NCBI RefSeq assembly: GCF_012843875.1
Contig: NZ_JABAFY010000009.1
Location: forward strand, 1 to 64,000
Reading direction: 5' to 3'
DNA length: 64,000 bases
Source: Desulfovibrio piger
GTDB lineage: Bacteria > Desulfobacterota > Desulfovibrionia > Desulfovibrionales > Desulfovibrionaceae
Shown: positions 1 to 64,000 of the stretch, one piece after another
Numbering within the stretch: position 1 is the first letter of the stretch
Layout: each line of letters begins with the position of its first letter
The notes under the pieces: generated by a model
Databases searched by the model: none
What the model saw: the letters and a program-made list of their open reading frames with translations, nothing else
Told to the model about the DNA's origin: nothing
Translations under genes and position numbers: made by a program

Positions 1-84
1 ACTCGCTACTGTTGTTACCTCGTCAATTTTATGGGACTACTTTACCTTGCTTTGGCCTGTATCCTTTGGAGAAAACTAGTATAG
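1..84 (+). CDS. C-terminal end of a small membrane protein, cut by the window edge
   Basis: Frame 1 is open from the first base to a TAG at 82-84, giving 28 codons that read as a hydrophobic helix ending in a basic tail (NFMGLLYLALACILWRKLV). The stop lies 4 bases before the glycosyltransferase start at 89, the spacing of an operon. Small multi-span GtrA-type flippases commonly precede GtrB-type glycosyltransferases, so a GtrA-like protein is a reasonable guess, but only the last helix is visible and the family cannot be confirmed. Confidence 0.45.
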   Translation, partial: TRYCCYLVNFMGLLYLALACILWRKLV

Positions 85-88
85 CAAT

Positions 89-1039
89 ATGTATGCCGGA
101 CATTCTCTTATTCTGGTCGTTCCCTGCTACAATGAAGAGGCTACGCTGCCGAGTACCCAGGATGCCCTGGCTGATCTCCTGAAGGAGTGCAAACAAAAAG
201 GTCTTATCCAGGAAAGCAGCCTTATCCTGTATGTCAATGATGGCAGCCGTGATGCCACATGGGATATTATTGAGCGCCGTCATCAACAGGATGCTTGCTG
301 CTGTGGCATCAGTTTTGCCGGTAATGCCGGCCATCAAAATGCTGTCTGGGCAGGGATGGAGACTGCCTACCGCCGGGGAGCAGATTGCATCATCAGCCTG
401 GATGCTGACTTGCAGGATGATATTTCCGTCATCCCGCAAATGCTGGAGCACTATGGGCAAGGGTGTGATATTGTGTATGGTGTGCGCAATGACCGCAGCT
501 CGGATACCGGCTTCAAACGGGGGACAGCCCATCTTTTCTATCGGATCATGGGCTGGATGGGCATCAGCATGATCCCTGACCATGCTGACTACCGCCTCGT
601 GGCCCGCCCTGTTCTGGAGGCGCTCCAGCACTACCACGAGCAGGACCTTTTTTTGCGGGGGTTGTTCCCTACCATGGGCTTCCGCACAGCCCAGGTAGGG
701 TACAAACGTCTAGCTCGTACGGCTGGCGAGACGAAATACCCATTATGCAAAATGCTGTCCTTCGCCTGGAAAGGCATTACCTCCTGCAGCGTGGCACCGC
801 TGCGTCTTGCCGGTATCATGAGCCTGGGCTGCATGCTTATCGCCCTGAGTTACAGTTTGCTCTCCTTGTGGAAGTACGCATGCGGCGAGACCGTCCCTGG
901 CTGGACATCCCTGATCATCATCGTTCTTTTCCTCGGTTCGGTCCAACTGCTGTGCCTGTCACTTATGGGAGAATATCTTGCAAAAATATTTACTGAGGTC
1001 CGCCACCGCCCCCGGTATATCATAGAAAAGGAGCTTTAG
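89..1039 (+). CDS. Family 2 glycosyltransferase, GtrB/DPM1-like, membrane anchored
   Basis: The 316-residue protein opens with the GT-A fold signature LVVPCYNEEATLP and carries the nucleotide-sugar/metal motif SLDADLQDD near residue 115. Two hydrophobic C-terminal segments (about 230-255 and 270-300) match polyprenyl-phosphate glycosyltransferases such as GtrB and ArnC, which load a sugar onto undecaprenyl phosphate at the inner membrane. The preceding partial membrane protein fits a GtrA-GtrB pair for decorating surface polysaccharide. Base composition is clearly less GC-rich than the rest of the window, as is common for laterally acquired surface-sugar genes. Sugar donor unknown. No strong ribosome site sits just before the ATG, so the start could be off by a few codons. 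Confidence 0.85.
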   Translation: MYAGHSLILVVPCYNEEATLPSTQDALADLLKECKQKGLIQESSLILYVNDGSRDATWDIIERRHQQDACCCGISFAGNAGHQNAVWAGMETAYRRGADCIISLDADLQDDISVIPQMLEHYGQGCDIVYGVRNDRSSDTGFKRGTAHLFYRIMGWMGISMIPDHADYRLVARPVLEALQHYHEQDLFLRGLFPTMGFRTAQVGYKRLARTAGETKYPLCKMLSFAWKGITSCSVAPLRLAGIMSLGCMLIALSYSLLSLWKYACGETVPGWTSLIIIVLFLGSVQLLCLSLMGEYLAKIFTEVRHRPRYIIEKEL

Positions 1040-1195
1040 CTGTCCCTGGAGGCCCTCTTTTTCTTGGCTCTTCCTGGAGATGATCTATTCCCTCACCGGA
1101 ACATTCCCCATTACATGTCCCTCTGCTGGGTTGCTGAGCTTCTGCAGCCCTTCTGCATTCAAAGCATGCCGGAAAACCTGCATTTTCGAGGCACC

Positions 1196-1228
1196 AAAAA
1201 AGCGGGGCAGTCACCTGCACCCGCTTTT
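1196..1228 (-). terminator. Intrinsic terminator after phoU
   Basis: Read on the minus strand this is an AAAAGCGGG/CCCGCTTTT stem running into a T tract, 29 bases after the phoU stop. The A/T ends make it potentially bidirectional, so it may also stop transcripts from the glycosyltransferase. Confidence 0.8.
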
Positions 1229-1256
1229 ACCGGAAAAACAAAGGAACGTGGATGTG

Positions 1257-1940
1257 TTACTTCTTTTCGCCGCTATGCTTGAGGCTCTGGCCGTGCTGCA
1301 TGAAGTAGACCTGTTCGGCCAGATTGACGGAACGCCGCCAGATGCGGGTCAGGGCTCGCACCACCAGCAAGGTATGCATGACAAGCTGGGGATCGGGACG
1401 CTTGCCTTCTTCCTGACGCAGCAGCTCCAGCAGGCGCTGCACGATGCGCATCTCGTTCTGCAGGGCCTCGTCCTCGCAGTTGCGCAGGGCCAGGGCTTCC
1501 TCTCCGTTGCCTTCGCGGAAGCAGTCCATGGCGCGCATGAAGGCCTCGCGGGCACGCTGCATCATGCCGCAGACCTCGTCCGCTAGGATACGCCGCCCGG
1601 GCACGTCTTCCATGAGCACGGTCTGCTCGGCCACGGTCACGGCCTCGTCACCGATGCGCTCCAGATCCACCACCATGCGCAGGGCGGCCACCACGAAGCG
1701 CAGATCACCGGCCACGGGCTTGATGCGGGCCATGAGGCGCAGGCACAGCTCGTCGATCTCGTTTTCCAGGGCGTCGATGGCCGTATCACCGTCACAGACG
1801 GCGATGGCGCGCACGGCCTCGCCTTTTTCATAGGAACGCGCAGCCTCTTCCAAAGCGATGTCCACTTGCGCATACATGACCAGCAGGCGCGTGCGCAGCG
1901 TGGCCAGCATGTGCTGGGGCGTGTAATCCTGAAGAACCAT
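1257..1940 (-). CDS. phoU: Phosphate transport regulator PhoU
   Basis: 227 residues, two tandem three-helix PhoU repeats with the metal-binding E/DxxxD signatures (ENEIDELCLR and DLERIGDEAVTVAE in the first repeat). PhoU couples the Pst transporter to PhoR, damping Pho signalling when phosphate is plentiful. The frame is open far upstream, but the start is fixed by ATG at 1940, which overlaps the pstB stop in a TAATG junction (translational coupling). It is the last gene of phoB-phoR-pstB-phoU and is followed by a terminator. Confidence 0.95.
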   Translation of the reverse strand: MVLQDYTPQHMLATLRTRLLVMYAQVDIALEEAARSYEKGEAVRAIAVCDGDTAIDALENEIDELCLRLMARIKPVAGDLRFVVAALRMVVDLERIGDEAVTVAEQTVLMEDVPGRRILADEVCGMMQRAREAFMRAMDCFREGNGEEALALRNCEDEALQNEMRIVQRLLELLRQEEGKRPDPQLVMHTLLVVRALTRIWRRSVNLAEQVYFMQHGQSLKHSGEKK

Positions 1941-2695
1941 TAACCGAACCTGCCTGTGATGTAGTCTTCCGTCTCTTTCTGGGACGGACGGGTGAATATG
2001 ACGTCCGTGCTGTCGCTTTCCACCAGACGGCCCATGTAGAAGAAGGCCGTCCGGTCGGAGATGCGGGCCGCCTGCTGCATGCTGTGGGTCACGATGATGA
2101 TGGTCAGGCCTTCCTTGAGCTCCACGATGCTCTCTTCCACCTTGCGGGTGGCGATGGGGTCCAGGGCGCTGGCGGGCTCGTCCATGAGCAGCACCTGCGG
2201 TTCCACGGCCAGGGCACGGGCGATGCACAGGCGCTGCTGCTGGCCGCCGGAAAGGCCCAGGGCCGAGGAGGAAAGGCGGTCCTCCACTTCGTTCCAGAGG
2301 GCGGCGCGGCGCAAGGCCAGCTCCACCTTCTCGGTGATGAGGTTCTCGTCCTTGACGCCGTTGACGCGCAGGCCGTAGGCCACGTTCTCGAAGATGCTCT
2401 TGGGGAAGGGGTTGGGCTTCTGGAAGACCATGCCCACCTTCTGCCGCAGGCGCACCACGTTGGTGCGGGGCTGGTTGACGTCCTCGCCGTCCAGCATGAT
2501 GCGGCCTTCCACCCGGCAGCCGGGGATCAGGTCGTTCATGCGGTTGAGACAACGCAGGAAGGTGGATTTGCCGCAGCCGGAAGGGCCGATGAGGGCCGTG
2601 ACGCCGCCGGCCTCGAAATCCAGGCTGACATCCTGCAGGGCGTGGGAAGCGCCGTAATAGACGTTGATCTTCTGCGCCGAAAGTGCTGTTGCCAT
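1940..2695 (-). CDS. pstB: Phosphate ABC transporter ATP-binding protein PstB
   Basis: 251 residues, the normal PstB length. Walker A GPSGCGKS at 37-44, the signature [15 protein letters not shown], Walker [13 protein letters not shown] and the switch His in [10 protein letters not shown] are all present. It powers phosphate import through the PstC-PstA channel on the cytoplasmic face. Start chosen at [15 protein letters not shown], two bases after the phoR stop; the longer upstream frame is antisense-like and unlike PstB. It lies on the strand opposite pstSCA, between phoR and phoU, which is unusual because pstB normally follows pstA. Confidence 0.95.
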
Positions 2696-2697
2696 AA

Positions 2698-4500
2698 CTA
2701 CTCCTGCACGGGCGTCCGGGGGGCGTCCGCGCGCCTCAAGGTAAAGATGATGGCCGTGCTGCCGTCTTCCGCCGGGCTTTCCGCCCAGATGCGGCCGCCG
2801 TGCCGTTCGATCACATGTTTGCAAATGGCCAGGCCCAGGCCCGTGGAATTCTGCCCGCGGTGGCGCTCCACCTGATAGAAGCGCTCGAAGATGCGCGGCA
2901 GATCGTCCGCCGGGATGAGCACGCCGTCGTCCACCACACGGATGACCACGTCGTCGCCTTCCACCCGGCCCGTGACGCGGATGGCCGTTTCTTCTTCGGC
3001 ATAACGGCAGGCGTTCTCCAGCAGGTTGCGGAACACCAGCGTCAGCAGACGGTCGTCGGCCAGTACGGGGGGCAGTTTTTCCAGATGGCCTTCCAGACGC
3101 AGCTTGCGTTCCTGCAGGCGGGTCTGGCACAGGCTGCCCGCCTCATCGAGGGTGGCGGCGCATTCCGTGGGGCAGAGCTCCAGGGCGCCTCCCTGCCCTT
3201 CCAGACGGGCCAGCACCAGCAGATCCTCCAGCATGCGGGCCAGGGAACAGCTGTGACGGTAGATGATGGCTGCAAAGTGCTGCGCCTGTTCCGAGGAATC
3301 CATGCTGAGCAGGGTCTCGGCATAGCCCTGGATGGCGGTCAGCGGCGTACGCAGCTCATGGGAGACATTGGCCACGAAATCGCTGCGGATGCGCTCCAGC
3401 TGCATCAGGTCGCTGATGTCGCGGAAGACCAGCACCGCGCCCAGACGGGCATCGGCCAGTACGGGCAGGGAGATGAGCACCGAGAAGACCCGGCCGCCCA
3501 GATGCAGCTGCACCTGGCGCAGGGAACGGGGCACATCCAGATCCTCGTCACCGTTGCCGGAGGACGAGCGGGCCACCTGGGCGGAGCGCAGCATGGCATC
3601 CACGGCATCCTGCAGTTCGGGCGAGGGGATCACCTCGATGACCGGGCTGCCCGCCATGTCGGTCACCTGGGGGAAGAGGCGGGCAAAGGCACCGTTGCAG
3701 CGGCGGATGCGGCCCTGCGGCCCCAGCACCAGCACGCCGTCGCTCATGGTGTTGAGCACGCTCTCCAGCTGGGCGGTCTTGTCCGAGGCGATGCGCACCT
3801 GCTCGCCGATGCTGTCGGCCATGCGGTTCACGGCCTCGGCCAGGGGGGCGAACTCCGTGCCCGGCAGACGGCGCAGGCGGCGTTGCAGGCGGCCGCGGGA
3901 AATGGCCGAGACCACGTCCACCATCTGGCCCAGGGACCGCCGCATGGCGCCGGAGATGAAGGCGGCCAGCACCACGGCCAGCACCACGGCCAGCAGGATC
4001 ATGGGCGCGAAGACGTGCAGGCGCTTCTGGATGAGCAGGTTGACGCTGTCCAGCGGCAGGGCCAGACGCAGGATGCGCCCGTCAGGCAGGTTGCGGGCCG
4101 CGTAGGCAAAATTCTTGTGCAAGGTGCCGCTGGCGCGCAGGGAGTAGCCCTGCCCCTCGCTGCGGGCCTGCACCACTTCGGGCCGGTCGCCGTGGTTGTC
4201 CATGCCTTCGGGCGAAACGCCGCCGGTCTCCGCCAGCACTTTGCCGTCGGCATCCAGCAGTGAAAGCCGCAGGTCGGGCAGGTCGAGCACCCGGGCCAGG
4301 ACCTCCAGATCGTTTTCGCCACGCAGCAGCAGTTCGCCCGCCACGCGCGCCTCGCGCAGCAGACCGGTACGAGCTTCATCGAGCTGGCGCTCTTCCAGCC
4401 ATTCGCGCGTCAGCCACAGGGAAAGCCCCGCAGCCACCGCGGCCACCAGCAGGATGGCCCAGAAGATCCGGGCCCTAAAAGAACGGAACATCCCCGTCAT
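2698..4500 (-). CDS. phoR: Phosphate-regulon sensor histidine kinase PhoR
   Basis: 600 residues. Transmembrane helices at about 11-30 and 165-185 flank a periplasmic domain of about 130 residues, followed by HAMP (185-235), a PAS domain (245-365), a HisKA domain with phosphorylatable His381 in [10 protein letters not shown], and an HATPase with N, G1 and G2 boxes near the C-terminus. PhoR phosphorylates PhoB when phosphate is limiting. The large periplasmic domain is of the Gram-positive/deltaproteobacterial PhoR type rather than the short E. coli form. The ATG lies 1 base after the phoB stop; an internal ATG at 4491 is an alternative start. Confidence 0.93.
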
Positions 4501-4501
4501 C

Positions 4502-5176
4502 TCAGCCTCTCAAACGGTAACCGACGCCGCGCACGGTCTCGAGCGCGGCGGCTTCTTCACCCAGTTTGGCCCGCAGACGCCGGACATGCGTGTCCACCGT
4601 ACGGGCATAGCCTTCGAACGAATATCCCCAGACCGCGTTGAGCAGCTGTTCGCGGGTGCGCACGGCGCCCGCATGCCGCATGAGGTCTTCCAGCAGACGG
4701 AACTCCGTGGCCGTCAGGGCCACTTCCTGCCCGTCCAGGGTCACGCGGTGGGCCTCCACATCCAGCAGCAGGGCCCCGCGGCACAGGGCCGTGCCCATGC
4801 CGGGGCGGTTGCCGCGGCGCAGGATGGCCCGGATGCGCAGCACCAGTTCCCGGACGCTGAAGGGTTTGACCACATAATCATCGGCCCCCAGGGTCAGGCC
4901 CACAATGCGGTCCACTTCTTCGCCGCGGGCCGTGAGCATGAGCACGGGGATGGCCGCCGTGACCGGCTGGGCCTTGAGCCTGCGGCAGACATCGCAGCCG
5001 TCCATGCCGGGCAGCATGAGGTCCAGCACCACCAGGTCGGGCAGCTCGGAGGTCGCCATGTGCAGCCCCCCCAGCCCGTCGGCCGCTTCCAGTACCGCAA
5101 AGCCTTCGCGCTCAAGGTTGAAGCGCAGCAACTGGCGGATATCGTTTTCGTCTTCAATAACAAGTATGCGTTGCAT
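4502..5176 (-). CDS. phoB: Phosphate-regulon response regulator PhoB (OmpR family)
   Basis: 224 residues: a receiver domain with acidic pair Glu8-Asp9, phosphoacceptor Asp52 (VVLDLMLPG) and Lys in VVKPFS, then a winged-helix DNA-binding domain (about 125-222) ending in the typical RGVGYRL. It is first in phoB-phoR-pstB-phoU, and a Pho box upstream points toward it, so the operon is probably autoregulated. Binding to the opposite Pho box would switch on pstSCA. Confidence 0.95.
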   Translation of the reverse strand: MQRILVIEDENDIRQLLRFNLEREGFAVLEAADGLGGLHMATSELPDLVVLDLMLPGMDGCDVCRRLKAQPVTAAIPVLMLTARGEEVDRIVGLTLGADDYVVKPFSVRELVLRIRAILRRGNRPGMGTALCRGALLLDVEAHRVTLDGQEVALTATEFRLLEDLMRHAGAVRTREQLLNAVWGYSFEGYARTVDTHVRRLRAKLGEEAAALETVRGVGYRLRG

Positions 5177-5237
5177 GGAGTCTTCCTTTGCCTTGGAGAA
5201 GTAGTGCCTTTCCCATGCGCCAGCAATGCGCCTGAAA

Positions 5238-5255
5238 GGTTACAATTGTGTGACA
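5238..5255 (-). promoter_or_regulatory. Pho box facing phoB
   Basis: On the minus strand the site reads TGTCACA-CAAT-TGTAACC: two 7-base half-sites 4 bases apart, the classic PhoB 7-4-7 direct-repeat layout (E. coli consensus CTGTCAT-N4-CTGTCAT). It ends 61 bases before the phoB start and matches the pstS-facing site at 13 of its 14 conserved half-site positions or nearly so. Assignment rests on spacing, similarity and position. Confidence 0.75.
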
Positions 5256-5304
5256 GGCCCGTAAAAACCACGGTTTTCAAAGTGTCTCCACATCTTCGCC
5301 GAGG

Positions 5305-5322
5305 CGTCACATTTCTGTAACA
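5305..5322 (+). promoter_or_regulatory. Pho box facing pstS
   Basis: The plus strand reads CGTCACA-TTTC-TGTAACA, again 7-4-7, 74 bases before the pstS ATG. It shares GTCACA-N4-TGTAAC with the minus-strand site at 5238-5255. In PhoB-activated promoters the box replaces the -35 element. A -10 is not obvious; TAACAAT overlapping its end is a weak candidate. Confidence 0.75.
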
Positions 5323-5343
5323 ATGCCTGAGGAAAAGGGAGGT

Positions 5344-5364
5344 GCTTCGGGATCGAGCCGAAGC
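5344..5364 (+). other. Hairpin in the pstS leader
   Basis: GCTTCGG and CCGAAGC form a perfect 7-base stem around a 7-base loop, followed by a T-rich run and then the ribosome site AAAGGAG (5383-5389). It could stabilise the pstS message or act as an attenuator. Confidence 0.5.
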
Positions 5365-5396
5365 AAAGACTTTTTTCCTTTTAAAGGAGCACTATC

Positions 5397-6212
5397 ATGA
5401 ATTTCGCCAAAACTCTGGTCCTTACCTGTGCCGCCCTGGGTCTGAGCGTGGCCGCCCACGCCCAGGATATCGTCGTCAACGGCTCCACCACCGTGCTGCC
5501 CGTCATGCAGAAGGCCGCCGAATCCTTCATGGCCGCCAACCCCGACATCAAGCTGGTGATCTCCGGCGGCGGTTCCGGCAACGGCATCAAGGCCCTGGGC
5601 GAAAAGCAGTGCGACGTGGCCATGAGCTCCCGCGACATCAAGGACAAGGAACGCGCCGCCGCTGAAAAGAAGGGCGTGAAGCCCGTGCGCATCGCCGTGG
5701 CCGTGGACGCCATCGTGCCCGTGGTCAACCCCGAGAACCTCGTGAAGGACCTGCCCCTGGAACAGCTGTCCTCCATCTACGCCGGCAAGGTGCGCAACTG
5801 GAAGGAACTGGGCGGCCAGGATGCCCCCATCGTGGTCATCTCCCGCGATACCTCTTCCGGTACCTTTGAATCCTGGCAGGAACTGGTCATGAAGAAGGAA
5901 CGCGTCACCCCCGCCGCCCTGATGCAGGCCTCCAACGGCACCGTGGTGCAGGCCGTGGCCAAGAACAAGAACGCCATCGGCTACATCGGCCTGGGCTATC
6001 TTGACAAGAGCGTCAAGGGCCTGACCGTGAGCAAGGTGGCCGCCAGCGCCAAGACCGCTCTGGACGGCGAATGGCCCATCGCCCGCGAACTCTACATCTT
6101 CACCAACGGCGATCCCAAGGGCGGCGTGAAGAAGCTGGTGGACTACCTGCTGGCCGCCGACAAGGGCCAGAAGGACGTCCTGGCCGTGGGTTACGTTCCC
6201 CTGCAGCATTAA
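5397..6212 (+). CDS. pstS: Periplasmic phosphate-binding protein PstS
   Basis: 271 residues with a Sec signal peptide (MNFAKTLVLTCAALGLSVAAHA, cleavage after AHA). The mature protein begins with the phosphate-binding loop NGSTTVLPVMQKAA and contains the further ligand motifs SGGGSGNGIKAL, AMSSRDIK and RDTSSGTFESW. It captures phosphate in the periplasm and delivers it to PstC-PstA. A strong ribosome site (AAAGGAG) fixes the start. Expected to be PhoB-activated through 5305-5322. It is of the short PstS class (about 270 residues rather than 340). Confidence 0.95.
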   Translation: MNFAKTLVLTCAALGLSVAAHAQDIVVNGSTTVLPVMQKAAESFMAANPDIKLVISGGGSGNGIKALGEKQCDVAMSSRDIKDKERAAAEKKGVKPVRIAVAVDAIVPVVNPENLVKDLPLEQLSSIYAGKVRNWKELGGQDAPIVVISRDTSSGTFESWQELVMKKERVTPAALMQASNGTVVQAVAKNKNAIGYIGLGYLDKSVKGLTVSKVAASAKTALDGEWPIARELYIFTNGDPKGGVKKLVDYLLAADKGQKDVLAVGYVPLQH

Positions 6213-6221
6213 GCCCGCAGC

Positions 6222-6266
6222 ACCGGGCAGACGCTCCCCCTCTCCTTCCGGGGGCCTCTGCCCGGT
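6222..6266 (+). other. Intercistronic hairpin between pstS and pstC
   Basis: ACCGGGCAGA pairs with TCTGCCCGGT, with an inner CCCCC/GGGGG stem. There is no T tract, so it looks like an RNA-stability or partial-termination element that would leave more pstS message than pstCA, as expected for a periplasmic binding protein. Confidence 0.6.
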
Positions 6267-6399
6267 CCCCCGCAAGGGGAAAGGGCCCGTGCCGGTCTGA
6301 GGGATCATACCGGCGTACGTCCCCCTTTCCCCCGTTTTTCCGCTTTTTTCCCGCTTCCTCCAGCGGGCGCGTCCCGCAAGGAAACCTTCGGAGAAAACC

Positions 6400-7287
6400 A
6401 TGTTCAGCTCTTCCCACGAGCGGGCCATCCGCATCTGCCTCACCGCCATCGCGGCCTCGTCCCTGCTGGCGCTGGCAGGTATCGTCATCTTCCTGTTCAC
6501 CGAAGGCCTGCCCCTGTTCCGGCATGTGAGCCCGCTGGACTTTTTGCTGGGCGACCTCTGGTACCCCACGGAAGATCCCGGCCTGTTCGGCATTTTCCCG
6601 TTGCTGGTGGGTTCCGTGGCCGTCACCGTGCTCTCCTCGCTGCTGGCCGTGCCTCTGGGCGTCATGACGGCCGTGTACCTGGCCGAGATCGCCCCGCCCT
6701 TCGCCCGCCGCGTCATCAAGCCCTTCGTGGAACTGCTGGCGGCCCTGCCTTCGGTGGTGCTGGGCTTTCTGGGCATGGTGGTGCTGGCGCCCATCCTCCA
6801 GGACGTGCTGGGCGCCGCCACGGGCCTCAACCTGCTCAATGCCTCGCTGGTGCTGGCCATCATGAGCCTGCCCACCATCTGCTCCGTCTCCGAGGACGCC
6901 CTGCGCGCCGTGCCCCGCTCCCTGCGTGAGGCCTCCCTGGCGCTGGGCGCCACCCGCTGGGAGACCATCGTGCGCGTGGTGGTGCCCGCGGCCCTGTCCG
7001 GCATCGGCACGGCCATCATGCTGGGCATGTCCCGCGCCATGGGCGAGACCATGGTGGTGCTCATGGCGGCCGGCGGCGCGGCCATGCTGCCCCAGTCCCT
7101 GCTGGATCCCGTGCGGCCCATGCCCGCCTCCATCGCCGCCGAAATGGCTGAAGCCCCCTTCCGCAGCGACCATTATTACGCCCTGTTCGCCACAGGTATC
7201 GTCCTGTTCCTGATGACGCTGGCATTCAACATGATCGCTTCCCGCATCGCCGAAAAACACCGCCAGGTGGGCTCGGCCAGCCTTTAA
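6400..7287 (+). CDS. pstC: Phosphate ABC transporter permease PstC
   Basis: 295 residues with about six membrane helices; the first follows a short cytoplasmic N-terminus (SSLLALAGIVIFLFTEG). The ABC-permease cytoplasmic loop EASLALGATRWETIVRVVVPAALSG carries the EAA-G coupling helix that docks on PstB. FLLGDLWYPTEDP after the first helix is typical of PstC. It lies 187 bases after pstS and 11 bases before pstA. Ribosome site TTCGGAGA. Confidence 0.93.
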   Translation: MFSSSHERAIRICLTAIAASSLLALAGIVIFLFTEGLPLFRHVSPLDFLLGDLWYPTEDPGLFGIFPLLVGSVAVTVLSSLLAVPLGVMTAVYLAEIAPPFARRVIKPFVELLAALPSVVLGFLGMVVLAPILQDVLGAATGLNLLNASLVLAIMSLPTICSVSEDALRAVPRSLREASLALGATRWETIVRVVVPAALSGIGTAIMLGMSRAMGETMVVLMAAGGAAMLPQSLLDPVRPMPASIAAEMAEAPFRSDHYYALFATGIVLFLMTLAFNMIASRIAEKHRQVGSASL

Positions 7288-7298
7288 GGAGCCCTTCC

Positions 7299-8174
7299 AT
7301 GCCTCTTGCCACACCCGATCCGCGCCGCCGTCTTTTCGTCCAGGGCGCCATGCTCGGCACCCTGCGGCTGGTGGCCGCCTTCAACGTCATCCTGCTGGTG
7401 GCCATCTGCCTTTTCCTGCTGGTGCAGGGCCTGCCCGCCCTCAGCTGGGAATTCCTCTCCACGCCGCCCCGCGAGATGATGACCGCCGGCGGCATCCTGC
7501 CCTGTATCGTGGGCACGGCCATCCTGGCCCTGGGCTCCCTGATGCTGGCCTTCCCCCTGGGGGTGGCCACGGCCGTCTACCTGCATGAATACGCGGGCAA
7601 CACTCCCTTCGCCCGCATGGTGCGCCTGGGGGTCAACAACCTGGCCGGGGTGCCCTCGGTGGTCTTCGGCCTGTTCGGGCTTTCGTTCTTCGTGACCTTC
7701 TGCGGCATGGGCGTCAGCATCCTGTCCGGCATCCTGACCCTGGCGGTGCTGACCCTGCCCGTGATCATCAGCACCGCCGAGGAGAGCCTGCGCTCCGTGC
7801 CCGACACCTACCGCCAGGCCTCCCTGGCCCTGGGCGCCGGCAAGGCCCAGACCATCACCCGCGTGGTCCTGCCCTGCGCCATGCCGGGCATGCTCACCGG
7901 CGCCATCCTGGGCGTGGCCCGCGCCGCCGGTGAAACGGCCGCCATCATGTTCACCGCCGCCGTCTTCTATACGCCCAAGAACCCGGACTCCATCTTCAGC
8001 TCAGTCATGGCCCTGCCCTATCACATGTACGTGCTGGCCACCGCCGGCACGGACATCGAGAAGACCCGCCCGCTCCAGTACGGCACGGGCCTGGTCCTCA
8101 TCCTGCTGGTGCTGGGCATGAACCTGCTGGCCATCATCCTGCGCGACCACCTGCAGCGCCGCCACCACGCCTAG
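7299..8174 (+). CDS. pstA: Phosphate ABC transporter permease PstA
   Basis: 291 residues, six predicted membrane helices, and the coupling-loop motif QASLALGAGKAQTITRVVLPCAMPG. GILPCIVGTAILALGSLMLAFPLGVATAVYL matches the conserved start of the permease domain. It pairs with PstC to form the phosphate channel. Ribosome site AAGGAG lies in the short gap after pstC. No pstB follows; the ATPase gene is in the divergent operon. Confidence 0.93.
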   Translation: MPLATPDPRRRLFVQGAMLGTLRLVAAFNVILLVAICLFLLVQGLPALSWEFLSTPPREMMTAGGILPCIVGTAILALGSLMLAFPLGVATAVYLHEYAGNTPFARMVRLGVNNLAGVPSVVFGLFGLSFFVTFCGMGVSILSGILTLAVLTLPVIISTAEESLRSVPDTYRQASLALGAGKAQTITRVVLPCAMPGMLTGAILGVARAAGETAAIMFTAAVFYTPKNPDSIFSSVMALPYHMYVLATAGTDIEKTRPLQYGTGLVLILLVLGMNLLAIILRDHLQRRHHA

Positions 8175-8201
8175 ACGCCATCCGCCACAGGCTGATTTTT
8201 G

Positions 8202-8236
8202 GGGGACTTCCTGCTCCGGCAGAGAGGTCCCCTTTT
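8202..8236 (+). terminator. Intrinsic terminator of pstSCA
   Basis: GGGGAC/GTCCCC outer stem with an inner CTGC-tccg-GCAG hairpin, followed by TTTT. It lies 28 bases after the pstA stop. Confidence 0.65.
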
Positions 8237-8463
8237 CCGTTTCCCCCCTGCCACAACACACGTCTTCCGCAGGCCGCGGAGCCGCGCAGGGGGCCTTTCC
8301 CGGCACACCGCCTCACCAGATGCTCCGACGGCGATAAGAAAGATCGGAAGTCTGCCCAGCCTCCCCCGGTCCCTGCCGTGCGGCCCCCTCTTGCACCCCG
8401 GCCTGAGCGATCCCCATCCGGGAAGATGTCCTCTTCCGCCTCCCGCGTTCTCTCCGGTCACAC
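8237..8463. other. Convergent intergenic stretch with no gene recognised
   Basis: C-rich sequence between the pstA and cmk terminators. Open frames here show no family motif and no ribosome site. Nothing further was seen. Confidence 0.6.
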
Positions 8464-8506
8464 CAAAAACGCAAACGGGCCGGAAGGGAGATCCCTTCCG
8501 GCCCGT
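8464..8506 (-). terminator. Intrinsic terminator after cmk
   Basis: A near-perfect 15-base stem (ACGGGCCGGAAGGGA at 8475-8489 against 8492-8506) followed, on the minus strand, by TTTGCGTTTTTGG. It ends the hisC-cmk transcript. Confidence 0.85.
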
Positions 8507-8537
8507 CATCTTGCCATATGATGTTTACCGTCCCCGG

Positions 8538-9230
8538 CTACGGCAACAGGGTCACGCTGCCTTCATGCACGCTGATGCGATGCACCAGCACGCCCAGCAC
8601 ACCGGCGATGTCCAGTTCCGAGGTATCCACGATGACGGCATCGGCAGCGGGGCGCAGAGGCGCCACGGCCCGGTTGCGGTCCAGGGAGTCACGCTGGCGG
8701 ATCTGCTCGGTCAGCGTCACCAGATCGGCTTCCCCCCCGCGGGCGGCCAGGTCGCGCAGACGGCGCAGGGCGCGCACTTCGGGCGATGCATCCAGGAAGA
8801 ATTTGAAGCGGGCGTCAGGAAAGACCACCGTACCCATGTCACGGCCTTCCACCACCAGCGGCGTGGCTTCGCCCATGGCCCGCTGGGCCTCGCGCAGCAC
8901 CTCGCGCACCACGGGCACCGTGGCGATGCGGGCGGCCAGCATGCCCACCTGCTCGGTGCGCACTTCGCCGCGGATGGGCACGCCGTTGCAGCACACCGTG
9001 GAGGCCCGTCCCTTGCCGGACAGGCTGAAGGTCCACTGGCGGCACTTTTCGCGCAATTCCTCTTCGGGCAGGGTCTCCGCACCGGGCCCCAGCTTGAGGG
9101 CCAGGCAACGGAACATGGCGCCGGTATCCAGATAGGCCACGTGCAGGCTTTCGGCCAGCTGCTGGGCCAGCGTGGTCTTGCCCACACCGGCGGGGCCGTC
9201 CAGGGTCACCACAGGCAGGGTCGTCTTCAT
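8538..9230 (-). CDS. cmk: Cytidylate kinase
   Basis: 230 residues from the chosen start MKTTLPVVTLDG. P-loop GPAGVGKT at 12-19, the CMP-binding DTGAMFRCLA (usually YRA; here FRC), VVEGRDMGTVVFPDA, and RDSLDRNRAVAPLRPAADAV with the C-terminal DTSEL. It phosphorylates CMP/dCMP in pyrimidine salvage and supply. The start overlaps the hisC stop as ATGA, so the two are translationally coupled; an upstream ATG at 9251 lies within hisC and is less likely. Confidence 0.93.
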   Translation of the reverse strand: MKTTLPVVTLDGPAGVGKTTLAQQLAESLHVAYLDTGAMFRCLALKLGPGAETLPEEELREKCRQWTFSLSGKGRASTVCCNGVPIRGEVRTEQVGMLAARIATVPVVREVLREAQRAMGEATPLVVEGRDMGTVVFPDARFKFFLDASPEVRALRRLRDLAARGGEADLVTLTEQIRQRDSLDRNRAVAPLRPAADAVIVDTSELDIAGVLGVLVHRISVHEGSVTLLP

Positions 9231-10366
9231 CCCCGCACCTCCTGCATCCACTGTTTCATGGCCTCAAGGAAGGCCGTGTTCTCTTCGTCGCTGCCCACGC
9301 TCACGCGCAGGTGATCGGGCAGGCTGTAGCTTTTGAGCGGCCGGATGATGATACCGCGCTGCAGCAGGGCCTCAAAGCAGGCCGCCGCCGTACCGCAGCC
9401 TTCGGGCAGCTGCATCATGATGAAGTTGGCGGCGCTGGGCCACACCGTGCATCCCAGGGCGCGCAGGCCTTCGGTCAGGCGACGGCGACCGGCGCGCACG
9501 CATTCCAGCGTGGCGGCCCGGAAGGTGCTGTCCTGCAGCACGGCGATACCGGCTTCTTCGGCCAGGATGTTGACCGAGAACGGCAGGCGGGCCCGCCAGT
9601 AATACTGGGCCAGCTCGGCCGGCAGGATGCCGTAGCCCAGGCGCAGCCCGGCCAGACCGTAGCTTTTGGAGAAGGTGCGCATGATGGCCACGTTGTCCGG
9701 GATGTCACCGGAGGCCAGCAGGGAGAAGCGGGCCTCGTCCTCGGGGCTGTCGCCCGCAAAGTCCATGTAGGCCTCGTCCACCACCAGCAGGCAGTGGGGG
9801 AAGCGCTCGCCAAGGCGCTGCGCCAGGCGGCGCACGTCGGCCAGCGGCGGGCAGTAGCCGGAGGGATTGTCCGGCGTGGTCACGAAGACCAGACGGGTGT
9901 CATCGTCCACCAGGGCGAAGAGCGCGTCGAGATCGAAGCTGAAATCCGGGTTGAGGGGGTGGCGGCGCACTTCCACGCCGCAGACCTGCGCCTGGATGGG
10001 ATAGATGCTGAAGCAGGGCTCGAAACAGACCACGGAATGCTTGCCCGGCACCAGGAGCATACGGATCAGCATGTCGATGATCTCGTCCGAGCCGTTGCCC
10101 ACCACCACCTGATCGGGGCTGACGCCGTGCGTGCGGGCCAGGGCCGCCACCAGGCGGGGGTTGCCGCCCTGGGGATAGCGGAAGGCTGTCCCGGCGTGCA
10201 GGCCCAGGGCCTCCTTCACCAGGGGCGAAACGCCCAGGGGGTTCTCGTTGCTGGCCATTTTGACGACCTTGGACAGGCCGTATTTCTCCTGAATTTCGGC
10301 AATGGACATGCCGGGAACATAGGCGCTCAGGGCGGCTATTTCCGGGCGCACGGCGCAGGTGTACAT
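9227..10366 (-). CDS. hisC: Histidinol-phosphate aminotransferase, HisC family
   Basis: 379 residues, fold-type I PLP aminotransferase: substrate motif ASNENPLGVSP, TTPDNPSG (Asn167), VVDEAYMDF (Asp197, Tyr200), PLP lysine Lys234 in TFSKSYGLAGLRLGYG, and a C-terminal arginine region (LRVSVGS). HisC converts imidazole-acetol phosphate to histidinol phosphate; members of this subfamily can also act on aromatic amino acids. No other his gene is nearby; the partner is cmk, with which it overlaps by 4 bases. A strong terminator lies only about 20 bases before the ATG, so its promoter must be very close or transcription must read through from the stress-protein gene. Confidence 0.88.
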   Translation of the reverse strand: MYTCAVRPEIAALSAYVPGMSIAEIQEKYGLSKVVKMASNENPLGVSPLVKEALGLHAGTAFRYPQGGNPRLVAALARTHGVSPDQVVVGNGSDEIIDMLIRMLLVPGKHSVVCFEPCFSIYPIQAQVCGVEVRRHPLNPDFSFDLDALFALVDDDTRLVFVTTPDNPSGYCPPLADVRRLAQRLGERFPHCLLVVDEAYMDFAGDSPEDEARFSLLASGDIPDNVAIMRTFSKSYGLAGLRLGYGILPAELAQYYWRARLPFSVNILAEEAGIAVLQDSTFRAATLECVRAGRRRLTEGLRALGCTVWPSAANFIMMQLPEGCGTAAACFEALLQRGIIIRPLKSYSLPDHLRVSVGSDEENTAFLEAMKQWMQEVRG

Positions 10367-10384
10367 ACAGACTCCAGATGCAAA

Positions 10385-10415
10385 GAAAAAAGGGCCGCCG
10401 CAAGTGCGGCGGCCC
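10385..10415 (-). terminator. Intrinsic terminator after the universal stress protein gene
   Basis: GGGCCGCCGC/GCGGCGGCCC stem followed by TTTTTTC on the minus strand. Confidence 0.9.
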
Positions 10416-10450
10416 GAGGAACCGTTGTCAGTTCCCGGTCCGGCCGGGAC

Positions 10451-10894
10451 TTACTTGTTGGGGCGAACGGTCAGCACAGGCATGGACGCGTTCTTGACGA
10501 CCTTTTCAGCCACGGAGCCGAAGAGGATGCGGTCGATGCCCTTGCGGCCGTGAGTACCCATGACGATGAGGTCGACGCCTTCGTCATTGGCACGGGCCAG
10601 GATCTCTTCAGCGGCGTAGCCGATGAGCACCTGGCCCTTGGCTTCCACGCCGGGGAAGTTCTCGGCCACGAAAGCGTCCATGGACTTTTCAGCGCCGGAG
10701 ACAATCTCGCCCACGAAGTTTTCGATGGTGTTGGGCGGCACATGGAAGCCCACATACTGGCTCAGCGAGGGAGCCGTGTAGACGACGATGATGCTGGCCC
10801 CCAGGCCCTTGGCCAGCATGGTGGCGTACTCTGCCACGGCCGCGCTGTGTTCGGAAAGGTCAACCGCGCAAAGAATCTTCTTGATTTCCTTCAT
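10451..10894 (-). CDS. Universal stress protein, UspA family
   Basis: 147 residues from MKEIKKILCAVDLSE, preceded by GGAGCG; an ATG 12 bases upstream lacks such a site. The nucleotide-binding signature GTHGRKGIDRILFGSVAEKV (G-x2-G-x9-G-S) and the Asp in CAVDLSE point to an ATP-binding Usp, a cytoplasmic stress-response protein of uncertain biochemical output. Monocistronic, with its own terminator. Confidence 0.9.
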   Translation of the reverse strand: MKEIKKILCAVDLSEHSAAVAEYATMLAKGLGASIIVVYTAPSLSQYVGFHVPPNTIENFVGEIVSGAEKSMDAFVAENFPGVEAKGQVLIGYAAEEILARANDEGVDLIVMGTHGRKGIDRILFGSVAEKVVKNASMPVLTVRPNK

Positions 10895-11094
10895 GGTACG
10901 CTCCATTACCGCCCAGACGGACAGAAGTAAAATGTTGAAAATCCGGTTCCATCAGGAAAGGGGGGATGGCCCTTTCCTCGTCGGCTCCAGAGCCGGCGCA
11001 GCCTTTTTTTCCCTTACAACCTTAATGTAAGGACTTTCCCCGCACAAGACAAGGCCTTTTCTCCAATTTGTGCCAAAAAGCACAAACTTTCTTC

Positions 11095-11574
11095 CTATTC
11101 CTTGTCCTTGCGGCGCGGCCCGTTCTTGTGGCGGCAGGTCAGGCTCTCCACATCGATGCGCAGGATATTCACGCGGGCCAGGGCGGCATCGGGCGTGGGG
11201 CGCGGGCAGCGCGCGTCAAAGCGCAGGCTGATGGCGTCCAGGGCACGGCGCTTCTCTTCCGTATCGGTCACTTCGCTCACCCGGCCGGTACCGCAAAGGC
11301 TGCGGAAGTGGGTGGTGGATTTTTCGCGGATGATGCACACGTCCACCGCCGTGGAAAAGCCCACCCGGCCATCCCGGCGCAACACGTCGATCTTGCGTCC
11401 TTCCAGGGCGCAATGGATGTAGATGCGCCCGTCCAGCCAGACATGGTTGAAGGGCAGCACATAGGGGAAATCCCCGGTCTGAAAAGCCACGAACAGCGAT
11501 TCCGCCTTGTTGAGGATCTCGCCGGGCAGGGCCGGATCCTCGCTCAGTTCCACGCGGCTGACGATCTTTTCCAT
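11095..11574 (-). CDS. Pyridoxamine-5'-phosphate-oxidase-like flavoprotein, NimA/NimC type
   Basis: 159 residues forming a split beta-barrel FMN-binding fold: PYVLPFNHVWLDGRIYIHCALEGRKIDVLRRDGRVGFSTAVD is the hallmark of this family, which includes 5-nitroimidazole reductases (Nim) and heme- or flavin-binding proteins. Cys residues in DVCIIRE and SLCGTGRVSE resemble the family's redox-active or ligand cysteines. Start fixed by AGGGGAGGAG just upstream. It follows the flavodoxin-like gene by 41 bases and may take electrons from it. Substrate unknown. Confidence 0.82.
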   Translation of the reverse strand: MEKIVSRVELSEDPALPGEILNKAESLFVAFQTGDFPYVLPFNHVWLDGRIYIHCALEGRKIDVLRRDGRVGFSTAVDVCIIREKSTTHFRSLCGTGRVSEVTDTEEKRRALDAISLRFDARCPRPTPDAALARVNILRIDVESLTCRHKNGPRRKDKE

Positions 11575-11615
11575 GATGTTCTCTCCTCCCCTTGCAGGAT
11601 AACGGGCCCGCGGGC

Positions 11616-12227
11616 TCAGGACAAGCGTCCCGTCCCGGCGGACCAGGCAAAAAAGTGGCCGCCGTCCAGTTCTCCGGCGGCATCGGCCCCGGGCAGGGGC
11701 AGGCCCTGACGGCAGCGGTCCCAGCAGCGCACCAGCGCCTGACGGTCCGCCCCGTCGGGATGGCGGGCGGCCTCGGCCAGACGGGCCGCACGGGCAGGCG
11801 TCATGGGATGGTGGCCCGGTTTGCCCGCCAGCGCCACCAGACGCGGATTGACCCGCCCCTGGCAAAAAAAGCCGCCCAGCACCTCGTTGCCGTTGTCCTG
11901 CAACAGGCGGCGGGCCGCCGCAAGACACTGGCGGGAATGGTCCGAACCGGGGCGCGTGCCGTGGGTACCGAAAAAAAAGACGCGCTTGCCGCGTATGCCC
12001 TGCCACAGGCGCAGGCTGCGGCTGTCGGGCAGGCCCCGGCGCACCCAGAAACCCAGAAGCAGCGTCCCGGCATGGTCGAGCAGGGGCGGATGCCCCGTGG
12101 GGAATACGGGGGCCCCGGTGGCTCCGGCCAGGGCATCGGCCAGAAAACGCGTATTGCCGGTGATGCTGGAGCAAAGGATGCACGGCGGCAGGGAAAGCTG
12201 AGGGATGATGTCTGTCATGGCTGTCAT
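11616..12227 (-). CDS. Flavodoxin-like protein
   Basis: About 203 residues. The N-terminus carries the FMN phosphate loop SSITGNTRFLADALA and later flavodoxin-fold strands (TLLLGFWVRRGLPD, KRVFFFGTHG). This is the flavodoxin-like family found beside reductases in anaerobes, likely a one- or two-electron carrier. The start is uncertain: ATGs at 12227 and 12218 both lack a good ribosome site, and the frame stays open to 12620. The downstream flavoprotein gene is probably co-transcribed. Confidence 0.72.
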   Translation of the reverse strand: MTAMTDIIPQLSLPPCILCSSITGNTRFLADALAGATGAPVFPTGHPPLLDHAGTLLLGFWVRRGLPDSRSLRLWQGIRGKRVFFFGTHGTRPGSDHSRQCLAAARRLLQDNGNEVLGGFFCQGRVNPRLVALAGKPGHHPMTPARAARLAEAARHPDGADRQALVRCWDRCRQGLPLPGADAAGELDGGHFFAWSAGTGRLS

Positions 12228-12308
12228 GATGGTGTGGGCTGCCGCCCGCCGCCAGGCCAGCATCACGGTATCAGCGGAGCGCGGCGCACAGAGGCGGGAG
12301 CGACATGC

Positions 12309-12359
12309 AAAAAAATACGACCGGCGCCGGGGCCTGCCTGCGGCCATCATCCGGCCGCA
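12309..12359 (-). terminator. Candidate terminator after the CRP/FNR-family gene
   Basis: On the minus strand TGCGGCC/GGCCGCA is followed by a CCGG-CG-CCGG palindrome and a run of seven T. It would separate the regulator from the flavodoxin-like gene. Confidence 0.5.
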
Positions 12360-12409
12360 CGGTGACGGGCCTTGCAAGGCCGGAGCGGAAAAATACGTCC
12401 GAAAGCCCG

Positions 12410-13120
12410 TTAGTCCTGGGCCCGGCGTTCCAGGACCGCCATGTCCAGCAGCTCCACCCGCCGCCGCTCCAGGCGGATGGCGCCTTCCCGGGCCAGCTCG
12501 TTGAGTTCCCGGCTCAGGCTCTCGCGGCTCAGGCCCAGCAGACGGGCCATGAGCTCCCGGGTACCGGGCAGTTCCAGCTGACGGCGCCCTTCCTCCATGC
12601 GGGAGCGGTGCAGCAGCCATCCGGCCACCCGCCGGGAGACCGAAATCATCCCCTGCGAGCCGGCCACCTTGTTGACGAACAAACGCTGCCGCGCCGCCAG
12701 CACCTGCAAAAGCCAGCGGGCCAGCCGGGGATTCCCGTCCAGCAGCCTGTCCATGGTGGCCCGCTCCAGCCAGAGCAGGCGCCCCGGCCCCAGGGCCACG
12801 GCCGTAGCAGGCAGAGGGGCCTCGTAGAACAGGGCCCCCGGATCGGGGAAGGCCCCGCCGCGGGTCAGGTGCAGGACGTACTCCCTGCCCTGCGGGCCCA
12901 TTTTGACCAGTTTCACCTCGCCGGACAAGACGAAGGGCACATGACGTATCTCGTCCCCTTCACGGAACAGGACATCGCCCGCCCGCATCTCGGCCAGACG
13001 GCCCGTGCCCAGCACAAGACCGGTCTCCCTCTCGTCCAGCCAGCGGCCCAGCGGGCTGTGGCGCAGGGCATCCCGCAGGCTCTGGGGATCGGGGGGGCGG
13101 TTCCCTTTTTTCTGGTCCAT
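12410..13120 (-). CDS. CRP/FNR-family transcription regulator, likely HcpR
   Basis: 236 residues from MDQKKGN, preceded by GGAGG; the longer frame to 13156 is not needed. An N-terminal cyclic-nucleotide-binding-type beta-barrel (about 30-120) is followed by a long dimer helix and a C-terminal HTH (RELMARLLGLSRESLSRELNELAREG). It lies directly after hcp, whose upstream region holds a TGTGA-N6-TCACA operator. HcpR, which controls hcp in Desulfovibrio in response to nitrosative stress, is the natural identity, though assigned from context and fold only. Confidence 0.82.
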   Translation of the reverse strand: MDQKKGNRPPDPQSLRDALRHSPLGRWLDERETGLVLGTGRLAEMRAGDVLFREGDEIRHVPFVLSGEVKLVKMGPQGREYVLHLTRGGAFPDPGALFYEAPLPATAVALGPGRLLWLERATMDRLLDGNPRLARWLLQVLAARQRLFVNKVAGSQGMISVSRRVAGWLLHRSRMEEGRRQLELPGTRELMARLLGLSRESLSRELNELAREGAIRLERRRVELLDMAVLERRAQD

Positions 13121-13200
13121 GCGCGACCTCCATGAAAGCTTTGCCCCCGCGGACACAGGGGCAGGAAAAAAAGCCGGACGGGAAAGCAGCCCCGCCGGCC

Positions 13201-13239
13201 AAAAACACAGGGGAAGACCGCGGTCACGGCCTTCCCCTG
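13201..13239 (-). terminator. Intrinsic terminator after hcp
   Basis: CAGGGGAAG/CTTCCCCTG stem with a GC-rich loop and, on the minus strand, TGTTTTTGG. It lies 11 bases after the hcp stop. Confidence 0.85.
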
Positions 13240-13249
13240 CAAAAGAATC

Positions 13250-14836
13250 TTAGCCCAGGATCGCCTTGAGGTCTTCGTCGGGCGTGGTCACGGGCATGAT
13301 GTTCCACTGTTCCACCAGCACCTTGAGGATGTTGGGGGACACGAAGGCAGGCAGCGTGGGTCCGAGGCGGATGTTCTTCACGCCCAGGGCCAGCAGGGTC
13401 AGCAGGATGCTCACGGCCTTCTGCTCGTACCACGAAAGCACCAGCGACAGCGGCAGGTCATTGACGCCGCACTTCAGGGCATCGGCCAGGGCCAGGGCCA
13501 CACGCACGGCGGCGTAGGCGTCGTTGCACTGGCCCACGTCCAGCAGGCGAGGGATGTCGCCCAGGCTGCCCAGCTCCTTGTCGAAGAAGCGGAACTTGCC
13601 GCAGGCCAGGGTCAGGATCAGGCAGTCGGCCGGGATCTTCTCCACCAGTTCGGTGTAGTAGTTGCGGCCGGGACGGGCGCCGTCGCAACCGCCCACCAAA
13701 AAGATGTGGCGCAGCTTGCCCTGGGCCACGGCATCCAGCACGGCGGGCGCGGCACCCAGCAGGGTCTCGCGGCCAAAGCCGGTCAGCACTTCCTTTCCGG
13801 GCACGTCTTCGGCGAAGCCGGGCAGTTCCAGAGCCTTCCGGATGACGGCCGAGAAGTCACGCCCCTTGCAATGGACCAGGCCGGGCCAGGACACGTTGCC
13901 GGAGGTGAAGACCTTGTCGGCGTAGTCTTTGGGGTCCTGGATGCAGTTGGTGGTGAAGAGCACCGCGCCGGGAAAGGCGGGCAGCTCCTTCTGCTGGTTC
14001 TGCCAGGCCGTGCCGTAATGCCCGGCCAGATGCGGGAAGGCATGCAGCAGCGGATAGGCGTGGGCGGGCAGCATCTCGCCGTGGGTGTACACGTTGATGC
14101 CCGTGTCGCGAGTCTGCTCCAGCAGGGCCAGCAGGTCGGGCAGGTCGTGGCCGGAGATGAGGATGGCCTTGCCCTTGCGCCGGCCCAGGGAGACGGGCGT
14201 GGGCACGGGCGTGCCGAACGTACCGGTATTGCCCGCTTCCAGCAGCTCCATGGCGCGCAGGTTGGCCTTGCCGCATTCCAGCACCAGCCCCAGCCAGCCG
14301 TTGAGGTCGTGGCTCTCGGGATCCAGTTCGGTGCCGGCACGCAGGCCGCGATACAGGAAGGCGGCCACGTCGGGATCACGCTGGCCCAGCTCGGCGGCAT
14401 GGTCGGCATAGGCGGCCACGCCCTTGAGGCCGTAGAGCAGGATCTGCATGGCGGAGCGCACGTCCTCGTCGTCGGACAGGCGGTCGATGGCGGTTTCCCG
14501 CAGATCCAGGGCAGCCAGAGGCGTGGGGGCCGGGGCACCGGGCACACGGGCGGCCAGGGCCGTGGTGCGCTTCAGGCATTCTTCCTGCACGGCGCGCAGG
14601 GAGACGGGATCGAAATTCACATTGGTCAGGGTGGAGAACAGGGCCTTGAAAGCGAAGTCGTCGGTGGCGGTGTCCACGATGCCGGCGTCACGGGCCATCA
14701 GGGCCACGGCCGCCAGTTCGCGCAGCTGCCAGACCAGCTTGTCCTGCTGGATGGCCACGGCCTCGTTCTTGCCGCAGATGCCAAGGCGGGTACAGGCCTT
14801 GCCCTTGGAGGTCTGTTCACACTGGTTGCAAAACAT
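13250..14836 (-). CDS. hcp: Hydroxylamine reductase (hybrid cluster protein)
   Basis: 528 residues. N-terminal Cys3, Cys6, Cys15 and Cys21 bind the cubane cluster, with the short spacing typical of Desulfovibrio Hcp. Hybrid-cluster ligands are visible as ISGHDLPDLLALLEQ (His), the Glu/Cys region TTNCIQDP, GGCDGARPGRNYY and LACGKFRF. Hcp reduces hydroxylamine and NO in anaerobes and protects against nitrosative stress. Start chosen at MFCNQCEQ because AAGGAG lies 8 bases upstream. The regulator downstream and the FNR-like operator upstream fit NO/nitrite induction. Confidence 0.96.
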   Translation of the reverse strand: MFCNQCEQTSKGKACTRLGICGKNEAVAIQQDKLVWQLRELAAVALMARDAGIVDTATDDFAFKALFSTLTNVNFDPVSLRAVQEECLKRTTALAARVPGAPAPTPLAALDLRETAIDRLSDDEDVRSAMQILLYGLKGVAAYADHAAELGQRDPDVAAFLYRGLRAGTELDPESHDLNGWLGLVLECGKANLRAMELLEAGNTGTFGTPVPTPVSLGRRKGKAILISGHDLPDLLALLEQTRDTGINVYTHGEMLPAHAYPLLHAFPHLAGHYGTAWQNQQKELPAFPGAVLFTTNCIQDPKDYADKVFTSGNVSWPGLVHCKGRDFSAVIRKALELPGFAEDVPGKEVLTGFGRETLLGAAPAVLDAVAQGKLRHIFLVGGCDGARPGRNYYTELVEKIPADCLILTLACGKFRFFDKELGSLGDIPRLLDVGQCNDAYAAVRVALALADALKCGVNDLPLSLVLSWYEQKAVSILLTLLALGVKNIRLGPTLPAFVSPNILKVLVEQWNIMPVTTPDEDLKAILG

Positions 14837-14879
14837 GGGGGGCTCCTTGTGCTGAGGGGGATGGGTGTCTGTCCATGAC

Positions 14880-14923
14880 ACTAGAACACATCTCCCCGGC
14901 TACAACTGTGACCATCGTCACAA
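14880..14923 (-). promoter_or_regulatory. HcpR/FNR-type operator and -10 element of hcp
   Basis: The palindrome TGTGA-CCATCG-TCACA (14907-14922) fits the TTGTGA-N6-TCACAA consensus of CRP/FNR/HcpR proteins. On the minus strand a -10-like TTCTAGT at 14880-14886 lies about 31 bases from the operator centre, the spacing of a class II activator site centred near -41.5. Confidence 0.8.
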
Positions 14924-14990
14924 AACAAGGAATCTTTTCACAGATCCGCCGGACTGCCGGACGATGTGCGGGAGCTCCCGCCCCGTGCGC

Positions 14991-16805
14991 TCACTTCCAG
15001 AAGCGTTTCCAGCCGGAGGCGGGCTCCTCACGGCCGCTCTGCAAACTGCCGCCCAGCCCCAGCCGGTGATCCAGTTCCGCCAGCCACGCCGCGGCCGCCG
15101 CGCCGTGTTCCAGCTCCAGGGAGCGGTGGCAGGACAGCACGTCCTCCACTCTGCCCCGCCAGAACGACAGCTGCGGCTCCAGCAGGTCGAGGTCGGGATG
15201 CCTGTCCACCAGCGTACGCAGCCCGGCGCTCACACCTTCCGCATCGCACAGCCGGGCCAGCTGGCGACGGCGCTTCCAGCCCGGACGCCCCTGCGACCAG
15301 ACCAGGGCCAGATGCAGGACGAAACGCTCGTCCGCCGTGGCCTCCCGCCGCCGGTTGCCGGGCAGTATGCCCCGCACGGCGCCCAGGACGGCAGTGGTGC
15401 CGCTGCTGACGGCTCCGGCCACGGCCTGTCCCGCACCGATAACGGCACCGGCACCAGAACTCACGGCCCCCACGACGGCCGTACCGCCGCGCGCCACGGC
15501 CTGCCCGGCAGTGGCAGCACCATCGCTTACTACACCGATGACCGCGCTGGTCCCGCTACTCACCATGTCCGCCACAGCCCCCGCTCCGCTGCCGACACTT
15601 TCCATAACCGCGCTGCCGCCGCGCAGCACGACTTTTTCCGCACTGGTGGCACAGTCGCCCACGGCATGGATGACGGCGCTGGTCCCGTTGCCCAAGGCAT
15701 CCGCCACAGCACCGGCTCCCGTACTGACAGCCCCGGCCACGGCCTGCCCGGCACCAATGACGGCACCGGCACCAGAACTCACAGCCTCGGCCACGGCCGT
15801 ACCGCCGCGCGCCACGCTCTGGGCGGCGCCCCGGGTCTTTTCCAGGGCGCTGTCGGCCACGGTGCCCACGGTCTCCGAGATCTTCTGCCCCATGGAGGCA
15901 GGCAAGTTCACCAGCTGCTTGCGGAAGGCCTCCACGATGGCCCCCACGGTCTCCCGGGAGATCTCCGCCAGCATGGTGCCCGCCTCCCGGACGCAGGCCT
16001 GCTGCCGGGCCTCTTCCCTGCCCAGGGCAGCAAAACGGAAGGCACTGCGCGTCACCACACCGGCCCGGATGGCCAGCAGGCAGTTGGCCGCCCCGTCGAT
16101 GACGGCGGTCGTACACTGCTGCATCATGGGCCCCATGAGCGGCACGCTGGAGGCCGCCATGGCGGGCGTGACCGCGGGCAGCAGCTCGTTCATGCTCTCG
16201 GTGATGGTCCGGGGGATGTCCAGGGCCTCGATGGAAAAGGAAATGAACGTGGCCGAGGAGACCGTGCTGTAGACGCTCCACAGCTCCGCCGGGGTGGGAC
16301 GCTGGTTGTAGATGCCGGAGACCCGCCAGACCATGCGAGCCAGCGAGACGAACATGATGAGCGCATCCAGACGGCCGTTCTGGGACAGGGCCGTGCCCAG
16401 GAACACCCGTTTGGCACTGTTGCGGATCTCTTCCCCGGCACGGGCGTCCAGCACGTCGAGGGCCTTTTCCAGAAAATGCTCATCCGTGGCGCGGAGGCCT
16501 GCGGCACGGACATGGGGATTCTTCTTCAGACGACGTTCCAGTTCACGGGCAAAGGCCTGACGTTCCGCCTCCGTGGGATCGTCACGCAAGACCAGGCGGG
16601 GCGCACGGGCAAACCAGGCCAGGCCCAGCCAGAGCACGGCGCCTGTCTCCAGCGCCAGCAGGGACACGAAGGCCAGCCAGCCCCAGCCGGGAGCCAGCAC
16701 TTCCACCGTCTGGAAGGCCGTCAGGTCCAGCTGGACCAGCAACATCAGGATAACGAGCATGAAAAGGGCCGCAGCCGCTTTCAGCAAAGTCGAGATAAAC
16801 GTCAT
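14991..16805 (-). CDS. DUF697-type inner-membrane protein with an Ala/Gly-rich repeat
   Basis: 604 residues. Two membrane helices at about 8-25 and 42-66, then a soluble part with a DUF697-like hydrophobic region (about 170-245, including VPLMGPMMQQCTTAVIDGAANCLLAIRAG). Residues about 329-478 are a low-complexity array of Ala, Gly, Val and Ser built from variants of SSGAGAVIGAGQAVAGAV and RGGTAV, and the C-terminal 125 residues form an ordinary basic and helical tail. Members of this family are uncharacterised membrane proteins. It is a single gene between the hcp operator region and the lytic transglycosylase terminator, with no visible partner. Ribosome site GGGAGCTGAC. Confidence 0.75.
   Translation of the reverse strand: MTFISTLLKAAAALFMLVILMLLVQLDLTAFQTVEVLAPGWGWLAFVSLLALETGAVLWLGLAWFARAPRLVLRDDPTEAERQAFARELERRLKKNPHVRAAGLRATDEHFLEKALDVLDARAGEEIRNSAKRVFLGTALSQNGRLDALIMFVSLARMVWRVSGIYNQRPTPAELWSVYSTVSSATFISFSIEALDIPRTITESMNELLPAVTPAMAASSVPLMGPMMQQCTTAVIDGAANCLLAIRAGVVTRSAFRFAALGREEARQQACVREAGTMLAEISRETVGAIVEAFRKQLVNLPASMGQKISETVGTVADSALEKTRGAAQSVARGGTAVAEAVSSGAGAVIGAGQAVAGAVSTGAGAVADALGNGTSAVIHAVGDCATSAEKVVLRGGSAVMESVGSGAGAVADMVSSGTSAVIGVVSDGAATAGQAVARGGTAVVGAVSSGAGAVIGAGQAVAGAVSSGTTAVLGAVRGILPGNRRREATADERFVLHLALVWSQGRPGWKRRRQLARLCDAEGVSAGLRTLVDRHPDLDLLEPQLSFWRGRVEDVLSCHRSLELEHGAAAAAWLAELDHRLGLGGSLQSGREEPASGWKRFWK
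15372..15821 (-). repeat. Internal Ala/Gly/Val/Ser coding repeat
   Basis: About 150 codons of degenerate repeats inside the DUF697-type gene. The longest exact unit, SSGAGAVIGAGQAVAGAV, occurs twice about 106 residues apart, each copy preceded by VARGGTAV, which suggests duplication of a roughly 320-base block. Shorter SGAGAVADxxxxGTSAVI units fill the space between. Confidence 0.8.
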
Positions 16806-17066
16806 GTCAGCTCCCTGTACGAAGGAAGGATGAGGGGCCCCGCCCGCGAAGAACAGTCACGAGAGCAGGCACGGGCCTGCCGGAGCGGCTCTGCCGCGCG
16901 ACGGAACCGTTCACAACTCAACACGGGGCGCGTCAGCAGGATGTCAGGAACGGGGGATAGGGATCTGCGGAGCACCGAAGGCCCCGGAAAGGAGGAAGGA
17001 AGGCGCAGACGCGTGCACTCCCGGCAGGGCCGCCGGAACGATCCGTGGCCAGGGGCGCGACCTGTC

Positions 17067-17096
17067 AAAAAAGGACGGCAGGCGGACCTGCCGTCC
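17067..17096 (-). terminator. Intrinsic terminator after the lytic transglycosylase gene
   Basis: GGACGGCAGG/CCTGCCGTCC stem with a 4-base loop followed by TTTTTTG on the minus strand. It ends the hflK-hflC-regulator-transglycosylase transcript. Confidence 0.92.
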
Positions 17097-17102
17097 CGTG
17101 AC

Positions 17103-18200
17103 TCACTTCAGAGCGGCGACACGGTCAGCCAGAGCCATGATGGTGTTGGCGTAGACCGTGGAGTGGTTGTAGCGCATCAGCAGGGCATGCTGGCGCTCGC
17201 GGGAAAGCCCGGCCTTCCAGCCGTGCCGGGCAAGATAGTGGGAAAGGCTGGCCACGGCATCGGGCACGGTGAACAGGTCCACACGGCCGTCGCCGTCGCC
17301 GTCCGCACCGTAGGTGGCGATATTGGACGGCATGAACTGGCACAGGCCCACGGCGCCGTAGATGGAACCGGGCAGATGTTCCGGCGGCACGCGGTCGCGC
17401 AGCATGTGCTCCACCAGGGCCCTGGTCTCCTTGTAGGCCCAGTCCGCACGCTTGGGCATGGTCTCGGCGATCCAGTCCATGTGCCGCTCATGGTCGCGCA
17501 GCTGCGGCAGCCAGTCGCTGATGCTCTCCGGCGTCCGGCTCACGGCCATGCTGGCCAGGGTGTAGAAGGCGTTCTCCGAGGTATCGCCCAGCACCTTGCC
17601 GAGGCGGGTCTCCACAAACAACAGGGCCGCCGCGATGGACGAAGGCACGCCGTAACGCTGCTCCGCCTGGCGGAAGGTCTTGCTGTTGGCCGAGATGAAC
17701 TGGCGGCACAAACGCGCGTTGGCGTCCGTGACCACGCCCTTGTAATACTGCGCCTGCGGCTTGTCCGAAGGCGGCGCGGGAAAGAACTTGCGATTGTACA
17801 GAGCCTTGATCTTGCGGCCCATGGGCGACTGGGTGGGCGTGGCAGGCAGGCCCGCCAGCAAGGCGTCCACCTTGGGCCCGGAGATGCCGTCGGCAGCCAG
17901 ACGGCGCGACAAATCCTTCCAGGCAGAGGCCACGGCCGGAGAGGACGGGCGTACGGTCTTGGGCGCGGGGGACGCCACAGGCGTCACCACAGCCGGGGCC
18001 GCGGGAGAAGGCCCGAGGGAGCGTTCCTTGATGCCGTCATCGCTGCCGCCCGACGCGGACGGCGGCTCCAGGATCACGGTGCCGCTGGCCACTACGTCAT
18101 CCACGGGTTCTTTGCCGCCGCAAGCGGCCAGCAGCAGACAACACAGGGCACACAGGACGAGACGCAGGGCTCTGCGTCCGCCCCTGGTGGAGATGCTCAT
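17103..18200 (-). CDS. Membrane-bound lytic murein transglycosylase, MltB type (SLT_2)
   Basis: 365 residues from MSISTRGGRR, fixed by AGGAGG at the end of the preceding gene. A lipoprotein signal ends in LLLAACGGK (lipidated Cys27). After a Pro/Ser-rich linker, the SLT_2 catalytic domain starts near residue 95, with catalytic Glu197 in LLFVETRLGKVLG and the family motifs AVGLCQFMPSNI and DADGDGRVDLF-like YGADGDGDGRVDLF. It cleaves peptidoglycan at the inner face of the outer membrane. Translationally linked to the S24-type regulator gene (1-base gap). Confidence 0.9.
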   Translation of the reverse strand: MSISTRGGRRALRLVLCALCCLLLAACGGKEPVDDVVASGTVILEPPSASGGSDDGIKERSLGPSPAAPAVVTPVASPAPKTVRPSSPAVASAWKDLSRRLAADGISGPKVDALLAGLPATPTQSPMGRKIKALYNRKFFPAPPSDKPQAQYYKGVVTDANARLCRQFISANSKTFRQAEQRYGVPSSIAAALLFVETRLGKVLGDTSENAFYTLASMAVSRTPESISDWLPQLRDHERHMDWIAETMPKRADWAYKETRALVEHMLRDRVPPEHLPGSIYGAVGLCQFMPSNIATYGADGDGDGRVDLFTVPDAVASLSHYLARHGWKAGLSRERQHALLMRYNHSTVYANTIMALADRVAALK

Positions 18201-18201
18201 G

Positions 18202-18891
18202 CTATACCTCCTGGAAAGTCCAGACCACACGCCCCAGCATACGGCGCTGCAACAGGGCGGCATCCAGGGATGTTTCGGGATAATCCGGGGACTGGGCCCT
18301 CAGAACATAGCCCTGCTGCGGGCCGTCCAGAAACACCTGGCGGACAACCACCCCTTCCAGCGGGGCGAACAGGGCGTAGGTCCTGCCGGAGACAGGGGCC
18401 AGATCCTCGACGTCTACCCCGATGTAGGCCCCTTCGCGCAGCAAAGGCTCCATGGCCTGGCCGCGCAGGCGCAGCACTTGCAGCGAGGGCCGCAAGAAGG
18501 CCTGCGGCAGGGGGACCCTGCCGGAAACAGACAGAGCGGGCCTGGGGACCTCGTCCGTATAGACACAGGCCATATCGTAGACGTCCACCACAGTAGACCG
18601 GGTGAAGTCGTCCCCGTAGCAGGCCACGGTCTCGGCCAGGGCCTGGGGGGCCTCCTGGGGACAGTAGCCTTTTTCCGTACGCAGATAGAGGGGGCCCACC
18701 CCGTACTTGAGCCAGTCGGGGTTGAGGCCGAAACGCTCGAAGAGCTTCATGTACCAGTCGCCCGGCACAGAATCACGGCGCTTGGCGTCCGAGATGCTGG
18801 ACTGGCGGATATTGAGCAACTCCGCCAGCTCCACCTGGGTACGACAATTGGCGGCCAGCTTGATGCGTTCGTAGATTTCCGTAAAGCCCAT
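18202..18891 (-). CDS. CI/LexA-type regulator with an S24-like domain lacking the catalytic dyad
   Basis: 229 residues. The N-terminal HTH (about 4-68; RTQVELAELLNIRQSSISDAKRR, then DWYMKLFERFGLNPDWLKYG) matches the phage CI-repressor HTH family common in deltaproteobacteria. The C-terminal half has the S24 fold, but the expected G-D-S-M-x-P serine is Ala146 (GQAMEPL) and the usual catalytic Lys is Arg184 (GVVVRQVF). Self-cleavage therefore looks impossible. It sits between hflC (7-base gap) and an MltB-type gene in a membrane-quality-control operon, so a housekeeping or envelope-stress regulator is more likely than a prophage remnant. Confidence 0.82.
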   Translation of the reverse strand: MGFTEIYERIKLAANCRTQVELAELLNIRQSSISDAKRRDSVPGDWYMKLFERFGLNPDWLKYGVGPLYLRTEKGYCPQEAPQALAETVACYGDDFTRSTVVDVYDMACVYTDEVPRPALSVSGRVPLPQAFLRPSLQVLRLRGQAMEPLLREGAYIGVDVEDLAPVSGRTYALFAPLEGVVVRQVFLDGPQQGYVLRAQSPDYPETSLDAALLQRRMLGRVVWTFQEV

Positions 18892-18898
18892 GGTCCAC

Positions 18899-19747
18899 CT
18901 ACTTCTGCAAATCCAGCAAGGGCACCTGACTGCCCAGCACCATCTTGCTGTTCTCCTTAAAGGACTTGCGCAGGGCGTCGAGCCAGCGCTGATAGGAATA
19001 GAATTCCGGCGACTTGCCGTAGGCCGCGGCGTAGACGGCGGCCGCCTGGGCATCGCCCTGACCATAGAGCACCTGGGCCTCGCGGTTGGCCTCGGCAAGG
19101 ATGAGGGCCTTCTGCCGGTCAGCATCGGAACGGATGCGCGTGGCCTCTTCCTGGCCTTCGGAACGGTACTGCTTGGCCTGGCGTTCACGCTCGGCCCGCA
19201 TGCGGTCGAAGATGGAGCGCTGGTTTTCCGTGGGCAGGTCGGTGCGCTTGATGCGCACATCCAGCACCTCCACCCCGTAGGGCTTCATGAGGTCGGAGAC
19301 CTTTTCCGTCACGCGGGTCATAATGGTGGCGCGCTCCTTGGAGACCACCTCGGTCAGGGTGTAGGCGCCCACCAGGGCCCGCAGCTGCGAATAGACCACG
19401 TCGTCCAGACGGGCCTGCGCACCGGGGATGGTACGCATGGTGCGGTAGAACTGTAGGGGATCACTGATGCGCCAGCGGGCGTAGTTGTCCAGCACGATGG
19501 TCTTTTTGTCCACGGTGAAGGCCTCGCGCGAGCTGGCGGCGTAATCGAGCACGCGGGCATCAAAATAAACGACCTTCTGGATGAAGGGCAGCTTGAAGTG
19601 CAGGCCGGGCCGGTAGATCTCGGGCAGGGGGTCACCCAGCTGGAGCACCAAGGCCTGCTGGGTCTGGTGCACGGTGAAGCAGCACTGGGTTACAAAAACG
19701 GCCAGTACCAGCAGCAACACACCGTAAAGAAGGGGATTCTTGGTCAT
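18899..19747 (-). CDS. hflC: HflC, SPFH-domain membrane protein
   Basis: 282 residues: an N-terminal membrane helix (9-27), then the SPFH/band-7 domain (GLHFKLPFIQKVVYFDARVLDY) and a coiled-coil helix rich in Glu, Arg and Ala (about 185-250). With HflK it forms the large periplasmic cage around FtsH that limits access of substrates to the protease. The start overlaps the hflK stop in a TAATG junction. Confidence 0.94.
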   Translation of the reverse strand: MTKNPLLYGVLLLVLAVFVTQCCFTVHQTQQALVLQLGDPLPEIYRPGLHFKLPFIQKVVYFDARVLDYAASSREAFTVDKKTIVLDNYARWRISDPLQFYRTMRTIPGAQARLDDVVYSQLRALVGAYTLTEVVSKERATIMTRVTEKVSDLMKPYGVEVLDVRIKRTDLPTENQRSIFDRMRAERERQAKQYRSEGQEEATRIRSDADRQKALILAEANREAQVLYGQGDAQAAAVYAAAYGKSPEFYSYQRWLDALRKSFKENSKMVLGSQVPLLDLQK

Positions 19748-20904
19748 TATTTCTTCTCCGAGGGCAGGACGCCGAAAGCGGGCGTACCCGGAAGAGGCAT
19801 ATGCGGCAGCACCTTGCCGGAGACGCCGCTGTCCAGCAGGGTCTTATCCTTGGAAGCGGCCAGGATCTCTTCCATGGCCTCATAATACAGGCGCTGGCGG
19901 GTCACGTCGGGAGCCTTTTCGTATTCCTGACGCAGGGCATCGAAACGGCGGGACTCACCTTCGGCCTGCTGTAGGCGCGCCACCCGGTAGGCCTCGGCCT
20001 TGTTGAGGATGGCCGCGGCCTCACCGCGAGCCTGCGGCAGCAGTGCGTTGCGGTAGGCCTCCGCCTCGTTGATGATGCGGCTCTTGTCTTCGCGGGCACT
20101 GGCCACGTCCTTGAAGGCATCGCTCACTTCCTGCGGCGGATGCACGTCCTGCATCTGTACGGCCAGCACCTGGATACCGGCCTCGTAGCGGTCCAGGACC
20201 TCCTGGAGCAGCACCGTGGCGTCGCTCTGGATCTTCAGCTTGCCGTCGGTGATGGCCGAATCGATGAGGCTGTTGCCGATGACCTCGCGCATGGCGGCCT
20301 CGGCGGCGTTACGCACCAGGTTGGTGGGGTCGCTGATGTTGAACAGGTACTTGACCGCGTCGCTGATCTTGTACTGCACGCTGAACTGGACGTTGACGAT
20401 GTTCTCGTCACCGGTGAGCATGGAGGCTTCCTTGGGCACGCTGCGCAGCTCGCCCTGACGGAAGGTGGTGGCCTGCCCGGTGGAGCGGAAGCCCACCTCG
20501 CAGCGCAGCACCTGGGTCACCTGGGGCTTGTAGACGGTCTCGATGGGAGCGGGCAGCGCGTAATGGGGGCCGGGGCCTTCGGTGCGGTCGTACTTGCCGA
20601 AGCGCAGCACCACGCCCTCCTCGTCAGGGTTGACGATATAGATGCCCGACAAGAGCCACAGGCCCACCAGGCCCAGCACCAGCCAGATCACCATGCCGCC
20701 CGGCATCTTCATGCCGGAAAGCTTTTTCAGGGCATTCCTGCCGTCGAAGCCGTTACCGTCGCCCCCGTTGCCGGAAGGCGAACGCCGGGCGCGCCGGGGC
20801 TGTTCGTCCTGAGTGTCGTTATCATCACCGAAGAGCGGACGGGAGGGGCGCTGCCCCTGCTGCCGTTGCCGTTTTTCCTGCAATTTATCCCAATCCCAAG
20901 TCAT
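19747..20904 (-). CDS. hflK: HflK, SPFH-domain partner of HflC
   Basis: 385 residues. A cytoplasmic, charged and Gly/Arg-rich N-terminus (1-65) precedes a membrane helix at about 70-88 (VIWLVLGLVGLWLLSGIYIV) and the HflK SPFH domain starting NPDEEGVVLRFGKYDRTEGPGPHYALPAPIE. A long Ala/Glu/Arg helix (about 255-340) follows. First gene of hflK-hflC-regulator-mltB-like. Two good promoters lie upstream with a long leader. Confidence 0.94.
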   Translation of the reverse strand: MTWDWDKLQEKRQRQQGQRPSRPLFGDDNDTQDEQPRRARRSPSGNGGDGNGFDGRNALKKLSGMKMPGGMVIWLVLGLVGLWLLSGIYIVNPDEEGVVLRFGKYDRTEGPGPHYALPAPIETVYKPQVTQVLRCEVGFRSTGQATTFRQGELRSVPKEASMLTGDENIVNVQFSVQYKISDAVKYLFNISDPTNLVRNAAEAAMREVIGNSLIDSAITDGKLKIQSDATVLLQEVLDRYEAGIQVLAVQMQDVHPPQEVSDAFKDVASAREDKSRIINEAEAYRNALLPQARGEAAAILNKAEAYRVARLQQAEGESRRFDALRQEYEKAPDVTRQRLYYEAMEEILAASKDKTLLDSGVSGKVLPHMPLPGTPAFGVLPSEKK

Positions 20905-21067
20905 GTGGAGGACATCCCTTTTGCTGAATGGGGTTAAAGAACGCCTTAGGACCGGCGATCACAGCCGGAGTGCCCGGCCCGTACGCCGTTGCCCGTGGCA
21001 GGAACCATCCTGCCGGAAGCCCGCTCATCCTGCGGGACATGCCTGACGAGCAAGATAAAGACTACAA

Positions 21068-21096
21068 ATATTAAGTTGATACGTCACTGTGGTCAA
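21068..21096 (-). promoter_or_regulatory. Sigma-70-type promoter for hflK (proximal)
   Basis: On the minus strand TTGACC (21091-21096), 17 bases, TAATAT (21068-21073). It would start a transcript about 155 bases before the hflK ATG. Confidence 0.75.
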
Positions 21097-21137
21097 GGCG
21101 AACGGTCTTTCCTGACGACCGGACACAAAATACGAGC

Positions 21138-21168
21138 ATTATAGTAAGAAATACCTGTCCTCTGTCAA
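21138..21168 (-). promoter_or_regulatory. Sigma-70-type promoter for hflK (distal)
   Basis: Perfect TTGACA (21163-21168) and TATAAT (21138-21143) on the minus strand, 19 bases apart; using TACTAT two bases earlier gives 16-17. It stands 70 bases upstream of the proximal promoter. Confidence 0.65.
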
Positions 21169-21192
21169 CGTGCCCGCCTTTCCGCATCATGT

Positions 21193-21235
21193 AAAAAAAA
21201 GTAAAACAGGGCCGCGGCGGCACCACGACCCTGTT
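21193..21235 (-). terminator. Intrinsic terminator after rnj
   Basis: AACAGGG/CCCTGTT stem with a GC-rich loop, then TTTACTTTTTTTT on the minus strand. It separates tolC-rnj from the hflK promoters. Confidence 0.85.
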
Positions 21236-21259
21236 CATTCCTGTAAAGATACAAAAGAG

Positions 21260-22924
21260 TTACACCTCGCTGACGATGGGGACGACCACCGGATCCCGTT
21301 CCAGGACCCGGCGGAAAAAGCTTCGCAACGAGGCCCGGATGCCTTCCTGCAGACGGGTGAGCTGCCCGGGGCGGACGGATTCGATCTCGTCCAGCACCAG
21401 GCATTTGGCATCTTCCAGCACATGGCTGTAGTGCTGCTCGAACACGAAGCCCTTGGAGAACATCTCCGGCCCGTGCAGCACGCTGCCGGTCTCGGCATCC
21501 AGCACCAGCACCACGATGACCATGCCCTCGTCGCCGAGGATGCGGCGCTCGCGCAGCACGGCCGAGCCCACGTCGCCCACGCCCTTGCCGTCCACCAGCG
21601 TGCATTCCACCGGCACGGGCGGCTCCAGACGGATGCCGTCCGGCAGCAGGGTCAGGGGACAGCCGTCCTCCAGCAGGACCACGTTGTCGGGCTTGACGCC
21701 GCACTCGCGCGCCAGCTGCCCGTGCTTGAACAGATGGCGGTACTCCCCGTGCACGGGCACGAAATATTCAGGCCGCACCGCGCCCAGCAGTTCGCGCAAC
21801 TCGTCACGGTGGGCGTGGCCCGAGGCATGGATGGCCCGCACGCTCTCGTACAGGACCGTGGCCCCCAGGCGATACATCTCGTTGATGAGGCGCGACACGG
21901 CCTTGACGTTGCCGGGGATCATGCGCGAGCTCATGACCACGGTGTCGCCCTTGCGGATGCTGAGCTGGCGGTGGCCGCCCAGCACCATGCGCGACAGCGC
22001 GGACAACGGTTCGCCCTGGGCGCCGGTCACCACCAGCACCAGCTGCTCGTCGGGCAGGTCGGGCACGCCGTTATGGGCGTTGAAAAAGCTGGGCGGCAGC
22101 TTGGCGATGCCCAGATCGCGGGCCATCTCGATATTGTTGGCCAGGGACTTGCCGCTGATGACCACGGTGCGCCCGCGCTCGCGCGCCAGGTCGAAGACTT
22201 CCTGGATGCGCTGGATGTGGCTGGAGAACAGCGTCACCACGATGCGGCCCGGGGCCTCGTCGAAGACCTTGCCCAGGGACTCCATGACGGCCCGTTCGGT
22301 GAGGGAACGGCCGTCGCGCTCCACATTGGTGGAATCGGAGAACAGCAGGCGCGCGCCCTCCGGCCCGGCGAAGTCGCGAAAGGTCGCCAGATCCGTGCCG
22401 CTGCCGGCCAGGGGCTGGGGATCGATCTTGAAGTCCCCGCTGTGGACGATGCGGCCCACGGGCGTCTCCACGCCCAGGCCGAAACCTTCGGGGATGGAAT
22501 GGCACACGGGGAAGAAATGGAAGGTCATGTCGCCCAGGGCCACCTGGTCACCGGGCTCCACCGGGCACAGCTCCACCCAGTCCAGCAGCTCGTGCTCCCT
22601 GAGCTTGTGCTCCACCAGGGCCAGGGTGAAATAGGAGCCGTAGATGCGCGTGCCGCGCAGCTGGGGCACCAGCCACGGCAGGGCGCCGATGTGGTCTTCG
22701 TGGCCGTGGGTCAGGACGATGCCCAGCAATTTGTCGCGCACGGCGCTCACCGCACCGAAATGCGGGATGACCACGTCCACGCCCAAATGGAAATCATCCG
22801 GGAACATCAGGCCGCAGTCCACCATGACCACGCCTGCGGAAGTCTCCCACAGCTGGCAGTTGAGACCGATCTCCCCCAGACCACCCAGGGGGGTCACTGT
22901 CAAAAATTGTTCAGAATCACTCAT
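21260..22924 (-). CDS. rnj: Ribonuclease J
   Basis: 554 residues from MSDSEQFLTVTPLGG. The metallo-beta-lactamase core has GGLGEIG, the metal site HGHEDHIG (His73, His75, Asp77, His78), HSIPEGFGL, GDFKID, and the beta-CASP motifs VTGAQGEPLSALSRM and HASGHAHRDELRELL. RNase J is an exo-/endonuclease for mRNA decay and rRNA maturation. It starts 10 bases after the tolC stop with only a weak ribosome site; an upstream ATG at 22957 would overlap tolC. Probably co-transcribed with tolC. Confidence 0.94.
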   Translation of the reverse strand: MSDSEQFLTVTPLGGLGEIGLNCQLWETSAGVVMVDCGLMFPDDFHLGVDVVIPHFGAVSAVRDKLLGIVLTHGHEDHIGALPWLVPQLRGTRIYGSYFTLALVEHKLREHELLDWVELCPVEPGDQVALGDMTFHFFPVCHSIPEGFGLGVETPVGRIVHSGDFKIDPQPLAGSGTDLATFRDFAGPEGARLLFSDSTNVERDGRSLTERAVMESLGKVFDEAPGRIVVTLFSSHIQRIQEVFDLARERGRTVVISGKSLANNIEMARDLGIAKLPPSFFNAHNGVPDLPDEQLVLVVTGAQGEPLSALSRMVLGGHRQLSIRKGDTVVMSSRMIPGNVKAVSRLINEMYRLGATVLYESVRAIHASGHAHRDELRELLGAVRPEYFVPVHGEYRHLFKHGQLARECGVKPDNVVLLEDGCPLTLLPDGIRLEPPVPVECTLVDGKGVGDVGSAVLRERRILGDEGMVIVVLVLDAETGSVLHGPEMFSKGFVFEQHYSHVLEDAKCLVLDEIESVRPGQLTRLQEGIRASLRSFFRRVLERDPVVVPIVSEV

Positions 22925-22934
22925 ACGGGACCGT

Positions 22935-24416
22935 CTATTTTCTTCTGGCGGCGCCACCTTCCCGCAGCAGGTCGGGATGATATTCGCCCATGGCTACATA
23001 GATCTGGGAAAGGGCCGTCAGGTAGTCGGCCTTGGCACCGGTCAAAGAGGACTGGGCCGAAGTGAGGTTGGCCGAAGCGTCCAGTACGTCGAAGTTGGTG
23101 CCCACATGTTCGTGGTAACGGGCCAGGGCCACGTTATAGGCCTCCGTGGCCTGCGCAACGCTGTTCTGGGCCACGGCGATGCGCTTGCGGGCCTCCTGCA
23201 CGGCCAGATACTTGGACTTGATGTCGTAGCCCACTTCCAGCTTGAGGTTCTCCTGCTCGTAACGCATCTTGGTCACCTGCCAGCCGGCCTGCTTGTCGGC
23301 ATAGTAGGTGGTGCCCCATTCGAACACGTTCCAGGTGGCCTGCGCCCCCACTTCCCAGTTGGTGACGTGTGAGCCGTTCTCGCCGGAACGCTGCATGCCG
23401 GGCGTATTGCCGCTCTGCGTCATGCTGTAATAGCCCTCGATCTGGGGATAGTAGTCGCTCTGCACTTCCTTCTGGCTCTTGCGGGCGATCTCCACGGCCT
23501 TCTGGGCCACATACAGGTCGGGACGCTGGCGGTAGGCCAGCTCCAGACACTGCTCCAGCGTATAGCGGAAGCCCACTTCCTTGAGCGTACCGGTATAGGT
23601 ATTGACGGCCGTGGCGTCGAAGCCCAGCAGGGTATTGAGCCTGGCCAGGGCGGTGGCCTGGGTGTTCTCGGCCTCGATGAGCAGGCTCTCGGCCTCGCTC
23701 ACGTCCACCTCGGCCTGGAGCACGTCCAGACGGGGGCTCAGGCCCACTTCGAAATAGGCCTGGGCGATGCGCAGCTGTTCGCGCAGGCGGGTCAGGCTGT
23801 CGCGCATGCTGCGGGTGTTCTCACCGGCTTTCAGGTATTCCAGGAACGCCGTCTGCACCTGCTCGGTCATGTCCAGCTCGGCCTTGCGCAGCGAGGCCTT
23901 GTCGCTGTCGGCCTGCAGGGCGGCCTTCTGGTAGGTGGAGAGCAGGCGGAAGCCCTGGAAGATGGGCTGGGTCACTTCGACGCCCCAGCTGTAGACGCCC
24001 ATCTTGGGGTTCTTGGTGCCCATGGTGGCGGAAGGATCGCGCTTGCTCTCGGTCTTGGTGGCGGAATAGCTCACCCCCAGACGCGGCCCGAAGGCACCGC
24101 GCGCGGATTTTCGCCCTTCTTCGGAGGAACGGCTCTCGGCTTCCTGCGCCCCCAGGCCGGGGTTGAAGCGCAGGGCATGCTCCACGGCATCGGACATGCC
24201 GATGCTCTTGCCCGCCACGGGCCTGTCCGCCGTCTCGGCCGAGCGCTGGCCGGTATAGACGGGCTGCCGGGCAACGGCATCCTGCCGGCCGGCGGACGCG
24301 GCAAAAGAAGTCTGGGAAGACCCCAGCAGGACCACGCACAAGACCGCCGTGCCCAGATGCCGGACACAGCGCCCCCGGAAGGAAGAAAAGCTTTCCATCA
24401 ACATAGGGCGCAGCAT
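22935..24416 (-). CDS. TolC-family outer-membrane efflux/secretion channel
   Basis: 493 residues with a signal peptide (hydrophobic HLGTAVLCVVLLG, cleavage near SFAASA). Two OEP repeats are visible: ALRFNPGLGAQEAE and CLELAYRQRPDLYVAQKAVEIARKS each start a long coiled-coil pair, and the repeated RKRIAVAQNSVAQATEAYNVALARYHEHVGTNFDVLDA segment is typical of TolC. It forms the trimeric exit duct for type I secretion or drug efflux; no inner-membrane partner is adjacent. GGTGAGGG precedes the ATG. It is divergent from the sigma-54 TauE operon. Confidence 0.9.
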   Translation of the reverse strand: MLRPMLMESFSSFRGRCVRHLGTAVLCVVLLGSSQTSFAASAGRQDAVARQPVYTGQRSAETADRPVAGKSIGMSDAVEHALRFNPGLGAQEAESRSSEEGRKSARGAFGPRLGVSYSATKTESKRDPSATMGTKNPKMGVYSWGVEVTQPIFQGFRLLSTYQKAALQADSDKASLRKAELDMTEQVQTAFLEYLKAGENTRSMRDSLTRLREQLRIAQAYFEVGLSPRLDVLQAEVDVSEAESLLIEAENTQATALARLNTLLGFDATAVNTYTGTLKEVGFRYTLEQCLELAYRQRPDLYVAQKAVEIARKSQKEVQSDYYPQIEGYYSMTQSGNTPGMQRSGENGSHVTNWEVGAQATWNVFEWGTTYYADKQAGWQVTKMRYEQENLKLEVGYDIKSKYLAVQEARKRIAVAQNSVAQATEAYNVALARYHEHVGTNFDVLDASANLTSAQSSLTGAKADYLTALSQIYVAMGEYHPDLLREGGAARRK

Positions 24417-24490
24417 ACACCCTCACCCGCGGGCTTGCAATGCGCTTTCTATGTTCCCCGGGGGCTGGAGCGAGCCTTGTGCCTTTCACA

Positions 24491-24511
24491 TCGATATGTA
24501 TCAGATATCGA
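24491..24511. promoter_or_regulatory. Palindrome upstream of the sigma-54 promoter (candidate activator site 1)
   Basis: TCGATAT-GTATCAG-ATATCGA: perfect 7-base inverted arms around 7 bases, about 100 bases before the -24 element, the position of an enhancer-binding-protein site. Confidence 0.55.
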
Positions 24512-24542
24512 AAGTTTCATCTCTATTTTGCAAAAAACGCAT

Positions 24543-24560
24543 CATGTCACAATTGACATG
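24543..24560. promoter_or_regulatory. Palindrome upstream of the sigma-54 promoter (candidate activator site 2)
   Basis: CATGTCA-CAAT-TGACATG: perfect 7-base arms around 4 bases, centred about 60 bases before the -24 element. The following 45 bases are almost pure A/T and could bend readily (an IHF-type role is possible). Confidence 0.55.
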
Positions 24561-24610
24561 TTTTTAAATAAAATAAAATAAAAACAATATATTATAAAAA
24601 ATTTTATCCT

Positions 24611-24625
24611 TGGCACGCTGTTTGC
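24611..24625 (+). promoter_or_regulatory. Sigma-54 promoter of the TauE-sulfotransferase-transporter operon
   Basis: TGGCAC (24611-24616), 5 bases, TTGC (24622-24625): a perfect -24/-12 element. Transcription should start near 24636. This rules out the GTG at 24633 as a start codon and supports the ATG at 24660. Confidence 0.92.
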
Positions 24626-24659
24626 TTAACTTGTGAACAACATCACATCGGAGCAAATC

Positions 24660-25409
24660 ATGATCATCCTTCTTCTCATCGTCGCCCTGATCGTCGGCGG
24701 GCTTATTGGAACTGTCGGCGTGGGTGGCATCCTGCTGATCCCCGCCCTGAGCGCCTTCGGTGGCCTGACCACCCATGCGGCCATGGCCACGTCCCTGTTC
24801 AGCTTCATCTTTACCGGCATCTTGGGGACCTGGCTGTACTGCAAGCACGGCAGCATCAACTGGGGCATCACCATCCCGGTCTGTATCGGCGGCCTTATAG
24901 GCGGTTATCCCGGTGCCCTGGCCAATGCCATCGCCCCGGCCTGGATCCTCAATCTCATCCTGGGGTGCATCATCATCTTTGCGGGCATCTATGCCCTGTT
25001 CCCTGCCAAGGGCGGCACCATCACCTACCGTCCCGGTGACGGACGGCAGCGTCTGCAGCTGCTTCTCATCGGCGCTACCGTAGGCTTTGGCTCGGGCCTG
25101 ACAGGTGTTGGCGGCCCCGTGCTTTCCGTGCCCCTCATGGTCATCCTGGGCTTTACGCCCCTCACGTCCATCGCCACCAGCCAGGTCATCCAGATCACGG
25201 CTGCCACTTCCGGTTCCATCAGTAACTTCGCCAACGGTTTCGTCGACCTGCACATGGCCCTTCTGGTCACGGTCGCCGAACTTGTCGGCGTCGTGGCCGG
25301 CGCCAAGCTGGCCCACAGCGTCTCGTCCGGCGTCCTGAAAAAAATGGTTTCAGTCGTCTGCATCATCGTAGGTGCCTTCATTTTCGTCCGTGCGCTTCTG
25401 CAGGCCTGA
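24660..25409 (+). CDS. TauE/SafE-family permease (first copy)
   Basis: 249 residues, seven to eight hydrophobic helices. The family's duplicated glycine motifs are present: GGLIGTVGVGGILLIPAL in the first half and GFGSGLTGVGGPVLSVPLMVILG in the second. TauE/SafE proteins export sulfite or organosulfonates or move related anions. Start chosen at MIILLLIVALIVGG, preceded by CGGAG and lying just downstream of the predicted sigma-54 start site. First gene of an operon with a sulfotransferase and an SLC13-type transporter. Substrate not determinable. Confidence 0.88.
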   Translation: MIILLLIVALIVGGLIGTVGVGGILLIPALSAFGGLTTHAAMATSLFSFIFTGILGTWLYCKHGSINWGITIPVCIGGLIGGYPGALANAIAPAWILNLILGCIIIFAGIYALFPAKGGTITYRPGDGRQRLQLLLIGATVGFGSGLTGVGGPVLSVPLMVILGFTPLTSIATSQVIQITAATSGSISNFANGFVDLHMALLVTVAELVGVVAGAKLAHSVSSGVLKKMVSVVCIIVGAFIFVRALLQA

Positions 25410-25456
25410 TCGAAAACATCCCCAACATTCCCCAAATCCCCAACAAGGAGACCCCC

Positions 25457-26611
25457 ATGCCTCTCAACCTCCAGGAACGTCCCATCTTCATGATCGGTGC
25501 CGAACGCTCCGGCACCACCTTGGTCATGGCCCTGCTGGGCTGCCACTCCCGCATCGCCGTCCCGGAAGTGGTCTGGTACTATCCCCGCTTCTATCCCTAC
25601 CTGCACACCTACGGCGACCTGTCTGTCGAAGCCAACTTCCGCACCCTGGCCCAGGAGATGGTCTTTGGCCTCAAGACGCCTTTCTGGGGCATGAAGGTCA
25701 ATCCCCGCACCATCGTGGACGAAGTCATCGAGCTGGCACCCGAACGCAGCTTTGCCGGTCTGTATGCGGGCATGCATCTGCGCTTCGCCCAGTATGTAAA
25801 CAAACCCCGCTGGGGCGAGAAGACGCCGCACAACCTCTACTTCGTGGGCCCCATGCACCACGACTTCCCCAACGCCCAGTTCATCTACATCACCCGCGAT
25901 GGCCGCGACGCCAGCGTGGACTACATGGAATCCTCCTTCGGCCCCACTAACATCTATTGCGCCGCCCAGTCCTGGAAACGTTGCTGGAACGCCGTCAAGG
26001 AATGGCGCGAGCCCCTGCGTGAAAAGGGCCTGTGGCTGGATGTGCGCTATGAAGAACTGGTGCGCGAGCCGGAAAAGGTCATGCGCGGCGTCTGCGAATT
26101 CCTGGGTGAAGACTTTGAAGAAGGCATGTTCGAGTTCTACAAGACCGACATGTGCAAGGCCCGCGGGGCTTCCCGCGACCACGCTCCCCTGGGCAAGCCC
26201 ATCAGCGACAAGTACGTGGGTATCCACAAGGACCTGCTCTCCCTGCGCGACCAGCGCATCTTCGCCGCCGTAGCCGGCAAGGAACTGGAAGAGGCCGGCT
26301 ACACCAATACGGTGGAGCCCGAAATGCCCAGCGAACGCATGATCGAAAAATACCTCGAATTCGACGGCCGCATCCGTGCCGCCACCCTGGATGGCTTTGA
26401 AGGACATATCGTATATGAAAGCTACAATGACTGGCTCATCGACCAGCGTGAAGAACGCCGCAAGAAGGGCCTGTGGGATCTCGCCACGGCGCCCAAGGTC
26501 TTCCCTGCCGGTGATCCTGACGAAGAATACATCATCGGTCAGCGTGCGGCCGACAAGTGGAAGAAGCATTTCTCCATCAAGCGTCGCTATGTTGGTGATG
26601 TCGTCCTTTAA
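25457..26611 (+). CDS. PAPS-type sulfotransferase family protein
   Basis: 384 residues. The 5'-phosphosulfate loop is AERSGTTLVMALL (residues 15-27), WGEKTPHN stands at 119-126, and the 3'-phosphate motif YITRDGRDASVDYMES at 144-159, all in the proper order. Such enzymes move sulfate from PAPS to a hydroxyl or amine. The C-terminal 130 residues are charged and specific to this subfamily. It lies between a TauE permease (47-base gap, AAGGAG ribosome site) and an SLC13 transporter under sigma-54 control. The acceptor is unknown. PAPS is not an intermediate of dissimilatory sulfate reduction, so APS kinase elsewhere would be required. Confidence 0.85.
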   Translation: MPLNLQERPIFMIGAERSGTTLVMALLGCHSRIAVPEVVWYYPRFYPYLHTYGDLSVEANFRTLAQEMVFGLKTPFWGMKVNPRTIVDEVIELAPERSFAGLYAGMHLRFAQYVNKPRWGEKTPHNLYFVGPMHHDFPNAQFIYITRDGRDASVDYMESSFGPTNIYCAAQSWKRCWNAVKEWREPLREKGLWLDVRYEELVREPEKVMRGVCEFLGEDFEEGMFEFYKTDMCKARGASRDHAPLGKPISDKYVGIHKDLLSLRDQRIFAAVAGKELEEAGYTNTVEPEMPSERMIEKYLEFDGRIRAATLDGFEGHIVYESYNDWLIDQREERRKKGLWDLATAPKVFPAGDPDEEYIIGQRAADKWKKHFSIKRRYVGDVVL

Positions 26612-26665
26612 CAGATCCGACCACCTGTAGTCTGCCCGAATCCCCGCGGGCGGCATGATATCGAG

Positions 26666-26687
26666 GGGCGGGCCGCAAGGCCCGCCC
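26666..26687 (+). other. Intercistronic hairpin before the SLC13-type gene
   Basis: GGGCGGGCC-GCAA-GGCCCGCCC, a perfect 9-base stem with a GNRA-type tetraloop and no T tract; a message-stability element is more likely than a terminator. Confidence 0.6.
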
Positions 26688-26708
26688 GGAAAAGGACTGG
26701 AGCCCGTC

Positions 26709-28187
26709 ATGTCTGAATCGTCGTCTTCTTCCCGTCTGCTGTACCTCCTAGGAGGGCCGGCCCTGTTGCTGCTTGCCTTGGCCATGCCCATTTTCGGCCC
26801 CATCGAATCCCGCTTCGGCTTCGGCATCCTGTTCTGGATGGTCTTCTGGTGGATCACCTGCGTCGTTGACATCAAACTGACCTGCCTGGTGCCCATCTTT
26901 GTGGCCTGCGTGTACAGCTACATGCCGCTGGGCAAGGTACTGCAGGCCTATGTGCATCGTGAAGCCGTCCTCATCGTCGGCGCCACTGCCATCACCTGCG
27001 CCTGGGTACGCTGGGGCTTTGCCCGCCGTCTGGCCCTGAACTTCCTCATGCGCGTCAACGGCAGCGTGCGTGCCCAGACCGCCGGCTGGTTCCTCCTGTG
27101 CGGCGTCACGTCCTTCGTGGTGGGCAACACCACGGTGGCCGCCATGTTCGCGCCCGTGGCCGTGGCTTCGCTGATGTACTCCGGCTTCAATACCAATGAG
27201 CAGCGCTGGCATTCCAAGGCCGCGTCGAACATCCTCATCGCTGTGGCCTGGGGCGCCAGCGTGGGCGGCATGGCCACCCCGCTGGGCGGCGGCCAGTCCG
27301 TGGTGACCTATGGCCTGCTCAACAAGTACCTGGGGCACGACATCTATTTCATCGACTGGACCCTGCGCATGGTGCCCGTCTCCCTGCTGGTCATCGCCGG
27401 TGTGGGCCTTATGATGTACTTCATGCACACGGATATGGAGCGCTTCAGCGGCAGCAAGGAGTTTTACCGGCAGGAGCTGGAAAAGCTCGGCCCCATGACC
27501 TATGAGGAAAAGGTCTCCCTCTACGGTTTCGCCCTGGCCATCCTCCTGGCCGTCCTTCAGCCCCTGTACGCTCCGTACACCAAGGGGCCCCAATGGGCCT
27601 GGCTCAAGCCGACCCAGCTGTTCTGCATCATCCCGCTGCTCATGCTGTTCTGGCCCGCCCGCAACGCCAAGGATGAGACCATCCTGTCCGTCAAGGCCCT
27701 GCGCGAGCATTTCCCCATCACCATCCTCTTCATGTGGCCCGCCTCTGTGGCCCTGAGCAAGATCTTGGCCACCACGGGCGCCGGTACGGTGTTCGGGAGC
27801 TGGATCACGCCCCTGGTCGGCATCAATGACACCCTGTCCATCGTGGCCTGGAGCGTGGCCTCCAACGCCCTGTCCCAGGTGACCAGCGATACCGCGGCCG
27901 CCGGTGTCATGGTGCCCCTGGCCATCGAATCCATGGCCAACTGGCGCGGGCTGGCCTTTGGGGCCGTGCCCTGGGTCTGGGTGACGGGCTCGGCCATCAG
28001 CTGGTCGTACGCAGTGGCTTCCGCCACCGGTGCCCAAGGCATCGTGGCCGGTTATGGCGCCAACCTCCGCACCATGTTCGTCTGGGGCATGATCGCGGCG
28101 CTCATCTCCGTGCTGCTGACGATCCTCTACTTCTGGTTCACCGTCGTGGTCCTCGGTCTGGACTTCTACATCATGCCGCCGGTGTAG
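26709..28187 (+). CDS. SLC13/DASS-type anion transporter
   Basis: 492 residues, 11-12 predicted helices. The paired helix-hairpin motifs of this superfamily are visible as SFVVGNTTVAAMFAPVAVA and NALSQVTSDTAAAGVMVPLA (S-N-T-type anion/sodium sites; here GNTTVA and TSDTAA), with WGASVGGMATPLGGGQ between them. Relatives import dicarboxylates, sulfate or similar anions with sodium. Start chosen at MSESSSSSRLLY with CTGGAG upstream. Last structural gene of the sigma-54 operon. Probable roles are uptake of the sulfotransferase acceptor or of a sulfated or sulfonated compound. Confidence 0.82.
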   Translation: MSESSSSSRLLYLLGGPALLLLALAMPIFGPIESRFGFGILFWMVFWWITCVVDIKLTCLVPIFVACVYSYMPLGKVLQAYVHREAVLIVGATAITCAWVRWGFARRLALNFLMRVNGSVRAQTAGWFLLCGVTSFVVGNTTVAAMFAPVAVASLMYSGFNTNEQRWHSKAASNILIAVAWGASVGGMATPLGGGQSVVTYGLLNKYLGHDIYFIDWTLRMVPVSLLVIAGVGLMMYFMHTDMERFSGSKEFYRQELEKLGPMTYEEKVSLYGFALAILLAVLQPLYAPYTKGPQWAWLKPTQLFCIIPLLMLFWPARNAKDETILSVKALREHFPITILFMWPASVALSKILATTGAGTVFGSWITPLVGINDTLSIVAWSVASNALSQVTSDTAAAGVMVPLAIESMANWRGLAFGAVPWVWVTGSAISWSYAVASATGAQGIVAGYGANLRTMFVWGMIAALISVLLTILYFWFTVVVLGLDFYIMPPV

Positions 28188-28540
28188 CGACCATGTTTCC
28201 CGCCATGTCCGGCCTGTTCCCTCGCTTCCGGGCCCGGCATGGCGGCAGATATTCGGCAAGGCGGCCGTGCCGCCCTTCCGATCCCGCCCGCGGCGGGGTA
28301 CACCACACCTCCCCCCGCCGCTCCGGGGCTGTCGTACCGAGCGACAGTCCCGGACCTGCATTGACAGCCGCGACATCCCAAGACAATTTTATGGATAAAG
28401 ATGAGAAAACTAGCTAATGCATAGACGATACTGAAAGATGTCGTCCGTCGCCTGTCTTTGCGGGCCCCCTGCCTCTTGAAGCCGTATGCCCGGTGTCATT
28501 CCGACGGCCCGCACCATATCCCATCGGAGCAGGAGACATT
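28188..28540 (+). other. Intergenic leader before the PrpR-type regulator
   Basis: 353 bases holding the hairpin at 28323-28353 and a possible -35 (TTGACA at 28361) with CAATTT 17 bases on. The second half is more A/T-rich. No credible gene was seen. Confidence 0.5.
28323..28353 (+). terminator. Strong hairpin after the SLC13-type gene
   Basis: CCGGGGCTGTCG/CGACAGTCCCGG with one mismatch and a 7-base loop. It lacks a proper T tract, so it is a possible rather than certain terminator. A TTGACA at 28361-28366 follows, perhaps part of the promoter for the regulator gene. Confidence 0.45.
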
Positions 28541-30454
28541 ATGTTGTCTACTTCCTTTTCCTTCGCCTTCGTTTCGAACTCCGCTGTGGTGGCAGAAAAG
28601 GTCCAGACCTATGCCCAGGAGCATGGGTGGCCGCTGGAAGAAGTCCGTCTGGCTACCATGGAAGAGGCGCTGCCCGTGGCCAAACAATTGTTCGACCAGG
28701 GTGTGGATGTGATCCTGGGCGGCGGCGGAACCGGGAAGCTCCTGCGCCGTCATCTGAACGAACCCGTCGTCACCATCTCCCGGAGCCATATGTCCATCTT
28801 GCAGGCCCTGATGGAAGCCCGCGAATATACGGACAATGTGGCCGTGACATGCTATAACGCCACCCCCCCCTGGTCGGAACTGTTCTCCCGCCTGCTGCAC
28901 ATCCGCCTGCAGCCTATCCGTTTCACCAACTCCCGGGAACTGACCCTGGGCATCACCCAGGCCATCGCCCAGGGCGCCGGCTGCGTCGTGGGGGGCGGCG
29001 TCTGCGTCTCCATCGCGCAGGCCCACCACTGCCCGGGCATCGTGGTCTGTCCGGGCAACGAGGCCCTGGAACGGGCCTTCGAGGAAGCGTCCAACATCGC
29101 CCAGGCCCGCCGCCGTGACCGCGAACACGCGGCCTGGCTCCAGGACGTGGTCGATGCCCTCCATGAAGGCGTCATAGGCATAGATCCCACAGGCAAGCTG
29201 GCCATCAGCAATCCCGTGGCCCGGCAGGCCCTGGGACAAAAGCGCCTCCAGGACGGATGGGCACTGCAGCACCTTGGCCTTACCGAAAGCCTGGAAACGG
29301 GCAGGCCCACGGAAGGTACCCTGAAAGGGGAGAACGGCCAGGATCTTGTTTTCACCAGCAGCGCCGTAGTGGTCGACGGAGTCCAGAAAGGGGCCCTGAG
29401 CGTCCTGACGCCCGACGTGGTCCTCACGGACCTGCAGCGGCGGCTCAAGCACTCCCGTCAGGCAGGCTTGCGGGCCAGGTTCACGCTGAACGACCTGCTG
29501 GGCGAAAGCCCTTCCATGCGGACCCTGCGGGTACACGCGCAGCGTTTCGCCGACTCAGACGCAGGGATCTACATCCACGGGGAAAGCGGGACAGGCAAGG
29601 AACTGCTGGCCCACGCCATCCACAACGCCAGTCCCAGGCGCCACGCGGCCTTCGTGGCCGTCAACTGCGGTGCCCTGCCGGAAAGCCTGCTGGAAAGCGA
29701 ACTGTTCGGCTATGCCGAAGGGGCGTTCACCGGCGCCCGCCGCGGCGGCAAGCAGGGCCTGTTCGAACTGGCACAGGACGGCACCATCTTCCTGGACGAG
29801 ATCGCGGACATCAGCGCCGCCGTACAGGTCAGGCTCCTGCGCGTCCTGGAAAGCGGCGAGATCTTCCGCCTTGGCGGGGACAGGCCCGTGACCGTCAACG
29901 CGCGAGTGGTCTGCTCATCCTGGAAAGACCTCGTGTGCGAGGTCAGGGAGGGACGCTTCCGTGCCGACCTTTACTACCGCCTGACGCTGCTGCGCCTGGA
30001 GATGCCGCCCCTGCGCGAGCGCCTCCAGGACATGACCCTGCTGGTCCGGCATATCCTGCGCCGCATGGGCATGATCCACAAGAAAATGACCCCGGAAGCC
30101 ATCGAGCTCCTTTGCAGCTATCCCTGGCCCGGCAACGTGCGCGAACTGGATGCGCTGCTGCGCCGCTACTGCCTGATGTCCACCAGCGATGCCTGCCAGA
30201 TCCCCCTGCTGCGGGAACTCCTGCTCGACATGCGCCAGACCCAGGGCATCCTGGCAGCCCCCCCCAGGACGACCGAGGCCCATAAGGAGCAGGATCTGCC
30301 CGAGAGCGGCAGCTTGCGCCAGCGCCTGCGGCTGATGGAAAAAAAGATCATCCGCCAGGAACTGGCCCGCCAGCAGTACAGCAAAAAAAGCACGGCCAAA
30401 TCCCTGGGCATCAGCCTCAATACCCTCTGGCGCAAGATGTACGCTGCCGACTAA
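28541..30454 (+). CDS. Sigma-54-dependent activator with PrpR_N sensor and PAS domain
   Basis: 637 residues. A PrpR_N-type sensor occupies about 1-185 (GVDVILGGGGTGKLLRRHLNEPVV is typical), a PAS domain about 195-290, and the AAA+ domain about 318-540, with Walker A GESGTGKE (347-354), intact GAFTGA (394-399) and Walker B GTIFLDEI (414-421). A Fis-type HTH ends the protein (KKSTAKSLGISLNTLWRKM). Start chosen at MLSTSFSF with AGGAGA upstream. It lies just downstream of the operon whose promoter is a perfect -24/-12 site, and is its most likely activator. PrpR_N domains bind small organic acids or CoA-related ligands; the ligand here is unknown. Confidence 0.9.
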   Translation: MLSTSFSFAFVSNSAVVAEKVQTYAQEHGWPLEEVRLATMEEALPVAKQLFDQGVDVILGGGGTGKLLRRHLNEPVVTISRSHMSILQALMEAREYTDNVAVTCYNATPPWSELFSRLLHIRLQPIRFTNSRELTLGITQAIAQGAGCVVGGGVCVSIAQAHHCPGIVVCPGNEALERAFEEASNIAQARRRDREHAAWLQDVVDALHEGVIGIDPTGKLAISNPVARQALGQKRLQDGWALQHLGLTESLETGRPTEGTLKGENGQDLVFTSSAVVVDGVQKGALSVLTPDVVLTDLQRRLKHSRQAGLRARFTLNDLLGESPSMRTLRVHAQRFADSDAGIYIHGESGTGKELLAHAIHNASPRRHAAFVAVNCGALPESLLESELFGYAEGAFTGARRGGKQGLFELAQDGTIFLDEIADISAAVQVRLLRVLESGEIFRLGGDRPVTVNARVVCSSWKDLVCEVREGRFRADLYYRLTLLRLEMPPLRERLQDMTLLVRHILRRMGMIHKKMTPEAIELLCSYPWPGNVRELDALLRRYCLMSTSDACQIPLLRELLLDMRQTQGILAAPPRTTEAHKEQDLPESGSLRQRLRLMEKKIIRQELARQQYSKKSTAKSLGISLNTLWRKMYAAD

Positions 30455-30694
30455 GGCAGTGAAAAGTCTTCGCGCCCGGGCGGCCTTCCGGCGCCGTCAC
30501 AGAAAAAACGCTTGAAAAAAGGCGGCGAACGTTGCATTCTCCGGGCGGTTCAAAGCCGCGTACAGCCGTTGCCTTCCGGGCCCCCGGATGGCAGGGGCTC
30601 TTTGGCGTTTTCTTTTTTCCGCTGCATACGTGCTGTGTCCGGCAGGGCACAGGATCCAACCAGGCACACCATTTTCCATCTCCAGGAGTGATAC

Positions 30695-31390
30695 ATGGAG
30701 TTCAGTTTCTTTTCGATGATCAGCCAGGCCAGTCTCGTGGCCAAGATCGTGCTGTGCATCCTGGTGCTCATGTCCGTGGGCAGCTGGGGCATGATGATCC
30801 AGAAAACCCTGGCCCTCAATGCCGCCTACCGCAAGGCCCTGCAGGGCACCGACCTGTTCGAGAAGGCCCCCAGCCTGCGTGAGGCCGTGCTCTCCCTGGG
30901 CTCCGACCGTGCGTCCCCGCTCTATTTCGTGGCCCATCAGGGCGTGATGGAGTTCAACCGCTCCAAGGAAGCCGGCAACAGCAGCGAGATCGTGGTGGAC
31001 AACGTGCGCCGCTCCCTGCGCCAGGGCGTGGCCAGCGAGATGGCCCGTCTGGAGCGCTCCCTCTCCCTGCTGGCCACCGCCGCCAACACGGCCCCCTTCA
31101 TCGGCCTGTTCGGTACGGTGTGGGGCATCATGCACTCCTTCCACTCCATCGGCATGCTCAAGTCCGCCTCCCTGGCCACGGTGGCCCCCGGCATCTCCGA
31201 AGCCCTGGTGGCCACGGCCATCGGTCTGGGCGTGGCCGTGCCCGCCACCATCGGTTTCAACATCTTTATGGGCAAGCTCTCGCAGGTGGACACCCTGCTG
31301 GTGAACTTTGCCGGCGTGTTCCTCAACCGCGTGCAGCGCGAACTCAATGCCCACCGCTCCGTGCAGCGCACGGGCGCCACGGAGATGTAA
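30695..31390 (+). CDS. tolQ: TolQ, proton-channel subunit of Tol-Pal
   Basis: 231 residues with three membrane helices (about 14-35, 130-150, 170-190) and the MotA/TolQ/ExbB signature [29 protein letters not shown]. With TolR it uses the proton gradient to energise TolA. Start with CAGGAG upstream. First gene of tolQ-tolR-tolA; spacing to tolR is 1 base. Confidence 0.92.
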
Positions 31391-31391
31391 G

Positions 31392-31847
31392 ATGGGCGCC
31401 AGCGTGGGCGGCAACAACCGCTTTGTCTCCGAGATCAACGTGACGCCTTTCGTGGACGTCATGCTCGTGCTGCTGATCATCTTCATGGTGGCCACTCCCA
31501 TGATGAGCCAGGGGCTGGAAGTGGACCTGCCCCAGACCAAACAGGTGGAAGTGCTGCCGACCGAAAACGACAACATGATGCTGACCGTCCGCCACGACGG
31601 CAAGATCTTCCTGGACGAATACGAGGTCCAGACCATGGACGATCTGGAAGGTTACCTCCAGACCCTGGTCAAGGAAAAGAACAAGACCCTTTTCCTGCGT
31701 GCCGACAAGGAAGTCCCCTACGGCGTGGTGGTGGATGTCATGGGCCGCATCAAGGCCGTGGGCATCGAAAAGCTCGGCGTGGTGGCCGATTCCTCCGAGA
31801 GCCTGTCGCCCGCTGCCGCCGCGGCAGCCGCCAAAGGCGGGAAGTAG
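31392..31847 (+). CDS. tolR: TolR/ExbD-family protein
   Basis: 151 residues: one N-terminal membrane helix containing the essential Asp ([20 protein letters not shown]), then a periplasmic domain ([31 protein letters not shown]) and an Ala-rich tail of about 15 residues. It forms the proton path and stator with TolQ. Located immediately after tolQ and 6 bases before tolA. Confidence 0.92.
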
Positions 31848-31853
31848 TCAGCG

Positions 31854-32849
31854 ATGAACTGGGCCTCGTATCTTCTTTCCCTCTGCCTGCATCTGGCGGT
31901 CTTCCTGCTGATCATGTTCTGGCCCAGCTCGCCTCCGGTGAACCTGGAGACGCCGCCGGTGATGATCAGCCTGGTGGACGGCGCTCCGGGCGGCAACCGC
32001 ACGCCCTCGAGCATCCTGGGCAAGATGGGCAAGCCCACGGACGGCCCCAAGGACGTCTCGCCCCCGGCCAAGAAGGCCGACGCGGCCGCGCCCGAACGGC
32101 CGGAGGTCAAGGCCGACCCCACGGCGGACAAAGCCCGTCCGGTGGAGGCCAAGCCCGAACCCAAGGTCGAGCGCAAGCCTGATCCCAAGCATGAGGTCAA
32201 GCCCAAGCCCGAACCCAAGGACGCCACTCCCGTGGCCGAGAAAAAAGACAAGAAAAAGAAAGAGGACAAGAAAAAGGACGACGACAAGAAGCCCGAAAAG
32301 CCCAAGAAGGACGACAAAAAGAAGGACGATAAAAAGTCCACGCCCAAGGACGACAAGAAGACCGACAAAAAGGCCGACAAACCGTCCAAGGGCGACCCCG
32401 TGGCCGCAGCCATGAACCAGGCCCGCCGCGAAGCCACGTCCCGCGTCGAATCCGGGGACAAGGGCAGCAGCGTGGAACAGGCCCTGGCCCAGGCCCGCCG
32501 CAATGCCGGCGGCGATGGCGGCGGCGGTGGCGGCGAAGGCGACGGCCCCGGCGGCGGTGGCCTCAACGACGTCTACATGGGTCAGGTCATGCTTGCCGTG
32601 CGTCCCAACTGGAGCTTCACTTCCGCCACGCGCCTGAACCTGGTCTGCGTGGTCCGGGTCAAGGTCAACCTGCAGGGCGAAGTGGAAAAAGTCGACGTGA
32701 CGCAAAGCTCCGGCAACGCGCAGTACGACTCCTCGGCGGCCAACGCCATCTGGCGCACCAGCCGGGCGGGGGCGTTCCCGCCGCCGCCGTCGGAACAGTA
32801 CACCGAGCTGGACCTTGTCTTCACCCTCAATGAACTCATGGGCCGCTAA
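31854..32849 (+). CDS. tolA: TolA-like energy-transducing protein
   Basis: 331 residues: a membrane anchor (5-24), a Pro/Lys/Asp-rich spacer of about 120 residues made of KPDPK-, KKDDKK- and KEDKKK-type runs, a Gly-rich hinge (GGDGGGGGGEGDGPGGGG) and a TonB/TolA C-terminal domain (MLAVRPNWSFTSATRLNLVCVVRVKVNLQGEV, then TQSSGNAQYDSSAANAIWR). TolA spans the periplasm and pulls on Pal and TolB to keep the outer membrane attached during division. The lysine-aspartate spacer replaces the long Ala-rich helix of E. coli TolA. Confidence 0.88.
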   Translation: MNWASYLLSLCLHLAVFLLIMFWPSSPPVNLETPPVMISLVDGAPGGNRTPSSILGKMGKPTDGPKDVSPPAKKADAAAPERPEVKADPTADKARPVEAKPEPKVERKPDPKHEVKPKPEPKDATPVAEKKDKKKKEDKKKDDDKKPEKPKKDDKKKDDKKSTPKDDKKTDKKADKPSKGDPVAAAMNQARREATSRVESGDKGSSVEQALAQARRNAGGDGGGGGGEGDGPGGGGLNDVYMGQVMLAVRPNWSFTSATRLNLVCVVRVKVNLQGEVEKVDVTQSSGNAQYDSSAANAIWRTSRAGAFPPPPSEQYTELDLVFTLNELMGR

Positions 32850-33014
32850 CCGGTCCGTCAAGGCGGTCGTGCCCGGTGGTGCGGCCGCCTTGCTGTCTCG
32901 AGATCCCGCTGTTTTTGGAGAAGGCCCCATCCTTCCCCAAAGATGCGCCATTCTAGAACGGCATTGCTGCATAAAAGCCGCATCGGCATGCACATATGCC
33001 TTCGTGGAGGTCAC

Positions 33015-33821
33015 ATGAAACGAATCCTTTCCCGCCCGACGGCCCTCCTGGGCCTGCTGCCGGTGCTCATGCTGTGCCTGGCGCCCCTGCACGCACGGGC
33101 CGCAGGCGCCGCTGCGGCGGACGTGGCCAACGGCTACGCCGGTGAGGCCATGGAAAAGATCCTGGCCAACTGGGCCGCCCCGGCCGACCGCGGCAAGGTG
33201 CGCATCGTGGTGCGCGTGGACGCGGAAGGCAAGGTGGAGCGCTGCGGCTATCTGGAAAAATCCGCCAGCCAGGCCCTCAATGATTCCGTGTGCAGCGCGG
33301 TCATGAAGACCGCCGACCTAGGCAAGCCCCCCTACGGCATGAGCCAGGACGTCTACCTGACCTTCTGGCAGGGCAACATGGCCGACCTTTCCGGCATCAG
33401 CCGCCGCAAAGCCGCCGCAAAGCCCGCCGCGGGCACGGCCGCACCTGCCGCCGCTGCCCCCGCGCCGGAGGCCAAGAGCGAGCCCGTCACGCTGGACACC
33501 AAGCCCGCCACCCTGACCACGCCGCTGAAGGCCCAGGACGCTTACGGCCCCAAGCACGCGGCCTATTTCCGCAAGCTGGTCATGGAGCTGCGCAACGCCA
33601 CCTTCATCCCCGCGGAACTGGCCAAGGGCACCTATTATGCCACGGTGCGCCTGGAGACGGACGCCTCGGGAAAGATCCTCAATTACAGCATCCTGCAAAG
33701 CAGCGGCAGCGAGCTGCTTGACAGATACGTCCGGCAGGGCATACGCCGGGCAGGAAAGGTCAGCCCCCCGCCCGCGGCTGTGGGCAGATTTGTGAACGTC
33801 ACCCTAACTCTGGTGCGCTAG
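33015..33821 (+). CDS. Periplasmic protein with two TonB/TolA C-terminal-like domains
   Basis: 268 residues with a signal peptide (MKRILSRPTALLGLLPVLMLCLAPLHARAA). The mature part has two similar units: residues about 40-125 (YAGEAMEKILANWAAP, VRIVVRVDAEGKVERCGYLEKSAS) and about 180-268 (YFRKLVMELRNATFIP, YYATVRLETDASGKILNYSILQSSGS), joined by an Ala/Pro-rich linker. Each resembles the C-terminal domain of TolA or TonB but without a membrane anchor. It sits between tolA and tolB with GGAGG upstream, so it probably works with the Tol machine. No standard name is known to me. Confidence 0.78.
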   Translation: MKRILSRPTALLGLLPVLMLCLAPLHARAAGAAAADVANGYAGEAMEKILANWAAPADRGKVRIVVRVDAEGKVERCGYLEKSASQALNDSVCSAVMKTADLGKPPYGMSQDVYLTFWQGNMADLSGISRRKAAAKPAAGTAAPAAAAPAPEAKSEPVTLDTKPATLTTPLKAQDAYGPKHAAYFRKLVMELRNATFIPAELAKGTYYATVRLETDASGKILNYSILQSSGSELLDRYVRQGIRRAGKVSPPPAAVGRFVNVTLTLVR

Positions 33822-33846
33822 ACACCACCACAAGGACCATTACGCC

Positions 33847-35160
33847 ATGAAACGTCTTGCCATCCTTTTGGCCCTGGCCGTCACGCTGTCCCTGGGCAGC
33901 GCCGCCCAGGCCGCCATGCGTGTCGATATCTACGGCCCCGGCCAGAATATCGTGAACCTTGCCCTGGCAGCCCCCCTCACCGGCCCCCAGAAGCAGGCCA
34001 ACGGCATGGGCGCCAAACTGCAGAAACTGGTGGAAGAGAACCTCAGCTTCCTGCCCTTCATGCGCCTGACGCCCGCCTCCTCCGTGCTGGGCGGTACCCT
34101 GCTGCCCGGCTACGAGCCCCCGAGCCTGGACTTCAAGCGCTTCCAGCTGGCCGGTTCGGACATCGTGGTCACCACCTACTGGCCCAACGGCGACAGCGGC
34201 ACCAGCTCCGTGCAGATCCGCGCCTTTGAGACCAACACCGGCGGCCGCCTGTTCGGCAAGGAATACCCCCAGGTGCGCGCCAGCGACCTGCCCGAAGTGG
34301 CCGACCGCTTCTGTGCCGACCTGCTCGAAGTGCTGACTGGCAGCGGCGCCTTCTTCCGCTCCACCCTGGCCTTCGTCAAGAAGTCCGGCCGCCTGTCCGC
34401 CAACGTGTGGCTGGTCAAGCCCACGGGCCGCGACCTGCGCCAGATCACCAACATCAAGGGCGAAGCCATGTCCCCGGCCTGGTCCCCGGACGGCCGCTTC
34501 ATCGTCTTCACCCATATCGACGAAAAGTCCCACTCCCTGGGCGTGTGGGACCGCAAAAAGGGCAGCGTGCAGCGCGTGCGCTTCCCCGGCAACGTGGTCA
34601 TCGGGCCTTCGTTCACGCCTGACAACAAGGTGGCCGTGGCCCTTTCCAACGGCCGCTACCCCGTCATCTTCCTGCTGAACCACGGCTTCCAGAAGGAACG
34701 CATCCTCGAAGGCGGCAACTCCATCAACGTGTCGCCCACCTTCGACAGGACCGGCACCAAGATGGTCTTCACCTCCTCGCGCCTGGGCGGTCCCCAGATC
34801 TTCATGAAGGACCTGAGCTCCGGCAGCATCACCCGCGTCAGCAAGAACGGCGGCTACAATACCGAAGCCAACCTCTCGCCTGACGGCACCCTGGTGACCT
34901 ACAGCCGCATGACCGAATACGGCCACCGCATCTTCGTGCAGGACATGGTCACCGGCCTGGAACGCCAGATCACCTTCGGCCCCGGCAGCGACGAGCAGCC
35001 CTCCTTCTGCGGCGACAGCTACTTCATCGCCTTCGCCTCCAGCCGCGGCGGCTCCCGCGGCATCTATCTGACCACCCGTCATGGCGGCGATGCCAAGAAG
35101 GTGCCCACCGGTGGCGGTGCGGCCTCCTTCCCCCGCTGGGGCATGCCTGACGGCAAGTAG
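33847..35160 (+). CDS. tolB: TolB periplasmic beta-propeller protein
   Basis: 437 residues with a signal peptide ending AAQAA. N-terminal domain (about 22-165), then a six-bladed propeller with the repeated TolB motifs AMSPAWSPDGRFIVFTH, NVSPTFDRTGTKMVFTSSR and EANLSPDGTLVTYSR. TolB cycles between Pal and TolA at the outer membrane. It is 25 bases after the double TonB_C-like gene and is followed by a hairpin and a separate promoter for pal. Confidence 0.94.
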   Translation: MKRLAILLALAVTLSLGSAAQAAMRVDIYGPGQNIVNLALAAPLTGPQKQANGMGAKLQKLVEENLSFLPFMRLTPASSVLGGTLLPGYEPPSLDFKRFQLAGSDIVVTTYWPNGDSGTSSVQIRAFETNTGGRLFGKEYPQVRASDLPEVADRFCADLLEVLTGSGAFFRSTLAFVKKSGRLSANVWLVKPTGRDLRQITNIKGEAMSPAWSPDGRFIVFTHIDEKSHSLGVWDRKKGSVQRVRFPGNVVIGPSFTPDNKVAVALSNGRYPVIFLLNHGFQKERILEGGNSINVSPTFDRTGTKMVFTSSRLGGPQIFMKDLSSGSITRVSKNGGYNTEANLSPDGTLVTYSRMTEYGHRIFVQDMVTGLERQITFGPGSDEQPSFCGDSYFIAFASSRGGSRGIYLTTRHGGDAKKVPTGGGAASFPRWGMPDGK

Positions 35161-35191
35161 TTTTTGGCAGATTTTGTAAAATCCGGAGGTC

Positions 35192-35221
35192 CTGCCCGGT
35201 TTTTTCGGAAAAACCGGGCAG
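35192..35221 (+). terminator. Hairpin after tolB
   Basis: A perfect 13-base stem CTGCCCGGTTTTT/AAAAACCGGGCAG with a TCGG loop, followed by a moderately T-rich sequence; likely terminator or attenuator between tolB and pal. Confidence 0.65.
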
Positions 35222-35259
35222 ATTTCTGGAAAAAATAGGGGAATCCCCCCTATCCTGAC

Positions 35260-35287
35260 TTGACAAAACTTGGTTCACATATACCAT
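35260..35287 (+). promoter_or_regulatory. Sigma-70-type promoter for pal
   Basis: TTGACA (35260-35265), 16 bases, TACCAT (35282-35287), about 88 bases before the pal ATG. It explains how pal could be expressed above the rest of the tol genes. Confidence 0.65.
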
Positions 35288-35374
35288 CCGTTCTGCGGAT
35301 GGGATACCGCCATCCGCTGTGTACAGAAAGGAAAGGTACCTTTTTGGAGTTAGAGCTGTTCAGGAGGACACACA

Positions 35375-35842
35375 ATGAAACGCTACGCTCTTATCCTTGC
35401 TCTGGTTATGGCCCTCGCCGCCGGTTTCGGCTGCGCCAAGAAGACCCAGGACGCCACCGGCGATGTCGATGACATGAGCCCCGAAATGCGTGCTGCCATC
35501 CAGCAGATCACTGACGGTCGCGTGCTGTTTGCTTTCGACAAGTTCGACATTCAGCCCCAGTACAAAGACATGCTGACCGCCAAGGCTGAACTGATGAAGA
35601 AGTACCCCAGCATCCGCGTGCGCATCGAAGGTAACTGCGACGAACGCGGTACCCAGGAATACAACCTGGCCCTGGGCGAACGCCGCGCCCGCGCCGCTTA
35701 TGACTACATGGTTCGCCTGGGCGTGAACCCCGGCCAGCTGGAAATGATCAGCTACGGCAAGGAAAAGCCCGTGGTGCAGGGTTCCGGCGAAAGCGTGTGG
35801 GCCCAGAACCGCCGCGACGACTTCTGCGTGATCGCTCACTAG
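35375..35842 (+). CDS. pal: Peptidoglycan-associated lipoprotein Pal
   Basis: 155 residues with a lipoprotein signal (ALAAGFGC, lipidated Cys20) and an OmpA-type peptidoglycan-binding domain: VLFAFDKFDIQPQ, VRIEGNCDERGTQEYNLALGERRARAAYDYM, ending in QNRRDDFCV. It anchors the outer membrane to the wall and is the docking target of TolA/TolB. A cysteine is present in the EGNCDERGT motif, a common Pal variant. Ribosome site AGGAGG. Confidence 0.95.
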   Translation: MKRYALILALVMALAAGFGCAKKTQDATGDVDDMSPEMRAAIQQITDGRVLFAFDKFDIQPQYKDMLTAKAELMKKYPSIRVRIEGNCDERGTQEYNLALGERRARAAYDYMVRLGVNPGQLEMISYGKEKPVVQGSGESVWAQNRRDDFCVIAH

Positions 35843-35864
35843 TCGTCAGCCATCCGGCTTTTAA

Positions 35865-35894
35865 GGGTCGCCCTTCGGGGCGACCCTTTTTTTT
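35865..35894 (+). terminator. Intrinsic terminator after pal
   Basis: GGGTCGCCC-TTCG-GGGCGACCC followed by eight T: a textbook terminator. Confidence 0.97.
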
Positions 35895-36054
35895 CGCCCC
35901 CCGTCCAAGGGCCGCCCCTTGCGGGGGTGTACGCCTAAGGCTACACTGCTCCCGAAAAAGCGGCGACAGCCCCTTTTTCTTCCCCTGCCTGTCCGGGCAA
36001 CAGGCCATGCAGACACTGCCTGCCCGTTTTGCAGTGCGCGCAGCAAGGATCAAA

Positions 36055-37017
36055 ATGAAGATAGTTGTGCTTGACGGCGACGTCATCAACCCCGGCGACA
36101 TCAGCTGGGCGCCCCTGGAAAAACTGGGCGAGGTGGCCATCTACGGCGATACGCCCGAAGACCTGATCGTGGAACGGGCCGCCGGCGCGGAAGTGCTGAT
36201 CACCAACAAGGTCCCCCTGCGGTCGGGCACGCTGTCCCGCCTGCCCGACCTGCGCATGGTGGCCGTCCTGGCCACAGGTTACGACATCATCGATACTGCC
36301 GACGCCGCCGCACACGGCATCCCTGTCTGCAACGTGGTGGCCTATGGCGTGGACGACGTGGCCCAGCACGCCTGGGCCCTGCTGCTGGAGCTGTGCCGCC
36401 GTACCGGCGAGCATACGGCCAGCGTCTGCGCCGGTGAATGGAAAGACACCTGGTGCTACTGGAAGACCACGCCCGTCTGCCTGCGCGGGCGGACGCTGGG
36501 CGTCATCGGCTTCGGTTCCATCGGCCGCCGTGTGGGCGAGCTGGGGCACGCCTTCGGCATGTCCGTCCTGGCCAACTGCCGCACCCCCCGCAACCCTCCG
36601 TCCTACAGCCCATTCGCCTTCGCCTCCACGGACCAGATCTTCCAGCAGGCCGACGTCATCTCCCTGCACTGCCCGCTGACCGATGCCACCCGGGCCCTCA
36701 TCAACGCCAAGGCCCTGGCCCGCATGAAGCCCGGCGCCATCCTCATCAACACGGCCCGCGGCCCTCTGCTGGATGAGGCCGCCGTGGCCGAGGCCCTGCA
36801 CAGCGGCAAACTGGGCGGCCTGGGCGTGGACGTGCTGGCCAAGGAGCCCCCGGCGGCGGACACTCCCCTGCTGCACACGCCCAACACCCTCATCACGCCC
36901 CACATGGCCTGGGCCACGGCCCGTTCGCGGCAGAACATCATCAACCTCACGGCCGAGAACATCCTCCGCTGGCAGCAGGGCACCCCGGTCAACGTGGTCA
37001 ACGGCGTGAAGGAATAA
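36055..37017 (+). CDS. D-2-hydroxyacid dehydrogenase (glycerate dehydrogenase/hydroxypyruvate reductase-like)
   Basis: 320 residues from MKIVVLDGDVINPGDISW with AAGGAT upstream; the open frame extends further 5' but without support. The Rossmann domain has GVIGFGSIGRRVGELGHAFGM, and the catalytic trio is visible: Arg in NTARGPLLDE, Glu in LAKEPPA and His in ITPHMAWAT. These NAD(P)-dependent enzymes reduce 2-keto acids such as hydroxypyruvate. Monocistronic. Exact substrate is uncertain. Confidence 0.88.
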   Translation: MKIVVLDGDVINPGDISWAPLEKLGEVAIYGDTPEDLIVERAAGAEVLITNKVPLRSGTLSRLPDLRMVAVLATGYDIIDTADAAAHGIPVCNVVAYGVDDVAQHAWALLLELCRRTGEHTASVCAGEWKDTWCYWKTTPVCLRGRTLGVIGFGSIGRRVGELGHAFGMSVLANCRTPRNPPSYSPFAFASTDQIFQQADVISLHCPLTDATRALINAKALARMKPGAILINTARGPLLDEAAVAEALHSGKLGGLGVDVLAKEPPAADTPLLHTPNTLITPHMAWATARSRQNIINLTAENILRWQQGTPVNVVNGVKE

Positions 37018-37180
37018 CCAACGAACCAACACCGGAAGGCGCGGGCGCGGCCAGTGCTGCGCCTCCGGTCACGGAACGGCAAAAGTACCAGCCTCCCTGT
37101 CCTTTCCCCACCGGCCCTTTCCCCGAAAGGAAGCGGCAGGGGCTCAGGGACGCATCTTCCACAAGACATCCGAGCCCATC

Positions 37181-37978
37181 ATGTTTTTCGACATCCACAC
37201 CCACGCCTTCCATCCCAAGATCGCCCACAAGGCCGTGGACCATCTCAACACGGTCTATCACCTGGACTGTCGCGGTGACGGCACCATCGAACACCTTCTA
37301 GAGCGTGAGAAGGCCGCCGGCATCGACAGATGCATCGTCCTCTGTGCGGCCACGGCCCCCGCGCAGGTCATCCCGGCCAACAACTACGCCATGAAGCTGC
37401 AGCGGGAACATGAGGAAGTCATCGGCTTCGGCACCCTGCACCCGGCCTATGTGGACTGGGAAGACGAACTGGAACGCATGAAGGCGGGCGGCCTGCGCGG
37501 CATCAAGCTCCATCCCGATTTCCAGGGTTTCGCGCTCAACGACCGCCGCCTGCTGCCCATCTTCGAGAGCGCCCAGGACGACTTCGTCTTCGAGATCCAT
37601 ATCGGCAGCGACGATCCCCTGGACAAGGCCCCTTCCAGCCCCTTCATGCTGGCCGACCTCATGCGCTCCTTCCCGCGCCTGCGGGTCATCGGTGCCCACT
37701 TCGGCGGCTATCAGATGTGGGATTACAGCCTGGAGGCCCTGGGCGACTTTGAGAACCTCTGGATAGACACCTCCAGCACCACGCCCTATGTGACGCCCTC
37801 GCTCCTGCAGCGGCTGCTGGCCCGTCACTCCCCGGACAGGCTGCTGTTCGGCACGGACTGGCCGCTCTATGATCCCGCCCACGAGCTAGAGCGTCTGCGT
37901 ACCATGAGCGGCCTGAGCGAGGACGCCATAGAACGCATCCTCAGCAATGCGGGCCGCCTGCTGGGGATCGGGGCTTGA
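37181..37978 (+). CDS. Amidohydrolase 2 family metal-dependent hydrolase
   Basis: 265 residues of the TIM-barrel amidohydrolase_2 type: N-terminal metal motif FDIHTHAFHP (His6, His8), GIKLHPDFQGF, VIGAHFGGYQMWD and the C-terminal Asp in LLFGTDWPLYDP. Members hydrolyse or decarboxylate small carbonyl or carboxylate substrates. Context gives no substrate. Its last codons overlap the -35 of the SRP RNA promoter. Confidence 0.85.
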   Translation: MFFDIHTHAFHPKIAHKAVDHLNTVYHLDCRGDGTIEHLLEREKAAGIDRCIVLCAATAPAQVIPANNYAMKLQREHEEVIGFGTLHPAYVDWEDELERMKAGGLRGIKLHPDFQGFALNDRRLLPIFESAQDDFVFEIHIGSDDPLDKAPSSPFMLADLMRSFPRLRVIGAHFGGYQMWDYSLEALGDFENLWIDTSSTTPYVTPSLLQRLLARHSPDRLLFGTDWPLYDPAHELERLRTMSGLSEDAIERILSNAGRLLGIGA

Positions 37979-38004
37979 CAGCAGCCCCCTTTTACGGCTA
38001 GCTT
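37975..38004 (+). promoter_or_regulatory. Promoter of the SRP RNA gene
   Basis: TTGACA (37975-37980) includes the stop codon of the amidohydrolase gene; TAGCTT (37999-38004) is 18 bases on. The predicted start near 38011 agrees with the 5' end of the RNA fold. Confidence 0.6.
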
Positions 38005-38010
38005 GCCTTC

Positions 38011-38092
38011 AAGCCGGACGGCGGCAGCACTGCCAACCCCGTCAGGTTCGAAAGAAAGCAGCGGTAACAGCCGCTGCCGGGTGTCCGGCCCA
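38011..38092 (+). ncRNA. ffs: Signal recognition particle RNA, small (4.5S) type
   Basis: The conserved SRP domain IV is plain: GTCAGG, a CGAAAG-type apical loop and AAGCAGC (38041-38061), the Ffh-binding site. The flanks close into one long hairpin: GCCGGAC (38013-38019) pairs with GTCCGGC (38083-38089), and GGCAGC with GCTGCC inside it. About 80 nucleotides, with a promoter before it and a strong terminator directly after. It guides nascent membrane proteins to FtsY and the translocon. Exact ends are inferred. Confidence 0.9.
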
Positions 38093-38093
38093 C

Positions 38094-38128
38094 AAAAGCC
38101 GCGAGCGTGGAAACGTTCGCGGCTTTTT
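38094..38128 (+). terminator. Terminator of the SRP RNA gene
   Basis: AAAAGCCGCGA-GCGT-GGAA-ACGT-TCGCGGCTTTTT, a 15-base-pair stem ending in five T. Confidence 0.95.
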
Positions 38129-38530
38129 GCGTTTGCAGCAAGCGATTTGGCAAGGCGCTTTTTGGGGGAAGGGAGCCCCCTCATCTCTGCTGTCGATGCC
38201 CGTAAAGCTCCTTCGTCGCTAACGGGCACGGCCCTTCGGGCCGCCATTCGGTCGCTACTCGCGCGAGAGGGCCCCCTCCCCCCCATCCCCTTCCCGGCGC
38301 GCTTTATAGGAACGCCGGCGCCGGTGCGTCACGAGATACGGCGTGGTGGCCTCTACCGAGCGGCATCAGGCCCGAAGCGCCACGTCAGGCTCCCGCCCTC
38401 TCCAGGCCCCGGTCCCCTGCCCTGGCACACGCTTCAAGCCGCCCGCCAATTCACGGGAACAGCCTCCCAAGAGCCCGCACGAAGGGAAACAGCCTGTCCT
38501 CACAAAATACCACCCCGAACGGCCTCCCCC
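38129..38530. other. Intergenic stretch without a recognised gene
   Basis: About 400 bases of GC-rich sequence between the SRP RNA terminator and the minus-strand terminators. Short open frames show no domain or ribosome site. The palindromic runs (for example GGCACGGCCCTTCGGGCC near 38227) look like scattered hairpins. Confidence 0.5.
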
Positions 38531-38567
38531 AAAAACAAAAAGGCCCTGCCGGAGGACCGGCAAGGCC
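38531..38567 (-). terminator. Strong intrinsic terminator on the minus strand
   Basis: GGCCTTGCCGG-TCCT-CCGGCAGGGCC (one mismatch) followed by TTTTTGTTTTTG. It is 130 bases beyond the response-regulator stop, so it either ends that transcript or closes a small RNA. Confidence 0.85.
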
Positions 38568-38642
38568 AGCAAGATCTTCATGTCACGACAGCCGTCGGGG
38601 ACCTGAATAAAAGGTTTTGGAAAGGTGGGGGGATCGGGGGGA

Positions 38643-38671
38643 GGGAAACCTTTTCCCCGAAAAGGTTTCCC
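38643..38671 (-). other. GGGAAACCTTTT hairpin in a G/C-run region
   Basis: A perfect 12-base stem (GGGAAACCTTTT/AAAAGGTTTCCC) with a 5-base loop, flanked by runs of 6 to 10 C or G. A partial copy of the same words (AAAAGGTTTTGGAAAGGTGGGGGG) follows at 38607-38630. It looks like a dispersed Desulfovibrio intergenic element. Confidence 0.6.
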
Positions 38672-38697
38672 CCCCCCCGCAAACATCCTTCCCCACC

Positions 38698-40077
38698 CTA
38701 ATGCCCGGTGATGGCGTATTTCTTGAGCTTGTACTGCAAAAGGCTCTTGGAGATGCCCAGCAGCTCGGCGGCCTTGACCTGCACCAGATCGGCGCGTACC
38801 AGCGCGCGGCGAATGAGGGCGGCCTCGATCTTCTCCAGGGTATCGGCCAGGTCCAGCTGTACGGGCAACAGGTCCACGGCGCTCTTGAACTGCGAATCCT
38901 CGTCCCGGATCTCGGCGGGCAGGTTGTCCACGTCGATGACCGTACCGGGCACCAGCACCATGCAGGACTCCACCACGTTCTCCAGCTGGCGGATATTGCC
39001 GGGCCACTCGTAGCCGCTCAGGTAGTTGAGGGCCTCGGTGGTGAACTTTTTGGCCGGCATGTCGTTCTCGCGCGCCACCTTGTCCATGAAGTGGGCCACC
39101 AGCAGCGGGATGTCCTCCCGGCGCTCGCGCAAGGCCGGCAGAGGGATCTGCACCACATTCAGGCGGTAGTAGAGGTCATCGCGGAAGGTGCCCTTCTCCA
39201 CCATGGCGGCCAGATCCTTGTTGGTGGCGGCCACCACGCGGATGTCCACCTCGATCTCCTCACCGCCGCCCACGCGCTCGAAACGGCGCTCCTGCAGCAC
39301 ACGCAGCAGCTTGACCTGCAGATCGGGCGTCAGTTCGGCGATCTCATCCAAAAAGAGCGTACCGCCGTCGGCCTGCTCGAAACGGCCGCGCCGCATGGCC
39401 ACGGCACCGGTGAAGGAGCCTTTTTCATGGCCGAAGAGCTCGCTCTCCAGCACGCCGGGGTTGAGGGCCATGCAGTTGACCGAGACGAAGGGCTTTTCCT
39501 TGCGCGGGCTGGCGTAATGGATGGCGCGGGCCACCAGTTCCTTGCCCGTGCCCGACTCGCCGGTGATGAGCACCGTGGAGCGGCTGGGCGCGGCACGGTC
39601 CACCATGACCAGCACATCGCGGATGGCGCGGCTGCGGCCCACGATCTGGTGCACGCTGTAGCGCTCTTCCATGGCTTCCTGCAGCAGGCGGTACTGCCGG
39701 TGGGCGCGGGCCAGCTCCGTGGCGTTGTGGATGGAGAGCAGCAGCTCGTCGTTGGAGAACGGCTTGGTGATGTAGTCGAAGGCCCCGTATTTCATGGCCT
39801 CCACGGCGCTTTCGATGGAGCCGAAGGCCGTCATGATGAGCACCGGGATGTAGGGCCAGCTCTTCTTCACATGCTGGAGCACCTCACGCCCGGAGACCTT
39901 GGGCATCTTCATGTCCGTCACCACCACGTCCACCTCGCTCTCGGCCAGGAAGGCCAGGGCCGTCTCGGGGTCGCTGATGGCGGTGACGGTGTAGCCCTCA
40001 TCCTCAAGCAGGGTCTGCAACACCAGCAGGTAGTTTTTTTCGTCGTCGATGACCAGAATATGCGATTTGTCACTCAT
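38698..40077 (-). CDS. NtrC/AtoC-type sigma-54 response regulator
   Basis: 459 residues. The receiver domain has Asp11-Asp12, phosphoacceptor Asp55 ([10 protein letters not shown]) and Lys105. The AAA+ domain has Walker A GESGTGKE (173-180), a GSFTGA loop (220-225) in place of GAFTGA, and Walker [14 protein letters not shown] Fis-type HTH closes the protein ([22 protein letters not shown]). It activates sigma-54 promoters when phosphorylated, presumably by the kinase encoded just upstream. GSFTGA is a natural variant still able to contact sigma-54. Targets unknown. Confidence 0.92.
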
Positions 40078-40253
40078 GGTGTTTCTCCCGGTACAGGCGT
40101 GAGGCGGCTCCGATCAGGCCCAGGACCGTATTGCCCGCAAAAAACTGATTTTCTGCCAGCAGCCCCGCCGATGAAGGACGCTGCGGCCAGCCTGCGACAT
40201 CGTTCCTGCCCAGGCTGCCCGCAGGCGGGAGGCGGCCTGGCGTGCGGGCACGT

Positions 40254-41837
40254 CTAGCTCTCTTTGCCGGGCTCCGGCGTCCCGTTTTCTCTGTCGTCGG
40301 CGGGCCGGGCTGCGGCTTCCCCGCTTTCCGCGGGGGCGGACTGGGCTTCCGCGGCAGCAGCGGGGATCTCAGGCTCTTCAGGCTTTTCCGGCTCCGCCGC
40401 AGGCAGCAGGATGCGCACCAGGGCCCCGCCTTCGGGGCCGTTGGCCAGCCGGATCTCGCCGCCATGGCTGTTGATGATGGAACTGACGATGGGCAGGCCC
40501 AGGCCCGTACCGCCGTCCTTGGTGGTGAAGAAGGGATCCAGCACGCTGTCCAGCAGGGCCGGATCGAAACCCGGTCCCGAGTCCAGGGCCTCCAGCACCA
40601 CGCGCCCGTCGTCGCTCCGGCGGCTGCTGATGCGGATGATGCCCGGCCCGTCCATGGCCTGCTGGCCGTTGACCAGGATGTTGTAGATGGCCCGGTAGAG
40701 CAGGTCCTTGTCACCGCGCACCCACAGACCGGGCGAGGTGGCCCGCTCGATGGCCACCCCCACACGGCCCAGCTCACCTTCCAGGAAGGCCAGCACCTGG
40801 CTCAGCACAAGATCCAGATCCACCAGATCCTGCCGCGGCTGGCGGGGACGGGCATAGTCCAGAAAATCGTTGACCGTCTGCGACAGACGGACGGACTCGT
40901 CATAGATGGCCTGCAGGATGCGCGAGGTCCCGGCATCGGCCTTGCCCATACGGCGTTGCAGCAGCTCCGCGCTGGAGCGGATGATGCCCAGCGGGTTGCG
41001 TATCTCGTGGGCGATGCTGGCGATGACGCGGCCCATGCTGACCAGCTTCTCGTTGCTGTGCAGCTCGTTCTCCAGCTGGCGGTTCTTGGCCATGCGGTCG
41101 GCCAGGACGCGTTCCGCCCGCTGGATGAGCATCAGGAGCAAGGCGAACATGATGACCGACGACAGCAGGCAGGTCACCACCACCACGCCCTGGAAAAGCA
41201 AGATCTGCTCGTAATCGCTGGTGATGTCCTGCGTCAGCTCCAGCGCCCCCATGATGGGCGGCTCCGCCCCCGGCTGGAGGGGTTCTCCGCGCAGGGGATA
41301 GAGGGTCCGCAGGACGAAGGTCCCCGACGGCAGGGGCAGGTGGAAGATGGCCCGCCAGTCCGGGATATTGGAGATCAGCTCCGGCTTGGGCACGCCGCCG
41401 CGCAGGGTGCTGTCCAGGCTTTCCGGGCCCACGCCCATGCGGCCCAGCTCTTCCTTGCTGGTGGAATAGGCCACCACCCGCGTGAAGTCATAGATGCGCA
41501 GGCGTTCCATGGGCAGCCCGTGGACCACGGACTGCACCACCTGATCCAGCCTGTCGTACTGGCTGGGCTGGCGCAGGGCGATGCGCCCGTGGGCCAGCAG
41601 CGTGGGCAGGGCGAAACGCCGGTAGATCTGGTGGTTGAGGTTCTCGGCCAGCAGGCGGGAGAAGTTCTCCTGCCGTGTCAGCAGGGCCTCGCGCGCCGAA
41701 TTGGCGATGAAGAACGACAGCACCAGACTGGTGGCCATGATGACCAGCAACGAGAGCCAGGACAGCGTGCGGGCATAGCTCAGCGGCAGATCCTGCTCTG
41801 CCGTCGCTCCCGCTGCGGCGGTACCACCTTTGAACAT
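40254..41837 (-). CDS. Membrane sensor histidine kinase (NtrB/ZraS type)
   Basis: 527 residues from MFKGGTAAAG, with GGAG upstream. Membrane helices at about 25-46 and 213-238 flank a periplasmic sensor of about 165 residues. A cytoplasmic HisKA domain carries His277 (SIAHEIRNPLG), and the HATPase has the N box (LVNGQQAM), G1 (DSGPGF) and G2 (GGTGLGLPIV). The last 60 residues are Pro/Glu/Ala-rich and unstructured. It lies between pgi and the response-regulator gene, 176 bases apart from the latter, and should be its partner. Confidence 0.9.
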   Translation of the reverse strand: MFKGGTAAAGATAEQDLPLSYARTLSWLSLLVIMATSLVLSFFIANSAREALLTRQENFSRLLAENLNHQIYRRFALPTLLAHGRIALRQPSQYDRLDQVVQSVVHGLPMERLRIYDFTRVVAYSTSKEELGRMGVGPESLDSTLRGGVPKPELISNIPDWRAIFHLPLPSGTFVLRTLYPLRGEPLQPGAEPPIMGALELTQDITSDYEQILLFQGVVVVTCLLSSVIMFALLLMLIQRAERVLADRMAKNRQLENELHSNEKLVSMGRVIASIAHEIRNPLGIIRSSAELLQRRMGKADAGTSRILQAIYDESVRLSQTVNDFLDYARPRQPRQDLVDLDLVLSQVLAFLEGELGRVGVAIERATSPGLWVRGDKDLLYRAIYNILVNGQQAMDGPGIIRISSRRSDDGRVVLEALDSGPGFDPALLDSVLDPFFTTKDGGTGLGLPIVSSIINSHGGEIRLANGPEGGALVRILLPAAEPEKPEEPEIPAAAAEAQSAPAESGEAAARPADDRENGTPEPGKES

Positions 41838-41909
41838 GCGATGCTCCAGTCTGCCGCCCACGGCCCGCAACAGGGCAGGCCGGAGGCGCGGCAGGGAAAA
41901 ACGGGCTCC

Positions 41910-43250
41910 CTAGAAGCTCTCGGGCTCCTGCGCCACAGCCAGAAATTCGGCCAGGTCGGCAGCCTCCCGGGGATAACCGGACGCCCCCAGACGGGTGTTG
42001 GCCAGCCGCTTGCCCAGTTCCACCGCGGGCTGGTCCAGCGGATTGATGCCCATGAGCCAGCCGGTGAAGACCGTGGCCGCTTCCAGCAGCAGCATCATGC
42101 TACCCGCGGCGCGGGGCGTGCATTCGCCCATCTCCATGTGCAGCAGGGGCACGCCGCTCTTGCACAGGGCCATGCGCGTGCCCAGGCCTTCGGCTTCCAG
42201 CAGGGCCCCGAAGGGCTTGCCGCGCAGCCAGCTCCAGTGGTCAGGCAGGTCCCGGCCGAAATGCCGCCCCTGCTCCAGTCCCTTGGCGGTCACGAAGATG
42301 CAGCCCTTGTCACGCTGCCCGTCCAGGAACATCTGGTTGACGGAATGCTGGTCCGTGACCCCGGTGGCGGGCACGGGCATGATGCCCTTGCCGTCCTTGC
42401 CCAGGCTCTCGGCCCAAAGCTGGGCGAACCAGGGGCCATAGGTGGCCCATTGCGGCACATAGCAGAAAAACACCAGCTGGCTGTAGCCGTGGCTCTCCAG
42501 GGCGTTGGCCCAGCAGGCCAGATGGAAGGCGGGATGCCCGGCAAGGCAGGACGGATCCTGGGCCAGCGGACGGGCCACAGCGGCCGCCCCGTCCAGCAGG
42601 GCCTGCCAGTCGATACCCAAAAAGGCGGCGGGCAGCAGGCCCACGGCCGAAAGGGCCGAATAGCGGCCGCCCAGATTGTCCGGCACTTCCAGCGAATCCA
42701 GAGCGTAGCGGGAGGCCTCCTCGCGCAGGAAACCCTGGTGCAGGTCCGTGACCACGATCATGTGCTCGTGCCAGCGCTCGCCCAGGGCCTTGCGCAGCCA
42801 GTCCCGGCAAAGGAAGTACTGGGCAAGGGTCTCGATGGTGCCGCCGGACTTGCTGATGCAGACCACCGTAGTCTCGTGGGGCGGCAGCTTGGCCAGCCAG
42901 CTCTCGAAGGTGGCGGCGCAGACGTTGTCCGCGATCCAGAGGCAGGGGCCGTCATGGCAGGGACCGTCCTGCCCGGGCGCAAAGGCGCGCTGCAGGGCGC
43001 GGGCCCCCAGTGCGGAGCCGCCGATGCCCAGCACCAGCATATGGCGCCGCGCACGGACCCGGGGCAGCAGGGGCGGCAGTTCCCGCTCCAGGCGTTCCCG
43101 GTACGGCATGGTCAGGAAAGGCAGCGAGCCTTGCGCGCATTCCGTCTCCAGACGGCGCGACAGCTCCGGCGCACGCGCGGCGAAAACGGCGGCAGCGTCC
43201 CGCTGCAGACGACCGGTATAGGCGCGGGACCATTCAAGCGTATGCATCAT
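41910..43250 (-). CDS. pgi: Glucose-6-phosphate isomerase
   Basis: 446 residues, the compact class (about 450). Sugar-phosphate isomerase motifs: LGIGGSALGARALQ, CISKSGGTIETLAQY, the Glu/His region DQHSVNQMFLDG, and a C-terminal VELGKRLANTR region with the catalytic Lys position. It interconverts glucose-6-phosphate and fructose-6-phosphate. Start at ATG-ATG with GGAGG 5 bases upstream. The kinase gene follows 72 bases later, perhaps by read-through. Confidence 0.92.
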   Translation of the reverse strand: MMHTLEWSRAYTGRLQRDAAAVFAARAPELSRRLETECAQGSLPFLTMPYRERLERELPPLLPRVRARRHMLVLGIGGSALGARALQRAFAPGQDGPCHDGPCLWIADNVCAATFESWLAKLPPHETTVVCISKSGGTIETLAQYFLCRDWLRKALGERWHEHMIVVTDLHQGFLREEASRYALDSLEVPDNLGGRYSALSAVGLLPAAFLGIDWQALLDGAAAVARPLAQDPSCLAGHPAFHLACWANALESHGYSQLVFFCYVPQWATYGPWFAQLWAESLGKDGKGIMPVPATGVTDQHSVNQMFLDGQRDKGCIFVTAKGLEQGRHFGRDLPDHWSWLRGKPFGALLEAEGLGTRMALCKSGVPLLHMEMGECTPRAAGSMMLLLEAATVFTGWLMGINPLDQPAVELGKRLANTRLGASGYPREAADLAEFLAVAQEPESF

Positions 43251-43355
43251 GGTGTCCTCCCCCTGGATGGGGCGTCTTCCGCAAGGGAAGCCAAAAGGAC
43301 CGGCAGGGCCGGAAAGAGGCCCGGAGCGGCACCACGATGATACCGCTCCGTGAGA

Positions 43356-43709
43356 TCAAAACAGTTTCAGGGGCTTGGGGGCAAAAAAGCGCCGCCGCAC
43401 CTCTTTGTAGGTCTGCGGTCGCACGCCGAAACGGTAGCGCCATAGCACGCAGTCCTCACGGGCGGCACACTGGCGCACGTCGGCACGGCTGCCGGCGCAC
43501 ATCATGCACTGCCCGCGGATGACGCGCAGGGCACGGCGCGGCGCATCCGGGCCATGCCATTCCGGACGGCTGTCCGCCTCGATGGCGGCCATGCGCCAGC
43601 CCCACAGGGGGCAGTCCTCATCCGCGCACTGACGCACGGAACGGGAGGAATTGCCCTGACATTCAAGACAAAATTGCCGGATGGCGGCAACAGGGCCAGG
43701 ATTGGCCAT
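43356..43709 (-). CDS. Small protein with a duplicated four-cysteine motif
   Basis: 117 residues. Cys14-Cys17-Cys28-Cys33 and Cys68-Cys71-Cys81-Cys86 form two copies of IR-x2-C-x2-C-x(9-10)-C-x4-C-x-L-W-x2-R. Each would bind a zinc or an iron-sulfur cluster. Similar single motifs (C-x2-C...C-x4-C-x-L-[WY]-x2-R) occur in small proteins of Desulfovibrio and its phages, of unknown function. The gene follows the YchJ gene by 12 bases, suggesting co-transcription with a second metal-binding protein. Confidence 0.7.
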   Translation of the reverse strand: MANPGPVAAIRQFCLECQGNSSRSVRQCADEDCPLWGWRMAAIEADSRPEWHGPDAPRRALRVIRGQCMMCAGSRADVRQCAAREDCVLWRYRFGVRPQTYKEVRRRFFAPKPLKLF

Positions 43710-43721
43710 GGATCCCCCCGC

Positions 43722-44234
43722 CTAGGCCGATTCCCGGCCGCAGCACTTCTTGTACTTTTTGCCGCTGCCGCAGGGACAGGGATCGTTACGGCCCACCTTG
43801 GGCTCGGGACGACGGTAAGCCTTGGGGCGACGGGCCACGCCGTCCACATAGTACAGCTTGCCGTCCTTGCGCTGGAAAAAGCTGCGTTCGCCGATCTGGC
43901 GCACGGAACCTTCCAGTTCGTAGTAGGCATAAAATTCGGCCGTATCGAAGAGCTCGCCGTTCTCGCCTTCGGGCTGGTCCTTTTCACAGGGGCCCATGTC
44001 CAGACGCAGCCAGTGGACGTCACGGGTCTGCTCTTCCAGCATCTGGGCGGTCAGATCTTCGCGATAGGCGGGATGGGTGGTCTCCACCAGATAATCGAAT
44101 TTGCCGAGGCAATAGGCGCTGAAGCGCGAGCGCACCATGGTGTCGGCATCACCGGGCCAGGCCTTGCCTTCCAGGTAGGGACCACAACATTCGTCCAGAG
44201 GGCGGCCACTGCCGCAGGGACACAGTTCAGACAT
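43722..44234 (-). CDS. YchJ-family protein with two SEC-C motifs
   Basis: 170 residues. An N-terminal SEC-C motif ([13 protein letters not shown]), a central YchJ domain ([27 protein letters not shown]), and a C-terminal SEC-C motif ([16 protein letters not shown]). SEC-C zinc motifs mediate ribosome or SecB contact in other proteins; YchJ-family function is unknown. Upstream region is G/C-rich with no clear promoter. Confidence 0.9.
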
Positions 44235-44484
44235 CTTGCAGTTACATCCTTGTTATGACAGCTGCCATGGCAGAGCCACGGCGCTTTGCAAGTGTAGCCC
44301 ATGGCCGCCCCGGCGGCAAGCAGGACAGGCGGGGGACGGCGGAACGGGGCGCGTTGCGGGGCATGACGCTGTTCCCGCCCCGGCGGCCCCTCTTCCGGGA
44401 GACAGCCGGACACCGGCCCCCCTTCCCTTCCGGGACGGGACATGCCGAAAAGCCCGGCGCGCGGCCGGAGCTCCACAGACGATG
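44235..44484. other. Intergenic stretch upstream of the YchJ gene
   Basis: No gene recognised. It holds the YchJ promoter region on the minus strand; none of the palindromic words is convincing as an operator. Confidence 0.5.
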
Positions 44485-44511
44485 AAAAAGGGCCTCCCTG
44501 CCGGGAAGCCC
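44485..44511 (-). terminator. Intrinsic terminator after the 280-residue membrane protein gene
   Basis: GGGCTTCCC-GGCA-GGGAGGCCC followed by TTTTTC on the minus strand. Confidence 0.85.
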
Positions 44512-44538
44512 TCCATGCGATCTTTTTGGGCAAAAGAC

Positions 44539-45381
44539 TCAGTTGCGCGGTGCGGACAGACGCACGTAGCAGCTTTCCGGGATTTCGCCGTCGGGCAGTT
44601 CCCCGGCAGCCATCCGCAATTCCATGCAGGTGGCGGCCTTTTTCTCCAGCCTGGCCCGGCCCAGCAGTTGCCCACCGGCATCCACCACCTCGCACAGGGC
44701 CCCTTCGGCGGGGCCTTCCTTCTTGGAGCCCGAGCACCAGAGCATCAGGCTGCCGTCCTTCCGGGCCTCCGTGCGGAACACTTCGCTGAACCCGGCGTAC
44801 CAGAGCAGCCTGACGATGCGCCGCCCGGACAGGAAGGAGAGCAGGCCCGGCACGACGCCGATACAGGCCAGGATGCCGGACAGCCAGAAGGGATTGAAGC
44901 CCAGCAGGGACACGGTCAGGGAGTAGGCCCCCTGACGCAGGCTGGCGGCGTCGCTCCAGACGGTGACCTCATAGCGCTGCGTGGCGCTGGCCGGTGTGCC
45001 GCGCACCCGGACGCTCAGGGCATAGGTGCCGGGAGTGGCCCCCTGCTCCGCCACGATCTCGCCGCGCCACATGCCGTTGCCGAACCAGTAGCTGGCAAAA
45101 AAGCCGTCCAGACGGAAGCTCAGCGGCGCGCCTTCCGGGGTCACGGAGACCAGCAGGTCGCTGTCGCGCGGCTTGTCGATGCCGATGGGGCCGGAAAGCA
45201 TGGTCCCCTGCCCGGCAACGATGTCCAGATGGTAGGACCCGGCACGCATGAGGGCCTGCAGACCGTCCACAAGAACGAGGACAGCCAGCCCCAGCACAAG
45301 AGCGGCCAGCAGACCTGTGCGGCGCTGGCGTTCTTTGAGGGCTGGCAGTGCCTGCCAGAAGGAATTGGAGGAATCGCTCAT
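44539..45381 (-). CDS. Membrane protein of unknown function, two helices
   Basis: 280 residues. Helices at about 23-43 and 160-185 bracket an extracytoplasmic beta-rich domain (LSFRLDGFFASYWFGNGMWRGEIVAEQ, GTYALSVRVRG), and a cytoplasmic tail of about 95 residues follows (LMLWCSGSKKEGPAEGALCEVVDAGGQLLGRARL). No family is recognised. A smaller membrane-protein gene lies upstream on the same strand (110-base gap). Confidence 0.7.
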   Translation of the reverse strand: MSDSSNSFWQALPALKERQRRTGLLAALVLGLAVLVLVDGLQALMRAGSYHLDIVAGQGTMLSGPIGIDKPRDSDLLVSVTPEGAPLSFRLDGFFASYWFGNGMWRGEIVAEQGATPGTYALSVRVRGTPASATQRYEVTVWSDAASLRQGAYSLTVSLLGFNPFWLSGILACIGVVPGLLSFLSGRRIVRLLWYAGFSEVFRTEARKDGSLMLWCSGSKKEGPAEGALCEVVDAGGQLLGRARLEKKAATCMELRMAAGELPDGEIPESCYVRLSAPRN

Positions 45382-45491
45382 ACGGGCAGTCTAGAGGAAG
45401 AGCGGCCTTCCGGCAAGCCCGCCGCCTCCGCTTCGGGCCCCGGCCCAAAGCGGCGGGGACGGAGGGCAGCGGGCTTTTCCGGAGGCGAATG

Positions 45492-45806
45492 TCAGCGAAC
45501 GATCCCCAGGTGGTGCTGGGGCTGTTCCAGGACCCGCCAGTAGACCAGACTGGCGCCCTGCCGGGGCAGTTCGATGTAGGTGGCGCCTTCATCGGCGTAG
45601 ACCTGGCGGATCTTGCGGATCAGGGCGAACGCCCCCATCCAGACAGGAATGGAGATGCCAAAGAACCAGAGGCAGAACGTGCTCATGGAGGACATGGGCA
45701 AACGGGAGGCCATGTACATGCCCAGGAAGACAGCGCCTATCATCACCACATTGGCAACAATGCGGACGATGCTGGAATACAGGGAACGCTTGTAGCTGCT
45801 GGTCAT
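45492..45806 (-). CDS. Small membrane protein of unknown function
   Basis: 104 residues from MTSSYKRSLYSSIVR, with AAGGAGC upstream. Two helices (about 15-33 and 44-62), then a soluble C-terminus (KIRQVYADEGATYIELPRQGASLVYW). No family recognised. It probably shares a transcript with the 280-residue membrane protein downstream. Confidence 0.7.
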   Translation of the reverse strand: MTSSYKRSLYSSIVRIVANVVMIGAVFLGMYMASRLPMSSMSTFCLWFFGISIPVWMGAFALIRKIRQVYADEGATYIELPRQGASLVYWRVLEQPQHHLGIVR

Positions 45807-45840
45807 GACGGGCTCCTTGGCGGGAAGAAGGTCTGTTATC

Positions 45841-45875
45841 AAAAGACTGCCGGGAAAGGCTTTTCACGGCAGTCT
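45841..45875 (-). terminator. Intrinsic terminator after the TauE-lipoprotein operon
   Basis: AGACTGCCG/CGGCAGTCT stem followed by TTTTGAT on the minus strand. A second GGGGGGCGG/CCGCCCCCC hairpin stands between it and the lipoprotein stop (45894-45915). Confidence 0.8.
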
Positions 45876-45937
45876 CGTCTAGCAGGAGGGGGTGGGGGGC
45901 GGAGGGCCGCCCCCCGGGTTGTGGATGCTGCTGTTGT

Positions 45938-46528
45938 TTACTTCTTGAAGATGTTGGTGCGGGTGATGTTCATGAACCGCAGGGCCTGATGCTTGGCATT
46001 TTCCTTGTAGTACATGCGGACTTCGTCACCGGCTTCCCAGGTGGCCGGGGGCAGGTCGATCTTGTCAGCGGGGATGGTGAAGGTCACCAGGGCCTGCAGG
46101 CGGGCCGAGTATTCGGTCACAGACATCTTGTCCTTGTCGATGATGGGGAAGGTCTTGCCGTGCACCTTGGGATGGGTGCGCTTGATGCCCTTCTCAACAT
46201 CGGTGAACTGCACGTTCAGGACTTCCAGAGCCTTGGTCTCGGGGTTGAAGATGGTGACGGTGGACTTTTCCAGGTCGAACATCACGCGGCCGCCGGGAAC
46301 GGGCAGGGGACCGATTTCAGACGGATCGGCAGGCAGGGTGTACTCATGGACGCCGCCGGAGTAGTGGGGGTTGCGCTGGTCATGATTGACGTCCAGCACC
46401 ACCAGAAGAGTTTTGGTTTCCGGATTGAAGGCCACGCAGCGGCCCTGTTCCACCTGGCCAAATTCGCACGCGGTCAGACCGAGGCTGAGAGCCAGTACCA
46501 GAGTCAGAATTACGTTACGCATTCTCAT
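45938..46528 (-). CDS. Periplasmic lipoprotein of the sigma-54 TauE operon (DUF4881-like)
   Basis: 196 residues with a lipoprotein signal (VLALSLGLTAC, lipidated Cys21). The rest is a soluble domain with LVVLDVNHDQRNPHYSGGVHEYTLPADPSEIGPLP and repeated FNPETK words (34-39 and 154-region), suggesting beta-rich repeats. Family function unknown. It follows the TauE gene by 11 bases with AAGGAGG upstream and is the last gene of the operon. My recollection is that such lipoproteins accompany this TauE type in other Desulfovibrio; that needs checking. Confidence 0.8.
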   Translation of the reverse strand: MRMRNVILTLVLALSLGLTACEFGQVEQGRCVAFNPETKTLLVVLDVNHDQRNPHYSGGVHEYTLPADPSEIGPLPVPGGRVMFDLEKSTVTIFNPETKALEVLNVQFTDVEKGIKRTHPKVHGKTFPIIDKDKMSVTEYSARLQALVTFTIPADKIDLPPATWEAGDEVRMYYKENAKHQALRFMNITRTNIFKK

Positions 46529-46539
46529 GTGCTGCCTCC

Positions 46540-47595
46540 TTACGCCTGGCGCTTCTTGGCGGCCAGTTCAGCCTTGGCGCCCTGAACCATACGGACGGTG
46601 ATGTAGAGGGAGATGGCGCTCACGAAGCCCAGAACCACCACGGTAGCCACGCCGTTGATGAAGCCGGCATAGGCGGGGAAGTAGGGCTGGATGAGCTTCA
46701 GGACCACGGAAGCGAGGCAGCCGATGACGGCGCAGCCGAAGGCGATACGGATGCCGTAACCCTTGATGTACTTGGTGGCAACAGCACCGATCTGGGCACC
46801 GATGGCGGCACCGACCAGCATGATGAGGGCGGCCACGAGTTCAGTACGCCCCTTGAAGGTGAAGGAAGCGGCGCCGTACAGGCCGGAGATGGCCACTTCG
46901 AAGAGGTCCGTACCCACGGCCACGTGGGTGGGGCAACCGACCAGGTACACCAGGGCGGGCATGCGGATCAGACCGCCGCCGATGCCGAGGATACCGGCCA
47001 GCCAGCCAGTGAACAGGGAGACCGCGATGGGCAGCCAGGCGGAGCAGTAGATACCGGCGCCGTGGAAGTGCACCATGGGGGGAATGCGGATGGCGTGCAG
47101 CTTGGAGGCCCAGTCGATACCGGTGGCGGTAGCGGAGAGCTCTTCACCGCGGGCGGCGGCTTCGCGTTCCTTCTTCTTGCGCAGGGCCACGTCATGGAAG
47201 ACCATCCAGGCCATGCAGATCAGCAGCACGACGTACAGCCAGCGCACGACCTTGTCGACGGAACCCAGGCGTTCCAGCCACATCAGCATCTGGGCGCCCA
47301 GTTCCACGCCCACGATGGTACCGACCAGCATGGTCAGGCCGAGCTTGTAGTCAACGTTGCCGAACTTGCCGTGCCGCAGGGTCGAGATCAGGGATTTGCC
47401 GGCCATGTGGGCAACGTCCGTGCCCACGGCGAAGGCCATGGGGAAGCCGAGGATGTTCAGACCGGGGGTAACCATCCAGGCACCGCCCATACCAAAGAAA
47501 CCACCGATGATGCCGACGCCGAGACCCAGAATGATCAGACCGGGCCAGAAAATCGTCACGCCGGAGATGGGCATCAAAACATACAACCAATCCAT
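46540..47595 (-). CDS. TauE/SafE-family permease (second copy)
   Basis: 351 residues, about eight helices. Repeat motifs GIIGGFFGMGGAWMVTPGLNILG and GWLAGILGIGGGLIRMPALVYLVG, with the characteristic AVGTDVAHMAGKS and AVGTDLFEVAISGLYG. It is about 100 residues longer than the first TauE copy, largely through a central charged loop (KKKEREAAARGEELSATATG). It likely exports sulfite or another sulfur or carbon anion. Middle gene between a small membrane protein and a lipoprotein under a sigma-54 promoter. Confidence 0.9.
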   Translation of the reverse strand: MDWLYVLMPISGVTIFWPGLIILGLGVGIIGGFFGMGGAWMVTPGLNILGFPMAFAVGTDVAHMAGKSLISTLRHGKFGNVDYKLGLTMLVGTIVGVELGAQMLMWLERLGSVDKVVRWLYVVLLICMAWMVFHDVALRKKKEREAAARGEELSATATGIDWASKLHAIRIPPMVHFHGAGIYCSAWLPIAVSLFTGWLAGILGIGGGLIRMPALVYLVGCPTHVAVGTDLFEVAISGLYGAASFTFKGRTELVAALIMLVGAAIGAQIGAVATKYIKGYGIRIAFGCAVIGCLASVVLKLIQPYFPAYAGFINGVATVVVLGFVSAISLYITVRMVQGAKAELAAKKRQA

Positions 47596-47613
47596 GTTTT
47601 CCTCCCTTCCGGC

Positions 47614-47919
47614 CTAGTGTTCAGCCAGCTCGCGGTGCTTGAGGTCGATACCGATGTGCGACATCACAACGTCGGCCAGGAAGCCGAAGATGCAGCCGAC
47701 CGTCGGGATGATGATGATGGTCAGGATGGTGAAGTACAGATGACTGTCATTGTACATCTGCGCCCACCACAGCATGATACCGTCCAGGCGGCGGGTATCG
47801 GCCACGATGACCACGTTTGCCGCCGCCTTCTTGGCTGCCAGGGCCAGGGAAGGCATCATGACCAGCAGCATGACGAAGCTGCCCGCAATAGCTGTCCAGA
47901 GCTTGCGCATCATTTTCAT
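47614..47919 (-). CDS. Small membrane protein, first gene of the second TauE operon
   Basis: 101 residues. A signal-like first helix (IAGSFVMLLVMMPSLALA, possible cleavage after ALA), a short loop with DTRRLDGIMLWWAQMYNDSHLY, and a second helix (FTILTIIIIPTVGCIFGFLADVVMSHIG). Function unknown; it may be a subunit of the TauE permease encoded 18 bases downstream. GGAGGAG precedes the ATG. Confidence 0.82.
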   Translation of the reverse strand: MKMMRKLWTAIAGSFVMLLVMMPSLALAAKKAAANVVIVADTRRLDGIMLWWAQMYNDSHLYFTILTIIIIPTVGCIFGFLADVVMSHIGIDLKHRELAEH

Positions 47920-48007
47920 GTTCTCCTCCGGGTCTTGGGGTTGTTACATCCAGATCCTGCGTCCCACGGCAGGACCATTCGTCCCAAACTTCACATGCTC
48001 GTTTTAA

Positions 48008-48022
48008 GCAACACCCGTGCCA
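48008..48022 (-). promoter_or_regulatory. Sigma-54 promoter of the second TauE operon
   Basis: On the minus strand TGGCAC (48017-48022), 5 bases, TTGC (48008-48011): a perfect -24/-12 element. The transcript should start near 47997, about 78 bases before the first gene. Confidence 0.92.
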
Positions 48023-48080
48023 ATTTCGCTAAAAAACCCGGGAATCCTTGATTACCAACACTGCCAAGCGTTTTTCCTCT

Positions 48081-48095
48081 TGCGCAAACTGCGCA
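48081..48095. promoter_or_regulatory. Candidate activator site upstream of the second sigma-54 promoter
   Basis: TGCGCA-AAC-TGCGCA: a self-complementary hexamer repeated after 3 bases, about 60 bases upstream of the -24 element and also within the leader of the divergent activator gene. Confidence 0.45.
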
Positions 48096-48149
48096 TTGCG
48101 GATAGATTTTCAGGAAAGTTGCACGTTTTTTGCGTTATCGGGAGGACGT

Positions 48150-50717
48150 ATGCGCATCTGGACCAGACCCGTCCTGGGAAATTCGCTGGAAACCACCCGG
48201 TTCTTCGTCAACCGCAGCATGACAAGCCGGGTGCTTTTGCTCGGTTTACCGCTTTTGACGCTGGTTTTATTACTTGTTTTCCTCGCAACGGGACGCAGTA
48301 TCGAAGCCATGGTCAATCGCGCAATAGCCCGCAATGCCCAGTTGCATGCCCAGGCCATGAGCCTTTCGCTTGAGCAAATTCTCACAGAGACCCGAAACCA
48401 GCTCCTCATCCTGGCCGCGGGTTCCATGGAGCCCAAGGACATGGTACGGCGTCTCCAGTTCCGCGTGCGTGCCGAGGGCCTGCGCTATCGCGAGGTGGCC
48501 TTCATGGGCACGGATCCCTCCCAGCGCTATCTGCTGCTCAGCTACGGGGGCGAGATCATCTCCATCCCTCCCGATATCGCCTCCGCCACCGTGGGCAACC
48601 CCTTCACCAGCCTGAGCGCGGCCCAGCGGCCCGGCCATGTGCAGGTCAGCCAGCCCCTGGAAGTGGTCTATTCCATGGTCCCGCTCAACGATTCCGTGCA
48701 AAGCATCCCCCTTTACGTCATCCGCTTCTCCACGCCCATCTACGACAGCCAGGGCGTCTTTCAGGGCATGCTCATCCTTTCTCTGGACCTGACCGTCCTG
48801 CGCGACGCCATCAGCATGTTCTCGTCGTCGTCCGCTCCCCTGCGCACCGCCGACGACGAGACCCGCATCCGCAGCATCTTTTTCGACAACCAGGGCTGGA
48901 TGCTCTTCCAGTCCGAGAATCTGGAGGCGGACGATGCCAGCGGCCGCCTCAACAGCGACTCGCTGCGCGCCGGCTTCCAGGGCGAGTTCGGCCGCGCCGG
49001 CTTCAGCACCGCCTTCCGGCCAGGCTCCAACCACGTCAATTACTGGTCCATGGTCTCCAACGTCCAGAGCGGGCATTCCGGCCAGATCTTCCTGGACAAC
49101 GGCGATGCCTGGGGCCATGGGGACAACGCCGTGGAAGGCGTCAGCTTCGCGCCCGTCACCTTTACCGCCAACCCGGACAGCCCGCACACCATCGTAGGCG
49201 GCCTGGCCGTGCTGGACACCAGCTTCACCGCCACCCGCACCGGCATCCAGATCATCGGCATCTACGGCATCTGCCTGCTGGCCGGCATCTGCCTGCTGGG
49301 CCTGGGCCTGGCCTGGCTGGCACGCGGCACCACCAAGCGCCTGCGCCGCCTGTCCAATGAAGTGAACATGCGCATCGACAGCCACAGCTCCAACCCGCTG
49401 GTGCTGCCGCCCATGCCCCGGGAGCTCGAACAGCTCAAGGATGCCATCAACGCCCTGCTCCACCGCCTGCGCCGCAGCGAGGAGGAACAGCTCAACCAGC
49501 AGCTCATGCAGGACGCCCGCTGGGCCCGCGAACCAGCCGAGAACATGCCGGAGCTGGACGACATCCCCGAAAACGGCCTTGTGGGCACCTCCGCCGCCAT
49601 GCAGGACCTGCGCGCCAACTTCCTCAAGGCCGCGCCCACCATGGCCGACGTCCTCGTCATCGGCGAGACGGGCACCGGCAAGGAGCTTGTCTCGGCGGCC
49701 ATCCACCAGGCCAGCCCCCGGGCCAACGGCCCCTTCATCACCATCAACTGCGGTGCCCTGGACGAGAACCTGCTCATGGATACCCTGTTCGGCCACGTCA
49801 AGGGCGCCTTCACCGAGGCGCGCCAGCCCCGCAAGGGCGCCTTCCTCACGGCCGAGGGCGGCACCCTGATGCTGGACGAGATCGGCAACGCGGCCCCCAA
49901 GGTCCAGCAGGCCCTGCTGCGGGCGCTCTCCACCCGCATGATCCGCCCGCTGGGCAGCGACGAGGACGTGCCTTTCGATACCCGCATCATCGCCGCCACC
50001 AACGCGGAGCTGTTGCAGGACGCCCAGGAAGGTTCCTTCCGCGAGGACCTCTATTACCGTCTGGCCGTCATCACCATCCGCACGCCCCCCCTGCGCCGCC
50101 GCAAGTCCGACCTGCCCCTGCTGGCCGTCTTTTTCCTGACCCGGGCCGCGGAATCCCAGGGCCTGCCCACGCCGCGCCTCAGCCGCGGCGCCCTGCGCAA
50201 GCTCCAGGAATACCACTGGCCGGGCAACGTGCGCGAGCTGCAGAACTGCCTGACCCGGGCCCTGGCTTTTTGCGAAAATGGCCTCATTTTTGCAGAAAAC
50301 ATCCAGTTGGGACCGGATACCCTTCCCGGAGACATTGCGCGACCGGAACGCGGCAAGCTCTCCTGCCCGCCCGCACGGGCCGACAGCAGGCAGCCCCACG
50401 GCGAGGCTGCGGAAACGGCAGAAAGTCCTGTTGCCCAGCCCGTTCCGGCCGAAAGCGAGGATCAGGGCGCGATGCCCGCTGCGGAAGATGCCCAGCCGCG
50501 CCTCAATGCCCGTCTTGCCCGTCTGCTGCCCCAGATAGTGGAGCTCGGCAGCATCAGCCGGCAGGAATATCAGGACATGGCAGGCAAGGACATCTCCATG
50601 CGTACCGCCCAGTACGACCTGCAGATCCTGGTCCGTCTGGGCCTTGTCCGCAGGGAAGGGCGCGGCCCGGCCCAACGCTATATAGTGTTGCCGGCAGCAC
50701 GCGGGTTCCGCGCCTGA
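48150..50717 (+). CDS. Membrane-anchored sigma-54 activator with extracytoplasmic sensor
   Basis: 855 residues from MRIWTRPVLG, fixed by GGGAGGA; the frame extends upstream without support. Helices at about 28-47 and 367-390 flank a 315-residue extracytoplasmic sensor. A HAMP domain (391-445) follows, then AAA+ (476-705) with Walker A GETGTGKE (505-512), GAFTEA (552-557) in place of GAFTGA, and Walker B GGTLMLDEIGNA. A linker leads to a C-terminal winged-helix-like domain (SISRQEYQDMAGKDISMRTAQYDLQILVRLGLVRREG) rather than the usual Fis HTH. It is divergent from the second TauE operon, whose promoter is sigma-54 type, and is its most likely activator. Confidence 0.88.
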   Translation: MRIWTRPVLGNSLETTRFFVNRSMTSRVLLLGLPLLTLVLLLVFLATGRSIEAMVNRAIARNAQLHAQAMSLSLEQILTETRNQLLILAAGSMEPKDMVRRLQFRVRAEGLRYREVAFMGTDPSQRYLLLSYGGEIISIPPDIASATVGNPFTSLSAAQRPGHVQVSQPLEVVYSMVPLNDSVQSIPLYVIRFSTPIYDSQGVFQGMLILSLDLTVLRDAISMFSSSSAPLRTADDETRIRSIFFDNQGWMLFQSENLEADDASGRLNSDSLRAGFQGEFGRAGFSTAFRPGSNHVNYWSMVSNVQSGHSGQIFLDNGDAWGHGDNAVEGVSFAPVTFTANPDSPHTIVGGLAVLDTSFTATRTGIQIIGIYGICLLAGICLLGLGLAWLARGTTKRLRRLSNEVNMRIDSHSSNPLVLPPMPRELEQLKDAINALLHRLRRSEEEQLNQQLMQDARWAREPAENMPELDDIPENGLVGTSAAMQDLRANFLKAAPTMADVLVIGETGTGKELVSAAIHQASPRANGPFITINCGALDENLLMDTLFGHVKGAFTEARQPRKGAFLTAEGGTLMLDEIGNAAPKVQQALLRALSTRMIRPLGSDEDVPFDTRIIAATNAELLQDAQEGSFREDLYYRLAVITIRTPPLRRRKSDLPLLAVFFLTRAAESQGLPTPRLSRGALRKLQEYHWPGNVRELQNCLTRALAFCENGLIFAENIQLGPDTLPGDIARPERGKLSCPPARADSRQPHGEAAETAESPVAQPVPAESEDQGAMPAAEDAQPRLNARLARLLPQIVELGSISRQEYQDMAGKDISMRTAQYDLQILVRLGLVRREGRGPAQRYIVLPAARGFRA

Positions 50718-50869
50718 GGCAGCCCTTCCGTGGCATGACGGCACGGCGGTAGGCCGCCTGCCGGATGCCGGACGGTCTGCCCCGGGCGGCCGCGGCCTCC
50801 AGGAACAGGCCGGGCGTACCTGCGCCGTCTGCCTTCCATGCCCTGCCGGGGGAAGCAAAAGGAAGTTCC

Positions 50870-53440
50870 ATGACCACGACCATCAAGACTCTCAAACGCC
50901 TGTTTGGCCTGGAGCCGCGCATCAGCCGCGAGCAGGCCATGGCCGCTTTTGGCCGTCGCTACGCCTCCTTCAACGAGCTGCTCCAGTCCAATGCGGACCT
51001 GGCCGCCATCCTGGCCAAGCTGGACGTGGCCCAGCGCGGCGACAAGCATCTGGAGACCCATCAGGTACGGCGCATCGCCCGCAAGGCGGTCTTCCACTGC
51101 GAACGCATGGCGGCCTGCCTCAACGACATGTCGCGCAACCGCTACAAGGATCTGGAAAAAAGCGTGGCTGCCATCGGGCGGCACATCGAGAACGAGCTGG
51201 AGAAGCATACCCGCGGCGACGTCAATGCGCTCATCCTGCCCCTGACGGAAGTGGACGCCAGCATGGGCTACAGCGTGGGCGGCAAGAACGCCAACCTGGG
51301 CGAACTGAGCAACATGCTGGACATGCCCGTTCCCCCCGGCTTCGCGGTCACCATCCAGGCCAGCAGCCTGGCCCTGCTGCGTCCCAGCGGCCTGTTCAAG
51401 AAGATCCATTCCACCTTGTGCAAGGTGGACGCCGACGTGCCTCACAGCCTGCAGGACGCTGCCCGTACCGTGCAGAACCTGATCCTGGAAGCCCCTCTGC
51501 CCGAAGAAGTGGAAAAAGCCCTGCTCGACGGCTGGGACGAAGCTTTCGGCAAGGACAGCCAGGTACAGGCCGCCCTGCGCTCCAGTGCCGTGGACGAGGA
51601 CGGGGTGCAGTCCTTTGCCGGCCAGTACCTGAGCATCCTCGGCGTCACGCGCGAGAGCCTGCCCACGGCCTTCAAGCGCGTGCTGGCCAGTCTGTTCTCG
51701 CCCCGTGCCCTGGCCTACCGCGCCCGCAACGGCTATCCGCTGGACGCCACCAGCATGGGCATGTGCTGTCTCAAGATGGTGCAGGCCAAGGCGGCCGGCG
51801 TGGCCTTCTCCCGGCATCCCGTGGACCTGCGCTCCAACTGCGTCATGATCCAGGGCACCTGGGGCCTGGGCGAGATGGTGGTGGACGGCACGGCCACCCC
51901 GGACAACTGGCTGGTCTCGCGCGCCAACCTGCGCATCCAGCAGGAGACCATCGCCCACAAGGAGGTCCGCCTCGTGCTGGCTCCCGGACGCCACGGCGTG
52001 GAGAGCAAGGAAGAGGACGTGCCCGAAAGCCTGCGCAACGTGCCCAGCCTGTCGCATGAGCAGGCGCAGCAGCTGGCCTCCATGGCGCTGGAACTGGAAC
52101 GCCACTACCAGTACCCGCAGGACGTGGAATGGGCCGTGGACGAAGACGACCAGATCATCCTGCTCCAGACCCGGCCCATGGGTCTGGACGCCTCGGTCAG
52201 CGAAGTGACGGCCCCGGCGCTCTCGCACCTGCGTCCCCTGCTCAGCGGCGGCGAAGTGGCGGCCAAGGGCGTGGGCTGCGGCCCCGTCATCCATGTGCAT
52301 CCTTCGCATGACCTCACCCACTTCCCCGAAGGCGCGGTCATGCTCCTGCAGCACACCTCGCCCGACGCCATGGTGGCCATGCAGCGGGCCTCGGCCATCA
52401 TCGCCGAGACGGGCAGCCTTACCGGTCACATGGCGTCTGTCTGCCGTGAATTCGGCATGCCCACGGTCATCAACCTGCCCGGTGCCACCAGTTTGCTGGA
52501 AGAAGGCGAGGTCGTCACCGTGGATGCCATCGGCGGGCGCGTGTTCAAGGGCGAGATCCCCGAGCTGCTGGCCCTGCGCCTGCAACCCCGCCGTCCCGCC
52601 GCGGATACCCAGGCCCTGATCCTGCTGCGCCGCATCGCCAGCTACATCATGCCCCTGCATCTGGTGGACCCGCATTCGGAGCTCTTCAGCCCGGCCAACT
52701 GCACCTCGCTGCACGACGTCATGCGTTATGCCCATGAAAAAAGCTACAGCGAGATGTTCCTCATCTCCGACAGCGTCACCGAGGGCAGCATGGGCGCGGC
52801 CAGCCAGCTGGTCTGTCCGGTGCCGCTGGACCTGTACGTCATCGACCTCGGCGGCGGCCTCAAGAATCCCGAGTCCCGCCGCGTCACGCCCGAGGACGTC
52901 ATCAGCGAGCCCTTCGCCGAAGTGCTGTCCGGCATGCTCAATCCTGCCGTCCAGGCCCGTGGGCCCCGCCCCATCAACATGCGCGGCTTCCTGTCCGTCA
53001 TGAGCCAGAACATGAGCGGCGGCAACCAGCAGGGCGGCCAGCGTTTCGGCGACCGCAGCTACGCCATCGTCTCGGACCGTTACGTGAACTTCTCCTCGCG
53101 CGTGGGCTACCACTACGCCATCCTGGACAGCTGGTGCGGCGAGACCCTGAGCAAGAACTACATCCGCTTCGAATTCGCCGGCGGTGCGGCCGGCAGCGTG
53201 CAGCGCGAACGGCGCGTGCGCTGCATCGGGGTCATCCTGACGGAGCTGGGCTTTACTGTAGAAATAGTAGGCGACCGTATCCGCGCCCGCTACCAGAAGT
53301 ACCCCCGGCTGGATGTCCTCTCGCGCCTGGACCAGCTGGGCCGCCTGCTCATCATGACCCGCCAGATGGACATGCTCATGACCTCCGATGCGGCCGTACA
53401 CGGCTATGCCATGAAATTCCTCAACGGCGAATATCACTGA
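50870..53440 (+). CDS. PEP-synthase/PPDK-like protein with a non-standard C-terminal domain
   Basis: 856 residues from MTTTIKTLKR with AAGGAAG upstream. An N-terminal helical region (1-120) precedes the ATP-grasp pyruvate/PEP-kinase domain (about 130-440; VGGKNANLGELS, RSSAVDEDGVQSFAGQY, LLQTRP). The phosphohistidine swivel domain (about 460-565) carries candidate His520 in AETGSLTGHMASVCREFGMPTV. The usual C-terminal TIM barrel that binds PEP/pyruvate is absent; instead residues 575-856 form a different domain (DLYVIDLGGGLKNPESRRVTPEDV, MSGGNQQGGQRFGDRSYAIVSDRYVNFSSRVGYHYAILD). It probably phosphorylates something other than pyruvate. Monocistronic, followed by a terminator. Confidence 0.8.
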   Translation: MTTTIKTLKRLFGLEPRISREQAMAAFGRRYASFNELLQSNADLAAILAKLDVAQRGDKHLETHQVRRIARKAVFHCERMAACLNDMSRNRYKDLEKSVAAIGRHIENELEKHTRGDVNALILPLTEVDASMGYSVGGKNANLGELSNMLDMPVPPGFAVTIQASSLALLRPSGLFKKIHSTLCKVDADVPHSLQDAARTVQNLILEAPLPEEVEKALLDGWDEAFGKDSQVQAALRSSAVDEDGVQSFAGQYLSILGVTRESLPTAFKRVLASLFSPRALAYRARNGYPLDATSMGMCCLKMVQAKAAGVAFSRHPVDLRSNCVMIQGTWGLGEMVVDGTATPDNWLVSRANLRIQQETIAHKEVRLVLAPGRHGVESKEEDVPESLRNVPSLSHEQAQQLASMALELERHYQYPQDVEWAVDEDDQIILLQTRPMGLDASVSEVTAPALSHLRPLLSGGEVAAKGVGCGPVIHVHPSHDLTHFPEGAVMLLQHTSPDAMVAMQRASAIIAETGSLTGHMASVCREFGMPTVINLPGATSLLEEGEVVTVDAIGGRVFKGEIPELLALRLQPRRPAADTQALILLRRIASYIMPLHLVDPHSELFSPANCTSLHDVMRYAHEKSYSEMFLISDSVTEGSMGAASQLVCPVPLDLYVIDLGGGLKNPESRRVTPEDVISEPFAEVLSGMLNPAVQARGPRPINMRGFLSVMSQNMSGGNQQGGQRFGDRSYAIVSDRYVNFSSRVGYHYAILDSWCGETLSKNYIRFEFAGGAAGSVQRERRVRCIGVILTELGFTVEIVGDRIRARYQKYPRLDVLSRLDQLGRLLIMTRQMDMLMTSDAAVHGYAMKFLNGEYH

Positions 53441-53471
53441 TCCCCGGCGGAGGATCGTATTCTGTCACGGA

Positions 53472-53497
53472 AGCCCCTCCCCTGCGGAGGGGCTTTC
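53472..53497 (+). terminator. Intrinsic terminator after the PEP-synthase-like gene
   Basis: AGCCCCTCC/GGAGGGGCT stem with a 5-base loop, then TTCCTGTTCC. Confidence 0.75.
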
Positions 53498-53542
53498 CTG
53501 TTCCTCTCTTTCGGCAGAGTAGCCACTTTTTTGTGCGGATCG

Positions 53543-53573
53543 GGTTGCGGACGCAACCAAATAGCCTTAGATT
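53543..53573 (+). promoter_or_regulatory. Promoter with an overlapping palindromic operator before the MFS gene
   Basis: GGTTGCG-GA-CGCAACC (53543-53558) is a perfect palindrome around a central GA. TTGCGG within it (53545-53550) and TAGATT (53568-53573) are 17 bases apart, so a bound protein would block the promoter. Confidence 0.5.
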
Positions 53574-53612
53574 GTCTCGTCTCCCTCTCCCTTTTCAGCA
53601 AGGCGGTCTCCC

Positions 53613-54845
53613 ATGCTCCCTACGCTGCCCGAAAACGAAAAAAAACAGACCCTCTTCAGTCGCGACTTCATCCTGCTTTTCTGCATGGCCATGTGCAACA
53701 ACAGCTATATGGCCGTCTTCTACTGTTTCGAACAATGGCTGGAAGGCTTGCAGGTCAGCCCCAACTGGCGCGGCATCCTGCTCTCGGCCCTGTTCGCCAT
53801 GGTCCTGCTCTGGCGGCCCCTGGCCAGCATCGTGCTGCTCTCGCGCAGCAAGCTGCCTGCCCTGCTGGTCACCATCTGCCTTTCCAGCTGCATCATGCTG
53901 GCCTATCCCTTCATCCACGGGCCCGACAGCATCTGGCTGATCCTGGGCCTGCGCATCGCCCAGGGCATCTCGCTGGCGGTCTACTCCAGCTGTGTGGTGG
54001 CCGTGCTGGTCAGTTGCATCCCCAAGGGCCAGAGCGCCCGGGGCTTCGCCATCTTCTCCCTGACCACCCTGCTGCCCTATTCCATCATCCCGGCCGTAGG
54101 CGAACAGATCCTGCCCCTGCTGGGCGGTGAGCCCCGTTTGTTCGCCCTCATGGCCGTGCTGGCCATCCCCGCACTGTGCATGCTCGTGCCCCTGGCCCCC
54201 AAGCTGCGCAAGCCCGAGATCTCCGCCGATACGGCCAAGAACCAGATGACGCCGCGCGCCATCCTCTATTCCATGACCCACTCCGGCCTGGGCTGCATCT
54301 ATCTGGCCTGCCTTTCCTTCAGCATCATGACGGCCCTGGCCATCTACTTCATGAAGGGCCTGTGCGTGACCACCGGCGCCACCCCGGCCATGTTCTTCAT
54401 GGGCTACACCACCACCATCATCCTGGTGCGTTTGTTCGGCGGCCATGTGCTGGATACCCTGCCCCGCTACCGTATCGTGCCCCTCTGCGCCGTGGCCCTG
54501 GCCATCAGCATGACCGGTCTGGCCTGGGGCCCCCTCTGGGCCTTCCTGCCCCTGACAATCCTGTACGGCATCAGCCTGGGCCTGCTCTATCCTTTGCTGG
54601 CGGCCACCATCTACGACCGCTCCACGGACGCCACGCGCTCCATCAACTCCAACGTGATGATGCTCACCTTCGATGCCAGCGGCATGCTGGGCCCCCTGCT
54701 GGGCGGCGCCGTGATCCATGCCGGTTTCGGCTACCGGGGCGTCTTCATGGCGGCGGCCTTCATGGTGCTGTGCAGCGGCGGCTTCATGGTCCTCGACCGC
54801 CTGCGTCTGGCCCTTTGGGACCGCAGGGAACAGCGGAAGCACTGA
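53613..54845 (+). CDS. MFS transporter
   Basis: 410 residues, 12 predicted helices with the MFS layout: six helices, a cytoplasmic loop (KLRKPEISADTAKNQMTPRA), six more. Helix 4-5 contains LGLRIAQGISLAVYSSCVVAVLVSCIPKGQSARGFAIFS, and helix 10-11 GISLGLLYPLLAATIYDRST. Resembles the small-molecule exporter branch (YfcJ/arabinose-efflux-like). Substrate unknown. A palindromic operator overlaps its promoter, though no regulator gene is adjacent. Confidence 0.85.
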   Translation: MLPTLPENEKKQTLFSRDFILLFCMAMCNNSYMAVFYCFEQWLEGLQVSPNWRGILLSALFAMVLLWRPLASIVLLSRSKLPALLVTICLSSCIMLAYPFIHGPDSIWLILGLRIAQGISLAVYSSCVVAVLVSCIPKGQSARGFAIFSLTTLLPYSIIPAVGEQILPLLGGEPRLFALMAVLAIPALCMLVPLAPKLRKPEISADTAKNQMTPRAILYSMTHSGLGCIYLACLSFSIMTALAIYFMKGLCVTTGATPAMFFMGYTTTIILVRLFGGHVLDTLPRYRIVPLCAVALAISMTGLAWGPLWAFLPLTILYGISLGLLYPLLAATIYDRSTDATRSINSNVMMLTFDASGMLGPLLGGAVIHAGFGYRGVFMAAAFMVLCSGGFMVLDRLRLALWDRREQRKH

Positions 54846-54909
54846 TCCCCCGCCGCCCCGCCTGCCTGCCGGAAGGGAGGCTTGCCAGTGCGTTTTCCCG
54901 CCAAAACGC

Positions 54910-54941
54910 AGAAAACCACCCGATAGAACGGGTGGTTTTCT
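54910..54941. terminator. Bidirectional terminator between the MFS gene and the minus-strand gene
   Basis: AGAAAACCACCCG/CGGGTGGTTTTCT, a 13-base stem with a 6-base loop, followed by ATTTTG on the plus strand and TGCGTTTTGG on the minus strand. Confidence 0.92.
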
Positions 54942-55094
54942 ATTTTGCCTTTAAAAAAGGGAGGGAGGCCAGTCCCCGGCGGGCCGTCCGGGATGGAGCA
55001 CGGGCTTGCCCTGCGCCGCAGGACGGGCTCTGTCCCGCTTGCGCCTCGCGGGCGCCGCTGCCTTCCAGACCGGGACCGACGCCGCCCGAAGCGC

Positions 55095-55769
55095 CTAGCT
55101 TTCCAGCGCCTGGGCCTCCTTGCCCAGAATGACGAACAGCTGGCGCAGGTTCTCCACGGCCACCACGCGCGGGTTGCCCCCGGCATCGCTCACCCGCGCA
55201 CGCACGGCATAGCTGTTGCCGTTGCCGTGGTCACGCAGCACGAAGGGCACGATCCAGTCCTTGCCCTGGCGCACGGGCGTGCCCACATTGCGGATCTCCT
55301 TGCGGCCCATGGACACGGACTCGAACAGGGGCGCCACCCAGCCTTCCGTCCGGTAGTCCTGCACGCTCTTTCCGGCAAAGGCACCGGAAGCGATGCCATT
55401 GTGCACGAAGGCCCGGGCTTCGGAGACCAGCAGCTTGCGCACGCCCAGGCCGTTGTCCTCGGCCATGGCGGCCCCGGAGAACATCAGGGCCAGCATGGGC
55501 GGCAGCAAGGAAGAGTTCTCCGGCTTGGCGGCCTCCTTCATGAACAGGTCCACGGCCTCATTGAGGATGGCATCCATATCCACGAGCTGCTCGAAGCAGG
55601 CCGCATCCGCATTGTCCACGGCCCCGCCCGCCTCCACCACGCAGGCCCGGGCCGCATCGGACGAAAGGGCGCGGGCCCCGGCAGGCCAAAGGCACAGGCA
55701 GCACAAAAGCAGCGCACAGCACAGGATGCTGCCGCGGCAAAACATGTCATTGATGACTACAGCGCGCAT
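55095..55769 (-). CDS. Secreted protein of unknown function
   Basis: 224 residues from MRAVVINDMF, with GGAGG upstream. A Cys-rich hydrophobic signal (ILCCALLLCCLCLWPAGARA) is followed by a soluble domain with LFMKEAAKPENSSLLPPMLALMFSGAAMAED and a C-terminal beta-rich part (WIVPFVLRDHGNGNSYAVRARVSDAGGNPRVVAVENLRQL). No family is recognised. Probably periplasmic. Confidence 0.7.
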   Translation of the reverse strand: MRAVVINDMFCRGSILCCALLLCCLCLWPAGARALSSDAARACVVEAGGAVDNADAACFEQLVDMDAILNEAVDLFMKEAAKPENSSLLPPMLALMFSGAAMAEDNGLGVRKLLVSEARAFVHNGIASGAFAGKSVQDYRTEGWVAPLFESVSMGRKEIRNVGTPVRQGKDWIVPFVLRDHGNGNSYAVRARVSDAGGNPRVVAVENLRQLFVILGKEAQALES

Positions 55770-56065
55770 GGCACGCCTCCTTGCGGGCACGGGCCCGCCG
55801 TTAGAACCGGGACATCCCGGCGGACCGGGAGGGGCCGCCAAGGCTCCCTTGCCCGGCGTGTGAAAAAGGGGAGCCGCCCGAAGGCACTCCCCCTCTTTGC
55901 CTTGAAATGTGAGAATCGTGAAACTGCCGGAACTCCGGCCGGATCCGGCCTGCCGCGAAAGGACATCCTTCCCGCATGGCCGTATGACCGGAGACGGCTG
56001 CCATACCGCCCTGCCTCCGCCCTTTCCGTTCCCCTGCTTGCGGGAACGGGCCGGACGTCGTCTCC

Positions 56066-57616
56066 CTAACGGGACGGGGCCGGTGCGGGCAGTACGGGAC
56101 CGCCGGCCGAAGCGCCTCCCGTTGCCGGGGGCTGGGCCGCAGGCATGGGCACGGACGCGGGCGCCGCAGGTGTTTGCGGGGCCGCGAGGGCCGGAGGCGT
56201 GACCGTCCCGCCGACGGCAGGCCCCTGCGCGGGCAGGGCCGCCGGAGCAGTCCCTTGCGGAGCGACCGCCGGTGCCGCTACCGGAACAGCCGGGGCAACA
56301 GGCGCGCTCCCGCCGGCCGCAGCCGGAAGTGCCGGAGCTGCCGCCGGACGGGGCCGGGCCTGCTTGGGGCCGGGCCGCAGGGGAACATCATTGACGGCAG
56401 GGGCCGCAGGCTGTTCCGCCGCCGCCTTGCCGCTGGCGATCCGGGTGCAACGGCCCGCCATGTCACGCAACGCGGCGGAACCGGCGCGGACGGTGGCCAG
56501 AGCCTTGCTGTCCTGCTGCAGGCGGCGGCCCACCCACTGGGCCACGAACAGCAGGCTGTCGTCATCCAGGGCGGCACCGGCATGACGGCGGATGTCGCCC
56601 ACCAGAGCATGCTGGGCCGCCGTGCGGGCATCCATGGCCTGACGGTAACGGCCCGTGATGTCGTCCACCCGCAGCTGCGCCGTGGCGATGGCGGCGGCAT
56701 CGTTGCGCTGCCGGGCCTCGTCCAGCTCGAACACCGTGCCGGCCATGCGACCGTAGATGTCCAGCGATTCCTGCAACAGGCGCTCGCTCTCGGCCAGCCG
56801 TGCGCTCAGGTCCGGTACGGCGGCCACGCCGTCCAGGGCAGCGGCCCAGGCGTTCAGACGCCCGGCAAGGGCCATGTGCAGCTGCCGCTTTTGCAGGTCG
56901 CTCCAGTTGCGTTCCGTGCACTGGCGGTCAAGGCTGTCCAGGAAGCGGTCGGCATAGATGGTGTACAGGCTGCGCAGCATGTCGGGATGGAAGGCATAGC
57001 GCAGCACCGCGGCACGGCTGCCGCCGGCCAGGCCCGTCAGCTTGACGCCATAGCGCTGGTTGAGGGACGGCAGGCTCAGATCGAGACCGCTGCCCTGGAA
57101 GCGCTCCAGCACATGTCCGGCAAGGTCATCCACGAAAGCGGGCTGCACACGGCTGTCCGCAGGATACTGGCGCTTTTGGGCTTCCTGCCCTGCGGGGACG
57201 GGCGCGACGGCCCCGGGCGACACGAAGTCCGTCCTGACCAGGGCACTGACCGTCCCCTGCACCGTGGGACCGGCCAGCGTGCCCGGCTCCGTGGCGGGCG
57301 TGGCCACCGACGGCGGGGGCGGGGGAGGCGTCTCGCGCAGCAGGTTCATGAGGGGCGCCAGGGCCGTGCCTTCCAGCTTCGCATCCAGCCAGGTCACGGC
57401 GTCCTTGCGCCAGGCATCGCGGGTGGCATCGTCACGGGTCAGCCACACGGCGGCCCCGGCCACCAGCAAAAGGGCCAGCAGGGCCAGACAGCCCAGCTTG
57501 TGTCCGCCGCGTGACGTCCTGGGGGCGGGCAGGTCATCCAGCCGTCCGCCGGACGGGGACGCGGAGGCGGGGGTAGCGAACCGGCTTTGTACCGGTGCCT
57601 TGGTTTCCAGTTTCAT
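56066..57616 (-). CDS. Single-span envelope protein with a Pro/Ala-rich C-terminus
   Basis: 516 residues from MKLETKAPVQSRF, with GGAGG upstream. One helix at about 41-60 (LGCLALLALLLVAGAAVWL) follows a cytoplasmic N-terminus, a Pro-rich linker (ETPPPPPPSVATPATEPG), a helical periplasmic domain of about 250 residues (LRYAFHPDMLRSLYTIYADRFLDSLDRQ, LQESLDIYGRMAGTVFELDEARQRND) and a 130-residue Ala/Pro tail. Family unknown; the layout suggests an envelope scaffold. The unusual base composition of the tail makes exact homology hard to judge. Confidence 0.72.
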   Translation of the reverse strand: MKLETKAPVQSRFATPASASPSGGRLDDLPAPRTSRGGHKLGCLALLALLLVAGAAVWLTRDDATRDAWRKDAVTWLDAKLEGTALAPLMNLLRETPPPPPPSVATPATEPGTLAGPTVQGTVSALVRTDFVSPGAVAPVPAGQEAQKRQYPADSRVQPAFVDDLAGHVLERFQGSGLDLSLPSLNQRYGVKLTGLAGGSRAAVLRYAFHPDMLRSLYTIYADRFLDSLDRQCTERNWSDLQKRQLHMALAGRLNAWAAALDGVAAVPDLSARLAESERLLQESLDIYGRMAGTVFELDEARQRNDAAAIATAQLRVDDITGRYRQAMDARTAAQHALVGDIRRHAGAALDDDSLLFVAQWVGRRLQQDSKALATVRAGSAALRDMAGRCTRIASGKAAAEQPAAPAVNDVPLRPGPKQARPRPAAAPALPAAAGGSAPVAPAVPVAAPAVAPQGTAPAALPAQGPAVGGTVTPPALAAPQTPAAPASVPMPAAQPPATGGASAGGPVLPAPAPSR

Positions 57617-57944
57617 GCAGGACCTCCGGGCGGCGGGAAGGCACGCCCATAAAAACTCGCTGCCGACGGTACGGCAGGCTGTGGGCATGCTAGCATCCCG
57701 GCACACGGCTGTGAAGGCATTTTGCGCTGCCCTCCCCGCCGCTGCCCGGCGGGCCCGATGCGCCTTGGGCCCCTGCATGGCCCGAAGTTTTTGTTCCTGG
57801 AGAATGCGCTCCAGCCGCCCCGGGGGACAGCCTGAAACAAAAATCGTGCCAACTGCCTGTTTTTCCGAAAAACCCCTCTCTTCCCCGGCGGGCATGGACG
57901 CCCCGGCAGCCGCACCGGCAGCGGGAAAAAAGCATTTCCCTCTG
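57617..57944. other. Divergent intergenic stretch upstream of cstA
   Basis: 328 bases with no supported gene. The minus-strand frame continuing into the 516-residue gene has no ribosome site. Followed by the possible cstA promoter. Confidence 0.55.
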
Positions 57945-57973
57945 TTGACGCCCCCCTTTCGCCATGCTAATCA
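57945..57973 (+). promoter_or_regulatory. Possible promoter of cstA
   Basis: TTGACG (57945-57950), 17 bases, TAATCA (57968-57973), preceded by TGC as in an extended -10. Confidence 0.45.
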
Positions 57974-57992
57974 CGAACCCCTACTAACAATG

Positions 57993-58021
57993 GGCAGCCG
58001 GACGCCAAAGGCACGGCTGCC
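57993..58021 (+). other. Leader hairpin of cstA
   Basis: GGCAGCCG/CGGCTGCC with a 13-base loop, in the 5' leader and 45 bases before the ATG; possible post-transcriptional control site. Confidence 0.4.
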
Positions 58022-58065
58022 GCTTTCACCTTTTAACCGGAATAGCCGCAGAGGGAGCGGATACT

Positions 58066-59499
58066 ATGCCGAATTACGTTTACTTTCTTCTTGCCGTAGC
58101 CGGCCTCATCGTGGGCTACATCATCTACGGTTCCATCGTCGCCAAAATCTTCGGTGCGGACGAAAACCGCCCCACCCCCGCCAAGACCATGGCCGACGGC
58201 GTCGACTACGTCGAAATGCCCATGTGGAAGGTCTGGCTCATCCAGCTGCTGAACATCGCCGGTGTGGGCCCCGTCTTCGGCCCCATCCTGGGCGCCCTGT
58301 ACGGCCCCAGCGCCCTGCTGTGGATCGTTATCGGCACCATCTTCGCCGGTGCCGTGCATGACTACTTCTCCGGCATGCTCTCCGTGCGTTACAAGGGCGC
58401 CAACGTGCCCACCATCGTGGGTTACAACCTGGGCAACGTGGCCAAGCAGGTGATGCGCGTGTTCGCCGTCATCCTCCTGCTGCTCGTGGGCGTGGTCTTC
58501 GTGGCCGCTCCCGCCGGCCTGCTGGCCAAGCTGACTCCCGACTACATGGACCAGATGTTCTGGGTCGCCGTCATCTTCGCCTACTACTTCCTGGCCACCA
58601 TCCTGCCCATCGACAAGATCATCGGCCGCCTCTACCCCCTGTTCGGCGCCGTGCTGATCATCATGGCCGTGGGCATGACCGTGACCATGTTCACCAACGG
58701 TTGCGAGTTCTACAACTGGGCCTCCTTCCCCAATAACCATCCCCAGCAGCTGCCCATCTTCCCGCTGGTGTTCATCACCATCGCCTGCGGCGCCCTGTCC
58801 GGCTTCCACGCCACCCAGTCGCCCCTGATGTCCCGCTGCCTGTCCAATGAAAAGCAGGGCAAGGCCGTGTTCTACGGCGGCATGGTGGCCGAAGGCTTCA
58901 TCGGCCTCGTGTGGGCCACCGTGGGCATGACCTTCTACACCAGCCCCGAAGCCCTGGCCGCTGCCGGCGGTCCCGCCAACGTGGTCAACGAGACCGCCCG
59001 CGCCCTCATGGGCCCCGTCGGCGGCGTGCTGGCCATCCTGGGCGTGGTGGCCCTGCCCGTCACCTCCGGTGACACGGCCTTCCGTGCCGCCCGCCTGACC
59101 ATCGCCGAAATGTTCAACTTCAAGCAGTCCGCCATCCCGGCCCGTCTGGCCATCGCCATCCCGATCTTCGCCATCGGCGTGGTGCTGAACTTCGTGGACT
59201 TCAATGTGATCTGGCGCTACTTCGGCTTCGCCAACCAGGCCCTGGCCGCCATCATGCTCTGGGCCTCCGGCGCCTACCTGTACCGCAAGCATCGTCTGCA
59301 CTGGATCTGCACCGTGCCCGCCACCTTCATGACGGCCGTGTGTATCTCCTACATCTGCTATGAGCCCAAGATGGGCTTTGGCATGGGCATCGAGATCGCC
59401 GACATCATCGGCGTGATCGTGGCCGTCGTCAGCCTGGTCGCCTTCCTGGCTCTGGGCCGCAAGCCCATCGCCGGTGCTCCCAGCATCGACGAAGTGTAG
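58066..59499 (+). CDS. cstA: CstA-family pyruvate/peptide transporter
   Basis: 477 residues with about 13-14 helices, much shorter than E. coli CstA (about 700), as in the compact CstA type of anaerobes. Conserved words: IAGVGPVFGPILGALYGPSALLWIVIGTIFAGAVHDYFSGMLSVR, GALSGFHATQSPLMSRCLSNEKQG and VTSGDTAFRAARLTIAE. The family imports pyruvate or peptides under carbon limitation. In a Desulfovibrio pyruvate uptake or release would fit. Ribosome site AGGGAGCGG. Confidence 0.92.
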   Translation: MPNYVYFLLAVAGLIVGYIIYGSIVAKIFGADENRPTPAKTMADGVDYVEMPMWKVWLIQLLNIAGVGPVFGPILGALYGPSALLWIVIGTIFAGAVHDYFSGMLSVRYKGANVPTIVGYNLGNVAKQVMRVFAVILLLLVGVVFVAAPAGLLAKLTPDYMDQMFWVAVIFAYYFLATILPIDKIIGRLYPLFGAVLIIMAVGMTVTMFTNGCEFYNWASFPNNHPQQLPIFPLVFITIACGALSGFHATQSPLMSRCLSNEKQGKAVFYGGMVAEGFIGLVWATVGMTFYTSPEALAAAGGPANVVNETARALMGPVGGVLAILGVVALPVTSGDTAFRAARLTIAEMFNFKQSAIPARLAIAIPIFAIGVVLNFVDFNVIWRYFGFANQALAAIMLWASGAYLYRKHRLHWICTVPATFMTAVCISYICYEPKMGFGMGIEIADIIGVIVAVVSLVAFLALGRKPIAGAPSIDEV

Positions 59500-59524
59500 C
59501 GCTCACCGCTCCACAGCCACGCAC

Positions 59525-59553
59525 AAGGGCAGGGATCTTCCCTGCCCTTTTTT
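59525..59553 (+). terminator. Intrinsic terminator after cstA
   Basis: AAGGGCAGGGA-TCT-TCCCTGCCCTT followed by a run of T. Confidence 0.96.
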
Positions 59554-59593
59554 CGTGCCGACGGTACGGCGCGCCCGGCCTGACCGCCCGGCA

Positions 59594-59622
59594 TTGCGCC
59601 GTGCCCTGAGGCAGCGTATAAC
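59594..59622 (+). promoter_or_regulatory. Sigma-70-type promoter of thiD
   Basis: TTGCGC (59594-59599), 17 bases, TATAAC (59617-59622), about 64 bases before the ATG. No TPP riboswitch words were seen in the short leader. Confidence 0.65.
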
Positions 59623-59685
59623 CCTGCTGTCCGGCCGCTTGTGTCCTACGGCCGTCAGACCGCCATCACAGAACAGGAGATATCC

Positions 59686-60495
59686 ATGCGCACCCCCAAC
59701 ATCCTGACCATTGCCGGTTCCGATTCCGGCGGCGGTGCCGGCATCCAGGCCGACCTCAAGACCATCATGGCCCTGGACGGCTACGGCATGAGCGTCATCA
59801 CGGCCCTGACCGCCCAGAACGGCCTGGGCGTCACCGGCATCCACGCGCCCGAGCCCGAATTCGTCGTGCTGCAGCTGCGCGCCGTGCTGGACGGTTTTCC
59901 CGTGCACGCCGCCAAGACCGGCATGCTGTTCTCGGCCGGCATCATCAACGCCCTGGCCGACGCCCTGCGCGACCGCAGCTTCCCGCTGGTGGTGGACCCT
60001 GTTTCCGTGAGCCAGAGCGGCAGCCGCCTGCTGCGTGAGGATGCCGTGGAGGCCCTCAAGGAACGCATGATCCCCGGCTGCGACCTGCTGACCCCCAACC
60101 GCCCCGAAGCCGAGATGCTCACCGGCATGACCATCAGCTGCGCCGATGACGCCGCTGCCGCCGGTGAGGCGCTCATCGGGATGGGCGCCAAGGCCGTTCT
60201 CATCAAGGGCGGCCATATGGAAAGCTCCATCGTGGTCACGGACTGCCTCTGCCAGGCCGGACAGGCGCCCAAGTTCCTGCCCCAGCCCAAGGTGGAGACC
60301 AACAACAACCACGGCACCGGCTGCACCCTGTCGGCCGCCATCGCCACCGGCCTTGGCCACGGCCTGCCCCTGCAGGTGGCCGTGACCCGCGCCCAGGAAT
60401 TCCTCAACCTTGCCCTGCGCAAGAGCTACGCGCCCGGCAAGGGCTGCGGGCCCGTCAACCACGCCGCCCGCCGCCAGGCATCATTGCAAAACTGA
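59686..60495 (+). CDS. thiD: Hydroxymethylpyrimidine/phosphomethylpyrimidine kinase
   Basis: 269 residues from [25 protein letters not shown], with CAGGAG upstream. The ribokinase-like core is complete: [46 protein letters not shown] and the catalytic [18 protein letters not shown]. It phosphorylates HMP and HMP-phosphate for thiamine synthesis. It stands alone here, with no other thi gene in the window. Confidence 0.94.
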
Positions 60496-60802
60496 CCGGG
60501 GAAAAGGGCTGCGGGAAAGGGACCTCCTGTGCATGACGCAAGAAGGGCCCTTTCCCCGGCCCCTGTCCCTCTCCGGATGCGCCCTGCCCCTCAAAAACGC
60601 GCCCCGGTGAGAGCCCGGCAGGCAATGCCCTTCCACCTCGGCAGGGGATGGGAAAACGCCCTTCCCCGGCATCAAGCCCAAGAGTTGCGGATGCCGGTTC
60701 CTTCCCTGCGGGAAAAGGCTTCCGGGCAGGCACCTGACCGTCACCAGGCCGGGCTGCGGCCCCGCCGCCCTTCTTTCCTTCCACATCAACCCCAAAGCCT
60801 CC
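60496..60802. other. Intergenic stretch between thiD and truA
   Basis: No gene recognised. A GGGAAAGGG (60513-60521)/CCCTTTCCC (60548-60556) pair could form a hairpin after thiD but lacks a T tract. The rest is C/G-rich with no promoter match. Confidence 0.5.
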
Positions 60803-61597
60803 ATGCCGGACATTTCTTCCACCATGCGTCTCAGGCTGTTGCTGGCCTATGACGGCAGCCGTTACTGCGGCTGGCAGATCCAGGACATCCCCACCCCGCC
60901 GCCCACCGTGCAGGCCGCCGTGGAAGCCGCCGTGGGCCGCATCGCCGGGCGACCCGTGCGCGTGTTCGGCTCCGGTCGCACCGATGCGGGCGTCCATGCC
61001 CACGGTCAGGTGGCCCATTGCGATGTGCCCCGCCGCCCCGGTCTGGACTGGCGTCACGCCCTCAATGCCCTGCTGCCTGCGGACGTGCGCGTCCTGCACT
61101 GGCAGGAGGCCGCCCCCGACTTCCATGCCCGCATCAGCGCCCTGCGCAAGACCTATGTGTATGACTTCTGGCAGGAGAAAGGCTTCGTGCCGCCCCGGCT
61201 GGCGCCCTTCGTCTGGCGCAGCGGCCCCCTGGACGCCGGGGCCATGCGCGCGGCCCTGCCCTTTTTGCTGGGCAGGCATGACTTCGCCAGCTTCCAGAAC
61301 GCGGGCACCGAGATGGAAAGCACGGTGCGCGAGCTCCAGGCCGCCACACTGACGGAACTGCCGCCCGTGGAGTTCATGCCGCCCTACCTGCCCTGCCTGC
61401 GCCTGACCGTCACGGCCAACGGTTTTTTGAAGCAGATGGTCCGCAACATGGCCGGACTGCTGGCCGCCTGCGGCCGCCACAAGCTGCGCCCCGACCAGAT
61501 CCCCGCCATCCTTGAGGCCGCCGACCGCCGCGCCCTGCCCAGCCCCACGGCCCCGCCGCAGGGCCTGGCCCTGGCCCATGTGGAGTACCCGGACTAA
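60803..61597 (+). CDS. truA: tRNA pseudouridine(38-40) synthase TruA
   Basis: 264 residues. YDGSRYCGWQIQ and the catalytic loop GSGRTDAGVHAHGQVAH with Asp61 are diagnostic; further TruA motifs are ALRKTYVYDFW, HDFASFQNAG and GFLKQMVRNMAGLL. It makes pseudouridine in the tRNA anticodon arm. The ATG at 60803 or 60824 could be the start; neither has a strong ribosome site. Confidence 0.94.
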   Translation: MPDISSTMRLRLLLAYDGSRYCGWQIQDIPTPPPTVQAAVEAAVGRIAGRPVRVFGSGRTDAGVHAHGQVAHCDVPRRPGLDWRHALNALLPADVRVLHWQEAAPDFHARISALRKTYVYDFWQEKGFVPPRLAPFVWRSGPLDAGAMRAALPFLLGRHDFASFQNAGTEMESTVRELQAATLTELPPVEFMPPYLPCLRLTVTANGFLKQMVRNMAGLLAACGRHKLRPDQIPAILEAADRRALPSPTAPPQGLALAHVEYPD

Positions 61598-61622
61598 GCC
61601 CTGTCTGCCTCCCTGAACATAG

Positions 61623-61657
61623 AAAGACCACCCGCCGGCGGGTGGTCTTTTGTTTTG
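61623..61657. terminator. Terminator after truA
   Basis: A perfect 28-base palindrome (AAAGACCACCCGCC and its complement) followed by TGTTTTG; likely active in both directions. Confidence 0.92.
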
Positions 61658-61904
61658 TCCTGCCGCTCCCGGCAGGCTGGCAGGCGAATGCCCTGCCCTT
61701 TTCCGGAAAAGAGCTTCCTTATTTTCCACTATCTGGAATGATATGCCGGTATCCTGAAAACGGCATCCTGCCGTTCTTCATGCCCGACGGTCCCGATAGC
61801 GGGCAGCGGCCGTTCCCCGGAGACCGGCCGCCCCTTTGCCTGCCACGTTTCCCGCAGCCTGTCTCCATCGCTCTACGCCGGTAAGGGCCGGAGCCTCCGC
61901 ACCA
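61658..61904. other. Intergenic stretch between convergent transcripts
   Basis: No gene or regulatory site recognised between the two terminators. Confidence 0.55.
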
Positions 61905-61940
61905 GCAAAAAAGGACGCCCCGCAGTAGCAGAGCGTCCTT
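61905..61940 (-). terminator. Intrinsic terminator after the lipoprotein gene
   Basis: AAGGACGC/GCGTCCTT stem followed by TTTTTTGC on the minus strand, 51 bases after the lipoprotein stop. Confidence 0.85.
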
Positions 61941-61990
61941 CTGTAGCCATCCTCCCGGCAGGGGGATGTCCTTGGGGTCATCGTCAGTAT

Positions 61991-62971
61991 CTACCGGGAT
62001 GCGGCATCCCGCCTGTTATGGGCTTCCACGAACGCATTATAGGCTTCCTGGGCTTCCTGCAGCACCAGATTGAGCTGGCGGCGCGTCGCATTGCTGAACG
62101 CATCCTCCTGTCCCTGGGCCACGGTGCGGGGGAAGAGATCGGCCTTGTCCAGAAAAGCCTGCCAGAGACGCCGCTCTTCTTCCGTCATGCCCCGGGTGTG
62201 GCTACGGGCCACGGCCAGGGCCTCTTCCATCTCCTTGCGCCAGCCCGCCACGGCCACGGTGTCGGGATTGCCCTCGCGCAGCAGGATGCCGCCCAGCAGG
62301 AAACGGCTGAACAGGAAGCGGGCCGAGCTGATGGCTTCTTTCAGCGGATTGCCCTGAAGCAGCACGTCCTCGGCCTGGCGGCTGCGATCACGCACCAGCA
62401 CCAGCAGGGCATCCCGGGCCCTGGAAAACTCGGCATGCGCGTCCTGCAGGCGACGCAGCAGCTTCTTGCCCTGCGCGCCGTCGTCCACGATGCTGTCGTC
62501 CAGGGCGTACTTGCGGAACGCCGTGCCCAGCTTTTCCATGCTGGTCAGCGTCCGCCGCATGGTGGCCATCAGATCCCGCAAACGGGCGGCATCGGCCTCG
62601 CCCCACACGGATTTTTCCACAGCGGGCCTGTCGTCCAGCTCCGCAGGGCGCTGCGGCTCCTTGCCCAGCAGCCAAGTACGCATATAGTCCTCGGCCTGCC
62701 GCAGCAGATGACCGGCATGGATGCCCGCCACATCGGCCCAGCGCCAGACGGCATTACCGGCATCCAGCACCCTGGCGGCCGCGGCCGCTTCCTCTGCCGG
62801 GGCCGGAGCCTCCGGCGCCTGCAGACCGGCGGCGGCCTTCGCCACCACGGCGGACGCGGTCTCCTTGTCCAGCGCCGCTTTGGGGGCGCTCTCTTCCTGA
62901 CAGCCACACAGGCCGAAAGCCAGTGCCATGAGGCACACCAGCCACAGAAAACGAACGGGACGCCGCATCAT
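61991..62971 (-). CDS. Lipoprotein of unknown function, helical (DUF3829-like)
   Basis: 326 residues with a lipoprotein signal (LMALAFGLCGC, lipidated Cys24). An Ala/Glu-rich stretch (about 30-70) is followed by a long helical domain (DLMATMRRTLTSMEKLGTAFRKYALDD, HAEFSRARDALLVLVRDRSRQ, LNLVLQEAQEAYNAFVEAHNRRD), resembling the YiiG/DUF3829 lipoproteins. Function unknown. The start overlaps the HAD stop by 4 bases (ATGA), so it is coupled to the phosphatase. Confidence 0.75.
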   Translation of the reverse strand: MMRRPVRFLWLVCLMALAFGLCGCQEESAPKAALDKETASAVVAKAAAGLQAPEAPAPAEEAAAAARVLDAGNAVWRWADVAGIHAGHLLRQAEDYMRTWLLGKEPQRPAELDDRPAVEKSVWGEADAARLRDLMATMRRTLTSMEKLGTAFRKYALDDSIVDDGAQGKKLLRRLQDAHAEFSRARDALLVLVRDRSRQAEDVLLQGNPLKEAISSARFLFSRFLLGGILLREGNPDTVAVAGWRKEMEEALAVARSHTRGMTEEERRLWQAFLDKADLFPRTVAQGQEDAFSNATRRQLNLVLQEAQEAYNAFVEAHNRRDAASR

Positions 62972-63606
62972 TCCACATGCTCCGCGATCCAGGCATCGAG
63001 CCCGGTCAGATCAGGCCCCCAGGGGAAATCCCCGCCCCTGAGATCAGGCCCGGTGCCGTAGAACAGGGTGCCCACCTCTTCGGCGGCATTGCGGTCCGTG
63101 GAGGCGTCGCCCACCATGAGCACCTCGTCAGGCAGGACGCAGGCCTTGTCCACGATCATGGCCAGCAGTTTGGCCTTGGACGGCGGCGAGCCGTAGATGC
63201 CCGTAAAGCAGCTGTCCAGGCCGCGTTCCTTGAGGATGAAGTTCAGTTCTTCGTGCGGTGCGCCGGAGCAGACATAGAGCGGCAGTTTGCCCTGCCAGTG
63301 TTCCAGCACCCGGGCGATGCCGGGGATGAGCTCGCAGCGGCGCACTTCGTCCAGGGCATACTCGGCAAAGCGCCTGCCCCACTCCTCGGACTCGGCGGGC
63401 GTGATCTCCCTGTCCAGGATCTCGCGGAAGAACCATTCGAATTTTTTGTAACGGCTCACGCCGCCGTGCACGGTATGGTACATGACGAAGCGGTCGCGGG
63501 CCTCCTCGCCGTAGGGCTCGGCCAGACGGGCAAAGGCGCGCGTCTTGACCGGCACGCTGTCGAGGATCACGCCGTCACAGTCGAAAACAAGACATTTCAG
63601 GGCCAT
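62968..63606 (-). CDS. HAD-superfamily phosphatase (phosphoglycolate-phosphatase-like)
   Basis: 212 residues from MALKCLVFDCDGVILDS. Nucleophile Asp9 and acid/base Asp11 in VFDCDGVILDS, motif II in YVCSGAPHEEL, motif III Lys in SPPSKAKLL, and motif IV MVGDASTDRNAA. The cap domain is of the helical (C1) type. It dephosphorylates a small metabolite; substrate is unknown. Paired with a lipoprotein gene by a 4-base overlap. Confidence 0.88.
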   Translation of the reverse strand: MALKCLVFDCDGVILDSVPVKTRAFARLAEPYGEEARDRFVMYHTVHGGVSRYKKFEWFFREILDREITPAESEEWGRRFAEYALDEVRRCELIPGIARVLEHWQGKLPLYVCSGAPHEELNFILKERGLDSCFTGIYGSPPSKAKLLAMIVDKACVLPDEVLMVGDASTDRNAAEEVGTLFYGTGPDLRGGDFPWGPDLTGLDAWIAEHVE

Positions 63607-63786
63607 GCAGACTCCTTGTTCGCGCCGCCGGGGACGACGCCGTACAGGAAGGATACGGGGACAGGCCCGCGCCCCGCCGCCAAAGCGGCCGAGCCTTGCG
63701 GGCCGGAGCCGGAAGACGGCACACACCGCCTGCCGGTCAGGAAAAATACCGGGGATGCGGGGACGCCGGGCACTCCCGCCCCGGGG

Positions 63787-64000
63787 CTACGACCGCTCCG
63801 GGCATCCGCTGCGGTCGCGGTGACCGATGGTACGTGCCGGGACACCGCCCACGATGGTGAAGGGAGCCACATCACGGGTGACCACGGCGCCCGCGCCCAC
63901 CACAGCCCCCTGGCCGATATGCACGTCGGGCGTGATGACGCAGTTGGCCCCGATCCAGACATCGTCCCCGATGACGATCTCGCCCGGATGGTGCCCCTGT
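63787..64000 (-). CDS. Hexapeptide-repeat acyltransferase, C-terminal part, cut by the window edge
   Basis: On the minus strand an open frame enters from the right edge and ends at TAG 63787-63789, giving 71 codons. The hexapeptide coils are clear: [53 protein letters not shown], as in maltose/galactoside or serine O-acetyltransferases. The [10 protein letters not shown]-type tail ends the protein. Substrate unknown; the catalytic His lies outside the window. Confidence 0.85.

Follow-up and report, generated by a model that had tools for sequence, protein, structure and literature searches.

EBPs, the activators of sigma-54 promoters, are usually soluble proteins that end in a Fis-type HTH, and the Fis domain is all-helical. 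Four basic EBP architectures are distinguished in the accessible parts of Francke et al. 2011 (PMC3162934), two of which (Ia and Ib) have HTH_8 at the C-terminus. The closest described system is DVU0151 from D. vulgaris Hildenborough. In the portion of Kazakov et al. 2015 (PMC4641369) that was available, DVU0151 is presented as a single-component regulator with a GAFSEA loop and with DVU0150-DVU0146 as its target, an operon preceded by a divergent sigma-54 promoter. According to the same portion, DVU0151 is the sole D. vulgaris EBP without an annotated Fis-type HTH, a winged-helix model is matched by some of its orthologs, an unidentified sensing domain may lie in its long N-terminus, and the TSUP transporters have no known substrate. 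In our literature search, which covered few subscription papers, DVU0151 or DVU0145-DVU0150 appeared only in that study, and no other description of a winged-helix, membrane or one-component EBP was found; a prior one is possible. One further paper (PMC12194929) concerns, in its accessible part, a Cache histidine kinase.

Here we analyze an EBP of the DVU0151 kind encoded in a stretch of 64,000 nucleotides of Desulfovibrio piger DNA, hereafter called the window. Its reading frame of 855 aa is free of internal stops (Table 1), and D. piger ATCC 29098 carries a copy (L090) with 96% identity. The domain order is predicted to be TM - dCache - TM - weak HAMP - sigma-54 AAA+ - winged helix, and the protein fits none of the four architectures in the accessible text of Francke et al. 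fully. For comparison we assembled relatives from 64 loci and retained 58 full-length rows after dropping six: L091 and L098, which are short and both have GAFTEA, and L122, L136, L146 and L153, which are short and in which Walker A was not found.

Table 1 Features of the EBP gene and its surroundings in the window.
Feature	Position	Strand	Basis
Membrane-anchored EBP of the DVU0151 kind, 855 aa	48150..50717	+	Translation, Pfam
First transmembrane helix, ~residues 26-47	48225..48290	+	Hydropathy peak 2.96 at residue 28
Predicted periplasmic dCache sensor, ~residues 48-366	48291..49247	+	AlphaFold2, Foldseek, structural alignment
Second transmembrane helix, ~residues 367-388	49248..49313	+	Hydropathy peak 2.37 at residue 368
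HAMP-like segment, residues 389-442, weak	49314..49475	+	Pfam, below cut-off
Sigma-54 AAA+ domain and lid, residues 477-718	49578..50303	+	PF00158 9.9e-60, AAA_lid_14 1.5e-19
GAFTEA loop, residues 552-557	49803..49820	+	Alignment
Predicted C-terminal winged helix, ~residues 782-855	50493..50714	+	AlphaFold2
Sigma-54 promoter TGGCACGGGTGTTGCT of the divergent operon	48007..48022	-	-24/-12 pattern match
Candidate half-site TTGCGCAA for an activator, 58-65 bp upstream of -24	48080..48087	.	Putative role, from relatives
Degenerate candidate site TTGCAC...TTGCGTTA	48119..48137	.	Putative, read by comparison with relatives
Opening gene of the divergent operon, DVU0150 family	47614..47919	-	NF040783 E 1.5e-45
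TauE/SafE (TSUP) permease, presumed target operon	46540..47595	-	PF01925 E 3.6e-44
DUF4881 protein, presumed target operon	45938..46528	-	PF16222 E 1.1e-71

The initial annotation had proposed that two helices and a HAMP domain place a 315-residue sensor outside the cytoplasm. The topology part of this proposal stands: Kyte-Doolittle maxima over 19-mers give two hydrophobic peaks that enclose ~319 residues, which are predicted to fold as dCache (see below), and both peaks are kept in 57 of 58 full-length relatives. Since Arg/Lys-rich stretches, identified by eye, flank the TM pair on its outer sides, the sensor loop is predicted to be periplasmic. The HAMP assignment is sub-threshold, with 15.6 bits in the whole protein and 19.4 bits for the segment alone against a Pfam cut-off of 25; a HAMP match at E<=0.05 was obtained for 9/26 aligned sequences, the window protein among them (best 9.8e-9). 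That a sensor, an ATPase and a DNA-binding end are combined in one single protein, as also proposed, is borne out at the level of predicted architecture only.

The C-terminus had been read as a winged helix rather than the standard Fis HTH, and both the sequence search and an AlphaFold2 prediction of the last 86 residues agree with this reading. The model of residues 770-855, based on 48 sequences (pLDDT 86.5, ~95 over the core; pTM 0.73), combines three helices with a beta hairpin. The best Foldseek matches are winged-helix proteins, none of them below E 0.001, and include AspA (3.3e-3), ArsR and MarR types, and DIP2311. VIA-align of the model with a MepR-like protein gave Z 10.1 and an rmsd of 3.1 over 75 aligned residues, and many MarR members scored equally well. 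HTH_8 (Fis) is not among the Pfam matches listed at E<=0.1 for the whole protein, and we rejected a Fis fold at the C-terminus in view of the HMM search and the predicted fold. As a control, HTH_8 was found in 12/14 EBPs of the window genome, the two without a match being the 855-aa EBP and C76, the latter Fis-like by eye. A profile of the C-terminus gave no match to PDB sequences at E<=5. The motifs RTAxYDL and GxGxxxxY are invariant (except x) in 26 as well as in 48 aligned C-termini, and residues 782-846 have a mean identity of 54.5%, second only to the AAA+ domain, while the linker of ~60 residues before the winged helix is variable with a mean identity of 13%. The C-terminal fold is now predicted, which goes beyond the earlier profile match.

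Structure prediction also supported the proposed external sensor and assigned its type. AlphaFold2 folded residues 44-372 (52 sequences; pLDDT 84.4, pTM 0.84) as a double-Cache domain with a long N-terminal helix and two Cache modules. Foldseek matched the predicted sensor to TlpA with E 1.7e-8, and structural alignment of the sensor with TlpA (9kpj) gave Z 19.0 and an rmsd of 3.2 over 251 aligned residues. The dCache_1 model is sub-threshold in the window protein (23 bits vs a cut-off of 45) and matches 41/52 aligned sensor sequences at E<=0.01. On these models the N-terminus is a membrane-spanning dCache domain, which is new compared with the 2015 description. The best-matched receptors bind differing ligands, judged by their structure titles; because of these differences and the ~10% identity to the sensor, we claim no ligand. 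The dCache amino-acid sensors have a motif containing RxWY; in this simplified form the motif is absent from residues 48-366. The sole match of a sensor profile to PDB sequences was beta-lactoglobulin (E 0.083), which we took as chance.

By its composition the protein belongs to the EBPs: it has an AAA+ domain with Walker A, Walker B and lid, a loop whose E at position 5 is listed as putatively functional, and a -24/-12 element nearby, and the window genome contains one sigma-54 gene. The AAA+ domain scores 228 bits to NifA 9qq6 and 222 bits to ZraR 1ojl, and Walker A, Walker B and WPGNVREL are largely kept among the 58 relatives. The GAFTEA loop was read in the translation at residues 552-557, exactly where the initial annotation had placed it. 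An alignment of the 58 full-length relatives gave 36 GAFTEA, 10 GAFSEA, 9 GAYTEA, 2 GAFSDA and 1 degenerate loop (SSVTEA in L134), with position 5 acidic in 57/58. Twenty further loci yielded 17 readable frames, nine of them from outside the order, and all 17 have E at position 5. Two loci, L162 and L163, have GAHSEA, where histidine replaces the loop phenylalanine; the accessible part of Francke et al. 2011 (PMC3162934) lists tyrosine as the sole working replacement at this position. Judged by these alignments, the acidic loop residue is a fixed trait of the DVU0151-like family. It is not tied to the winged helix itself: 11 winged-helix EBPs outside the family (see below) have GAFTGA or GAFSGA. 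GAFTEA alone is unremarkable, given the reported variants and the GAFTHA and GAYTNA loops that are also present in other EBPs of the same genome.

The acidic position 5 throughout the family could nevertheless mean that sigma-54 activation has been lost from the AAA+ domain, as in TyrR or VpsR, and that regulation takes another route, and the available text of Francke et al. 2011 (PMC3162934) does report that single loop changes, chiefly of F and T, lower activity and in most cases eliminate it. We regard such a loss as improbable, since F or Y at position 3 and T or S at position 4 are kept in 57/58 relatives, since D at position 5 is functional in FlgR and E putatively functional (same source, same portion), and since a -24/-12 match faces the divergent gene in 40/58 relatives. 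Activation of sigma-54 by the GAFTEA loop is the reading that we carry forward.

The initial annotation had named a promoter at 48008-48022. The -24/-12 element at this place lies on the minus strand (48022-48007), is directed away from the EBP gene and faces the divergent gene starting at 47919. The exact pattern TGGCAYN5TTGCW occurs 2 times in the window vs 0.27 expected, a number reached in 5/100 shuffles, and 21 times in the genome vs 7 for the reversed control. The count of 40/58 for the divergent strand was obtained with a degenerate pattern and without a chance control on the relatives; by the same pattern 18/58 have no -24/-12 match. The second exact match in the window, TGGCACGCTGTTTGCT, is found at 24611-24626 (+), and two further EBPs are encoded in the window at 29495-29998 (+) and 39145-39645 (-).

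The arrangement of the regulator and its presumed target operon is widely conserved. A divergent DVU0150-family gene is found in 54/58 relatives, and TauE in 54/58; among the four without DVU0150, L114 and L134 have little or no upstream sequence, and L147 and L149 were negative at E 1e-4. Among 150 genomes of the order, 72 have DVU0150_fam and 86 have a relative of the EBP (E<=1e-80), with both in 66, DVU0150_fam alone in 6 (G036, G163, G010, G057, G094 and G106, all without a listed regulator relative at this threshold) and the regulator alone in 20. The 20/86 order genomes without DVU0150_fam show that the pairing is not universal, and with 14 EBPs in the genome (from 16 matches, less two weak ones to AAA proteins that are not EBPs) one could imagine that another EBP drives the divergent operon and that the 855-aa EBP acts elsewhere. 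This appears slightly less probable still than a loss of activation, in view of the divergent placement in 54/58 relatives and of the four genomes with two DVU0150 genes (G061, G113, G149 and G174), in which each copy adjoins its own divergent regulator (4/4). We therefore keep the divergent operon as the presumed target of the 855-aa EBP.

On the other side of the regulator, the gene at 50870-53440 (+) encodes a product with PPDK_N and PEP-utilizers mobile domains, the last 300 residues of which matched nothing in Pfam. A gene of this type lies downstream on the same strand in 40/58 relatives. From its sequence the product looks like a cut-down PEP-synthase-like protein, which may share the signal or the transcript of the regulator.

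If the winged helix selects a DNA site, such a site would be expected upstream of the -24 element. In the 40 relatives with a promoter match, the half-site TTGCRYRA occurs 70 times in the 200 bp upstream of -24, 19 times in the next bin and 0 to 9 times in each of the 14 remaining bins, with 9 in the one that holds the promoter and the sequence downstream of it (200-bp bins from -1000 to +2200, each place counted once). The total of 88 vs 5.3 in shuffled sequences (largest of 50 shuffles 11) is partly circular and scores the palindrome TTGCGCAA twice, and for these reasons we relied on the positional count; as the half-site was picked from the same sequences, what is informative is where its copies cluster. 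Just one complete TTGCRYRA half-site is present in the window. In the window genome a half-site lies within 200 bp upstream of 4/21 sigma-54-like sites, the promoter at 48022-48007 included, and the palindrome is found at that promoter alone. Because the candidate DNA site adjoins the start of the regulator's own gene, self-repression might occur. The degenerate candidate site listed in Table 1 adjoins the ribosome-binding site of the EBP gene, and some relatives have TTGCGC-N6-GCGCAA at the equivalent place. An earlier site model, the inverted TTGCGC-N4-8-GCGCAA, was abandoned, as it reached a shuffle p<=0.05 in only 6/34 loci, a set that excludes the six loci used to spot the inverted site and in which 5/6 positives are closely related by shared sites.

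The half-site was thus derived from the same sequences in which it was counted, it is weak in the window, and the linker that leads to the winged helix shows little conservation (mean identity 13%), all of which would suit a sigma-54 activator that acts by protein contacts, with half-sites that belong to another regulator and a winged helix that does not select a site. We find this no more probable than the loss of activation considered above. The invariant RTAxYDL and GxGxxxxY and the conservation of residues 782-846 argue against it, as do the half-sites themselves, which are located where activator sites are expected.

Collectively, these data most probably describe a membrane-anchored one-component EBP of the DVU0151 kind that would respond to a periplasmic signal, bind at TTGCRYRA, open the promoter at 48022-48007 and turn on the DVU0150-TauE-DUF4881 operon. 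In such a mechanism a small molecule, free or on a periplasmic carrier protein, would bind the dCache sensor, and helix movement would be relayed via the second TM and the HAMP-like segment; on reaching the AAA+ domain it would lead this domain to assemble its ring. The winged helix, on its variable linker, would hold the protein at the half-sites between the divergent genes, and ATP hydrolysis together with the GAFTEA loop would open the sigma-54 promoter and so turn on the operon. The domain order, the predicted folds, the promoter match and the conserved divergent neighbourhood were computed; ligand binding, the direction of regulation, the DNA site and activation we infer.

Related winged helices are found outside the family as well. 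A profile of the C-terminus matched at E<=0.01 in 79 of 297 genomes of the phylum. We picked 40 listed matches, omitting frames of at least 800 aa that resemble the DVU0151-like family; 11 of them, all EBPs, have both Walker A and GAF[TS]GA (L175, L177, L178, L179, L181, L182, L186, L187, L188, L197 and L198), another 7 were assigned to the Fic proteins by motif, and among the remaining ones are HATPase_c_4 proteins (3/3 Pfam-checked). All six Pfam-checked members of these 11 EBPs have a receiver and a sigma-54 domain and are response regulators. As response-regulator EBPs also end in a related helix, winged-helix EBPs exist in at least two builds. An AAA+ tree of 31 rows contained 12 DVU0151-like proteins (the window protein and 11/12 picked relatives), 10/11 of the response-regulator type and 9/13 Fis EBPs of the same genome, several of the latter on long branches; L152, L187, L007, L010, L011 and L013 are missing because the pattern missed the domain. 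The tree separates the two builds and places three Fis types of the window's own genome beside the response regulators (88/97). Joining the builds is not rejected on this tree (p-AU 0.063), so that the helix may have been gained either once or twice. Winged-helix EBPs may constitute a separate class within the phylum, with two builds or more (one-component with a membrane dCache, and response regulator), the winged helix replacing Fis separately in each, and with a membrane build in which a periplasmic signal would open a sigma-54 promoter through one membrane-resident protein; we consider the chances for this wider proposal to be evenly balanced.

With an AAA+ ring held at the membrane by its own sensor, one can test whether ring formation and access to the promoter are possible from there in the absence of a partner kinase. 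The DVU0151-like family likewise makes the need for Fis in ring assembly testable, and its conserved target operon offers a ready reporter.

Compared with known systems, the window protein shares its AAA+ domain with EBPs of the NtrC/NifA/ZraR type, but those end in a Fis HTH, whereas the window protein has two transmembrane helices and an acidic GAFTGA variant. Regulators of the CadC/ToxR type are likewise one-component, membrane-bound proteins with a winged helix and a periplasmic sensor; unlike the window protein they carry the winged helix at the N-terminus and have neither an AAA+ ATPase nor a connection to sigma-54. The HATPase_c_4 and Fic proteins mentioned above have a related C-terminal winged helix, but fused to unrelated domains. 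The sensor has the same predicted fold as TlpA and TlpC from H. pylori and TlpQ from P. aeruginosa (Z ~18-19, 239-251 residues aligned) at just 9-11% sequence identity, and the output of those receptors is chemotaxis, whereas that of the window protein would be transcription. FlgR from Campylobacter has an acidic position 5 as well and is listed without a DNA-binding domain in the accessible part of Francke et al. 2011 (PMC3162934).

DVU0151 and its orthologs, as far as the available portion of Kazakov et al. 2015 (PMC4641369) describes them, are most alike: one-component EBPs with an acidic position 5, no Fis, a winged-helix match and a divergent promoter, all of which recur here, with the promoter in front of a DVU0150 operon. 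Because that study described these features of DVU0151, the finding is known in outline. The likeness is drawn from the published description and gene context. The two proteins differ in the loop (GAFSEA vs GAFTEA) and in the N-terminus, which was left as a possible unknown sensor in DVU0151 and is assigned here to a predicted membrane-spanning dCache domain. To the published outline we add the sensor type, the predicted folds, the fixed acidic residue, the divergent DVU0150 gene in 54/58 relatives, the half-site clustering and the wider spread of the winged helix. In its architecture the protein departs further from the usual EBP than the published description conveys, and the mechanism is one that we infer.
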